A stretch of 47,553 nucleotides of DNA from Phycisphaeraceae bacterium (GTDB lineage Bacteria > Planctomycetota > Phycisphaerae > Phycisphaerales > Phycisphaeraceae). Under the pieces are notes generated by a model that saw only the letters and a program-made list of their open reading frames with translations, was not told the DNA's origin and did not search any database. The stretch covers positions 1 through 47,553 of the forward strand of contig JAFIFY010000123.1 in NCBI GenBank assembly GCA_020831765.1, read 5' to 3'. Shown here piece by piece: positions 1-47,553 of this stretch (within the stretch, counting starts at the first letter, position 1; every line of letters begins with the position of its first letter). The position numbers and the translations under genes were made by a program.

Positions 1-677
1 TCGATTTCGAAGAAGAGCGTGGCATTGGGTGGAATCACTTGGCCCGCACCGCGCTCGCCATAGGCGAGATTCGGCGGGATGATGACTTCGAGCTTGCCAC
101 CTTCCTGGAGCAACTGAAGCGCTTCGGTCCAGCCGGGGATCACGCCATCAAGACGAAACCGGGTCGGCTCGCCGCGCGCCCTCGAGCTGTCGAATATCTG
201 GCCGCTGGACAGAAGGCTTCCGGTGTAGTGGGCCACCACCTCGTCCCGCGGCCCGGGGGTGCGACCGGAGCCGGCTTCGACGATGCGGTAGATCAGGCCG
301 CTTTCCGTGCGTCGGACGCCGTCCTGCTTGAGGAATTCCTCGGTGGCCTTTCGGACCGCCGCCATTTCGCGTTGACGCTCGATGTAGGCCATGTGGTTGG
401 CGAACACGCGGGTGACTTCTTCGGTCTGCTCCCGGCTGAGCTTGGAGTCCTTGCCCCCCAAGGCGGCTTTCATGCCCTCGATAAAGTTCTCGACGTTGAG
501 GTCGATCTCCTGGGATTTGAAATTCGTGCCCATCTGGAAACCAATGACATAGCTCACCTTTTCCATGTCAGGTGCCGCCGGACGGCCTTCATTGGCCGAC
601 AGGGGGTTGAAAACATTGATCCATGCCAGAACCATCAGCACGGCCAGAGCCGTCACGATCCATTTTCGGTGTTTCAT
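1..677 (-). CDS. FKBP-type peptidyl-prolyl cis-trans isomerase, 3'-truncated
   Basis: Catalyses cis-trans isomerisation of X-Pro bonds in exported proteins, in the FkpA/Mip style. 225 residues are visible and the reading frame runs off the window start, so only the last few residues and the stop are missing. Residues 1-28 form a signal or anchor segment (basic MKHRKW, then a hydrophobic stretch). Residues 36-110 match the dimerising alpha-helical N-domain of Mip/FkpA proteins (VSYVIGFQMGTNF at 41-53). Residues 125-225 are the FKBP core, with VAHYTGSL (148-155), GQIFDSS (159-165), VIPGWTEALQLL (179-190) and LAYGERG (204-210); the Tyr, Phe-Asp and Trp that line the pocket are all present. The ATG at 675-677 is preceded by AAAGGA at suitable spacing. 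The gene diverges from the parA-like gene. The family call is firm; periplasmic location is inferred from the N-terminus. Confidence 0.88.
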   Translation of the reverse strand, partial: MKHRKWIVTALAVLMVLAWINVFNPLSANEGRPAAPDMEKVSYVIGFQMGTNFKSQEIDLNVENFIEGMKAALGGKDSKLSREQTEEVTRVFANHMAYIERQREMAAVRKATEEFLKQDGVRRTESGLIYRIVEAGSGRTPGPRDEVVAHYTGSLLSSGQIFDSSRARGEPTRFRLDGVIPGWTEALQLLQEGGKLEVIIPPNLAYGERGAGQVIPPNATLFFEI

Positions 678-1041
678 CTCAATAAATCCTTTTCCAAGAA
701 AGAGTTGCCAGAAGCCAGTCCGCTTGTTCGGAGCGAGTCAGGCTCGATCAGGTGGGCCATCGCGAACGTTCGATCTTACCTTCGTGCGATTCATTTCTCT
801 TGCCTTTCCCGCGACAGCGGCACGAACACACCATCCGAAAGGCCACGATTTTCGACCAACGCAAGTCCGATGCATCCTCTTGCGGAATCCATCATGAACT
901 GCAAGGTCTGCTGGACCGACTCGTACGGTCGGGCCTTTCCGCAGGTTCGGAATTGCGTTTTGGGTATACTTTTCCCATGGGTTTGCTGGATGTGGGCGGC
1001 CCTTCTCCTTGCCGATCGTGGTTCATGGAAGGCAACAATCG
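678..1041. other. Divergent intergenic region, no gene seen
   Basis: The 364 bases between the FKBP gene (leftward) and the ParA gene (rightward) contain no supported gene. Long open frames crossing it are GC-driven. TATACT at 965-970 is a possible -10 for the rightward gene, but I see no good -35 at 16-18 bases upstream, so it is only a candidate. Confidence 0.4.
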
Positions 1042-2136
1042 GTGAACACCCTGGTTTCCAGTGCCGCCTCCGCTTCTCCGCCTCGCGTTATCGCGTTGAT
1101 GAACCAGAAGGGTGGTGTCGGCAAGACGACGACGACGGCCAGCCTCGCCGCGGCGTTTGCTCGGCGCGGCAAGCGTGTGCTGGTGATCGATCTTGATCCG
1201 CAGGGGCACCTGGGGCTTCACCTTGGCGTCACGGCCGATGATGTGGCTGATCGACCCAACCTCTACGACTTGATGCTGGATGATGGCGCGCCGGTCGATG
1301 ATTCGGTCCGATGCATTCTGCGGACGGATGAATCGGGGGTACAGTCCGATAACGGTGCTGGGGGTCGAGGCGCTTTGCCTGGCGGTGTGTGGTTGGTGCC
1401 GTCGGATGTGAATCTGGCCGGTGTTGAGAGCGAGCTGGCGGGGCGGATGGCCACCGGCTGGGCGCAGCGCCGAATCGTGCAGCGGATCGGTGTGCTGGCC
1501 CGGGATGGCATCCTGGATGGTGATCGCCGCCTGCCGCTGGATTTCATCCTCATGGACTGCCCACCGAGCCTTGGCCTGCTCACCGTCAATGCGCTGGCGT
1601 TCGCCCGTGAGGTGATCGTCCCGATGCAGACTCATTTCCTGGCCCTGGAAGGGCTGGGGAGATTGCTCAAGACCGTCTTTCTGGTCAGCCAATCGTTCAA
1701 CCCGGCGCTGCTGGTCTCGGGGGTCGTTCTGTGTATGCATGAGACGCAAACGCTCCTGGCGACCGAGGTCGTGCGCGATCTGCAGGCCTATCTGGATCAG
1801 AACAGAAAGCTCGAGATGCCCTGGTCCGAGGCGGTGATCTTCCAGCCGCCCATTCGACGCAACATTCGACTGGCCGAGTGCCCGAGTTTCGGCAAAACCG
1901 TCTTCGATTACGCTCCGCAATCCAATGGCGCCGAGGATTACGATCGACTCGCCGGCTCGGTCATCGCACATACTTCGCACCTGGGCCGGCCGGCGCTTTT
2001 CGATCTGCCGCAGGCCGACAGCCTGGTTGGAGAGATTCCGGAGTTCGATGAATCGCCGCCCCGACGGCCGCGCCCAAGACCGTGGGCCGACATTCCGTCA
2101 AGCTCTGGACAAACCGCCGGAGAATCGAGGGCATGA
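1042..2136 (+). CDS. parA: ParA/Soj-family (MinD-like) ATPase
   Basis: A deviant-Walker P-loop ATPase of the type that positions chromosomes, plasmids or protein complexes. Motifs: KGGVGKTTTTASLAAAF near the N-terminus (deviant Walker A with the signature lysine), VIDLDPQGHLG (A'), DCPPSLGLLTVNAL (Walker B region) and VPMQTHFLALEGL. I start at GTG 1042 (364 residues) because GGAAGG lies 9 bases upstream; the frame is open back to a TTG at 1009. A linker of about 25 residues after the A' region and a Pro/Arg-rich C-terminal tail (ESPPRRPRPRPW) are longer than in a minimal ParA. No ParB homologue or parS-like site is visible nearby, so a role in chromosome segregation is not proved; an orphan ParA for another cargo is possible. 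The stop overlaps the next start (ATGA). Confidence 0.85.
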   Translation: MNTLVSSAASASPPRVIALMNQKGGVGKTTTTASLAAAFARRGKRVLVIDLDPQGHLGLHLGVTADDVADRPNLYDLMLDDGAPVDDSVRCILRTDESGVQSDNGAGGRGALPGGVWLVPSDVNLAGVESELAGRMATGWAQRRIVQRIGVLARDGILDGDRRLPLDFILMDCPPSLGLLTVNALAFAREVIVPMQTHFLALEGLGRLLKTVFLVSQSFNPALLVSGVVLCMHETQTLLATEVVRDLQAYLDQNRKLEMPWSEAVIFQPPIRRNIRLAECPSFGKTVFDYAPQSNGAEDYDRLAGSVIAHTSHLGRPALFDLPQADSLVGEIPEFDESPPRRPRPRPWADIPSSSGQTAGESRA

Positions 2137-2609
2137 CCAGTGAGGATCAGCGTTGGATGGAGATGGCGATCGATGTCTGTCGTCGCGGCATCGGTGCGGG
2201 ACAGTCCCCCTTCGGTGCCGTGATTGTCCGGGACGGCCAGATCCTGTCGTGTTCCCACAACACCGTCTGGCGCGATCACGATCCCACGGCCCACGCGGAA
2301 GTGCGCGCGATCCGCGAGGCCTGCGCGCAAACGGGGTCGCCGTGGCTCGAAGATGCGGTCATCTATTCCACGACCGAGCCGTGCCCCATGTGTTTCAGCG
2401 CGATTCACTGGGCGAGAATCCGCCGTATCGTCTATGGAGCGGTGATCGCCGATGCCGGCGACGCCGGGTTTCGCGAATTGTCCATCAGCAATCGTCAGAT
2501 GAAATCCCTGGGTGGAAGCGAAGTGGAACTGGTTGAAGGGTTCATGGCCGAGGAATGTGCGAAGCTGTTTGATGAATGGAAATCCGCCAGTCGCGGCAGC
2601 GCTTACTGA
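2133..2609 (+). CDS. Guanine deaminase-like nucleoside/base deaminase
   Basis: Zinc-dependent deaminase of the cytidine deaminase fold, 158 residues, cytosolic. The catalytic set is complete: HAE at 54-56 (zinc His and proton-shuttling Glu) and PCPMC at 83-87 (two zinc cysteines). DPTAHAEVRAIREAC, EPCPMC..AIHWAR and the DAGDAGF segment resemble Bacillus GuaD more than TadA, so guanine to xanthine conversion is the likelier reaction; a tRNA adenosine deaminase or other purine deaminase cannot be excluded. The ATG at 2133 overlaps the ParA stop as ATGA, with GAGGG just upstream, so translation is probably coupled. The start upstream at 2082 lies inside parA and adds nothing family-like. Confidence 0.82.
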   Translation: MTSEDQRWMEMAIDVCRRGIGAGQSPFGAVIVRDGQILSCSHNTVWRDHDPTAHAEVRAIREACAQTGSPWLEDAVIYSTTEPCPMCFSAIHWARIRRIVYGAVIADAGDAGFRELSISNRQMKSLGGSEVELVEGFMAEECAKLFDEWKSASRGSAY

Positions 2610-2785
2610 ACGAGGCTTTCGTCCTCCCGTGGTGTGAAAGCAAGTTGATTCAAGGTCATCCCCGCTTGGCTGATCGAGAGCCCGGCGCCCGGCGCATGCG
2701 GACCATCGGAAGCTTCGACCGGGACACCTCGGCTTGAGTGGTGCCACAGTGATGGTCGCCAACTTGATTCAATTGGGATCCGCCT

Positions 2786-3559
2786 ATGAGTGATGTCACA
2801 GGGCCAAGGCAACGCGAGCATCCGTCTCCGGCCGATCTGGCGATCGATGTTCACTGCCATCTGCTGCCCCGAGTCGATGATGGCGCGAAGAATGACGATG
2901 AAGCGGTCGAGTGCGTGCATGCGCTGGCTGACATGGGTTATCGCGGCTCGGTGCTGACCCCCCACATCGCTTACCGCTCGTTCCGTGGCAAGGAGGATGA
3001 TCTTCGGGTGCGGTTCGAGAAGTTTCGGAGTCGGGTACATGACCGGCTGCCCGATGACTACCGATTGGCCCTCGGGGCCGAATACATGCTTGATGACATT
3101 TTCATGGACCGTCTTTACCGCTCGCCGGAGAAGCTTTTGACGTTCGGCCCGGATCGCGGCGTCATCCTGTTGGAGTTGCCGCGATCGTTTGCTCCGCCAT
3201 TTCTGGATCAAGTTCTGCGCGACCTGTCACTCATGGGTGTTGTGCCCGTTCTTGCCCACATCGAACGGTATACCTATGCGTTCCTGGATGAAGGGGCCGA
3301 TCTGAGGCGTTGGCGTGAGAGCGGAGCCTTGCTGCAAGTCAACGTCGGCGCCTTTGCGGGGAGTTTCGGCGATGGGTGCCGCAGCGCGGCGGTTACGTGC
3401 TGGGAGCGTGGGTGGATCGATCTGCTCGGCACCGATCTGCACGCGGCATCGAGTCTGAAATCGATCAAGGATGGATGGAATGCCATCCGTGCCTTGGAGC
3501 CCGGTCCGGGCCATGGCTTGTCGGGCCAATCCCGACTGTTATCTCGAAGCTCGCCCTGA
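2786..3559 (+). CDS. CpsB/YwqE-type (PHP) tyrosine-protein phosphatase
   Basis: Metal-dependent phosphatase of the PHP family. Relatives dephosphorylate tyrosine kinases that control capsule or exopolysaccharide export. Metal-ligand motifs are all visible: DVHCHLLPRVDDGAK near the N-terminus, LTPHIAYRSF, LGAEYMLDD, VLAHIERYTY and LGTDLHAASS. The protein is 257 residues, about the family length, and probably cytosolic. The C-terminal stretch after GWNAIRAL is odd: in the annotated frame it ends GLSGQSRLLSRSSP, whereas the frame starting at 3525 reads ANPDCYLEARPDQGL and stays open to a stop at 3645-3647. NP-x-x-L is how this family usually ends, so a frameshift or sequencing error near 3510-3524 is possible. 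No polysaccharide biosynthesis genes adjoin. Confidence 0.82.
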   Translation: MSDVTGPRQREHPSPADLAIDVHCHLLPRVDDGAKNDDEAVECVHALADMGYRGSVLTPHIAYRSFRGKEDDLRVRFEKFRSRVHDRLPDDYRLALGAEYMLDDIFMDRLYRSPEKLLTFGPDRGVILLELPRSFAPPFLDQVLRDLSLMGVVPVLAHIERYTYAFLDEGADLRRWRESGALLQVNVGAFAGSFGDGCRSAAVTCWERGWIDLLGTDLHAASSLKSIKDGWNAIRALEPGPGHGLSGQSRLLSRSSP

Positions 3560-3726
3560 CCAGGGGTTGCCGGGGCCCGATGCTCGGCCGTCAGGGGGTG
3601 GATTCGATGCCGGGCGGTGGTTTGTTGGGTTGAAGCCGGGCTGTTAAGCTATTTGCGTGTTTTGGTGTCGGCGCGGGTGAGGGGCATCTCAAGTCGCGCT
3701 GAGGGTTGGCAATCAGGAGATATATC

Positions 3727-4677
3727 ATGGAATGGTTCCCTTCCAGTCTGCTGCTAATGAATGCGGGTAACGGCAATGGCAATGACGCCAACGGTGAGGC
3801 GGCCAATGGTCAGGAAGCGGCCGGACCACGGCCTGTCGATGTCGATGGGGTTCTGGCCGGGGATACCGATGCCCTGATGTCGGTGGCGGTGGATTACGGT
3901 TTGCCGCTGATCTGGGCGATCGTGATCCTGATCGTGTCCCTGATCGTCGGGAAGATCCTGGCGGGCATGGCGGTGAATTCGATGAACCGGGCCAAGGTTG
4001 ACCAGACCCTGGGGCGTTTCTTCGGCCGGATCATCTACTACCTGGTGCTGGTCATCGGTTTGACCTTTGCGCTGAGCAAGTTCGGCATCAACATCACCAC
4101 TTTCGCGGCGGTGCTGGCGGCGGCCGGATTCGCCATCGGCATGGCCCTGTCGGGAACATTGAGCAACTTCGCCTCGGGGGCCATGCTTCTGATTTTCCGG
4201 CCCTTCCGGGTCGGCGATGTGGTCAGCGTCGCCGGCATCACGGCCAAGGTCAACGAAATCGAACTGTTCACCACCACGTTCGATACGCCGGACAATCGAC
4301 GAATCATCATCCCCAACGGCGCGATCTATGGCGGCAACATCGAGAACATCAGTCATCATGCCGAGCGGCGAGTGGATGTGAACGTGGGCGTGGAGTATTC
4401 GGCCGACCTGGACCAAACGCGTGAAGTTCTGGGCCGCGCTGCTGAGTCGCTGAAGGAGAAGATGGTCGAAGGTGAGGGGCGTGGCTACGCGGTGGTGCTG
4501 CTGGACCTTGGTGATTCATCAGTGAACTGGGTGGTTCGGTTCTGGTGCAAAGCGCCCGATTTCTGGGCTGTCAAGGATGCCCTGACGCGTGCGGTCAAGC
4601 GCCATCTGGATGAGGCGGGCCTTGGTATTCCGTTCCCGCAGATGGATGTCCATCTGAAGGGACAGTCGCCAAGCTGA
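3727..4677 (+). CDS. mscS: MscS-family small-conductance mechanosensitive channel
   Basis: Inner-membrane channel that opens under membrane tension and releases solutes on osmotic downshock. 316 residues starting at ATG 3727, which has AGGAGA six bases upstream; the open frame begins earlier, at 3706. Residues 11-45 are a Gly/Asn-rich, low-complexity stretch before TM1. TM1 is about 59-78 and TM2 about 100-118. The pore-lining TM3 is about 124-150, with an Ala/Gly-packed face (TTFAAVLAAAGFAIGMAL). The beta domain follows (RPFRVGDVVSVAG, IPNGAIYGGNIENIS) and the alpha/beta C-terminal domain (DLGDSSVNWVVRFWCK) ends the protein. This is the minimal three-helix MscS layout. It stands alone between the CpsB-like and lipoprotein genes. 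Confidence 0.92.
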   Translation: MEWFPSSLLLMNAGNGNGNDANGEAANGQEAAGPRPVDVDGVLAGDTDALMSVAVDYGLPLIWAIVILIVSLIVGKILAGMAVNSMNRAKVDQTLGRFFGRIIYYLVLVIGLTFALSKFGINITTFAAVLAAAGFAIGMALSGTLSNFASGAMLLIFRPFRVGDVVSVAGITAKVNEIELFTTTFDTPDNRRIIIPNGAIYGGNIENISHHAERRVDVNVGVEYSADLDQTREVLGRAAESLKEKMVEGEGRGYAVVLLDLGDSSVNWVVRFWCKAPDFWAVKDALTRAVKRHLDEAGLGIPFPQMDVHLKGQSPS

Positions 4678-4869
4678 ACACCCGCCCTGGTCGGCACGTA
4701 TGAAGTTGGGGCCTGGTCGGGAGCATCCGCTTCCCGGTACTGTTATTTGCCTTCAATGGGCGGAAATGGTGCGTGGTTGGGAATAACCTTTGTAACGTCA
4801 TTGGTCGATAAACACGGGAAAGCCCGTCGGCCGCTGGTCTTTGCCGGGGCTGGCAACGGGAGGTAAGAT

Positions 4870-6078
4870 ATGAATTGGAAAGCATTTGCGGCGTTATCTT
4901 TGGGGTTGGCGGTGATGACGGGATGTGCCGGGTCATCCGCCCGCGACACCAGCGGCCTGGCATCCGGGATCAATCTGCCCCGACCGGCCGAGCCGACCAC
5001 GGCTCAGTTCCGGATCGAGGCCGAGATTGTGCCCGATGCTCGGCTGGTCCGAGAGGATACGACTCCGGTCTGGCATCATGGTCGATTCGGCTATCTTCCG
5101 GGGCGCGAGCTGGTTCTGGTGGTCAGTCGCATCACCTCGACGGAGGTCTACGCCCGGACCGATGGTGGCCCTCGTGAAACGATCCGCACCGAGCGGCAGG
5201 ATCGATTTCTCGAGCGACTGTGGATCGCGATTCCCGGCGACCTGAACGTGGGCGATGTTCTGCGGATTCAGGAGATCGAGAATGACCGTCGATTGGGCTA
5301 CGACCGCGGCGATGTGGGACGCGAGCAGTACAGCGAGCCCTTCCGTGCCCTGGGGACGTTGGAGATCAAGTCGCTGACCGACCATGAGGCGGTCATCGAA
5401 CTGGACGTTGTTGTGCGGCCGCAGCGGCACCGGGATTGGCGCGTCGCGCAGACGTTCTCGCTCGGCCTCGCCAAGGCCCCGACCTACGCCACCGCCGCGG
5501 ATCCCAATCGCGTTCCCTGGGTGATTCGCGATGCGGCTCCGGATATTTCCTCGATCTTCACGCCGCCTCGGACACTGGGCACAGCGCCTGAGGTCCCCAC
5601 GATCGATCAGGTGGCCACTTCCCGAGATGCCGAGCGCCGCCAATCTGAAGGTGAGCGGTCGACAACCCGGGCAACGCAGGATTCGGCCAGAGGCGGATCG
5701 CAGGACGGTGAGCTGCGCTCGGCCATCGTTGGAAGCTGGAGCGTTCGCACGCCGCAGTGGGAACTGAAGATGCAATTCGAGCCCAACGGCCGTTTCGCCT
5801 ACAGTTCAGAGCGACAGGGCGGCAATTTCTCGCCCGGCATCAAGCGCGGCGAATACTCGGTGGAAGACGGAAAGCTGGTCATGCGCGTCACATCGTTCGA
5901 CTTCGATGGCGAGGACCACATGCGTCACCTCGGGACGGGTAGTGATGCGGTGATCATTCTGGACGCCACCCCCGTGGACGACAAGCTGCGCCTGAAGGGT
6001 GATTTCAAGGATCGCGAGGGGCGAATGGACGTCTTCTTCGATCGAGCCAAGTTTCCATCAATGCTTTCGAGTCGTTGA
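4870..6078 (+). CDS. Large lipoprotein with C-terminal lipocalin-like domain
   Basis: 402-residue lipoprotein of unknown role. A type II signal peptide ends LAVMTGC with the lipidated Cys at 19. GGGAGG lies six bases before the ATG. Residues about 40-225 form a beta-rich region (FRIEAEIVPDARLV, ELVLVVSRITSTEVYARTD, VGDVLRIQEIEND) that I do not recognise. A low-complexity Ser/Arg/Gln-rich linker at about 245-285 leads to a final domain of about 110 residues. That domain has LRSAIVGSWSV and FEPNGRFAYSS, the pattern of lipocalin-like proteins in which a G-x-W opens the barrel and a tetra-residue turn follows. No enzyme motif is visible. Location is inferred as periplasmic face of a membrane. Confidence 0.75.
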   Translation: MNWKAFAALSLGLAVMTGCAGSSARDTSGLASGINLPRPAEPTTAQFRIEAEIVPDARLVREDTTPVWHHGRFGYLPGRELVLVVSRITSTEVYARTDGGPRETIRTERQDRFLERLWIAIPGDLNVGDVLRIQEIENDRRLGYDRGDVGREQYSEPFRALGTLEIKSLTDHEAVIELDVVVRPQRHRDWRVAQTFSLGLAKAPTYATAADPNRVPWVIRDAAPDISSIFTPPRTLGTAPEVPTIDQVATSRDAERRQSEGERSTTRATQDSARGGSQDGELRSAIVGSWSVRTPQWELKMQFEPNGRFAYSSERQGGNFSPGIKRGEYSVEDGKLVMRVTSFDFDGEDHMRHLGTGSDAVIILDATPVDDKLRLKGDFKDREGRMDVFFDRAKFPSMLSSR

Positions 6079-6242
6079 CCCTCGAATCGCTCACGATGGC
6101 CTTATCGAGAAATGAAGCCCGGTCCTTGTCGTGGATGGGTTTCGCACCGGAACTCTCAGCGGTGATTCAGATTGCCGGGGGTCATTCCCAGATATCATTT
6201 CGCGTAAAGACCAGGAGGGCGTTTGATGCCGTTCGTTCCGCA

Positions 6243-6761
6243 TCACCCGATGGACTGGCCGGGCGTCGATGGAGACTTGGTTCCGTCGTCGGGTTTTACC
6301 GGCTTGGAGCGGCTGGATGCGGTGGGAATGGAGTGGCCAAGGAGTTCAAGCTTGCGCTCCAGCGTGTTGCTCATGGTGCTCAGTGATGTGGACATCAGGA
6401 AATCCTTGAGCGAGGTGCGGATGCGCGACCATTGCTCGTGTTGAGGACACGGCTGGGCATCATCGCACTTGGCAAGGCCAACCACACATTCATCAAGGCG
6501 CGAGACACCATCAATGGCCGCGACGATGTCGTAGACGGAAATCTGGTCAGCCGGCCGGGAGAGCGCAAAACCTCCGCCTCGGCCTTTGGCGCTGATCAGA
6601 AGGCCCTTGCGAACCAGATCCTGAAAGATTTTGGCCACAAAGTGGCGCGGCAGGTCGGTCCCCCCGCACAATTCGTCAAGAAGGACATATCCGTCCGGTC
6701 TCATGACGGCCAGGCGACTGAGGGCACGAATCGCATATGAGCATGCACTTGAGTAGATCAT
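6243..6761 (-). CDS. Rrf2-family regulator with IscR-like Fe-S ligands
   Basis: Winged-helix transcription factor, 172 residues from ATG 6761; GGGAG lies about 9 bases upstream on the minus strand. The N-terminus MIYSSACSYAIRALSRLA and the segment LPRHFVAKIFQDLVRKGLLISAKGRGGGFALSRP are the classic Rrf2 recognition helix and wing. Cys92, Cys99 and Cys105 followed by His108 (ECVVGLAKC...PCPQH) closely match the spacing of the three cysteines and histidine that hold the [2Fe-2S] cluster in E. coli IscR, so an Fe-S or redox/NO sensor is likely. The C-terminal 45 residues are longer than needed and polar. No isc/suf genes are in the window, so the regulon is unknown. It diverges from the gamma-CA gene. 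Confidence 0.85.
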   Translation of the reverse strand: MIYSSACSYAIRALSRLAVMRPDGYVLLDELCGGTDLPRHFVAKIFQDLVRKGLLISAKGRGGGFALSRPADQISVYDIVAAIDGVSRLDECVVGLAKCDDAQPCPQHEQWSRIRTSLKDFLMSTSLSTMSNTLERKLELLGHSIPTASSRSKPVKPDDGTKSPSTPGQSIG

Positions 6762-7076
6762 TTTCAGGACTCCCGAACCGCGATCAGCCGGACAATGAAA
6801 CCCTTGGGGGATGCGGGCCGGCATCCGGGGAACACGGCATGCCTTGCCAGACGTGCCATCCACGAATCCGAAAAGTTCGAATGCTTTCCGGCCAGATCAC
6901 CAGACCATATTAGCACACAATCTTTTGATCTGTAAAGTTCAGCGGACTTAACATTCCACAATGCCACCTCCGCCGCGACTGTTTTGCGTAAAATGATGCG
7001 GATGGCCCCATTTAAGCGTCGGGCTCTGCGTTGCTCCGGGTCGACAAGCCGTCGTCGATCCGCATAATTCCCCTTG
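6762..7076. other. Divergent regulatory region between rrf2-like gene and gamma-CA gene
   Basis: This 315-base gap is markedly more AT-rich than its flanks around 6905-6950. On the minus strand TAATAT (positions 6907-6912) could be the -10 of the Rrf2 gene, giving a leader of about 140 bases, but no good -35 is seen. The segment 6918-6931 (ACAATCTTTTGATC) has dyad character and could be an operator for autoregulation. No gene is supported here. Confidence 0.35.
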
Positions 7077-7598
7077 ATGAGCATCCAATGCATTAACGGC
7101 GCTTATGTGGCCGATACCGCCCGGATCGTCGGCGAGGTGACGCTCGGCCGGGACTGCAACGTCTGGTATGGGGTTTCCATGCGAGGCGATGTCGCGGCAA
7201 TCGAGATCGGTGAGCAGACCAGCATTCAGGACAATACGGTGGTTCATTGCGATAAGGGGTTTCCCAACCGCATCGGCAACGCGGTGATTGTCGGTCACGG
7301 AGCCATTTGCCACGGCGTCCTGGTCGATGATGGGTCGATGATCGGGATGGGGGCGATCCTTCTGGCGGGTACGCGGGTTGGACCGGGATCGATCGTTGCC
7401 GCCGGCGCTTTGCTCGCCCCGGGAACGGAAGTTCCAGCCGGCATGGTCGCCATGGGCTCGCCGGCAAAGATCGTGCGACCGGTCAATGAGCGCGAGAAAC
7501 AGTACCTGCTCGACATTCCCGCCAGATATGTGGAGATGGCCCGACTCCATGCCAAGGGGAAAGACCGCAGGGTCCTGCCCTGGCCGCCAGGTCCGTAG
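7077..7598 (+). CDS. Gamma-class carbonic anhydrase / left-handed beta-helix hexapeptide protein
   Basis: 173-residue trimeric left-handed beta-helix protein of the gamma carbonic anhydrase/YrdA/PaaY group. Isoleucine/valine-ladder hexapeptide repeats run from about residue 8 to 135. The three candidate zinc ligands are His57 (VVHCD), His74 and His79 (GHGAICHG), placed as in Cam-type enzymes. The C-terminal helix after GSPAKIVRPV is typical. CO2 hydration is therefore possible, though many members of this group have no proven activity and the acidic proton-shuttle loop of Cam is absent. ATG 7077 is preceded in frame by TTG 7074; I see no strong Shine-Dalgarno. The groES-like gene follows after 78 bases, so this may be the first gene of a short run with groES and aroA. 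Confidence 0.85.
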   Translation: MSIQCINGAYVADTARIVGEVTLGRDCNVWYGVSMRGDVAAIEIGEQTSIQDNTVVHCDKGFPNRIGNAVIVGHGAICHGVLVDDGSMIGMGAILLAGTRVGPGSIVAAGALLAPGTEVPAGMVAMGSPAKIVRPVNEREKQYLLDIPARYVEMARLHAKGKDRRVLPWPPGP

Positions 7599-7676
7599 TC
7601 CTTCTCGAATCGGCTACGATACCCCTCAGCCAGCGCCCGGCCGGGCGCGCACCGCTGCTTCCTTCTGGAGTCTTCC

Positions 7677-7973
7677 TTGGCCATTGAAACCGTCGAACCG
7701 ATCGGTCCGCGAATTCTGATCCGAAAGGATGAAGATCGCAAGACCACCAAAGCCGGCATACACCTTCCGGACAAGATCGAAATTCCCACGCTCACCGGGC
7801 GTGTCGTGTCCATCTCCGCGCAGGTCGAATCCGACAGCAATTATCCGATCCGCCAGTACGATCGGGTGCTTTTCAATCCGCGAGAGGCGATTCCCGTGGA
7901 TTTTGAAGGCGATAATAGGCTCTTCGTGGTGCCTGTCGAAAATGTCGTGGCGGTGTTCCGAAAAGGGGAGTGA
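7677..7973 (+). CDS. groES: GroES-like 10 kDa co-chaperonin, divergent
   Basis: 98-residue Cpn10 that would cap a GroEL ring in the cytosol. The order of elements is normal: IGPRILIRKDED (first strand), a mobile loop with KAGIHLPD, then LTGRVVSIS, QYDRVLFNPRE and a closing LFVVPVENVVAVF. The mobile-loop hydrophobic triplet, IVL in E. coli GroES, reads I-H-L here. The start is TTG 7677 with TGGAG six bases upstream. No groEL is in the window; instead the stop overlaps or abuts the aroA start, so this is probably a second, orphan groES. Family assignment is good; partner choice is unknown. Confidence 0.85.
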   Translation: MAIETVEPIGPRILIRKDEDRKTTKAGIHLPDKIEIPTLTGRVVSISAQVESDSNYPIRQYDRVLFNPREAIPVDFEGDNRLFVVPVENVVAVFRKGE

Positions 7974-7981
7974 TCGGCTGG

Positions 7982-9313
7982 ATGAATCAGAGCTTCCCCA
8001 AGGCCATGGCGATCGAGCCGATCGAACCGTTCTGCGCAACCCTGCTCCTGCCGGGTTCCAAGAGTCTGACCAATCGTGCCATGCTGCTGGCGGCACTGGC
8101 CGAGGGCGAAAGTCTGCTGGAGCACGTTCTGGTTGCTGACGATGCCCGGGTGATGCATCAGGCGCTCGAATCGCTGGGTGTGTCGATCTCGGTTCAGGAT
8201 GTTGAATCCGGCCCGAGCGTTCGGATCACCGGGACGGGCGGACGGCTGGGCCGCCCTGATGCGTCTTTCTCGATTTTTCTTGGTAATGCCGGAACGGCGA
8301 CCCGATTTCTCACCGCCGCGCTGGCCATGGGACACGGCCGCTTTCATCTGCATGGCGTCGCCCGCATGCATCAGCGGCCCATCGGTGAACTGGTCAATCC
8401 GCTTCGTGAGCTTGGCGCATCAATTGAGTATCTTGAAGCAGAGGGTTGCCCGCCGCTGGAGATGGTTGGTCGGCCGCTTCGAGGAGGAACGCTGGCCATT
8501 GGCTCCACGCTTTCCAGTCAGTACATCAGCGCGCTGATGCAGATCGGACCTCTACTCGATGGCGGCCTGACTCTGGAGCTTCAGAAGCCGATCACGAGCC
8601 TTCCCTACATCCAGATGACCGCGCGGCTGATGGAGCGGTTTGGCGTCACCATCGACCACAGCGAAGATTTTGCCCGACTCCGGATCAATCCGGGCGGGTA
8701 TCATCCGGTGCGATTACGGATCGAACCGGATGCCTCGGCCGCAAGTTATTTCTGGGCCGCCGCCGCACTGCTGCCGGGCAGCCGCTGCCGTATCGAAGCC
8801 CTGGATTCATCCAGCCTGCAGGGTGATGTCGGCGTGGTCGGCGTGCTGGAGCGTATGGGGGCCAAAGTCCATTGGGAGGCTCAAGCCGTTGAAGTGACAT
8901 CGCCGGATGATGGGCGCCTGCGTGGCGTGGATGTGGACCTGAGCGGTATGCCGGATGTGGCGCAGACCCTGGCGGTGGTCGCCCTGTTCGCCGATGGCCC
9001 AAGTCGATTCCGGGGTATCGGCAATCTACGGGTCAAGGAGACCGATCGCCTGGCGGCACTGGAGAATGAACTATCCAAGCTTGGAGCCCGAGTCATCATC
9101 GATGGCGATGATCTGGAAATCCATCCGCCCGGAGGCGGCCTACAGCCGGCGCGGATCGCAACCTATGATGATCATCGAATGGCGATGAGCTTTGCGCTGG
9201 CCGGATTGCGTTCACCAGGCGTGGTCATTGAAGACCCGGGCTGTGTTTCCAAGTCTTTTCCTGAGTATTTCGAGTATCTTCAACGCCTGGCGGCCTCCCC
9301 CGCCCGGCGGTGA
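7982..9313 (+). CDS. aroA: 3-phosphoshikimate 1-carboxyvinyltransferase (EPSP synthase)
   Basis: Joins phosphoenolpyruvate to shikimate 3-phosphate to give EPSP, sixth step of the shikimate route to aromatic amino acids; cytosolic. 443 residues against about 430 in E. coli. Motifs: LPGSKSLTNRAMLLAALA (substrate-binding Lys27, Ser28, Arg32), FLGNAGTATRFLTAAL (PEP-site loop), RMHQRPIGELVNPLRELGA, RVKETDRLAALENELSKLGA and DDHRMAMSFALAGL near the end. ATG 7982 is chosen because GGGGAG ends 11 bases upstream; an in-frame GTG at 7970 overlaps the groES stop but lies on top of that Shine-Dalgarno. It is tightly linked to groES and followed closely by an ABC exporter. Confidence 0.95.
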   Translation: MNQSFPKAMAIEPIEPFCATLLLPGSKSLTNRAMLLAALAEGESLLEHVLVADDARVMHQALESLGVSISVQDVESGPSVRITGTGGRLGRPDASFSIFLGNAGTATRFLTAALAMGHGRFHLHGVARMHQRPIGELVNPLRELGASIEYLEAEGCPPLEMVGRPLRGGTLAIGSTLSSQYISALMQIGPLLDGGLTLELQKPITSLPYIQMTARLMERFGVTIDHSEDFARLRINPGGYHPVRLRIEPDASAASYFWAAAALLPGSRCRIEALDSSSLQGDVGVVGVLERMGAKVHWEAQAVEVTSPDDGRLRGVDVDLSGMPDVAQTLAVVALFADGPSRFRGIGNLRVKETDRLAALENELSKLGARVIIDGDDLEIHPPGGGLQPARIATYDDHRMAMSFALAGLRSPGVVIEDPGCVSKSFPEYFEYLQRLAASPARR

Positions 9314-9322
9314 CGTCCGCGG

Positions 9323-11263
9323 TTGAAACGGCAAGGCCTCAGGGAAAGGCGGATTTTGGGCCAATCGTCCCCATCTCATCGAAGAGCGTTCTGGCGCACC
9401 GCCCGGGTCATCGGGCGTTATCGGTTGTATCTTACGATCGGCATCGTCGCGGTGGTCGTTTCATCGCTCTGCTTCGGCGCGGGTCTGGGCATGGTGCTGC
9501 CGGTGATGCATCTGCTGTTGCAGGAGCAGCACACTCTGGATGAGTTGGTTTTCCGGTACATCGGTGGCGGGCCCGAGCGGGGTGTCGGCTTCTTGCATGA
9601 TGCCGGCGACATGCTGGCTTCGGTTGTGGCCGATGATCCGTTTCGTGCTTTCCTGCAGGTCATCGGCATCGTGTTGCTGCTGACCGTGGTGGGCAATGCG
9701 TCCCGGTATGTTCACGGCATCATGGCCATCACCATCGCCCATCGCGCGGCGATGATCTGGCGCGGCCGGCTCTTCCGGCATCAGCTTCGACTTCCCTACC
9801 CCGTCCTGATGGCGCAGGGCTTTACCAACTCCATCAGCCGCGTGCTCAATGACACGGCCAAGCTCACGGCGGGCTACCAGGCCATCCTCGGCCGTGCGGC
9901 GCTCGAGGTGGGCAAGATGATCGCAGCGCTGACCGCGGCGTTCATCATCAACTGGCGCCTGACGCTCATGGCGTTGCTGGTCGGCCCGCTGATCGCCCTG
10001 GTGACCGGATACGCCGGTCGTCGAATCCGGAAGGCGACGCGAAAGGTGCTCGAGAGCGTTCGCGAGATTCTGGGTGTCGCCCGTGAATCGTTGAGCCATC
10101 CCAAGGTCGTCAAGGTACACGATGCTGAAAGCTACGAGGGGCTTCGATTCCGCCGCGCCGATCAGAAGATATACGAGCAGCAGATGGTCGTTCGTCACGC
10201 CAGGGCGATGCTTTCTCCGGTCAATGAAGTGCTTTCGCTCCTGGGTGTGATGATCGTCGCCGTGATCGCGGCCTGGTTCGTGCTTCGTCAGAACACGCCG
10301 GCCGAAGAGTTTCTCGCGGTCATGGGCGCCCTGATCGCCGCGGGCTCCAGTGTCAAGCCGCTGACCAACCTGCACTCGGAACTCCGCGAAGCTGATGTGG
10401 GCGCTGAGCGGTTGATGGAGGCCATGGCCTCGCCGACCGAGCCCCTGGACCCGGCCTCCTCGCGTCACTTGCCGGTCCTGCCCAGGCACCACCGGAGCAT
10501 CGAGTTCAGCGGCGTGCTCTACCGATATCCGGGTGCCGCGGCGGCCGCCCTCGACGGCGTGGACCTCCACATCCAGCACGGCTTGCGCGTCGCCGTGGTC
10601 GGTGCCAATGGGTCGGGCAAGACCACGTTGCTGAGCCTGGTGCCCCGCCTTCTCGAACCCGACCGGGGCTGCGTCAGGATTGATGGCGTGGATATCGCCG
10701 GCTGCAATCTCCGCTTGCTTCGACGCCAGATCGCGGTGGTCACCCAGGAGAGTGTCCTGTTCTCCGATACCATCGCGCGAAACATCGCTTACGGCATGAT
10801 GGGCGCTCCCCTCGCCGATGTCGAACGCGCCGCCCGGGTCGCCCATGCCCATGAGTTCATCGAACCCCTGCCCGATGGCTACAACACCATGCTCGGTGAT
10901 GGCGGATCAGGCTTGAGCGGCGGGCAGCAGCAGCGAATCTGCATCGCCAGGGCCATACTCCGCGATCCGGCGATCCTCATTCTGGATGAGGCAACCAGCC
11001 AGGTCGATGCGGAAAGCGAAGAGAAGATCAATGCCGTATTGCGCGAGTTCAGTGTGGGACGAACCACGTTCATCATCGCCCACCGGCTGAGCACCGTCAT
11101 CGATTGCGATCTCATCGTGGTGATGGACCGGGGCCGGATCATCGCCCAGGGCACGCACGAGCAACTGCTGGAACACTGCACCGCCTATCGCCTGCTCACG
11201 CAGACTCAGCTTCACGGTTCTCGATCCGCTTCGGGCCGTCAAACAGGCATTGCTGCGCCGTGA
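9323..11263 (+). CDS. MsbA-like ABC exporter (fused membrane and ATPase domains)
   Basis: 646-residue half-transporter expected to work as an inner-membrane homodimer, flipping or exporting lipids or other hydrophobic cargo. An exporter-type six-helix domain covers about residues 30-340. The ATPase has GANGSGKTT (about 426-434), VVTQESVLFSDTI (Q-loop), LSGGQQQR (about 530), ILILDEATSQVD (Walker B, about 551) and IIAHRLST (H-loop). The QESVLFSDTIARNIAYG and HEFIEPLPDGYNT segments are MsbA/lipid-flippase-like, but substrate cannot be read from sequence. The TTG at 9323 gives the longest form; TTG 9356, with AAAGG upstream, is an equally plausible start. The 3' end overlaps the convergent metallo-hydrolase gene by 68 bases. 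Confidence 0.9.
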   Translation: MKRQGLRERRILGQSSPSHRRAFWRTARVIGRYRLYLTIGIVAVVVSSLCFGAGLGMVLPVMHLLLQEQHTLDELVFRYIGGGPERGVGFLHDAGDMLASVVADDPFRAFLQVIGIVLLLTVVGNASRYVHGIMAITIAHRAAMIWRGRLFRHQLRLPYPVLMAQGFTNSISRVLNDTAKLTAGYQAILGRAALEVGKMIAALTAAFIINWRLTLMALLVGPLIALVTGYAGRRIRKATRKVLESVREILGVARESLSHPKVVKVHDAESYEGLRFRRADQKIYEQQMVVRHARAMLSPVNEVLSLLGVMIVAVIAAWFVLRQNTPAEEFLAVMGALIAAGSSVKPLTNLHSELREADVGAERLMEAMASPTEPLDPASSRHLPVLPRHHRSIEFSGVLYRYPGAAAAALDGVDLHIQHGLRVAVVGANGSGKTTLLSLVPRLLEPDRGCVRIDGVDIAGCNLRLLRRQIAVVTQESVLFSDTIARNIAYGMMGAPLADVERAARVAHAHEFIEPLPDGYNTMLGDGGSGLSGGQQQRICIARAILRDPAILILDEATSQVDAESEEKINAVLREFSVGRTTFIIAHRLSTVIDCDLIVVMDRGRIIAQGTHEQLLEHCTAYRLLTQTQLHGSRSASGRQTGIAAP

Positions 11264-12323
11264 TCACCGCCGCGCGGGGTTCAAGGCGAATCCACGCGCT
11301 GCGGCGGCGCTGATCGGTCAGGATCACGCGTCCGGCAAGTCGATCATCCCGGCCGAAAACCTCCCGCACGCGATCCGGATGATTGCACTGGCGGCTTCGA
11401 TGCAGCAGCACCACCCAGCGCGGACAGCCCGTCGGGGATGCATCCATGATGCCGCGCACGACCTGGAATGACTGCTCGTTGGAAAGATGGCCCAGTTCGC
11501 CCATGATCCGGCGCTTGAGAAAGGCCGGGCGATCGCTTCGGGATTGCAGCTCCGGATCGTAGTTGCTTTCGATGGCCAGAAGGTCCAGGCCGCCATCACC
11601 ACTGAACCGATCGATCAACTCCGGCGGCGCTGCGCCAAGGTCCGTGGCGTAGCCCAGCGAGACCCGTGAAGGCCCGGTGTGATAGTCAAGGCGAAAGCCG
11701 ATGGTGCCCTTCTGATCATGCGGCAGATGCACCGCGGTGACTTCCAGCGAATCGATCGGGCTGAAGGTATCGCCGAACGGCCGCACCAGCCCGGCCTCGA
11801 TCAGGTCAGCGCCCTCGGGAAGTCGGCTGAAGCTCTTCTGATGCCACCGATGAACGTAGATCGGAATGCGCTTGGCCAGGGTGGTCTGCTTCCAGTTGCC
11901 TCGCCAGTGATCGCGGTCAAGGTGGGTCAGGCAGATCGCCGCCAGTGAATCCAGCGTCAGCCCGGCCTGCTCCAGCCGCCGTCGCGTGGTGAAGGGGCCA
12001 AAGCCGGCATCGATCAGAATGGCTTGCGCCTGGCCGGCTCCGGCTTCCTCGGACGGGCGGCCCAGACCGCGGTGTTCATCCGCATCAAACCGAACAACAC
12101 TGCAATTGCCGCCCGAGCCGCTTCCCAGGACGCACAGACTCATCCCCCGTGCCCGGCCCATTGACGACCGGGGCGATGGCCTGGCCGTGCGAGTCGGCCC
12201 GGCTTTGCCTCCAACGTGAAGCGGGATTCTCTCGCGTGAGGACTCCACGGGGGCTTCTCCGGGTGCCTGGGCCGAAGGCCGATGAGCAAAAAGATCAAGC
12301 TGAAGCGGGCTTCGTCTGGACAT
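11196..12323 (-). CDS. Metallo-beta-lactamase fold hydrolase (YycJ/WalJ-like)
   Basis: 375-residue cytosolic protein with an MBL fold. Residues 1-60 are a variable Arg/Ser/Pro-rich extension. The fold opens with SLCVLGSGSGGNCSVVRF, followed by ILIDAGF and the metal motif THLDRDH (the usual T-H-x-H-x-D-H with the second His replaced by Asp), then HLPHDQKGTIGFRL, YATDLGAAP, IESNYDPELQ and LGHLSNEQS. This combination (GSGSGGNCS, later ATDLG and LGHLSN) is that of the YycJ/WalJ group, whose members are proposed exonucleases. In known members the first motif is T-H-x-H-x-D-H, so the H-to-D change is a point to check. The start ATG 12323 has only a weak AGGT upstream. Confidence 0.8.
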   Translation of the reverse strand: MSRRSPLQLDLFAHRPSAQAPGEAPVESSRERIPLHVGGKAGPTRTARPSPRSSMGRARGMSLCVLGSGSGGNCSVVRFDADEHRGLGRPSEEAGAGQAQAILIDAGFGPFTTRRRLEQAGLTLDSLAAICLTHLDRDHWRGNWKQTTLAKRIPIYVHRWHQKSFSRLPEGADLIEAGLVRPFGDTFSPIDSLEVTAVHLPHDQKGTIGFRLDYHTGPSRVSLGYATDLGAAPPELIDRFSGDGGLDLLAIESNYDPELQSRSDRPAFLKRRIMGELGHLSNEQSFQVVRGIMDASPTGCPRWVVLLHRSRQCNHPDRVREVFGRDDRLAGRVILTDQRRRSAWIRLEPRAAVITAQQCLFDGPKRIENREAESA

Positions 12324-12421
12324 CCGTGTCTACCTGCACATCAACCATGGAAGCTCCCCAGAATACACGGTGATCGCCGGGATCGCTCGGAGATTTCCGT
12401 GGCAGGCCCGCACTTTCGCGT

Positions 12422-13465
12422 TCAGCCATTCCCGGTGTTCGTCGAGGGCGGGTTGGCGGCGTGATTCAGGGCGCGGATCATGGCCAGCCGTCTGGAGACC
12501 GACTGGAACCCAAGCTCCTGATAGAGCTTCATGGCCGGTGTGTTCAACTCATCCACGGCAAGCTGAACCAGCCCCAGCCCACGCCGATGGGCTTGGGCCA
12601 ACGCATGACGCATCAGCAGTCGGCCCAGCCGCTTTCCGCGGAGATGCGGGCCCAGCCCCAGGTACACCAGCTCGAGACAGGAACGCGCCGGGTGCGGGTT
12701 CAGCAGCACCACGCCTTCGGCGCGGCCATGGGCATGGATGCACCACCACAAATCCGGATCGAACTGGCCAACCGCACGGTGTCCGGCGATCACATCGTCC
12801 GTCGTCCGAAGGCCGAGCAATCGCGGGCAGTCGAGCGTGCCTTCGTAGCTCCGCTCGATGCCCCGCGCAAAATCGCCCTCCAGCTCGGGCCGGAATCTTG
12901 ATAGCGTGAAACTTGGGTCGACCGTCCGCACCGCGACTTCCGGTCGCCGGACACTCCCCAGCGCCGCCAGATCGTCTGATCCGCCGGCCCGTTCCATGTA
13001 GACCAGGTGAGCCAACGGCTCAAAACCGGCGGAGGCGAAGACCTGAATCTCGGCGCTCTGATGCGGTTCGGCCAGGGTTTGCAGGATCGAAAACCGCTCG
13101 GGAGGTTGCCGGCCGCAGACCGCATCGAGCAACTGGCCCGCGGCGTCCGGGTAATCGGCGCTGCCGGCGGGCGAGATAAAGACCACCGCCGTCCGGCCGA
13201 CACATGGCACAAGCAGCACCACCGCCGCCGGCTCATCGCCTCGCCAGGCGGCCCAGAGTTCATCGGTCGCCCAAGGCTCGGAGGCGGCCAGGGCTATGAA
13301 CTGGTCCGCCGCCATCTCTCCGCCCCGCGCCTTGCCGGTCAGCAGCAACCCGAGCATTCGGCGGCGCCGGCCCGGCTCGACCGGCCGGATGACATACCTC
13401 GCCCTCGGATCGGCGGCTGATCGCCGCGCTGTGTCCGGGTTGGATGGAGGCTGCGTCGTGCTCAT
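12422..13465 (-). CDS. Tandem GNAT-domain N-acetyltransferase
   Basis: 347 residues from ATG 13465. The C-terminal half is a canonical GNAT: LELVYLGLGPHLRGKRLGRL is strand 4 plus the acetyl-CoA pyrophosphate loop (Q/R-x-x-G-x-G/A as LRGKRLG), and LAVDELNTPAMKLYQELGF is the family's closing motif. The N-terminal half (RYVIRPVEPGRRRRMLGLLL...) looks like a degenerate GNAT that lacks a clear acetyl-CoA loop. The arrangement resembles mycothiol-synthase-type tandem GNATs, but no substrate can be named. The open frame extends to an ATG at 13504; neither start has a good Shine-Dalgarno, and the shorter start leaves room for the divergent promoter region. Confidence 0.8.
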   Translation of the reverse strand: MSTTQPPSNPDTARRSAADPRARYVIRPVEPGRRRRMLGLLLTGKARGGEMAADQFIALAASEPWATDELWAAWRGDEPAAVVLLVPCVGRTAVVFISPAGSADYPDAAGQLLDAVCGRQPPERFSILQTLAEPHQSAEIQVFASAGFEPLAHLVYMERAGGSDDLAALGSVRRPEVAVRTVDPSFTLSRFRPELEGDFARGIERSYEGTLDCPRLLGLRTTDDVIAGHRAVGQFDPDLWWCIHAHGRAEGVVLLNPHPARSCLELVYLGLGPHLRGKRLGRLLMRHALAQAHRRGLGLVQLAVDELNTPAMKLYQELGFQSVSRRLAMIRALNHAANPPSTNTGNG

Positions 13466-13718
13466 GGGATGAAAGCGGACATCAGGGGAGAGCCGGCCGA
13501 CCATGGCGTTGGGGGCCGGAGCTCGCCCGGCCGGGCCGGTTTGACCCCGCCGGGGACCGGTTTAGAATGCCATCATATCGGGGCTTTGCTTTCGGCGATT
13601 GGACCGTTTCGACGCCGGAAGCGGATAAACTCCTTGGGCGGGCGACATTGGCCGATCGCCGACCGGCCCCAACCTCGTGGCCCGCCGCCAGGCGATCGGC
13701 GATTCTGGAGCAATCGAC

Positions 13719-14357
13719 ATGAGTAAGCATAGTCGTCAGTGGATGCTTTTGGGCATGGCGATGGCCGTTGCGATTGGCGGGTTGATCGCGCAGCCGACAA
13801 CCGAGGCCCGTCCGCTTCATGCCCGGCCCGATGTCCTGCCCCAGTCCTGGAATCTGACCTTCACCCACGATGCCCCCAGGCCCATCCCCGTGCGGATCGG
13901 CGATAGGACGCAGTGGTTCTGGTACATGACCTATAAGGTCGTCAACGAAACCGACGCCGATCAACTCTTCGTGCCCAACATCGTCATGGCGACCAACACC
14001 GGCAAGATCACCATCGCCAACGATGACATCCCCCTGGACGTTTTCGATGCCGTGAAGCGCCGGATCGACAACCCGCTGCTCGAAAGCCCAAATTCGGTGA
14101 TCGGTCGCATCCTCCGCGGCCCGGACTATGCCCGCGAGTCGGTCGCCATCTGGCCCGCCACCGAGCCGGAAGTCAGCACCATCCGCATCTTCGTCGGCGG
14201 CATCAGCGGCGAAACCGCCGAGGTCCGCAACCCGCGAACCAATGAAACGTTCCTCGTGACCCGCACACTCATGCTCACCTATGACCTGCCGGGCAAGCCT
14301 GATACGATCCAGTTCCAGCCGGTGGTGTTCGAAGGCCGTCGCTGGATCATGCGCTAA
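13719..14357 (+). CDS. Exported protein of unknown function
   Basis: 212 residues. A Sec-type signal peptide is clear: MSKHSRQW, a hydrophobic core LLGMAMAVAIGGLIA, and a likely cleavage near TEA-RP around residue 30. The mature part starts with an acidic/proline-rich strand (PQSWNLTFTHDAPRPI) and contains DRTQWFWYMTYKVVNETDAD, which reads like the first strands of an immunoglobulin-like or other beta-sandwich domain, and ends RRWIMR. I recognise no catalytic motif. ATG 13719 has GGAG eight bases upstream, so the start is secure; the frame opens at 13677. The next gene begins 74 bases downstream and may be cotranscribed. Confidence 0.75.
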   Translation: MSKHSRQWMLLGMAMAVAIGGLIAQPTTEARPLHARPDVLPQSWNLTFTHDAPRPIPVRIGDRTQWFWYMTYKVVNETDADQLFVPNIVMATNTGKITIANDDIPLDVFDAVKRRIDNPLLESPNSVIGRILRGPDYARESVAIWPATEPEVSTIRIFVGGISGETAEVRNPRTNETFLVTRTLMLTYDLPGKPDTIQFQPVVFEGRRWIMR

Positions 14358-14431
14358 GACCGGCTCTTCGATCGGCCGTCGCCGCCGGGGTGTCGCCCGT
14401 TCGCCGGGCCGATTTCAAAGGACTCAAGCCA

Positions 14432-14845
14432 TTGATCATCGTGACCTCGCTTATCGGTTCGGCCCTGGTTCTGCTGGGCTTTGGCGTTTTCTTTGGCAGT
14501 GATGCCACGGGGGCCGAGAAGTGGACCTCGCTGATCCCCGCGGTGTTCGGCGTGATTCTCGTGGCCCTGGCCGCCGCAGGCTCCCGGTCGCCCGGCGCAC
14601 GCAAGCATGCAGCGCACGCGGCGGTGGTGCTGACCACGCTCGGCTTCATCCTGTCCATGGGAAGGCTGGTGCCCTCGCTGTTCGCCGATGGGCCGATCAA
14701 CCAGCGCGCGGCCTTCAGCCTCACCGCCATGGCCGTGCTCTGCCTGCTGCATGTGTGGTTCTCGATCCGCTCATTCATCCATGCGCGGCGGGAGCGGAAG
14801 ATCGCCGAGGCTAAAGCCAAGTCCGCTGGGCCCGGTCCGACCTAG
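14432..14845 (+). CDS. Small integral membrane protein, unknown function
   Basis: 137 residues from TTG 14432, chosen because AAAGGA lies about 9 bases upstream and the protein then begins directly with TM1. Four hydrophobic helices are visible: IIVTSLIGSALVLLGFGVFF, LIPAVFGVILVALAAAG, AAVVLTTLGFILSM, and AAFSLTAMAVLCLLHVWF. The C-terminus is a basic, probably cytosolic tail (HARRERKIAEAKAKS). The open frame can be extended to GTG 14390 (151 residues). No family is recognised. It follows the exported protein by 74 bases, suggesting a two-gene envelope unit. Confidence 0.65.
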   Translation: MIIVTSLIGSALVLLGFGVFFGSDATGAEKWTSLIPAVFGVILVALAAAGSRSPGARKHAAHAAVVLTTLGFILSMGRLVPSLFADGPINQRAAFSLTAMAVLCLLHVWFSIRSFIHARRERKIAEAKAKSAGPGPT

Positions 14846-14917
14846 CCGGGATCGGTTTCCCGGGCCGCGGGGTTACCTCCCCACGGGACATCGAAGTTGT
14901 ACGGACCCATTCAGCGG

Positions 14918-14990
14918 GGGGGCGTAGCTCAGTGGTTAGAGCAGGCGACTCATAATCGCTCGGTCGCGGGTTCGAATCCTGCCGCCCCCA
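14918..14990 (+). tRNA. tRNA-Ile(CAT), lysidine-type ileX-like
   Basis: A 73-nt cloverleaf: acceptor GGGGGCG/CGCCCCC, D arm GCTC/GAGC, anticodon stem GGCGA/TCGCT (first pair G-T) with loop CTCATAA, T arm GCGGG/CCTGC with TTCGAAT, discriminator A. The anticodon CAT is at 14951-14953. The anticodon arm and variable region (GCAGGCGACTCATAATCGCT then CGGTC) are nearly identical to E. coli tRNA-Ile2, not to elongator or initiator tRNA-Met. The C34 would be changed to lysidine by TilS so that it reads AUA. The 3' CCA is not encoded and must be added. Isotype call rests on that resemblance; an elongator tRNA-Met is the alternative. Confidence 0.92.
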
Positions 14991-15087
14991 TTCCCGGCCG
15001 ACACCCAACATCGACTACTGGCCCCGCGGTGCCCCGCCTTCATCGCGCCGCGTTGATGCCGGGGCCGATGGCCGCTAGCGTAGCGTC

Positions 15088-15261
15088 ATGAGCAAGAAAA
15101 CCCCCGGCAAGAAATCAGCCCCCGACGGTGAGGATGTCGGCACGCCCGAAGAGCACCAGTCGCTGGCCGACACTTCCGAATCCGAAGACCCCAAGCCCGA
15201 GCTTGCCCGCGATCGGCAGCCCAAGCCCAAGGATGGAAAAAAGGGCCGCAAGCGATCCTGA
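15088..15261 (+). CDS. Small highly charged protein (57 aa), hypothetical
   Basis: ATG 15088 opens a 57-residue frame, MSKKTPGKKSAPDGEDVG at the start and KDGKKGRKRS at the end, with a Glu/Asp/Pro-rich middle. It would be disordered, with basic ends that might bind nucleic acid. The codon pattern (AAG/AAA lysine blocks, GAC/GAA) looks protein-like rather than random. No Shine-Dalgarno is evident and no family is recognised. It lies between the tRNA and the rpoC terminator. Real gene status is uncertain. Confidence 0.45.
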   Translation: MSKKTPGKKSAPDGEDVGTPEEHQSLADTSESEDPKPELARDRQPKPKDGKKGRKRS

Positions 15262-15395
15262 ACCGTATCACGCCTCCGGGATGGGATTGTGGCGATGCAC
15301 CCGCGCCCCCGGATCCGCGCCCCCGGACCCGCCGCGCCCGATCTGGCGCGATGGCCCCGCCGATGCCGATGCGCACCAGGCCCGACCCGGCCATG

Positions 15396-15425
15396 AAAAA
15401 AGGCGGCGACCCGAAGATCGCCGCC
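15396..15425 (-). terminator. Intrinsic terminator of rpoC
   Basis: Read on the minus strand: GGCGGCGA, loop TCTTCGGG, TCGCCGCC, then six T. It is a perfect 8-bp GC-rich stem with a U-tract, 32 bases after the rpoC stop codon. Confidence 0.88.
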
Positions 15426-15456
15426 TGGTTCAGTGGTCATGGTCAGGCACCGCCGA

Positions 15457-18400
15457 TCACTTCTTGTCGCCGGTGACCGCCTCCTGGGGTTCGGAGGAAG
15501 TGCGGGCGGGCTTGCCGTTGCCGGCGACCAGTTCATCGCCGAGCATCTGCTTGACGCGTTCGGATTCGCCGACCGTGCTCTCGATCTCATCGCCGCGCAA
15601 TGCCCCGACGGCTTCGGCCCGCGCGGCGGCATCCTCGAGGTCTTCCTCGCGGGTCGGGGCGATCTCCTCGACCGGCTCGGCCAGCTTGCGAACCCGCAGG
15701 TTCAGGTAGTCCTTGAAGCCCGTGCCCGCGGGGATCAGGTGACCCAGCAGCACGTTCTCCTTCAGGCCCACCAGCGTATCCACCTTGCTGGCCAGTGATG
15801 CCTCGGTCAGCACCTTGGTCGTCTCCTGGAAGCTGGCACCCGAGAGGAAGCTTTCGCTTTGCAGCGATGCCTTGGTGATGCCCAGCAACAGCGTCTTGCC
15901 CGTGGCGGGCTTGCACTTGACGACCTTGGCCGCGTCCTTGCCTTCGGCCTCGGCACGGGCGTTGGCGTCCTTGAGCTCGCTCTTGGTCACCAGCGAGTTG
16001 ACCACCAGGCTCGTGCCGCCGGGTTCCTTCACGCGGCCGAGCTTGGCGATCCGCTCGTTCTCCTCGCGGAGGCGGAACTTATCGACCACCTCATTGGGCA
16101 GCAGGTTGGTATCGCCGGGAGTATCGACCTTCACCTTGCGGAGCATCTGGCTCAGGATGATCTCGATGTGCTTGTCATCGATCGTCTGGCCCTGGGCGCG
16201 GTAAACGGTCTGGACTTCATCCAGCAGGTAGTTGAAGAGGGCCTCATCGCCCTTGATCCGCAGGATGTCGTGCGGTACCAGCGGCCCATCGATCAGCGGG
16301 TCGCCGGCCTCGACACGGTCACCGGCGTGGACCAGCAGATGCCGATCCTGGGGAACATGGTGCTCGTGCTCGATACCGCTTTCCGAGCGGACGATGATGG
16401 TCATCTTGCCCTTGCGCTTATCACTGCGAAGCTCGACGCCGCCTGAGATTTCGGCCAGCACGGCCGCTTCCTTGGGCTTGCGGGCCTCGAACACCTCGGT
16501 CACGCGCGGCAGACCACCGACGATGTCGGCCGTACCCTTGGCTTCGCGCGGCTGGCGGGCGAGCATACGGCCAGCTTGTATCTTCTCGCCGGGCTTAACT
16601 TCGATGCGCGCCTTGGCTGGCAGATAGTGGAAGTCGAGGATCTTGCCAGGCTCGCCTTGGGCGAGTTCGAAAACACTAAATTCGAAGTTGGCCCGGATAT
16701 GTTCGGACAATTCTTCCTGAGATATCTTTGAGCCCTTCTGGTCCTCCAATTGAGCCTTAACGTTGTTGGCAAACTGCGACACGGTAGTGTTGCCCGCGTA
16801 GGAATACTGCACCACATCAAGAAGGGGATTCGTCTTTCCCCCTGCGTACATGACGAACCCATCCTGAATCGTTCCGTTCTTTGGTCGAAATGCAATCAAA
16901 CCATAGGTTTTCTTGTGACCGGCTGTGTTGCGGAAATTTGGGTCATCTGGTCCATCGAACCACATTGTTGTCGCAGTAAATCTCTCGACCACTCGTGGAA
17001 CCAGCGGTGCAAGTTCACCCAAATTGTTCTGAGGTTCCTTGGACACACTCTTGTTTAGCTTGCACTTGAGTTCCGCGACTATTGAGTCACGCAGCGCACG
17101 GATACTGGCATCGTCATAGCCGATAACTGTGTCCTCAATAAAGATTCGCGGGTGCTTTTCGCCCTTGTGTTCGATAACGACGAGGGCATCGCCGGTTTCT
17201 TCGAGGAGTTTGGCCAATGCATCGCCGCTGAGGCGGTCCTGGCCTCGGGTGACCGAGCCGGCACCCTGTCGCTCGAAGCGGACGGTTTCACCCAGTTCGA
17301 TGTCTTCGAAACGAACGCGACCATCCTTCTCAGCCAAAATTGGGATTCGATGGGGATCCCATCGCACAAGAATCTTGCCTTTTCGCACTTCCTGCTTGTC
17401 TTCTACCCATACGACTGCTCCGTACGGCACTTTGAATCGCTCGAGTTCACGATCCTTGTCGTCGACAATCAGGAGATCGCCAGATCGTTTGAGGGCAACG
17501 TACCCTCGCGTTTCAGTGGTTTCTTTGGTAGTACCATCCGGAAGCGCCTTCTGACGGTTGATCGCTTCCTCCCCTGTCTTCTTGTCCGCCACCCAAGCTT
17601 CCTCGCCCAGGCTAGGTTGCTCTCTGGCAACATCAAGATTCTGGTATTTCACAATGCCAGAAAAGCTCGCCCGAAACTCCGTATCCACCAGCGATCGCTG
17701 ACCGATGCCGCCGGTGTGGAAGGTTCGCATCGTAAGTTGCGTGCCCGGCTCGCCGATCGACTGAGCGCCGATGATGCCCACGGCCATGCCCTGTTCGACC
17801 AGGCGGTTGGCCGAAAGGTCGTTGCCGTAGCACAGGGCGCAGACGCCGGCACGACAATCGCAGGTCAGCGGAGAGCGAACGGTAACGCCCTCCACTCCGA
17901 GGGATTCGATCTTGCGGGCAGCTTCATTAGTGATAACCGTGTTGGCGTCAACGATCAGTTCATCAGTGATTGGATTACGGATGGTCTCGCAGGCGATGCG
18001 GCCGGTGATCTGCTGGCGCAGCGGCACATCGATCTCCTCGCCTTTGTAGATCGCCCGCTTGCGCACACCGCGCATCGTGCCGCAGTCGTGTTCGGCGATG
18101 AACACATTCTGGGCCACATCGGCCAGCTTACGGGTCAGATAGCCCGAGTCGGCGGTCTTGAGCGCCGTATCGGCCAGGCCCTTACGCGCGCCGTGGGTCG
18201 AGCTGAAGAACTCGATGACCGAAAGGCCCTCGCGGGCGTTGGCCTTGATGGGCGTCTCGATGATCTCGCCCGAAGGCTTGCTCATCAGGCCGCGCATGCC
18301 GGCGAGCTGCTGAATCTGGCTCACATTGCCTCGGGCGCCCGAGTCGCTCATGATCCACACCGGGTTCACGTACTTGTGGCCTTCGGTGGATTCGATCGGA

Positions 18401-20610
18401 ACCGGCTGGTCGTTGTCATCGCGCCGGTCGGCCTTCAGCTCCTGGAGCAGCACCTTGGTGATCTCCTCACGGCAGTGGAACCAGATATCCAGCAACTGGC
18501 TGTACCGCTCGCGTTCGGTGATGGCACCGGCCTGGTAGCTCTTTTCGATGCGATCGGCCCGCTTCTGCGATGCGGCGATGATCTCGAACTTCCGCGTGGG
18601 CACGCGAAGGTCGGTCAGGCCGAAGGAAATCCCCGCGATCGTCGAACGCTTGAAGCCGGTGTCCTTGAGCCGGTCGAGCAGTTCCAGCGTCGCCGGTCGG
18701 CCGTTGTAGGCGTAGGTGTCGGCGATTACGCGGCTGCATCCCTTCTTGCCCAGGGCGCAATTGTAGAACGGCATGTCGTCGGCCAGGATGTCGTTGAAAA
18801 TCAGCCGGCCGATGGTCGTCAGGATGCGGCCGGTCTCGGGCCACGGCTTGACATCGCCGGTCTGGCTGTCCACGACGCTGACGTAACGATCGCCGGCGAT
18901 CTTGACCACGATCGGATCGTGGATGCCGACCTTCTTGAAGTCGTAGGCCAGCATGGCTTCATCGATGCTGCGGTATTCCGGAACGCCGCGCATCTTCCCG
19001 ATCATCTCGTCGCTGAGATCGCCGCTGCGGTGGAGCAGTTCTTTGACCAGGTCTTCGGCGGGCGGCTCGGGCATCAGGGTGATGTAGTAGACGCCCAGCA
19101 CGATGTCCTGGCTGGGGCTGATGATCGGCTGTCCGTTGGCCGGCGAGAAGACGTTGTGGGGCGAGAGCATCAGGATGTGGGCTTCGGCCTGGGCCTCGAC
19201 GCTCAGCGGCAGGTGGACGGCCATCTGGTCGCCATCGAAGTCGGCGTTGAAGCCGGTACACACCAGCGGGTGGATGCGGATCGCGTTGCCTTCGACCAGC
19301 ACCGGCTCGAAAGCCTGGATGCCCATGCGGTGTAGCGTCGGGGCGCGGTTGAGCAGCCCCGGATGCTGGTGGATGACCTGCTCGAGAATGTCCCACACCT
19401 CCGGGTCCCGGCGCTCGAGCATCTTCTTGGCGCTCTTGATCGTGTCGGCCAGGCCCTGGTCCTTGAGCTTGCGGATGATGAACGGCTGGTAAAGCTCCAG
19501 GGCGATCTTCTTGGGCAGACCGCACTGGTAGAGCTTCAGTTCCGGGCCGATGACAATGACCGAGCGGGCCGAGTAATCCACGCGCTTGCCCAGCAGGTTC
19601 TCGCGGAAGCGGCCCTGCTTGCCCTTGATCATGTCGGTGAGGCTCTTGAGCGGGCGATTGCTCGAACCCAGCACCGGCCGGCGGCAGCGGCCGTTGTCAA
19701 AGAGCGCATCGACCGACTGCTGGAGCATCCGCTTCTCGTTGCGGATGATGACCTCCGGCGCGTTCAGGTCCATCAGCTTCTTGAGCCGGTTGTTGCGGTT
19801 GATGATCCGGCGGTAGAGGTCGTTCAGATCGCTGGTGGCGAAGTTGCCGCTGTCCAGGTGGACCAGCGGGCGAAGGTCCGGCGGGATGACGGGAATGACA
19901 TCCATCACCATCCACTCGGCCTTGTTGTTGCTGTGGCGAAGCTGCTCGACGATCTTCAGACGCTTGGACAGGTCCTTGATCTTCTGCTGGCTTCGGGTGT
20001 TGCGCAGTTCCTCGCGCAGCTCGGCGGCCAGCTTGTCCAGGTCCAGCCGCTCGAGCAGTTGCTTGACGGCCTCAGCGCCCATGCCGGCGGTGAACCGGCC
20101 TCGGTAGTCGTTGTCCAGGCTCTTTTCGCGGTACTGATCCTCGGTCAGGAGCTGGCGCTCCTTGAGGTCAGTATCGCCCGGATCGACCACCACGTAATCC
20201 TGGAAGTAGACGACCTTCTCCAGGTCGCTGGTCTTCATGCCCAGCAGGTTGCCCAGACGCGAAGGCATGCTCTTGAAGAACCAGATATGCACCACCGGCG
20301 CGGCGAGGTTGATGTGGCCCATCCGCTTGCGGCGGACGCGGCTGTGGGTGACCTTCACACCGCAGCGGTCGCAGATGATGCCCTTGAACTTGGTGCCCTT
20401 GAATTTGCCGCAGGCGCATTCATAGTCCCGGTCCGGGCCGAAGATGCGCTCGCAGAAAAGACCATCCCGCTCGGGCCGGTAGGTGCGGTAGTTGATCGTC
20501 TCAGGCTTCTTGACCTCGCCAAAGCTCCAACTTCGGATGTCGTTGGGGCTTGCCAGCGAGATGCGGACACTGCCGTAGTCATTGACGCGATCGTAGAAGG
20601 GTTCTGCCAT
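15457..20610 (-). CDS. rpoC: DNA-directed RNA polymerase subunit beta'
   Basis: Largest core subunit, forming the clamp and most of the active site. 1717 residues, against about 1400 in E. coli. Zinc ribbon Cys65, 67, 80, 83 (CACGKF...CDRC). The catalytic [10 protein letters not shown] begins near residue 455. Second zinc site includes Cys917/919, 924 and 927 ([13 protein letters not shown]). Trigger-loop MRTFHTGG is near 961-967 and [17 protein letters not shown] resumes near 1365. Between them lies an Si3-type insertion of about 400 residues, roughly twice the E. coli interval. Its coding DNA (about 16660-17680) is clearly less GC-rich than the core. After the last conserved block ([22 protein letters not shown]) comes an acidic Glu/Ala-rich tail of about 80 residues. 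Start ATG 20610 has GGGAG about 10 bases upstream. Cotranscribed after rpoB. Confidence 0.98.
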
Positions 20611-20986
20611 GAGCTAATCGCTCCCGAATCAGCGGCCAGCGCCGGGCGCTGAGCCTTTGCCATACCGTGTTCCGCAATCGCGGGCGATTGCGCCGGTGTT
20701 GTCATCCCACCCCCGGAAGTCAATTCCCCCGGAAGCCAATCCCCCGGAAGCCAATCTCCCGGAAGCAATTCCCGGGAAGTCGATCCCCGGAAGTCATCCC
20801 CGCCAATGTCCGGAATCAGCCCCGGGGCTTGTCACCCGGTGAGCCGATTCCGATTTTTCCGTTGCCATCCCAACAAGAGCTTTTGACACGCATCACCTGC
20901 CGGTTCCTTTCGATCCACCGGCCAATCCGTTGAGCAGACTGGCCGGGTCGGTTCTCACCGGTCCGCAGCGCGCCGGGGCTTGTCGC
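20611..20986. other. rpoB-rpoC intercistronic gap
   Basis: 376 bases separate the rpoB stop from the rpoC start, much longer than usual for this operon. It carries the tandem repeat at 20709-20797 and no supported gene. I see no intrinsic terminator and no clear sigma70 promoter on the minus strand, so readthrough from rpoB is expected. Confidence 0.5.
20709..20797. repeat. Degenerate 13-15 bp tandem repeat
   Basis: About six units of CCCCCGGAAGCCAAT and variants follow one another. The two at 20726-20755 are identical 15-mers; flanking units differ by a few bases or shrink to 13-14 bp. On the transcribed (minus) strand the unit is ATTGGCTTCCGGGGG. One junction creates the 10-bp palindrome TTCCCGGGAA. 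There are no spacers, so this is not a CRISPR array. Confidence 0.85.
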
Positions 20987-24856
<3,870 letters not shown>

Positions 24857-24858
24857 TC

Positions 24859-24867
24859 GATCACCTC
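24859..24867 (-). promoter_or_regulatory. rpoB Shine-Dalgarno
   Basis: Minus-strand GAGGTGATC is complementary to nine consecutive bases of the 16S 3' end and ends two bases before ATG 24856, giving an aligned spacing that favours this ATG over the one two codons downstream. Confidence 0.75.
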
Positions 24868-24954
24868 TGGCAAAGCGGGTCGATGGTATTTCAGGAAGCG
24901 TTGATCGCTGGGCGCCCCAATGGGATGGCCGATCCTATCGGTAACGAACAGGGC

Positions 24955-24983
24955 AGTATAGCACGGGGTCGGGGGTTGTGCAA
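24955..24983 (-). promoter_or_regulatory. Sigma70-type promoter of rpoBC
   Basis: On the minus strand TTGCAC (24978-24983), a 17-base spacer and TATACT (24955-24960). Transcription would start near 24948, giving a leader of about 90 nt before rpoB. Confidence 0.75.
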
Positions 24984-25047
24984 GGCCCATGCCAGAGGAT
25001 GTGTGAGATCTGTGCGTAGCGTGTCGAAAAACGGCATCCGTGATGCG

Positions 25048-25062
25048 TAAGCATAATTATCA
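25048..25062. promoter_or_regulatory. Possible Fur-family box, upstream copy
   Basis: TAAGCATAATTATCA matches the 7-1-7 Fur-family inverted repeat TGATAATnATTATCA at 11 of 14 positions, with a perfect right half-site. It lies in an AT-rich island of the rpoB/phnD-like divergent region. Confidence 0.4.
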
Positions 25063-25072
25063 CAGCGTCTTA

Positions 25073-25093
25073 CGTTCAGCAAACTCCTGAACG
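25073..25093. repeat. Perfect 7-bp inverted repeat
   Basis: CGTTCAG, seven bases, CTGAACG. It could be an operator half-site pair or an RNA hairpin; no T-run follows on either strand, so it is not an intrinsic terminator. Confidence 0.55.
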
Positions 25094-25327
25094 CATTGCC
25101 AACGGATGGCATCGGCGATGGGTAACCTCCCTTTCCGAGTGGCTTGGTGCGTGCTTTGGAATTCGTTGGGGTCGGTCTCGGTGGCCGCCCCATGGATGGG
25201 TCGCTTCTGTGCCGATGGGGTGCCGGAACCCAATATCTTGTCCGGCCGGGAAGCCGGTTTGCCGCGCCGTCCCGGTCATGATTGTCTTGATTCGCCGGCT
25301 CGTGGAGGTCCAGCCGTCGATTCGGGC

Positions 25328-25356
25328 TTGCTCTTGAGAATGGTTATCAATATCAT
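25328..25356 (+). promoter_or_regulatory. Sigma70-type promoter of the phnD-like operon
   Basis: TTGCTC (25328-25333), a 17-base spacer and TATCAT (25351-25356). Transcription would start at about 25363-25364, at or next to the ATG at 25364, which suggests a leaderless mRNA. The Fur-like box fills the spacer. Confidence 0.6.
25335..25349 (+). promoter_or_regulatory. Fur-family operator-like box
   Basis: TGAGAATGGTTATCA matches the 7-1-7 consensus TGATAATnATTATCA at 12 of 14 positions; the overlapping 19-mer from 25336 matches the classical Fur box at 15 of 19. It sits exactly between the -35 and -10 elements, where repressor binding would block polymerase. The actual regulator (Fur, Zur, Mur or PerR) cannot be told from the site. 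Confidence 0.6.
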
Positions 25357-25363
25357 CCTCAGC

Positions 25364-26362
25364 ATGTTCTTCCTGCACCCCTCCAGACACGGGCCGGGCC
25401 TCGCGGTCAGGCGTTCTTCCATTCATCCCCGGGCGCTGTGTTGCCTGCTCACCTTGGCCGCGATGCTGTTTCTCGGGCTTCCCGGCTGCGGGCCGGCGGG
25501 CGAGCGCGGCGATCCGGAAGTCCTGGTCTTCGCCTTCCAGCGGCAGGCTGATCCAGCGCAGATTTCCGAGGCCGCCGGGCGCGTCGCCGAGTTCCTCAGC
25601 GAGCACCTGGGCATGCGGGTCCGCCACGAGGTGCCCAGCAGCTACGCCGCCAGCGTTCAGGGAATGGTCAGCGGGCAGGTCGATGTGGCGTACGTCAGCG
25701 CGGTTCCGTACTTGCTGGCGCGGCAGGATGCGGGCGCCCGGGTGATCCTCGCCGAAGTGCGCACCGATGCCCAGGGCGTGGAGCGGACGGATTACGACTC
25801 GGTTTTCGTGGTCCGACGGGAAAGCGAGCTTGGCTCCGTGGCGGACCTGGTCGAGCAGGCCGGTGAGCTGCGAATGGCCTTCACCAGCAGCACGAGCACT
25901 TCCGGGCACATTTTCCCTTATCGCCGCCTGGTTCAGGAGGGATTGATCGAGGCCGGCGATGATCCCAAACAGCATTTCCGTTCGGCGGTGTTCGCCGGCG
26001 GATACAGCCAGGCATTGCAGCAGGTGCTCCATGACCAGGCCGATGTCGCGGCGGTCAGCTTCTACACCGTCGAGGGACCGACGCGGAACGTTTACCTGCC
26101 CGAAGAGGATCAGCAGCGGCTTCGCGTGCTGGATCGCAATCCCGGTGTCCCCACCCATCTGATCTGCGTCCGCCGGGGCTTGAGTGATGCACTGGTCGAG
26201 CGGATCACCGAAGCGCTGATCCAACTGGCCGAGCATCACCCCGAACTGCTGGCCGAGGTCTATGGTGCCACGCGATTGCAGGAGGTGGATGAATCCCATG
26301 TGGATGCCGCCGCTGAAGCGGTGCGGTTCACCCAGATGGAACTGGGCGGCCTGGTGAGGTGA
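25364..26362 (+). CDS. phnD: PhnD-like ABC transporter substrate-binding lipoprotein
   Basis: Periplasmic binding protein of the phosphate/phosphite/phosphonate (PhnD) family, lipid-anchored. 332 residues from ATG 25364: a basic n-region, hydrophobic core LCCLLTLAAMLFLG and lipobox LPGC, the Cys at 42. The mature domain has LVFAFQRQADPAQISEAAG, VRHEVPSSYAASVQGMVSGQ, DVAYVSAVPYLLARQDAGA, FTSSTSTSGHIFPYRRL and QVLHDQADVAAVSFYT, the order expected of PhnD proteins (aYg-x-y, TSxSTSG, D-A-A). ATG 25340 would add eight residues but lies inside the Fur-like box and upstream of the predicted transcription start; the frame itself opens at 25106. The ATPase-permease fusion follows after 58 bases. Substrate (phosphonate, phosphite, or other) is not determinable here. 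Confidence 0.85.
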   Translation: MFFLHPSRHGPGLAVRRSSIHPRALCCLLTLAAMLFLGLPGCGPAGERGDPEVLVFAFQRQADPAQISEAAGRVAEFLSEHLGMRVRHEVPSSYAASVQGMVSGQVDVAYVSAVPYLLARQDAGARVILAEVRTDAQGVERTDYDSVFVVRRESELGSVADLVEQAGELRMAFTSSTSTSGHIFPYRRLVQEGLIEAGDDPKQHFRSAVFAGGYSQALQQVLHDQADVAAVSFYTVEGPTRNVYLPEEDQQRLRVLDRNPGVPTHLICVRRGLSDALVERITEALIQLAEHHPELLAEVYGATRLQEVDESHVDAAAEAVRFTQMELGGLVR

Positions 26363-26420
26363 AAAGCCGCCGCGGCCCGCCGGTTCGAGCGGATCGAAGG
26401 CCCCGGCCCCCGGAATTTCA

Positions 26421-28031
26421 ATGACCACACTCGCTCTTGGACAGTTCGAAGCCGAGCAACGTCCCGTGGGGGCGATCGAGCGTGCCGATCCTTCGTTCGG
26501 CCCGGTGTTGCTGCGTGCTGAGGGGCTGGGAAAGGTCTATCCCGATGGCACCTGTGCCCTGGCCGAGGTGGCGCTGAGTGTCCGGGCCGGCGAGCGGGTC
26601 GTCATCCTGGGTGCCTCGGGCAGTGGCAAGACAACGCTGCTGGGATGCCTGACCGGTCGCCTGACGCCGACCAGTGGCCGGGTGGAACGGGATGGCGGCA
26701 TTGCGATCATTCACCAGGACTTGCGGCTTGTCCGTCAGCGATCGGCGTTGAGCAATGTGCTGCACGGCACGCTGGCCCGGTGTTCGCTTGCGCGGTCGAT
26801 GCTGGGCTTTGCCCGATCCGAACGGCAACGCGCGCGCGAGCTGCTCGAGCGCGTCGGCCTGGGTGATCGCATGCACTCGCCGGTCAGTCGGCTCTCCGGC
26901 GGTGAGCAGCAGCGGGTCGCGATCGCCCGCGCCCTCATGCAGAATCCGCGCATCCTGCTGGCCGATGAGCCGGTGGCATCGCTGGATGAGTTCAACGCGC
27001 GGCAGATCATGCAACTGCTCGATGAACTCTGTCGCGAGCGGCGGTTGGCACTGGTCAGCGTGTTGCATGACTGCGACCTGGCCGAGTCGTTCAGCGATCG
27101 CATCCTCGGGCTGGACCAGGGGCGGATCGTGTTCGATTCGAGCCTGACGCCGAGTCAGCGCTTTGACTGTCAGGCGTGTCGGCTGATCCGCGAACACGCC
27201 GCGCGGTCCGGTCCGCCGGAGTCGATGGCGCTGGATCGCCCTGCGTGGTTCAAGCCTGCGGTCTTCGCCGGCGTCCTGCTGATCGGATTGGCCATCTATG
27301 TCTGGGCATTCAGCGGCATGGAGATCGACCAGCGGCAATTGCGCGGCGCCGGCCCGGGGCTTGGCCGGTTCATGGCCGACCTGCTGCCCATGACCAGCGC
27401 TCAGTGGGAACGGCTGGCGGCGGTGAAATGGGGCGAACTGGTGGGATCGCTCTTTCAGACGATCCAGATGTCGATCATCGGGACGACCTTCGGGGTCTTA
27501 CTGGCGTGGCCGCTGGCGGCGCTTGCGGCGCGCAATGTCGGGCCGCGCTATCTTCAGAGCCCGATGCGGCTGGTTCTGAACACCATCCGCACGGTCCCAT
27601 CGCTGATCTGGGCGCTGCTTTTTGTCGCGGCGGTCGGACCGGGTGTGCTTGCGGGGGTGATGGCGCTGACGGCTTATTCAATCGGCTATCTGACCAAGTT
27701 CTTCTATGAAGCGTTCGAGGCGGTGGAGCCGGGCGCTCCCGATGCGCTCAAGGAACTGGGCGCCAACGGTCCCAAGCGATTTCTCCATGCCGTCTGGCCC
27801 AGCGCCAGGCCGGCGGTGCTTTCCTCGGGCATGTTCATGCTCGAATACAACGTCCGCGCGGCCAGTGTGCTGGGCATTGTCGGGGCCGGTGGCATCGGCT
27901 ACTACATCGCGCTCTTCGTGGACTGGCGCAATTTCCCGGCCGTGCTGGTGTGCCTGATCATGATCCTGATCGTGGTCGTGGCGCTTGATGCGCTATCCAC
28001 GTACATTCGCGGACGACTTGTGCGCGCCTGA
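26421..28031 (+). CDS. phnC: Fused PhnC-PhnE ABC transporter (ATPase plus permease)
   Basis: 536 residues combining two proteins that are normally separate. Residues about 30-260 are a PhnC-type ATPase: LGASGSGKTTLLGCLTG (Walker A), IIHQDLRLVRQRSALSNVLHG (Q-loop and the PhnC-like segment), RLSGGEQQRVAIARAL (signature), ILLADEPVASLD (Walker B) and VSVLHDCDLA (H-loop). Residues about 275-536 are a PhnE-type permease: one helix AVFAGVLLIGLAIYVWAFSG, then GTTFGVLLAWPLAALAARN, RTVPSLIWALLFVAAVGPG, LTAYSIGYLTKFFYEAFEAV and the EAA-loop stretch DALKELGANGPKRFLHAVWP. The junction (QACRLIREHAARSGPPESM) is short and in one continuous frame. GGA lies eight bases before ATG 26421. With the upstream PhnD-like protein this makes a complete importer from two genes. 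Confidence 0.9.
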   Translation: MTTLALGQFEAEQRPVGAIERADPSFGPVLLRAEGLGKVYPDGTCALAEVALSVRAGERVVILGASGSGKTTLLGCLTGRLTPTSGRVERDGGIAIIHQDLRLVRQRSALSNVLHGTLARCSLARSMLGFARSERQRARELLERVGLGDRMHSPVSRLSGGEQQRVAIARALMQNPRILLADEPVASLDEFNARQIMQLLDELCRERRLALVSVLHDCDLAESFSDRILGLDQGRIVFDSSLTPSQRFDCQACRLIREHAARSGPPESMALDRPAWFKPAVFAGVLLIGLAIYVWAFSGMEIDQRQLRGAGPGLGRFMADLLPMTSAQWERLAAVKWGELVGSLFQTIQMSIIGTTFGVLLAWPLAALAARNVGPRYLQSPMRLVLNTIRTVPSLIWALLFVAAVGPGVLAGVMALTAYSIGYLTKFFYEAFEAVEPGAPDALKELGANGPKRFLHAVWPSARPAVLSSGMFMLEYNVRAASVLGIVGAGGIGYYIALFVDWRNFPAVLVCLIMILIVVVALDALSTYIRGRLVRA

Positions 28032-28071
28032 TTCAGTTTCCCGTAACACCGGGTGCCCGGCAACCAAACCA

Positions 28072-29961
28072 TCAAACTCGGGCCGACCACGCATCCAGCT
28101 CAGGGGCTTCGAATTTCGGTTTGCCCCTGGTCGTATCGCCAAGCGCATGACCGAGTCGAACAACAATCGCGCAGTTCTCGATTCCGGTCAAACGAATGGC
28201 CAGCTTGCGGAAGCCGTCACGGTCACGTTGGCCTTCCGGATTGGGTGAAGTTGGCAGTGGATCGGCGGCCATGATCTGGAAGCTCGCCCGGGTTGGTTGC
28301 TCAAGGCGGGCTTCCAGCGTTTTGCCGTTGAGTGTCAGCGTGGCGATCCGGGGCGAAGTCAGTGCCACGTCCGCGGCGGTGTGCAGGAACCACCACAACT
28401 CCCCGGGCTGCTTGAGTTGGACTTCATCGCGCACGATCAGTTCATGTGTTTCGTGGTCGAGCAAAATGCCGCGTTGCACGCGGGTGCTGTCGGGGTACGC
28501 TCCGGTCAGATCGAGAACGGCGAATGACTTTGGTGGCTCGGCATGAAGTTTCACGACCGCCGCCTGCGCATCGATGCATTGGTCCGCCGCCGTCCCCGGG
28601 TTGATGACCAGCGTGTTGTGGCCCTCGGCACGCATGCGATAGATCGCCCAGCGTGGGCTGTCGGGCCTGGCTCGAGACCAGTAACCTGTCTGGTTGTAAT
28701 CATCGCGACCCAGGTCTTCGACGAATCGCTCGCCCCCGCTTTCCAGAATGAAGCTGCCCAGGTCAAGGTTGCCGTGATTGACCTGATTGTCTCCACCCTT
28801 GAAGCCGACGAACATCGCATCCGGATCATCCCAGGCCGTCCGCATCGTAACGACCTCCAGGCGATGGGGCCGGAAATAACCGGTGGTGCTCACGGAAGGT
28901 TCGTCTTCGGCTTCGGGCATGTACCAGAGCAGATCGAGCGCCGATGGCTTGGCGAATCGGCGCTGATAGGTCGCGAAAGCGGATTGCCCGAATCGATGCG
29001 CCAGCCAGAACAACTGCGGGGATTGGATCACCACGGTATCCGCATCCGCGAAGTTGAAGGTTCGTCCCGTGGGGCCGGCCATGTGAATGGGAAACCATCC
29101 GGCCTTGTCCAGGCCCGGCAACTCGCTTAGGCCGAAATCCGTTCCCAACGCGTGTTTCAGCGCCGCGATGGTCGGAACGGTGTACTCGATGGCATAGCGC
29201 CAGTAGTTCGGCCCTTCGCCCCAACCGCCATCCGGGAAGTGGTCACCGATGGCACGCGGGAGGCGAATGATGGCCTCCCTGAGGATGCGTCCGGCGATCC
29301 GTGGTGCATACTCCGCGATCACCAACGCGCCCATGGTCAGGCCGCCGTTACAGACCTGGTTCCAGTTGTGAGTCCAATTCGGCCAATCACTCCCCGCCAC
29401 GCGACCTTCGTAGGCCGACAGGCCGGGTTCCATACCTTTGGCGACGATGCCATCAAAGATACGATCACGGGTCGATTGGTCCAACACTTCGTGCAGAAGA
29501 TCGCAGCCGATGGCCAGCGCATGGACCATTTCGGCCGTGTCCAGAAAGTGCGATGGATTCCAGTCCTCGAACTCGGTCGTGGCGAGCATGATCTGGATGC
29601 AGCGCTGGCTGTAGGCGGAGTCGCCGGTAAGTTTCCAGATGGTACACAGAGTCTGGATGTCATCAACGATCTCGCGTGAGACGTAGAGAAGCCGATGGCC
29701 ATCACGAAGTTCGCGCGTCGGCAGGGGGGCGTGGAGTCTGGCCAGCCCGTGTTCGCGCAGTCTGGTCCATGTGCTCCTGGCCCAGCCGTCATCGGTGATC
29801 GCGTGTTGTGCGCGCTGGAAATCTTCAGGTTGAAGATAAAGCCGGGGGTTGCCGGCTCGAAGCAAGGCGATCAACTGATCGGGCTCAGGGACCGCTTGCC
29901 TGATCCGCTCGATCATACGTTCACGCCTGTCCAATCCCGTTTGCATTGATGAGGCATTCAA
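28072..29961 (-). CDS. Heparinase II/III-like polysaccharide lyase family protein
   Basis: 629 residues. An (alpha/alpha)n toroid N-terminal half and a beta-sandwich C-terminal half are suggested by the motif order: LYLQPEDFQRAQ, HNWNQVCNGGLTMGAL with His198, FPDGGWGEGPNYWRYAIEY with Tyr near 252, and VNHGNLDLGSFILESGGERF with His396. These three positions closely track the catalytic His202, Tyr257 and His406 of heparinase II, so beta-elimination of an uronic-acid polysaccharide is plausible. No signal peptide is present, so the enzyme may be cytosolic and act on imported oligosaccharides. The start is TTG 29961 with AGGGAG eight bases upstream; ATG 29946 has no Shine-Dalgarno. It converges on the PhnCE gene with 40 bases between. 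Exact polysaccharide is unknown. Confidence 0.82.
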   Translation of the reverse strand: MNASSMQTGLDRRERMIERIRQAVPEPDQLIALLRAGNPRLYLQPEDFQRAQHAITDDGWARSTWTRLREHGLARLHAPLPTRELRDGHRLLYVSREIVDDIQTLCTIWKLTGDSAYSQRCIQIMLATTEFEDWNPSHFLDTAEMVHALAIGCDLLHEVLDQSTRDRIFDGIVAKGMEPGLSAYEGRVAGSDWPNWTHNWNQVCNGGLTMGALVIAEYAPRIAGRILREAIIRLPRAIGDHFPDGGWGEGPNYWRYAIEYTVPTIAALKHALGTDFGLSELPGLDKAGWFPIHMAGPTGRTFNFADADTVVIQSPQLFWLAHRFGQSAFATYQRRFAKPSALDLLWYMPEAEDEPSVSTTGYFRPHRLEVVTMRTAWDDPDAMFVGFKGGDNQVNHGNLDLGSFILESGGERFVEDLGRDDYNQTGYWSRARPDSPRWAIYRMRAEGHNTLVINPGTAADQCIDAQAAVVKLHAEPPKSFAVLDLTGAYPDSTRVQRGILLDHETHELIVRDEVQLKQPGELWWFLHTAADVALTSPRIATLTLNGKTLEARLEQPTRASFQIMAADPLPTSPNPEGQRDRDGFRKLAIRLTGIENCAIVVRLGHALGDTTRGKPKFEAPELDAWSARV

Positions 29962-30065
29962 CGGAGCGACTCCCTGTAATCACGGTTTCGCGAACAAGGA
30001 CCGGCCCGAATTCAGGCGATGCCGAATCCGGAGATCGCGATCATGCCGGTATCGGGCGAGGTTGA

Positions 30066-31574
30066 CTATGGTAACGGTCTCTGGCTCGATGCGCTGAGCA
30101 GTTCGGGTCGCCGGCTCAGGAATCCACGGGCGACGCGCCACACATCGCCGGCACCCATGGTGACCAGCAGGTCGCCGGGCCTGAGCGTCAGTTCCAGTTG
30201 CTCGATGATCGCCTCGAAGGGATAGACATGCATCGCGGTGACATTCCGCTTGCGAAGGCGGTCCACCAGGTCACCGGCGGTTACGGCCTGGCACTCTTTC
30301 TCGCTGTCGCGGACGAAAAAGATGTGTGGAACAATGACGATATCCGCCTCGCTGAAGCTGGCGGCGAACTCCTCCATGAGAAAGCGGGTTCGGCTGTGCT
30401 GGTGGGGTTGAAACACGCAGATGATGCGCCGGGGATTCCACCAGTGGCGAAGCGCCCGCAGCGTGGTGTCGATTTCCGTCGGATGGTGGCCGTAGTCATC
30501 GACAACCGTCACCTCCGGCTCATCACCATCGCCATCCATGCGACGCTGACCGAGCATCTGCATCCGCCGATCGAGCCCGCGAAACGTTTCGATGGCGCTG
30601 GTGATCGCCGGCCAGGCCGCGCCTTGCCGATGGGCCAGGATCGCGGCCACGGCGGCATTGAAGGCCATGTGTTCACCGGGCATGGGGCTGGTCCATCCGC
30701 AGATCAACTCGCCATCGCGATACAGACGCGCGACGGGGAACTTCCACTGAATCCGCCAGTCGGCCTGGGGCGCGAAACCGACCGTCTGAACCTGGCAATC
30801 CAGCCCGGCGGTGATCGGCAGACGGTGCGGTGATTCGTGCTGAATCAGCAGTTGCCCATCCGATGGGATCAGCCGCGCGAAATCGGCGAAAGCCTCGATG
30901 ATCTCATCGAGCGATCCGTAGATATCCAGGTGATCGGCCTCGACGTTCAGGATCGCCGCTTCCATGGGCTTGAGGTGATGGAAGGAGCGATCGAACTCAC
31001 AGGCTTCGGCGAGCATGATGCGACCCCGGCCGCTTCTCGCTCCACCACCGATCTGCGGGCAGTTGGCGCCGACAATGACCGAGGGATCGAGGCCGACCTC
31101 AATCAGGATGTGGGCCAACATGCTCGTCGTCGAGCTCTTGCCGTGGGTGCCGGCGATCGCGATGCCATAGCGCCGCTGCATCAGCCGCCCCAGCATCTGG
31201 GCATATTTGATGACCTCGATGCCGCGATTCCGCGCGGCCAGGACTTCCGGATGGTCGGCGCTGATCGCCGCGCTGATCACCACAAGATCGCACCCATCCG
31301 GCAATGAGTCGGCGGTCTGCTCCAGTCGAACCTCGATGCCCCGCTGGATGAGCATTTCCGTGGTCACGCCCGCGGCAAGGTCGCTGCCGGTACAGACGGC
31401 ACCCGAGTCCTGCGCGACCGAGGCCAATCCCGACATGCCGCAGCCCCCAATGCCGATGAAGTGAATCCGCTGCCCGGAGAGCGAATGGCCCTCGGCGTTC
31501 GTATCCGGTGCGCTGCCGGGCGAACCGGTGGCGGCACGCGCATTTCTCGGTGAAGCAAGCGAGGCGTCGGACAT
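30066..31574 (-). CDS. murC: UDP-N-acetylmuramate--L-alanine ligase
   Basis: Cytosolic ATP-dependent ligase that adds the first amino acid of the peptidoglycan stem to UDP-MurNAc. 502 residues from ATG 31574, chosen for AAGGA six bases upstream. After a disordered Ser/Ala-rich 30-residue lead come IHFIGIGGCGMSGLA (UDP-binding glycine loop), AGTHGKSSTTSMLAHIL (P-loop-type ATP motif, 141-157), AEACEFDRSFHHLKP and VDDYGHHPTEI (the MurC signature), and FQPHQHSRTRFL. All are intact. It lies apart from any mur/fts cluster and diverges from rdgB. Its presence implies a peptidoglycan wall. Confidence 0.96.
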   Translation of the reverse strand: MSDASLASPRNARAATGSPGSAPDTNAEGHSLSGQRIHFIGIGGCGMSGLASVAQDSGAVCTGSDLAAGVTTEMLIQRGIEVRLEQTADSLPDGCDLVVISAAISADHPEVLAARNRGIEVIKYAQMLGRLMQRRYGIAIAGTHGKSSTTSMLAHILIEVGLDPSVIVGANCPQIGGGARSGRGRIMLAEACEFDRSFHHLKPMEAAILNVEADHLDIYGSLDEIIEAFADFARLIPSDGQLLIQHESPHRLPITAGLDCQVQTVGFAPQADWRIQWKFPVARLYRDGELICGWTSPMPGEHMAFNAAVAAILAHRQGAAWPAITSAIETFRGLDRRMQMLGQRRMDGDGDEPEVTVVDDYGHHPTEIDTTLRALRHWWNPRRIICVFQPHQHSRTRFLMEEFAASFSEADIVIVPHIFFVRDSEKECQAVTAGDLVDRLRKRNVTAMHVYPFEAIIEQLELTLRPGDLLVTMGAGDVWRVARGFLSRRPELLSASSQRPLP

Positions 31575-31759
31575 GGAGCATCCTTGTTCATCAGGGTTCG
31601 TGTGCGGGGACGGCATCGGGTTCCCTTGGCGATGGCGGCTCGAGCGGTATCGATCAGTCGGTTGGCCACGGCCGGTGATGCTGAATCTTACTCGGCCCGG
31701 GCCGCCGGCGATTTGGATTTCGCTAAGCTGTCCAGCCTCCGAAGCGAGCTGGTCGAAAC

Positions 31760-32479
31760 ATGAATCCATCGCCCCTGGCCATTGTCGTTGCCACATCCAA
31801 CCCCCACAAGGTGGAGGAAATCCGGGCCATATTCGACGATGCCGCCGGTGCCGGCCGGGCGGGCGGCGGGCCGGATGTCGCCATCGAGCTTTTGAGTCTT
31901 GAAGATATTCGATTGCATGTGCCCGAACCGGTTGAAGATGGCCTGACTTTCGCCGCCAATGCCGCGATCAAGGCGCTCCACTATGCGGGCGCTTCCGGCC
32001 GTTGGTGTTTGGCCGATGACAGTGGTTTGTGCGTTGATGCGCTTGATGGCCGGCCGGGTGTCCAGAGTGCCCGCTTCAGCGGGCTTGACGGCCCGCGTGC
32101 GGAAGTGGATCGCGGGAACAATCGCAAGCTGTTGAAGCTGCTGGGCCGCCGTCCGGCCGACGAGCGGGGCGCGGCGTTCGTCTGCCGAATGGTGCTGGCG
32201 TGTCCCGATCCGACGCCGCGTGTGGTGGCTGAGACCGAAGGCCGCATCGAGGGTCGCATCCTTGGACCGGGCGATCAAGGCTTTGAATCGTGGGCTCCGG
32301 ATGATGATTTCGCGGGCCGTGGGACCAATGGTTTTGGCTACGATCCGCTGTTCCTCATCCCGGAACTGGGCCGGACCACCGCGGAGTTGAGCTCGGAAGA
32401 GAAGAACCGACGAAGCCACCGGGGACAGGCCTGCCGGAAGATGGTTCAAGCGATCCGGGCGTTGCCAGAGCACGGATGA
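31760..32479 (+). CDS. rdgB: XTP/dITP diphosphatase (non-canonical purine NTPase)
   Basis: Cytosolic house-cleaning enzyme of the RdgB/HAM1 (Ham1/Maf-type) family that hydrolyses ITP, dITP and XTP to monophosphates, protecting DNA and RNA. 239 residues against about 200 in E. coli. Motifs: IVVATSNPHKVEEIRAIF, LADDSGLCVDAL (metal Asp residues), GVQSARFSG, GFGYDPLFLIPELGRT and AELSSEEKNRRSHRGQA. The extra length comes from a Gly/Ala loop after the first motif and an Asp/Gly-rich insert before GFGYDP. No clear Shine-Dalgarno precedes ATG 31760. Divergent from murC. Confidence 0.94.
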   Translation: MNPSPLAIVVATSNPHKVEEIRAIFDDAAGAGRAGGGPDVAIELLSLEDIRLHVPEPVEDGLTFAANAAIKALHYAGASGRWCLADDSGLCVDALDGRPGVQSARFSGLDGPRAEVDRGNNRKLLKLLGRRPADERGAAFVCRMVLACPDPTPRVVAETEGRIEGRILGPGDQGFESWAPDDDFAGRGTNGFGYDPLFLIPELGRTTAELSSEEKNRRSHRGQACRKMVQAIRALPEHG

Positions 32480-32539
32480 AATGGACGCTGGGGCATCGGC
32501 TTATGCCTTCGGACCGGGAGCCCGGGGTGGTGATTCCCC

Positions 32540-34273
32540 TTACTCCCGCACTTCGATCTGGTTGCGTTCCAGAAGGGTGCCCATGGATCGGAAGAAATCG
32601 GAGAGGGCGTTGTTGTAGCCGGCCATGGCTTCGATTTCCTGCAGTTCGGCCGAGGCCAGCGCCTCCTGTCGGCGGAGCTTGAGATCGATGAACTCGGGCG
32701 TGAGCCGTGCTCCGGCTTCCTCCTCGGCCAGAAGAGCGCGAAGGCTTTCGGCCGCGGCGCGGCGGCTGGATCGGGTCGCGCCGATCAGATCGTAGCTGGC
32801 GTAAAGCTCTCGCATCGCATCCTTGACCTGGCGAACCACATCCTGAGATTGACGCTGGTAAAGAAGAGCCGCCTGCTGTCGTTCCAGGGCTCGCTGCATG
32901 AACAACGCCTCGGCATCACGATTGCCGATCGGCACCTCGAACTGAAGCGAGACGAGGTAGTCGATGAAATTGGACTCGGTGAAGATGTCCGCATAGGCGC
33001 GGCCCAGGGCGTTGTCCTGCTCGTTGAAGCGGATTGTGGCGCTCAGGTCGAGGGTGGGCAGGCGGTTGTTGTCCGCCACCCTTTGCCGGACCGACGCATC
33101 CTTGATCTGCATCAACGCGGTGCGCATCTCCGGCCGGGCCGAAAGGGCCGTGGTCACCGCGTCCAGCAGGCTGAAACGCACCGGCAGGTCCGGTGGCAGG
33201 TCCATCGGCAGGATCAGGGTTTCAGCCGTGATCGGCAGATTCGGATCGTTGATCAGCCGCTTGAGCAGGTCCGAAGCCTGGCGCACGGCGGTCTGGGCGC
33301 GGATCAGTTCCGCACGCCGGAGTTCCTCACGCGCCAGGACTTCGGTGTACGTCGCCGGTCGCACATCGAAAGCCAGCCGCTCGCGCAGTCGGTTCCGCTC
33401 GGTGCGGGTCTGCTCGAGCAGGCGGCTTAGGATCAGCACATTCTGGCGGCGAACGACCAATGACCAGTAGGCGGCTTCGACGTTGCTCACCAGGTCGATG
33501 GTGGTGGCCCGGAGTTCTTCGATCGACTGGCGTTGGGCCGACCGCGCCAGCGTGATGCCGGCGGTGTTGATGTCGGTGCCGAACCCTCGAAGAAGCGGTT
33601 GGCGGATCGACAGGGCGATGTTCGTGTCCCAGAAGGTCTCCAGCGCATCGGTGGCCGGGCGCGTCCTGGTGCTCTGGAACTGCGTGGAAAGCTGGACCTG
33701 TCCGCCGGTGGGAAGGCCCTTGCGCAGGCCGGTTTCAAGTTGGTGGACATCGGTCTGGATCGGGCCGCCGAAGCCGGGAAACAGCGCGGATTCAGGGCGC
33801 GGCGTGTCCAGCAGGCTCATGTTGTAGTTGGTGAAGAACGCGGCATCAAAGATCGACTCGGCCCTCGTGACCTGGGCGCGACGAATGGCCGGGATGCGTC
33901 GGGCGGCCTGCAGGTCGATGTTGTTCTCGACAGCCAGGGCGATCGCCTGCTGAAGGCTGAGTTGAACGACTTCGAGTTCCTCGGAGCCGGTCAGGTCACG
34001 GCCGAGGTCGAGCTTCCGATCGGCATAGAACGCCGGGCCGCTGTCACGGTCGAGCGCTTCGATGCGGCCTTCCCGCTCGCCCAGATCGCGTTCGACCTCG
34101 CTGCGCTCACGGACCAGCTCGATCTCTCCGGGCATGATGGTCTGAATATGGCGGCGATGGGAGCGGATCAGATGCTCGCGCATCTCATCCTCCATCGATT
34201 GCATCAGCGGATTGGTACAACCGACGACATTCACCGACGCGATCAATGCCAGGGTCAGGGTGAGTTTCTTCAT
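32540..34273 (-). CDS. TolC-family outer-membrane efflux lipoprotein
   Basis: 577 residues. Outer-membrane channel subunit of the TolC/OprM type, a trimer joining periplasm to exterior for drug, protein or metal efflux. A lipobox ending VVGC puts the lipid on Cys19. Residues about 35-105 are a charged, Arg/Glu-rich segment not typical of the family. Two repeats of the OEP fold follow: LSLQQAIALAVENNIDLQ, TRAESIFDAAFFTNY, LSIRQPLLRGFGTDIN and, later, LPTLDLSATIRFNEQ and LVSLQFEVPIGNRDAEA with a long coiled helix (LERQQAALLYQRQSQDVV). ATG 34273 has GGGAGG 11 bases upstream; the longer open frame upstream is antisense to leuC. No adaptor or inner-membrane pump adjoins. Confidence 0.88.
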   Translation of the reverse strand: MKKLTLTLALIASVNVVGCTNPLMQSMEDEMREHLIRSHRRHIQTIMPGEIELVRERSEVERDLGEREGRIEALDRDSGPAFYADRKLDLGRDLTGSEELEVVQLSLQQAIALAVENNIDLQAARRIPAIRRAQVTRAESIFDAAFFTNYNMSLLDTPRPESALFPGFGGPIQTDVHQLETGLRKGLPTGGQVQLSTQFQSTRTRPATDALETFWDTNIALSIRQPLLRGFGTDINTAGITLARSAQRQSIEELRATTIDLVSNVEAAYWSLVVRRQNVLILSRLLEQTRTERNRLRERLAFDVRPATYTEVLAREELRRAELIRAQTAVRQASDLLKRLINDPNLPITAETLILPMDLPPDLPVRFSLLDAVTTALSARPEMRTALMQIKDASVRQRVADNNRLPTLDLSATIRFNEQDNALGRAYADIFTESNFIDYLVSLQFEVPIGNRDAEALFMQRALERQQAALLYQRQSQDVVRQVKDAMRELYASYDLIGATRSSRRAAAESLRALLAEEEAGARLTPEFIDLKLRRQEALASAELQEIEAMAGYNNALSDFFRSMGTLLERNQIEVRE

Positions 34274-34343
34274 TTTCGGATGAGCCTCCCTGCTTGCTGT
34301 GGATCTGGATCGGCAAAAGGCGGTCCGATTCAGCGGAAAAGGG

Positions 34344-34352
34344 AATATATCA
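34344..34352 (-). promoter_or_regulatory. Possible extended -10 promoter of the TolC-like gene
   Basis: Minus-strand TGATATATT (TGn plus TATATT) about 70 bases before the start; no good -35, which is usual for extended -10 promoters. Confidence 0.35.
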
Positions 34353-34525
34353 CGATCGATCCGTCCGGGATTCGGGGAGCGGGGGCACCATGCCTTGGCT
34401 GGGATGGCCGCGTGTCCTGATTGGCGGTAACATTTCCCGCCGCGCTGTGTCCGGTTTCGGACGCGAGTTTTGGGCCATGATCGATCCCAGCGAATACCGG
34501 GTGAACCGCCCGATGGAGTTCTGTG

Positions 34526-35932
34526 ATGCCCCGACCGATGACGATGACTGAAAAGATACTGGCCGCCCATGCCGGGCGCGAAGATGTCGCCCCCGGCGAG
34601 AACGTCTGGGTCGATGTGGACATCCTGATGACCCACGATGTCTGCGGTCCGGGCACGATCGGCATTTTCAAGGAGCAGTTCGGCGCTGATGCCCGCGTCT
34701 GGGACCCGGATCGCGTGGTGATCATCCCCGACCATTACATCTTCACCAGCGACACCAAGTGCCACCGTAACATCCAGATTCTGCGCGACTTCGTGAAGGA
34801 GCAGGGTCTGAAGTACTACTACGATCCGGATTTTGTCCAGGGCGAAGGCATGCCCAGCCCCTATGCCGACCCGACCCGGACCAGTTATAAAGGTGTTTGC
34901 CATAAAGCATTACCTGAGGAAGGCCATCTCCGGCCCGGTGAAATTCTCCTGGGCACCGACAGCCACACCTGCACCGCCGGCGCGTTCGGGCAGTTCGCGA
35001 CCGGCGTGGGCAATACCGATGCCGCGTTTACGCTGGGGACCGGCCGCACCTGGCTGAAGGTGCCGCCGACGATGAAGTTCAGTTTCCACGGCGAGTTTCC
35101 ACCTTACTTGACGGCCAAGGACCTGATCCTGGCCGTGATCGGACAGATCAGCGTCAGCGGGGCGACATACAAGACGATGTATTTTCACGGCGAGGGCATC
35201 GCGGCGTTGACGCTCGAAGACCGCATGACCCTGACCAACATGGCCATCGAGGCCGGCGGGAAGAACGGAGTTTGTGATGTCGATGACAAGACTCTGGCGT
35301 ACGTGCGTCGGCGTTCAACCCGTCCGGAATGGGCCGTCCAGCAGGACGATCCCGCAGCCGAGTATTGCTACGAATTTGAGTGGGACTTGGCCAAGCTCGA
35401 GCCCCTGGTGGCCAAGCCCCACAGCCCCGATAACCGGGACACGGCCCACAACTGTCGGCGGGTGAAGATCGACCGGGCCTACATCGGAAGCTGCACCGGC
35501 GGAAAAATCACCGACATGATCATGGCGGCCCGCATTCTTGATGGCAACATGGTCAAAGTCCAGACCTATGTCGTGCCCGGCTCGACCGAGGTTCACGCCG
35601 ACATGAAGCGGCTGAACATCTACGGTGAGCCGCTGCAACCGGGCGAGCGTTCGGTGGAACAGGTGCTGGCCGATGCCGGCTGCATGATCGGTGGGGCATC
35701 CTGTGCCGCCTGCCTTGGTGGTCCGCATGACACTTTCGGCCGCCTCAACGAGCCGCTGACCTGCATCAGCACCACCAACCGCAATTTCCCGGGGCGGATG
35801 GGTCACAAGGAAGCCGGTGTATACCTCGCTTCGCCTCTTACCGTGGCGGCCAGCGCCCTGACCGGCAAGATCACCGACCCACGCGATTATGTCCGCGAGC
35901 CGATCCTGACCGGTTCGGCCGGCGTGGTCTAG
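34526..35932 (+). CDS. leuC: 3-isopropylmalate dehydratase large subunit (aconitase family)
   Basis: Iron-sulfur hydro-lyase subunit that isomerises 2- to 3-isopropylmalate in leucine synthesis, or acts as homoaconitase in close relatives. 468 residues. The [4Fe-4S] ligands are near Cys323 (IGSCTGGKITDM), Cys392 and Cys395 (GGASCAACLGG). Substrate-loop segments LLGTDSHTCTAGAFGQFATG and TISTTNRNFPGRMG-like (here CISTTNRNFPGRMGH) are conserved. The length and the GASCAACLGG form match the archaeal/type-2 LeuC-HacA group. ATG 34526 has GGAG seven bases upstream. The small subunit leuD is not in the window, so it must be elsewhere. Confidence 0.92.
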   Translation: MPRPMTMTEKILAAHAGREDVAPGENVWVDVDILMTHDVCGPGTIGIFKEQFGADARVWDPDRVVIIPDHYIFTSDTKCHRNIQILRDFVKEQGLKYYYDPDFVQGEGMPSPYADPTRTSYKGVCHKALPEEGHLRPGEILLGTDSHTCTAGAFGQFATGVGNTDAAFTLGTGRTWLKVPPTMKFSFHGEFPPYLTAKDLILAVIGQISVSGATYKTMYFHGEGIAALTLEDRMTLTNMAIEAGGKNGVCDVDDKTLAYVRRRSTRPEWAVQQDDPAAEYCYEFEWDLAKLEPLVAKPHSPDNRDTAHNCRRVKIDRAYIGSCTGGKITDMIMAARILDGNMVKVQTYVVPGSTEVHADMKRLNIYGEPLQPGERSVEQVLADAGCMIGGASCAACLGGPHDTFGRLNEPLTCISTTNRNFPGRMGHKEAGVYLASPLTVAASALTGKITDPRDYVREPILTGSAGVV

Positions 35933-36089
35933 GGTCGCATGGGTCAATAAAGGCTGATTGCTCTCCGTCGGTTTGGGACCTGTGTTGGGGCGGGATGGAT
36001 GGTACGGGCTTGTTTTATACCCCGACCCGATTGGTGGAATAATCCATTTGCCTTGATCGGTCTCGGTTCATTTTCAGGAGACGATGCAG

Positions 36090-36851
36090 ATGAGCGCTCT
36101 GATCCGCCTTACCGTCCTTGTCGTATTCATATCACTGGCTGCGATGGGTTGTGCGCGACTCGAGGCCGGTGATTCGACCAATGTTTCAGCATCGGATCAA
36201 TCCAAGCGGGCGATCGATCCGCTTCGCATCGTCTGCTTCGGTGACAGCATCACGGGCCATCGGCCCGGTGAACCTTACCTGCACAGTTACATCAAGTGGT
36301 CCGACCTGCTGGAGCTGATGATCGAAGCTCGCCGCGGGCTGGGCAAGGCCGAAGTCCTCAATCGCGGGTTTGCGGGTGACCGTACCTATCCCGTACCCCA
36401 TGTCCAGACCCCGGGTGCGGTGACAAGGCTTCAACGTGATGTGCTTGATGAGCGGCCGCGCATCGCCGTGGTGCTCATCGGCGGCAACGACCATAAGGCG
36501 ACCGAGGAACAACGAGCACAGACCCGTGACAATCTTCGAACCATGGTTCGCCAGATGCGCCAGGCCGACATTCGGGTGCTGCTTCTTCAGTATGCGGTAC
36601 TTCCAAACCCCGATGCCCCCGAAGGTACGTGGCGTGGACTGAACGGCAACAATGATCTGATCGCCGAGGTGGCTCGACACGAAGGGGTGCCGACCCTGGC
36701 GCTGCAACCTGCCTTCGATGAAGCGCACCGCGCGCAGCCTCAGCCCGAACTGATGAACCCGGTTGATGGTGTGCATCTGGCCCCGGGTGGTGAGCGGGTG
36801 TTGGCCCGGGCGGTATTCAAGAAACTCAGCGAGCTGGGTTGGCTGGAATAG
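36090..36851 (+). CDS. SGNH/GDSL-type hydrolase lipoprotein
   Basis: 253-residue esterase/acetylhydrolase-type protein on the periplasmic side, lipid-anchored at Cys21 (LAAMGC). The four SGNH blocks are complete: FGDSIT (catalytic Ser), NRGFAGDRT (Gly), VLIGGNDH (Asn) and DGVHL near the end (Asp and His). The start ATG 36090 has AGGAG nine bases upstream; another ATG at 36084 lies only three bases after the same site. Substrate is unknown; sugar or polysaccharide deacetylation is common in this family. Preceded by a 157-base gap after leuC. Confidence 0.85.
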   Translation: MSALIRLTVLVVFISLAAMGCARLEAGDSTNVSASDQSKRAIDPLRIVCFGDSITGHRPGEPYLHSYIKWSDLLELMIEARRGLGKAEVLNRGFAGDRTYPVPHVQTPGAVTRLQRDVLDERPRIAVVLIGGNDHKATEEQRAQTRDNLRTMVRQMRQADIRVLLLQYAVLPNPDAPEGTWRGLNGNNDLIAEVARHEGVPTLALQPAFDEAHRAQPQPELMNPVDGVHLAPGGERVLARAVFKKLSELGWLE

Positions 36852-36989
36852 CCGGTCGCACACCGGTGGGTTCGCGACCATATCCCCGCGAATCAAGGCG
36901 GTGACCATTGAGGTGCGTCTTTCGATCACGGTGGCAGGCCGGTTGATTCGCGTTGCCGATTGATTCCGGCCGCGCGGTAGACTGGTCGG

Positions 36990-38474
36990 ATGAACTCTTC
37001 TTCGGCTTCATCGAAACCCTGGGAACATGCCAAGGCCGGCTCGGGCTCCGGCTCCGATCCGCTGGCCGCGCGATTCGTCGAGTCGATTTCCTACGATCGA
37101 CGGATGTTCGAACATGACATTCTCGGGTCGATCGCCCACGCCCGAATGCTGGCCGATGCCGGGTTGATCAGCGATTCGGACCTGTCGGCCATCGAACAGG
37201 GGCTTGAGGAAATCCGCTGGGAGATTCGCGCCGATCTGGATGGCTGGCCGGGCTGGAAGGTGGACCTCGAGGATGTGCATATGTGCATCGAAGCGGCGCT
37301 GATCGAGAAGATCGGCGATGCGGGTCGCAAGCTGCACACCGGTCGAAGCCGCAATGATCAGGTTGCCCTGGACCTCCACCTCTGGCTGATGGAAGCTTGC
37401 CGGGTACTGAATGATGAACTGGCGGCGCTGTGCCGGGCGTTGTTGGACCTTGCCCAGCGCGATGGCCGCATCGTCATGCCATCATACACCCACCTGCAAC
37501 GCGCCCAGCCGATCGTTCTGGGGGCGGAGCTTCTGTGCTGGGAGCAGGCGTTCAGTCAATGTGCCCAACGGCTCGAAGCGCTGCCGGTGGGGTTGAGAAT
37601 TTCGCCGCTGGGCGCTGGAGCGATCGCCGGCTCGTCGCTGCCGATCGATCGTCAGGCTTCAGTCGGGCATCTCAACAAGCTGCTGGGGGCCGGGCAGCGC
37701 GGCGATGCTGGTTTCGAGGCGGTCAGCGACAGCAGCATCTATTCCACCGCCAGCCGGGATACCGCCCTGGATGCGCTCTACGGGATGAGCATGGCGGCGA
37801 TGTGGCTTTCAAGGTGGGCCGAGCAGTGGATCATCTACGCATCAACGGAGTTCGGCTTCGTGAAGCTGGATGATCGCTACACCACGGGATCGTCGATGAT
37901 GCCGCAGAAGCGGAACCCGGACATGCTGGAACTGATTCGCGGGCGATGCGGAAACGTGTACGGCCACCTGGTGGCGATGCTGACCATCTGCAAGGGCCTG
38001 ACCGTCGGCTACAACCGCGATCTTCAGGAGGACAAGCGGCATCTCTTCGCAGCCTTTGACATGGTGCGCGATTCGCTGGTGATGGCCAGGCGCATCGTTG
38101 AATCGGCCCGGTTCAACGAGGATCGCATTCGAGCCGGGCTGGAGCGGGGATTTCTGGACGCCACGAGCCTGGCCGATTACCTGGTGCTGCGGGGTATTCC
38201 GTTCCGCCTGGGGCACCAGGTGGTGGGCCGGCTGGTGCAGCTCTGCGAGGAACGGGGGCTCACCCGTCTTGGCGACCTGGAACTTGGCGACTTCAACCGC
38301 ATCGCGGCCTCGCTGACCGGAGCCGAGGGTGCCTGCGATGAATCGGTATTCGAGTGGCTCGGCCCCGATGGCGTGGTCAAGCGGTACCGGAGCCAGGGCA
38401 ACGCGGGACTTGATGGGTTCCGCGACCGGCTTGAAGCGCGTCGCTCCTACTGGGCCGAACGCGTGCGGGCGTGA
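36990..38474 (+). CDS. argH: Argininosuccinate lyase
   Basis: Last enzyme of arginine synthesis: argininosuccinate to arginine and fumarate; cytosolic homotetramer of the fumarase/aspartase superfamily. 494 residues (E. coli 457); the first 22 are a Ser/Gly-rich lead. Motifs: HTGRSRNDQVALDLHLW, SYTHLQRAQPIVLG (general-acid His region), and the superfamily signature GSSMMPQKRNPD near residue 305, which holds the catalytic Ser loop. It ends with the ASAL C-terminal domain (DFNRIAASLTGAEGACD). No other arg gene adjoins. The start has only a weak upstream signal (CTGG). Confidence 0.96.
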   Translation: MNSSSASSKPWEHAKAGSGSGSDPLAARFVESISYDRRMFEHDILGSIAHARMLADAGLISDSDLSAIEQGLEEIRWEIRADLDGWPGWKVDLEDVHMCIEAALIEKIGDAGRKLHTGRSRNDQVALDLHLWLMEACRVLNDELAALCRALLDLAQRDGRIVMPSYTHLQRAQPIVLGAELLCWEQAFSQCAQRLEALPVGLRISPLGAGAIAGSSLPIDRQASVGHLNKLLGAGQRGDAGFEAVSDSSIYSTASRDTALDALYGMSMAAMWLSRWAEQWIIYASTEFGFVKLDDRYTTGSSMMPQKRNPDMLELIRGRCGNVYGHLVAMLTICKGLTVGYNRDLQEDKRHLFAAFDMVRDSLVMARRIVESARFNEDRIRAGLERGFLDATSLADYLVLRGIPFRLGHQVVGRLVQLCEERGLTRLGDLELGDFNRIAASLTGAEGACDESVFEWLGPDGVVKRYRSQGNAGLDGFRDRLEARRSYWAERVRA

Positions 38475-38575
38475 ATCGATCCTATCGGAGTGTGTGAATA
38501 CAATGAACATCATCCAAATGAGGTCGGATGCCTCCGTGGGAGGTATCCCGGCGGGCACCGACTGAAAGTTTCACC

Positions 38576-40282
38576 ATGCCGTTGATACTCAATGTCATCA
38601 AGGGGCCGGATCGCGGTCGCCGGTTTGAACTGCCCGATCACGAGCCGCAGCAGATCGGCCGGTCCAGCGAATCGCTGCAACTGCGTGATCACACCATTTC
38701 CCGGCGACACGCCGAACTGACGCCGGACCAGGGCCGCTGGATCATTCGCGACCTTGGCAGCTCCAACGGCACGTTCGTCAACGGCGTCCGTGTCACCGAA
38801 CAGCGGCTTTTGCAGCCAGGCGACCAGGTCCGGACGGGCAACACGATCTTTCTTTTCGGCGCTGAGGTCAGTGACCAGCGCCGACAACGCGTTCGGATGA
38901 CCGGGGATGAGATGGACTCGCATGTCGAGGCGGCCATACCCAGCAACGCCGATTCGATGATCATGGCGGTGCCCGAACCCAGTGAGGCGGCTCAGTTTCA
39001 GCTCCGGGTGATTTACGACCTTCTTTCGGTGATCGGATCAACGCTCGATCGGCAGTTGTTGCTTGAGAAGGCGATGGATGTGATCTTCGAGCATTTCCAG
39101 GCGGACCGTGGCTTCGTCCTGCTTCACGGGCGGTCGAGCCAGCGTCCGGACCCGATGGTGATTCGCCATCGCGTCCAACCCCGGAACCAGGAGGACGGAC
39201 TCATTACGGTCAGCCGGACGATCGTTCAACACGTGCTGAGGCACGGCGAGGGCGTGCTATCCAGCAACGCGATGACCGACCATCGCTTTGCCAGCGGTGA
39301 CAGCGTGGCGCGGTACGGCATCCGTTCGGCGATGTGCGTGCCCATTCGATTCAACGATCAGAGTTTCGGTGTCATCCATGTGGACTCGAAGGTGGCCAAT
39401 TACACCTACACCGAAGACCAGTTGCGGCTGTTGACCGCGATCGGGGCGCAGGTTGGGTTGGCGCTTTTCAACATTCGACTGCACCAGGACCGCTTGCAGA
39501 AGGAGCGTCTGGCGGCGGTGGGCCAGACGGTGGCTTCGCTTTCGCATTCGATTCGCAACATCATCCAGGGGCTTAAGGGTGGCGCTGAGGTGGTGGAATT
39601 GGGACTGCGCAAGGGGGCGATGAACGTGGTCGATAACGGCTGGCAGATCGTGGCCCGTAACCTTGAACGGATCAGCGCCCTGACGATGAACATGCTGGTT
39701 TTCAGCAAGAATCGACAGCCGGAAATGGTGATGACGAATCTGAGCAAGCTGATCGATGAAGTGATCGAGCTGACCAATCGGCAGTTTGAAACACACAAGG
39801 TCGCATTGATCACGGATATCGATGAGGACATGCCGCCGGTGCCGCTGGATCCCAACGGCATTCACCAGGCGGTTTTGAATCTCCTGAACAATGCGCTGGA
39901 GGCGGTCGAGCCCGAGACCGGTGTGGTGACGGTGACCACGCGGTATGAGAACTCACCGGCCGCGGTGGTGATCCAAGTGGCCGACAACGGCCATGGCATC
40001 AGCGAGGAAAGAATGGCAAGCCTGTGGGAGCCGTTCTTTTCGACCAAGGGGCTCCGCGGCACGGGGCTCGGGCTGGTCGTGACGCGAAAGATCGTTGAAG
40101 AGCACGGCGGCCACGTCAAGGTGGAAAGCCGCGTCGAACAGGGCACAACGTTCATCCTTCACATCCCGGTCAGCGATCGGGCGGGCAAGATGGTCGATAC
40201 GCTCTCGGATCAGGAAGGCGGTCATGCCGGATTCGACAGCGCGGTGACCGATGCCCTTTCCATCGAGCCGTTCAGGAAATGA
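38576..40282 (+). CDS. FHA-GAF sensor histidine kinase
   Basis: 568-residue cytosolic kinase. Residues 1-100 are an FHA domain for phosphothreonine binding (GRSSESLQLRD, HTISRRHAEL, DLGSSNGTFVNG). A GAF domain covers about 130-290 (LDRQLLLEKAMDVIFEHF through IHVDSKVANYTYTEDQLRLL). The kinase has the H-box SLSHSIRNIIQG with His324, the N-box NLLNNALEAVEP, DNGHGIS (G1), WEPFFSTKG (F) and GTGLGLVV (G2). The C-terminal tail is short. FHA plus kinase suggests cross-talk with Ser/Thr kinases. ATG 38576 makes the protein start as FHA proteins usually do; ATG 38528 would add 16 unrelated residues. TACAAT at 38499-38504 is a possible -10. No receiver gene adjoins. Confidence 0.92.
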   Translation: MPLILNVIKGPDRGRRFELPDHEPQQIGRSSESLQLRDHTISRRHAELTPDQGRWIIRDLGSSNGTFVNGVRVTEQRLLQPGDQVRTGNTIFLFGAEVSDQRRQRVRMTGDEMDSHVEAAIPSNADSMIMAVPEPSEAAQFQLRVIYDLLSVIGSTLDRQLLLEKAMDVIFEHFQADRGFVLLHGRSSQRPDPMVIRHRVQPRNQEDGLITVSRTIVQHVLRHGEGVLSSNAMTDHRFASGDSVARYGIRSAMCVPIRFNDQSFGVIHVDSKVANYTYTEDQLRLLTAIGAQVGLALFNIRLHQDRLQKERLAAVGQTVASLSHSIRNIIQGLKGGAEVVELGLRKGAMNVVDNGWQIVARNLERISALTMNMLVFSKNRQPEMVMTNLSKLIDEVIELTNRQFETHKVALITDIDEDMPPVPLDPNGIHQAVLNLLNNALEAVEPETGVVTVTTRYENSPAAVVIQVADNGHGISEERMASLWEPFFSTKGLRGTGLGLVVTRKIVEEHGGHVKVESRVEQGTTFILHIPVSDRAGKMVDTLSDQEGGHAGFDSAVTDALSIEPFRK

Positions 40283-40398
40283 CCGTTGTGCATCGGTGGG
40301 TCATCCGGTGCGGAGCCGCGTGAGCAGTTCATCGCCTTCAGGGAACGTCGTGGCCGACGATATGCCCCGTCCGTGTCAGGACTGCTTTTTCGCGTGCC

Positions 40399-40872
40399 TC
40401 ATGTTCGGGGTGTGTCCGAAGCGAACAACTCCGCGCTGTCCAGCCAGAGGGTCACCGGGCCCTCGTTGATGAGGCTGACCCGCATCGAGGCGCCGAAGCT
40501 TCCTTCGGCCACGTGCCGGACACCGGCCGCCCGGATGGCCTGGACCAGTTCGTTGATCCGCGCGGCGGCGATATCCGGAGGCGCGGCCTGAATGAAACTG
40601 GGCCTGCGGCCGCGTCGGGCATCGGCATGAAGCGTGAATTGCGACACAATCAGCACCTGGCCGCCGACATCCAGCAGACTTCGATTGAACTTGCCCATCG
40701 GATCATTGAAGATGCGAAGCTCGACGATCTTCCGGGCCATGCGTTCGATCGGCGGCGATTCATCCTCGCGGCCGATGCCCACCAGTAGAAGCAGCCCGGG
40801 CCCGATCCTCCCCACGCAGCGATCATCGACATGCACCGCGGCCTCCGAAACGCGCTGAACCAGCACTCTCAT
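40399..40872 (-). CDS. dtd: D-aminoacyl-tRNA deacylase
   Basis: Removes D-amino acids (and glycine from tRNA-Ala) from mischarged tRNAs, keeping translation homochiral; cytosolic dimer. 157 residues, family length. MRVLVQRVSEAAVHVD opens the fold. The two active-site motifs are present: SQFTLHADARRGRRPSF (the SQFTL motif) and the Gly-x-Pro loop in LINEGPVTLWLD, where many members read NDGPVT (here NEGPVT). Its ATG overlaps the stop of the upstream fau gene as ATGA, so the two are cotranslated. Confidence 0.95.
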   Translation of the reverse strand: MRVLVQRVSEAAVHVDDRCVGRIGPGLLLLVGIGREDESPPIERMARKIVELRIFNDPMGKFNRSLLDVGGQVLIVSQFTLHADARRGRRPSFIQAAPPDIAAARINELVQAIRAAGVRHVAEGSFGASMRVSLINEGPVTLWLDSAELFASDTPRT

Positions 40873-41465
40873 CGACCGCCCCGTTCCGATTGCCCGGCGA
40901 AACGATGCACACCCGCCTCGGTCACCAGCGCATCGACCAGCCGATCGTGCTCATCGGTGGGAAGCGCATCGACCAACTGGGACTCGTACGCCACGCCGAG
41001 CCGGAAACCGGCAAAGTCGTCGGCCAGCAGGCGATCGTAAAAGCCCCCGCCCATTCCAAGGCGGCCACCCCGGCGATCGAACGCGACCCCCGGTACCAGC
41101 AGCATGTCCACCCGCTCGACCCGAGGAGCATCTTCCGGCGGCTCGAGGATGCCCCGATACCCGGGCTTCAACTCTTCGATGGCGCCGATGCGGTGGAAAG
41201 CCAGGCGGTGATCGGGCAGGCAGCGTGGCAGGGCCAGGACGATGGACTGCTCGATCCAACGTTTGCACGCGGGCCAGAGATCGATCTCATCGGCCATGCT
41301 GCCGAACGCCCCAATGCTTTGGGCGGTTCGAAATTCGGCCAGATGTTCGATCTGCCGGATGATGGCGACCGAGGACCGTTGGCGTTCCAACTCTGAAACG
41401 GATCGACGCTCCCGGCGGTGGTAAGCGCGAAGGTCGTTTTTGGCATTGGGTGCGGGTTGAGTCAT
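40869..41465 (-). CDS. fau: 5-formyltetrahydrofolate cyclo-ligase
   Basis: Cytosolic ATP-dependent enzyme (MTHFS, YgfA) that converts 5-formyl-THF to 5,10-methenyl-THF. 198 residues, family length. The diagnostic C-terminal motif LVPGVAFDRRGGRLGMGGGFYDRLL is intact with its ATP-binding glycines; LRAYHRRERR and SIGAFGSMADEIDLWP are the N-terminal family blocks. It overlaps dtd downstream. Upstream is a long leader region with a good promoter; in many proteobacteria the 6S RNA gene sits just there. Confidence 0.93.
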   Translation of the reverse strand: MTQPAPNAKNDLRAYHRRERRSVSELERQRSSVAIIRQIEHLAEFRTAQSIGAFGSMADEIDLWPACKRWIEQSIVLALPRCLPDHRLAFHRIGAIEELKPGYRGILEPPEDAPRVERVDMLLVPGVAFDRRGGRLGMGGGFYDRLLADDFAGFRLGVAYESQLVDALPTDEHDRLVDALVTEAGVHRFAGQSERGGR

Positions 41466-41561
41466 GGTGATTCGCTGGCGCGGCCCTCCGGTAAGGTCCA
41501 GATTGAGGAATTAACCCTATTCAGCAGGCATGGTCCGGTTCGCGGGCTTTCGGCCATAAGT

Positions 41562-41580
41562 CCAACGCACCTTGCGTCGG
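41562..41580 (-). other. Strong RNA hairpin in the fau leader
   Basis: On the minus strand CCGACGCA, loop AGG, TGCGTTGG: an 8-bp stem with one G-U pair. It lies inside the roughly 195-nt leader between the predicted promoter and fau, and has no U-tract. Confidence 0.6.
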
Positions 41581-41667
41581 CCTGATGCGGCTTGCTCATG
41601 CGTGCATCCTCGCTCATCCGAGCATCGACCAAGCCAAACGTCTGGCATGATCAGTCGTGGATTTCGG

Positions 41668-41696
41668 ATTATAAAGCCATTACTGACTAATGATAA
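41668..41696 (-). promoter_or_regulatory. Sigma70-type promoter upstream of fau-dtd
   Basis: Minus-strand TTATCA (41691-41696), 17-base spacer, TATAAT (41668-41673, consensus). Start near 41661, about 195 bases before fau. The -35 overlaps TAATGATAATC (41688-41698), which contains a perfect GATAAT hexamer of the Fur-family type. Confidence 0.6.
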
Positions 41697-41859
41697 TCGC
41701 AATAGATCGGCCGGAGACAGCTTACGGGGGTCGGCTTGAGGCCGCGCATCATGTTTGCGGCTTGCCGCCAACGGGTCCTCGCGGTGCAACGCCAGGAGGG
41801 CAGGCAAATTGGTAACTTGGATCGCCAAGATTCAAAAAAATACGATTATTCAGGAAAGC

Positions 41860-41887
41860 TTGACAAAATAGACGATTGAGTTATTAT
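41860..41887 (+). promoter_or_regulatory. Sigma70-type promoter, rightward, near-consensus
   Basis: TTGACA (41860-41865, consensus), 16-base spacer, TATTAT (41882-41887). Start near 41894. This is the best -35/-10 pair on the plus strand of the window and lies in an AT-rich island. Confidence 0.7.
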
Positions 41888-41912
41888 CGGAGACATAAGC
41901 AACGAGGAAACC

Positions 41913-42350
41913 ATGATTCAGCGAACGCATCGAAGCTCTGCTCGGTCCGCACCCGCTTCCGGGCTTCGCCGCGACTTCGCTCCGCATGGCTCGCTTGATT
42001 CAGATTCCCGGTTACAGGCGCGTTGGCCGGTCGGCCGGCGGCAGGATGTCGGCCGCTTTGCCAGGGATGGCATGGCTTGCCACCCCGGCCCCGCCCTCGC
42101 GCTTCGTGACTCGGAGCCCTTGACTTTGAACCCCCTCCGTCCGCCCGTCGTGGTAGAAATATCACGGCGGGATTTTTCTCTCCCGCCCCGTCACGAGGCG
42201 GCCTTCGGTTTCCGCCGTTCCTTCGCACAGCCTTTATCCGCATCGGTTTCGATTCCGGACCGCCCGGAAGCGAGGCGGCGGCTTGCCTTGGCGCTCAACC
42301 GGAGTCGGGTGTTCTGGAATTCATGGTTCGATTCTGCGCGGCATGATTGA
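41913..42350 (+). CDS. Doubtful 145-aa ORF behind a strong promoter
   Basis: ATG 41913 has GAGGA five bases upstream and sits about 20 bases after the predicted start of a near-consensus promoter, which argues that translation starts here. Against it, the product is Arg/Ser/Pro-rich with no recognisable motif, and a plausible intrinsic terminator at 42144-42177 lies inside the frame. The transcript may be a non-coding RNA or an attenuated leader for the gene at 42462, with this ORF a by-product. I do not assign a function. Confidence 0.25.
   Translation: MIQRTHRSSARSAPASGLRRDFAPHGSLDSDSRLQARWPVGRRQDVGRFARDGMACHPGPALALRDSEPLTLNPLRPPVVVEISRRDFSLPPRHEAAFGFRRSFAQPLSASVSIPDRPEARRRLALALNRSRVFWNSWFDSARHD
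42144..42177 (+). terminator. Putative intrinsic terminator
   Basis: CCCGTCGTG, ten-base loop, CACGGCGGG, A, then TTTTT: a 9-bp stem with one G-U pair and a U-tract. It would end a transcript of about 280 nt begun at the promoter at 41860-41887. Confidence 0.55.
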
Positions 42351-42461
42351 CCGAAGGATCGACCAGGCCGCAGGGAGGCGGCATGCCACGCCCAGGCAGT
42401 TGCGGGCAGGTGTCTGGCGATGGGTTGGTCGAGCCGGCTCGCCCGCGGAGGAATGTTTCTC

Positions 42462-43085
42462 ATGGCCCAACCGGCTGTCCTTGGCGATTCCATCCCGTCC
42501 TCCCAGTCTTCGCGGGATTGGACCTGGATCAGCCGCGACGAGGCCGCCGTACTTCTTGAGTTGGGCGGGTGGAACATGGTCGGTGTCATGCGCTTGGCGC
42601 TCGAGCAGGCGATGGCCGATCGTCGGACGCTGTGGCGCTTCCCGTGGCCGGACGAGCGTCTTGTGCCTGACGAAAACACGATTCGGACGCTTCGACTGGC
42701 CCGTGCCGGCCGTCGCACGATCCGCGTGGCATTGCCCTCGACGTGGTCAGCGTGGTTTGCTTCCATGGATCATGATCGAGTTCGGTTCAGCCTGACGGAC
42801 CGTGATCGTAAAACCATGTCCATTGAACGTGAATGCCGGCAGCAGGTTGCGGCTCGGACTCCGGACCCCGGCGGACCGCCGATGCTGGTGACGCTTTGGG
42901 CCATGATGTATTCCGGTGATCGCGCCATCCCGGTCTGGCGCTGCGGCGCGTGCGACAAGCCGTTTGTCGCTCCCCCCGAGCTAACCGCGGAGTTGAGCGC
43001 CGCTTTCAAGCCGCGGCGCGCCGCCGCGTGGTTGAACCAGTGGATACGGGAAGTTTCCAGCCGTCTGGCCGGTGCTGGCCGATAA
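42462..43085 (+). CDS. Conserved-looking protein of unknown function
   Basis: 207 residues starting at ATG 42462, which has GGAGGA about 10 bases upstream; ATG 42453 sits directly on that Shine-Dalgarno and is less likely. The first 20 residues are Ser-rich. The middle has a helical SRDEAAVLLELGGWNMVGVM, then LWRFPWPDERLVPDENTIRT. The C-terminal third has one C-x-x-C (WRCGACDKPF) and an Arg/Ala-rich helix ending SRLAGAGR. A single C-x-x-C could bind metal only with partner ligands not visible here. No transmembrane segment or signal peptide. The CBM48-like gene follows after 37 bases and is likely cotranscribed. Confidence 0.6.
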   Translation: MAQPAVLGDSIPSSQSSRDWTWISRDEAAVLLELGGWNMVGVMRLALEQAMADRRTLWRFPWPDERLVPDENTIRTLRLARAGRRTIRVALPSTWSAWFASMDHDRVRFSLTDRDRKTMSIERECRQQVAARTPDPGGPPMLVTLWAMMYSGDRAIPVWRCGACDKPFVAPPELTAELSAAFKPRRAAAWLNQWIREVSSRLAGAGR

Positions 43086-43122
43086 CAGCACATGCCGGGG
43101 TCTGGTCATCAGGAGGTCCAAC

Positions 43123-43647
43123 ATGGCGTATATCCGCTCGGTGACGCCCCCGAACGCCGTCATTCCCATCCGTCCGGTGAAGCTTGTGATCAACCCCGAG
43201 CCGCCCCGATTGCCGCTGTTGAAGATTCCCCGGCCGTTGACGACCGGTCCGGTGGGCAGGCTGCCCAAGCCGTTATCGGACGATATTGGAAGTGAGTCGC
43301 CAACCTCGCATCGCGTGCGGCTCTTTGGCGTATGGGCCATCGAAGGCGGTTTGCGGTTCGTGCAGCCCCAGGGGCCGTTCCAGAGGCTGTGCGTGGCCGG
43401 CGACTTCAACGGCTGGAGCCCGGACGCCAATCCGATGGTGCATGATGCACAGCGCAAGGTCTGGACCCTGGACGTTCCGCTGGGGCCGGGTCGTTACCGG
43501 TACCGACTGGTCGCCGACGGGCGATGGATGCACGATCACTTCAACACCCAGGGAATACCCAATCCCTACGGCGAATGGGACAGCCTGGTCACGCTTGAAG
43601 CCGAGCCCGCGACCGAAGTGCAAGCGACGTGGCGGCACTCGGCTTGA
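43123..43647 (+). CDS. Stand-alone glycogen-binding (CBM48/AMPK-type) domain protein
   Basis: 174 residues; start fixed by AGGAGG six bases before ATG 43123. Residues 1-70 are a proline-rich, probably extended segment (IPIRPVKLVINPEPPRLPLL, VGRLPKPLSDD). Residues about 75-165 are an early-set domain of the AMPK/CBM48 kind: VAGDFNGWSPDANPM, a Trp-Leu-x-x-PLGPGRYRYRLVADGRWM, and a final GIPNPYGEWDSLVTL. The Trp residues in FNGW and GRWM are those that stack on glucose rings in such domains. No catalytic domain is attached, and no glycogen genes adjoin. A scaffold or regulatory role on alpha-glucan is plausible but unproved. Confidence 0.82.
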   Translation: MAYIRSVTPPNAVIPIRPVKLVINPEPPRLPLLKIPRPLTTGPVGRLPKPLSDDIGSESPTSHRVRLFGVWAIEGGLRFVQPQGPFQRLCVAGDFNGWSPDANPMVHDAQRKVWTLDVPLGPGRYRYRLVADGRWMHDHFNTQGIPNPYGEWDSLVTLEAEPATEVQATWRHSA

Positions 43648-43869
43648 CCCATCTTCAATTTCGTCCTTTTGCTACACTCTTGATGGCTTGTGTCGCCCGG
43701 TCGCCGACATGGCCGGATTCCGATCGAGAAGGAAGGTTTCTGTTTGACGATTCGCGGAGCCGCAAACGAAGAAGACCAATACGGATGCGAGGTTAATCGT
43801 GATCCGGATGATGCGGCGATGGTTAGGTTCTGGTGAGATGGTGCGGGTATCAGGGTGATCGGGGCGACC

Positions 43870-44064
43870 ATGACTTCCGCCCGGTCGCGATTCTGGAAAT
43901 TGATTGATGAGTTTCGTCGCCAGGCCGCATCGATGCGTGAAAGGCGTTCTGCCCAAGGATACGATCAGAAGGCGATGTTCAAGGTAATGATGGGACATCA
44001 AGTCGCCGGGGTTTTCTCGCTGGAGATATCCCCGCGTATGGTTTGCATCGGGAGAAGACCATGA
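43870..44064 (+). CDS. Small ORF (64 aa) translationally coupled to the hybrid kinase
   Basis: ATG 43870 opens a 64-residue frame: MTSARSRFWKLIDEFRRQAA, an Arg-rich helix, then YDQKAMFKVMMGHQVAGVFS and a basic end. The stop overlaps the kinase start at 44061 as ATGA, the same arrangement that joins the kinase to its regulator, which is the main reason to believe it. An in-frame GTG at 43855 is possible. No family recognised; no signal peptide or membrane segment. It could serve only to couple translation. Confidence 0.5.
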   Translation: MTSARSRFWKLIDEFRRQAASMRERRSAQGYDQKAMFKVMMGHQVAGVFSLEISPRMVCIGRRP

Positions 44065-46739
44065 CCCGGCATGTCAGGGTGCTTCTACTTTCCGCGCTGC
44101 CCGGCGATGAGCAATTGGCCGGTGATGTGCTGCATCGTCACGGCTACGAGGTTGAGTTTGTTCACGCCGCCGATCGGGTCGGACTTGAAGAAGCGATCGG
44201 GCGGTCGGATTGCGATGTGATTCTGGCCGACATCGATCTTCCGGGTCTGGACGGCTTTGAGGCGCTGGATGTCTATCACGCGCAGAACGTGGACCTGCCG
44301 TTCATTCTCCTTGCCGATTCGATCAACGCCGAAAAGGCGATCGTGGTGATGAAGGCCGGGGCACACGACTTTATCCAGCGGGAGGATATGGCGAGGCTGG
44401 GCCCGGCGGTGGAGCGGGAATTGCGTGAGGCCCGGGTTCGGCGCGATCGGCAGCGGGCGTTCCGGGCGCTGCGGCGGAGCGAGGAGCGGTTCCGGGCGGC
44501 CGTGGAGCGGAGCCGATTCGCGTTTTTCATTTTCGAGAGCGTCCGGGACGAGACCGGACGGATCGTTGACTTCATCATCAACTACGCCAACCCTCGCGGA
44601 TTGGACATGATTGAACGGCCTCGCGCGGAGGTGCTCAACGGGCGTCTGAGCGAGAAGCTTCCCGGCATGGCTTCGGGCCCGATGATGAAGGAACTGGCCG
44701 AAGTCGCCGAAACCGGCAATTCGTTCGACGGCGAAGGGCCGACCGTCGAGGGCGAGCTCAAACCGCGGTATGTCCATTACCTGGCCGTACCCCTGGGCGA
44801 TGGCGTGGCACTGACCATGGCCGACATCTCCGACCGCTGGCGCAGCCAACAGGAACTCAAGCACTTTTTCAACCTGCCGCTGGCCTTGCTGTGCGTCATG
44901 GATGAGCAGGGCCGGATCATCCGCGCCAACCCGGCATGGAAAGAACTGCTCGGCTGGTCGCCCGACTCGCTTTGCGGCCAGTGCTACTCGACGCTGATTC
45001 ATCCTGATGAACTGCCCCGGGTCGAGGCCATCATCGATTCACTCAAAGCCGGTACGCATGCCGAACCTTACGACACCCGTGTTCGATGCCGGGACGGCTC
45101 GTACCGATCGATCGTCTGGAAGTCGGCGTGGGTCTCCGGTCGCTGGTATCACGTCGGCCAGGATGTCACGGAGATTCGTGAAGTGGGCCGGGCGCTGGCC
45201 GAAGGCGAGGCGCGCTACCGGGCCATCGTCGAAGACCAGACCGAGTTGATCTGCCGCTACCTGCCTGACGGCCGGATCAGCTTTGTCAACGAGTCCCTGG
45301 CACGGCACTGGAAAGATTCACCCTCGGCACTTCTGGGGCGAAACCGTTTTGACATGGTGCCGCAGGCGCAGGGCATGGAACTTCGGAATCTGCACACGCA
45401 GATGATCGAGGATGGCCTGGATTCAGGCCAGATCGAGCTGGAATTGCCCGATGGCCCCGATCGGACGCGTTGGGAACGATGGCGGGTCCGCGCCCTGAGG
45501 GATTCGGCGGGCCGGATCAGCGAATTTCAGGCGGTGGGCAGTGACATCACCCAGCGTCGTGAAGCTCATCAGGAGCAGGCGCGGATGGATGAGCGATTGC
45601 GCCACATCCAGAAAATGGAGGCGCTGGGCACGCTGGCCAGCGGTGTGGCCCACGATTTTTCCAACCTGCTGACGGTTATTTTCGGCTACACGGATCTGGC
45701 GTCGAGACTGCTGCCTCAGGGCCATCCCGCCCAGAACTATCTCAAGACCATTGAAAAAGTCGCGACGCGCGCCACCGGTGTGACCAACTCGCTGCTGACC
45801 TTCAGTCAGCGGAAGGCAAGCGAGAAGCGTCCGGTCAATCTCAACGAGTTGGCCAATGAGTCCAGCCGCCTGTTGCGCCGCGTGATTCCGCGATCGATCG
45901 ACATGTGTGAGTCGATCGATCCCGAGGCCGTCTGGGTCGAGGGCGATGAAACGCAGCTTCAGCAGGTCATCATGAACCTGGCGCTCAACGCCCGCGATGC
46001 CATGCCCGACGGCGGCCGTCTTGAACTGATCGTTCGGCGGGTGCCATGCGATATCGCGGATGAGTCCAGGTCGGCCGGACAGGCCGTGTTGGAGATCATT
46101 GACAACGGTTGCGGCATGGAGAAGGCCGTGCTGGACCGAATCTTCGAACCGTTCTTCAGCACGAAGGAGCGAGGACAGGGGACGGGCCTGGGTTTGAGCA
46201 TCGCCCACAGCATCATCGGTGATCACGGCGGACAGATCGAAGTTCAATCAACGGTCAATGTCGGCACGCGGTTCACGGTCACCCTGCCGGCGGTCGAGAT
46301 GGAGCTGGCCCGGATCCAGCACGTCGAGGAAGAGGAAAAAATGGTGGGCGCCGGCGAAAGCGTGCTGATCGTCGAGGATGATGCGTTCGTGCGTTCGATC
46401 ATCGTCTCGGCGCTGGATGAGGAAGGCTATTGCACGATCGAAGCCGAGGATGGCCAGATCGCCATCGAGCGCGTGATGGGCAATCTCTCGCAGATCAGCC
46501 TGGTCATACTCGATCTCGACCTGCCTCGCGTTCACGGTCTGGTGGTGCTCGAGCGCATCCGGCAGCTACGGCCCGAACTGCCCGTGCTGGTCATCACGGG
46601 CAACCCGGACAATGAGCGGATCAACGGGCACGTGGACGCGGTCACCCACCTGGTCCGTAAACCTTTCCAGATCAGTCAACTGCTCAAGCTCATCATGCGC
46701 ATTCTCAGGGGTGCGGAGAGGAACGAGGTTCGAGTATGA
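44061..46739 (+). CDS. Hybrid sensor histidine kinase: REC-PAS-PAS-PAS-HisKA-HATPase-REC
   Basis: 892-residue cytosolic kinase from ATG 44061 (GGGAG six bases upstream). Residues 1-125: receiver-like domain with [13 protein letters not shown] (Asp57) but no acidic pair after strand 1 ([11 protein letters not shown]) and Gln in place of the conserved Lys (HDFIQRED). Then three PAS-type regions at about 140-265, 270-380 and 385-515 ([48 protein letters not shown]). The kinase core has [13 protein letters not shown] with His531, [14 protein letters not shown] (N), DNGCGM (G1), [20 protein letters not shown] (F/G2). A complete C-terminal receiver follows ([28 protein letters not shown]). The stop overlaps the next gene as ATGA. 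No transmembrane segment. Confidence 0.94.
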
Positions 46740-47395
46740 ACAGTGTCTGCAAAGTTCTGCTGGTCGATGATCACGCGATGTTCACCGAAGCGCTGGGTGA
46801 GCATCTGGCCCGGGATCCCCGCTTCAACGTCGTGGGCATCGTTCACAACGCCGAGGCCGCCATCGAGAAGGCGATGGTGACCAACCCCGATGTCATCGTC
46901 ATGGACATCGACATGCCCGGATTGATCTCCTTCGAGGCGGCGCGCACCATCGAGACCATGGTGGGCGACGCCCGGATCATCTTCCTCAGTGCGTTCACGC
47001 ACGATCGTTACATCGAACAGGCGCTGGCGGTCAAGGCGCGTGCGTATGTCACCAAGGGTGAAAAGCTCGAGCGCGTGGTGGATGCCATCCGAACCGTGAC
47101 CAATGGGGGCACCTTCTTCTCCAAGGAGGTTCGTGAGAGGCTTAGGATCGAATCCAACGGCGTCCGCCTGGCGGGCAAGTCGATGAATACCCGTGTGCGT
47201 GATCTGTCCGAACGGGAAATTCAGGTATTGCGTTATATCGCTTCGGGCATGAGCAAAAAGGAAATCGCCGCCACCATGCACCTGGCCGTCAAGACCGTCG
47301 AGAATCATTGCACGAACCTGATGGCCAAGTTGAACATCCACGACCGGGTGGAGTTGGCGCGGTTCGCGATTCGCGAGGGCCTTTGCGAGGCATAG
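46736..47395 (+). CDS. NarL/LuxR-family response regulator
   Basis: 219 residues. Receiver domain 1-120: LLVDDHAMFTEAL (acidic pair Asp11-Asp12), VIVMDIDMPGLISFEAA with phospho-acceptor Asp57, IIFLSAFTHDRY, and ARAYVTKGE (Lys). DNA-binding LuxR-type HTH about 150-219: LSEREIQVLRYIASGMSKKE and IAATMHLAVKTVENHCTNLM, the GerE/LuxR signature. It is the likely partner of the kinase, with which it overlaps by ATGA. Target genes are unknown. Confidence 0.95.
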   Translation: MNSVCKVLLVDDHAMFTEALGEHLARDPRFNVVGIVHNAEAAIEKAMVTNPDVIVMDIDMPGLISFEAARTIETMVGDARIIFLSAFTHDRYIEQALAVKARAYVTKGEKLERVVDAIRTVTNGGTFFSKEVRERLRIESNGVRLAGKSMNTRVRDLSEREIQVLRYIASGMSKKEIAATMHLAVKTVENHCTNLMAKLNIHDRVELARFAIREGLCEA

Positions 47396-47553
47396 GCCGC
47401 CGCCCGGTCAGCCAATAGTGTCCGGAATGGATTTCAATGTAAGGTTTCTGTTTGGCTTGGTTCGTTTTGGTGGTTCTTACTTTGGCCGTTGGTTCGCCGT
47501 TGAGAGCAAGATAGGCGCAGCGTGAACGTGAAGCACGCGGGTCGCGAAGACGC

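Follow-up and report, generated by a model that had tools for sequence, protein, structure and literature searches.

How an operon of the phnD type, a type annotated for phosphonate transport, comes to carry a Fur-family operator in its core promoter is the question raised by a locus of a Phycisphaeraceae bacterium (contig JAFIFY010000123.1; the window below means the whole 47,553-nucleotide stretch that was analysed). By comparing this genome with its relatives, with other genomes of the class, and with plasmids, we came to favor, with some confidence, the reading that the locus is an iron-repressed, Fur-controlled operon encoding a ferric-iron ABC importer with a transferrin-like site. This reading draws on the box, its conservation, the class-wide association of such boxes with iron genes, the co-occurrence of the box with the Fur paralogue Fur3, and the residue pattern of the binding protein; repression, iron binding, and transport by the phnD operon are inferred from these sequence data. 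Four alternatives, not all of them mutually exclusive, were weighed against it. The features of the locus are listed in Table 1.

Table 1. Positions of the promoter elements, genes, and pocket codons of the phnD locus in the window
Feature	Position	Strand	Basis or remark
-35-like hexamer TTGCTC	25328-25333	+	3/6 identity to TTGACA
Fur-family operator TTGAGAATGGTTATCAA	25334-25350	+	Sequence, matrix score, like boxes at 5/5 class orthologues
-10-like hexamer TATCAT	25351-25356	+	5/6 identity to TATAAT
phnD start codon ATG	25364-25366	+	Sequence
phnD, PhnD-family lipoprotein-type substrate-binding protein, 332 aa	25364-26362	+	PF12974 (170.6 bits), TIGR01098
Glu131 codon	25754-25756	+	Column of transferrin Glu83
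Tyr144 codon	25793-25795	+	Column of transferrin Tyr95
Tyr214 codon	26003-26005	+	Column of transferrin Tyr188; His in PtxB and E. coli PhnD
His265 codon	26156-26158	+	Column of transferrin His249; Asp in E. coli PhnD, Tyr in PtxB
PhnC-PhnE fusion, 536 aa (ATPase residues 48-186, permease 364-533)	26421-28031	+	Domain and model matches

TTGCTC and TATCAT are 17 bases apart, and the box occupies exactly these bases, its end lying 13 bases before the phnD ATG. Its core, TGAGAATGGTTATCA (25335-25349), agrees at 12 of 14 positions, with two mismatches, with TGATAATNATTATCA, the 7-1-7 consensus of Fur regulons in other bacteria, and both the coordinates and the mismatch count of the initial annotation, which had described a 12/14 box at this spacing, were thus reproduced. 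Within the window, TGATAATNATTATCA was matched four times with up to three mismatches (0.37 expected from shuffles), the phnD box being the best match, and the strict pattern TGANAATNNTTNTCA occurred once in the 4.7-Mb genome, at this box (control 0). A weight matrix was built from 28 sites of other loci and genomes (29 were collected, and L105, with its site inside a gene, was dropped); the collecting pattern had been framed after the phnD boxes were seen, and the matrix is therefore not wholly independent. By this matrix, the phnD box scores 22.4 bits and the runners-up in the window 16.6 and then 5.0. The second-ranked site, at 38582-38598, reads TTGATACTCAATGTCAT.

The phnD gene is rare. 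With the protein of this genome as the query, it was detected in two of 61 relatives (this genome and G033) and in four of 397 genomes of the class (this genome, G374, G292, and G083); in total, orthologues are known from five class genomes and from two Sumerlaeota contigs, which came from a search reaching close relatives only. Within 400 bp upstream, the best site scores 22.4 bits in this genome, 20.4 in each of G033, G374, and G292, and 18.7 in G083, and none of 1000 shuffles (dinucleotide shuffles for this phnD) reached the score at any of the five class orthologues. In G083, the box precedes a pilin-like gene that itself stands ahead of phnD, and the matrix scan found no outstanding site directly upstream of phnD there, nor in the 400 bp upstream of either Sumerlaeota orthologue. 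Conservation of the box at orthologues, which had been proposed as a check on the operator, was thus confirmed for the class and was lacking in the two Sumerlaeota orthologues. These results bear on the notion that the box is a chance resemblance without a role. The -35 hexamer is poor, and a consensus promoter scan gave no promoter on the + strand at phnD, because TTGCTC shares only three of six bases with TTGACA; against this, a box at all five class orthologues, beyond the reach of shuffles at each, and a strict pattern unique in the genome make chance hardly credible. Two further features were seen around the orthologues: one Sumerlaeota contig (L022:3624-7882) has, behind phnD-phnCE, a gene called by eye as that of a heavy-metal P-type ATPase, and in G083 a chlorite-dismutase-like and Rieske protein gene (L055:5101-6255) is divergent from pilin-phnD, approximately 140 bases from the box.

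Judged from promoter geometry alone, transcription would start at the phnD ATG itself. In our reading of the sequence, position 25364 is the sole in-frame ATG, GTG, or TTG from the -10 hexamer to codon 31, and the leader may thus be absent or very short. The leaderless mRNA suggested by the initial annotation therefore stands as a possibility for this genome and does not extend to a conserved state: with the start codons that we chose, the box lies 13 bases from the start here, 66, 80, and 92 bases in three orthologues, and 120 bases in G083 (to the pilin gene leading the operon). The promoter arrangement is shared most clearly with G033, in which TTGACT stands at a like place, 16 bases ahead of a TATCAT that follows the box as it does here, and the -10 region CAATATCAT is common to both genomes.

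The metal to which the box responds is best approached through the other genes that carry it. With at most one mismatch allowed, the class palindrome TTGAGAMTNAKTCTCAA is present in 199 of 396 genomes and its reversed control, by our count, in 11 of 396; at this threshold, the class form is absent from G083. Among 29 class loci that were opened (L105-L133), eight have an iron or Fe-S target, namely four ferric-binding proteins, two cysteine-desulfurase-like proteins, one FeoB, and one TonB receptor. One of the ferric-binding proteins has an iron-binding protein as its best PDB match (E 2.7e-102), and the other three share 55-72% identity with it; both cysteine-desulfurase-like targets were called by eye, and Pfam assigned the one that was run to class-V aminotransferases. 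The remaining targets, called by eye, are pilin-like (three), secreted (four), or barrel-like (two), and 12 loci, including L105, have no assignable target; FeoA was at first suspected at L129-L131 and then left unassigned. In the four other phnD genomes, 32 sites were found, and 20 stretches in addition to the four phnD loci were inspected, several of these 20 sites lying inside genes. Among the genes behind the box in these genomes are feoAB (G033, L085) and, in G374, those of a heme oxygenase (L096) and a cysteine-desulfurase-like protein (L097). Taking all targets together, the gene content indicates that the class box is that of an iron-type regulon. The view of the initial annotation that a metal-type operator of the Fur family sits in the core promoter thus holds, with a like box at all five class orthologues and the same type ahead of iron genes of the class, and the metal would most likely be iron.

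Some targets were unexpected for such a regulon. Pilin-like genes with a prepilin N-methylation motif lie within approximately 210 bases of an iron-type box in seven genomes (L045:3121-3960, L055:6551-7384, L098, L091, L109, L110, and L124), the G083 pilin gene being on the same strand as phnD; the pilin-like protein of the present genome shares 53% identity with that of G199, 45% with that of G007, and 40% with that of G083. Secreted PEP-CTERM-like or dockerin-domain proteins are also encoded behind iron-type boxes (L046:2831-3877, L098:2642-3685, and L089:2487-3644). The idea that the phnD operon functionally replaces FbpA was considered and dropped: FbpA was detected in 30 of 396 genomes, the four phnD genomes of that sample not being among them, which is uninformative at a prevalence of 7.6%, and it was not found in the present genome at E 1e-30.

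A search of the genome itself with TTGAGAATNATTCTCAA, allowing three mismatches, gave eight sites (control 0), none of them at a recognised iron-uptake gene (C83 and C149 being judged without a Pfam run). The targets are phnD, a secreted protein gene whose box directly follows a TTGACA hexamer, much as at phnD, a pilin-like gene with the box 20 bases upstream, and a HAMP-SpoIIE-type phosphatase gene, in which the last base of the box is the A of the ATG (L047:4027-4043). Two more sites were set aside as possible chance matches: that of C29 falls within the first part of the coding sequence of a P-type ATPase, and that of C20 lies where a coding region ends. Since none of these sites is at a recognised iron-uptake gene, the link to iron rests on the other genomes, and our confidence in an iron-repressed operon was lowered.

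Three Fur-family genes were found in this genome, encoding a Zur/Fur-like protein (L001), a PerR-like protein (L002), and Fur3 (L003:1411-1977). Fur3 is the only Fur group detected in all five phnD genomes, including G033, which is 71% complete and showed a single Fur gene. Using a five-sequence profile at E 1e-15, the Fur3 group was detected in 256 of 396 genomes, the weakest matches (approximately 1e-17 to 1e-30) possibly belonging to other Fur lineages. The box is present in 180 of the 256 genomes with Fur3 and in 19 of the 140 without it (odds ratio 15, p 7e-29, uncorrected for kinship), and the link was also found within family and order (129/173 versus 3/15, p 4e-5). The closest PDB matches of the G083 Fur3 protein are ferric regulators. 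The canonical metal ligands of Fur are H87, D89, E108, and H125 in E. coli numbering; in the Fur3 of this genome, these columns hold P, G, L, and S. Of 30 Fur3 loci, eight were not parsed by motif; among the members aligned, the ligands are partly kept in other lineages and partly or wholly lost in many proteins, and in five aligned proteins cysteines 21 and 135 are invariant. Since the Fur3 of this genome lacks the usual ligands, an iron-type regulon may here have a reader that senses its signal in another way.

These data can be set against the alternative that the protein reading the box is not Fur3 but one of its two paralogues, Zur/Fur-like or PerR-like. Three paralogues in one genome, the eroded metal site of Fur3, and the box-carrying genomes without Fur3 speak for it; the presence of Fur3 alone among the groups in every phnD genome and its co-occurrence with the box speak against it. 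The Fur3 gene of this genome also has a site, TTGATAANNNTTATCAA / TTGATAACCCTTATCAA, upstream, and no upstream site within three mismatches was found at the other parsed Fur3 genes (six were not parsed in this check). Autoregulation was consequently dropped as general support for Fur3, leaving a point specific to this genome. On balance, we regard another paralogue as the reader as unlikely, and Fur3 remains the candidate.

The cargo has to be judged from the genes themselves. The phnD product scores 128.6 bits against TIGR01098, the phosphate/phosphite/phosphonate substrate-binding subfamily (cut-off 112.05), and 102.5 bits against TIGR03431, the PhnD equivalog, far below its cut-off of 261.1. 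The permease part of the fusion lies above the cut-off of TIGR01097 for PhnE (232.2 versus 216.7 bits), and the ATPase part below that of TIGR02315 for PhnC (211 versus 266.1 bits). The fusion recurs in G083, where both domains were identified by Pfam (L055), and at L022, L053, L054, and L056, where it was judged from ORF length and sequence only. All 15 PDB matches of phnD (E <=0.001) are named as phosphonate, phosphite, phosphate, or ArrX proteins, and none as an iron-binding protein of the FbpA type.

Transferrin binds ferric iron through a Tyr-Tyr-His ligand set, with Glu83 in a second-shell role, and holds carbonate together with the iron. The columns aligned with phnD are given in what we take to be transferrin ligand numbering (Tyr95, Tyr188, His249, Asp63, and Arg124). 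Tyr144, Tyr214, and His265, together with Glu131, are invariant in all seven phnD orthologues, and the full set is found in none of the other family members compared, eight in number (three PDB and five plasmid proteins; H8, one of the eight, is nearly identical to PtxB). Seven of these eight also have Tyr in the column of Tyr144, so only Tyr214, His265, and Glu131 discriminate. Moreover, Thr174 aligns with transferrin Thr120; Asp63 and Arg124 of transferrin are represented by Ser112 and Ser178. The profile alignment of phnD with the transferrin N-lobe is weak when taken alone (hhalign probability 5%), and transferrin profile scores are 1.5 bits for the type of this genome, 4.9 for the MntR-linked type described below, 13.8 for both together, 7.2 for mixed other members, and 9.4 for a single Fusobacterium protein. 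A predicted phnD structure (pLDDT 87.5, from seven sequences) is closest to PtxB (Z 26.6, 3.8 A over 264 residues) and also matches the ovotransferrin N-lobe (Z 21.9, 3.8 A over 254 residues). A tree that placed transferrin between the clade of this protein and the rest, with or without the five diagnostic columns, was not taken as evidence, because transferrin forms one long branch over 150 columns and the profile scores are mixed.

The pocket bears directly on the alternative that the cargo is a phosphonate or a phosphorus oxyanion and that Fur control reflects a coupling of the iron and phosphorus supplies, as in ferric phosphate. The fold and family are those of PhnD/PtxB, the Ser/Thr oxyanion loop TSxTSxSG is kept in phnD, and a published study (PMC2631029) has proposed that iron and phosphate are coupled in acidophiles. 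On the other hand, the ligand pocket of PtxB/PhnD, as described in another study (PMC5700983), has an oxygen-binding His (Te_PtxB H160, Pm_PhnD H158) and a cap residue (Y208 or D205), and in our alignment these columns are the invariant Tyr214 and His265. The low PhnD equivalog score and the heparinase-like gene next to the operon (the only adjoining gene examined) also argue against a phosphorus cargo, which we consider quite unlikely. Of the two explanations offered by the initial annotation, cross-regulation of iron/zinc and phosphorus is therefore less favored, since the residues found in the pockets of phosphonate and phosphite binders are replaced, and an unusual cargo is borne out and extended by the transferrin-like residues. 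From the sequence comparisons, the cargo of phnD is probably a metal.

Relatives of phnD on plasmids carry the same residues in another regulatory setting. The best of those listed share 28-31% identity with phnD, and the same four residues were found in seven of seven intact MntR-linked relatives; an eighth, H58, is interrupted, its open piece keeping the Tyr of column 214 and the His. In all eight loci read (H1, H2, H3, H58, H59, H64, H69, and H80), the relatives and a cytochrome c peroxidase gene lie downstream of a divergent, adjoining mntR, the manganese regulator gene. This type was found in 42 plasmid records, and the mntR / cytochrome c peroxidase / phnDCE module is exemplified by NZ_CP081057.1 (10096-14884). 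In the three cases examined, with no control, the interval separating mntR from the peroxidase gene contains a palindrome, and mercury or copper genes stand beside the module in some of the loci read.

With mntR beside it, the related clade speaks for manganese no less than for iron, and this favors the alternative that the cargo is manganese or a metal chelate, such as ferric citrate, ferric phosphate or phosphonate, or a siderophore, rather than a ferric ion with a small anion. Two further residues invariant in the seven phnD orthologues, Arg133 and Arg141, could hold an anionic chelator. This alternative is opposed by the iron genes behind the same type of box in the class and by a Tyr-Tyr-His set that is the ferric set of transferrin, and we judge it somewhat unlikely.

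In the favored reading, phnD and the phnC-phnE fusion would form one iron-repressed operon, with a dimer of a Fur-family protein, most likely Fur3, binding the box in the core promoter. When iron is plentiful, the bound dimer would keep RNA polymerase off, and iron shortage would relieve this block. The operon would encode an ABC importer. In its binding protein, the PhnD fold is retained and the oxyanion-specific side chains have apparently been swapped for the transferrin-like Tyr144-Tyr214-His265 set with Glu131 behind. The binding protein would most likely hold ferric iron and a small anion at the end of the TSxTSxSG helix, the anion being held like carbonate in transferrin, and the iron would then be passed to the PhnCE-type pump.

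If operons of this type are metal importers, some of the reported potential for phosphorus scavenging may represent iron or manganese uptake. A small bacterial protein with transferrin-type ligands would also bear on the published claim, put forward in a review, that transferrin and phytotransferrin share an origin among phosphonate-binding periplasmic proteins (PMC7676907), and the importer may be related to the protein from which transferrin descends. A broader proposal is made tentatively: the locus could represent the bacterial side of transferrin origin, in which a PhnD-family ferric Tyr-Tyr-His site homologous to that of transferrin takes phosphate or carbonate as the synergistic anion into what was the phosphonate cradle, and serves an ABC importer that is repressed by iron in one phylum and linked to MntR on plasmids of another, the switch being a Fur lineage without the usual metal site. 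In addition, an iron-type box is defined here across a class, with unexpected pilin-like and dockerin-protein targets. A thin check of open-access titles and the starts of abstracts gave no report of a Fur-controlled PhnD-type importer, of this Fur box or of iron regulation in the class, of an MntR-linked PhnDCE, or of an iron-binding PhnD relative.

Among known systems, PtxB, PhnD, and HtxB (PF12974, TIGR01098) provide the closest structures and are alike in fold, Ser/Thr oxyanion loop, and the presence of PhnC and PhnE in the operon; the protein described here differs in having Tyr214 and His265 for the pocket His and cap residue and an added Glu131, and its operon in having a metal-type operator and a fused PhnC-PhnE. 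The FbpABC and FutABC systems are alike in the proposed job, Fur-controlled ABC import of ferric iron, and the same box stands at FbpA genes in other genomes of the class, whereas the present protein has no FbpA-type match (E 0.001) and the permease is of the PhnE type. Transferrin lobes and phytotransferrin share the fold and the columns of Tyr95, Tyr188, His249, and Glu83; in contrast, the present protein has a single lobe, Ser in place of Asp63 and Arg124, and a place in an ABC importer. Finally, the Fur regulons of other bacteria are alike in the type of box, its position in the core promoter, and targets such as feoAB and the other iron genes of the class, whereas the class has its own form of the box, TTGAGAMTNAKTCTCAA, includes pilin-like and dockerin/PEP-CTERM proteins among its targets, and has in Fur3 a candidate reader that lacks much of the metal site.
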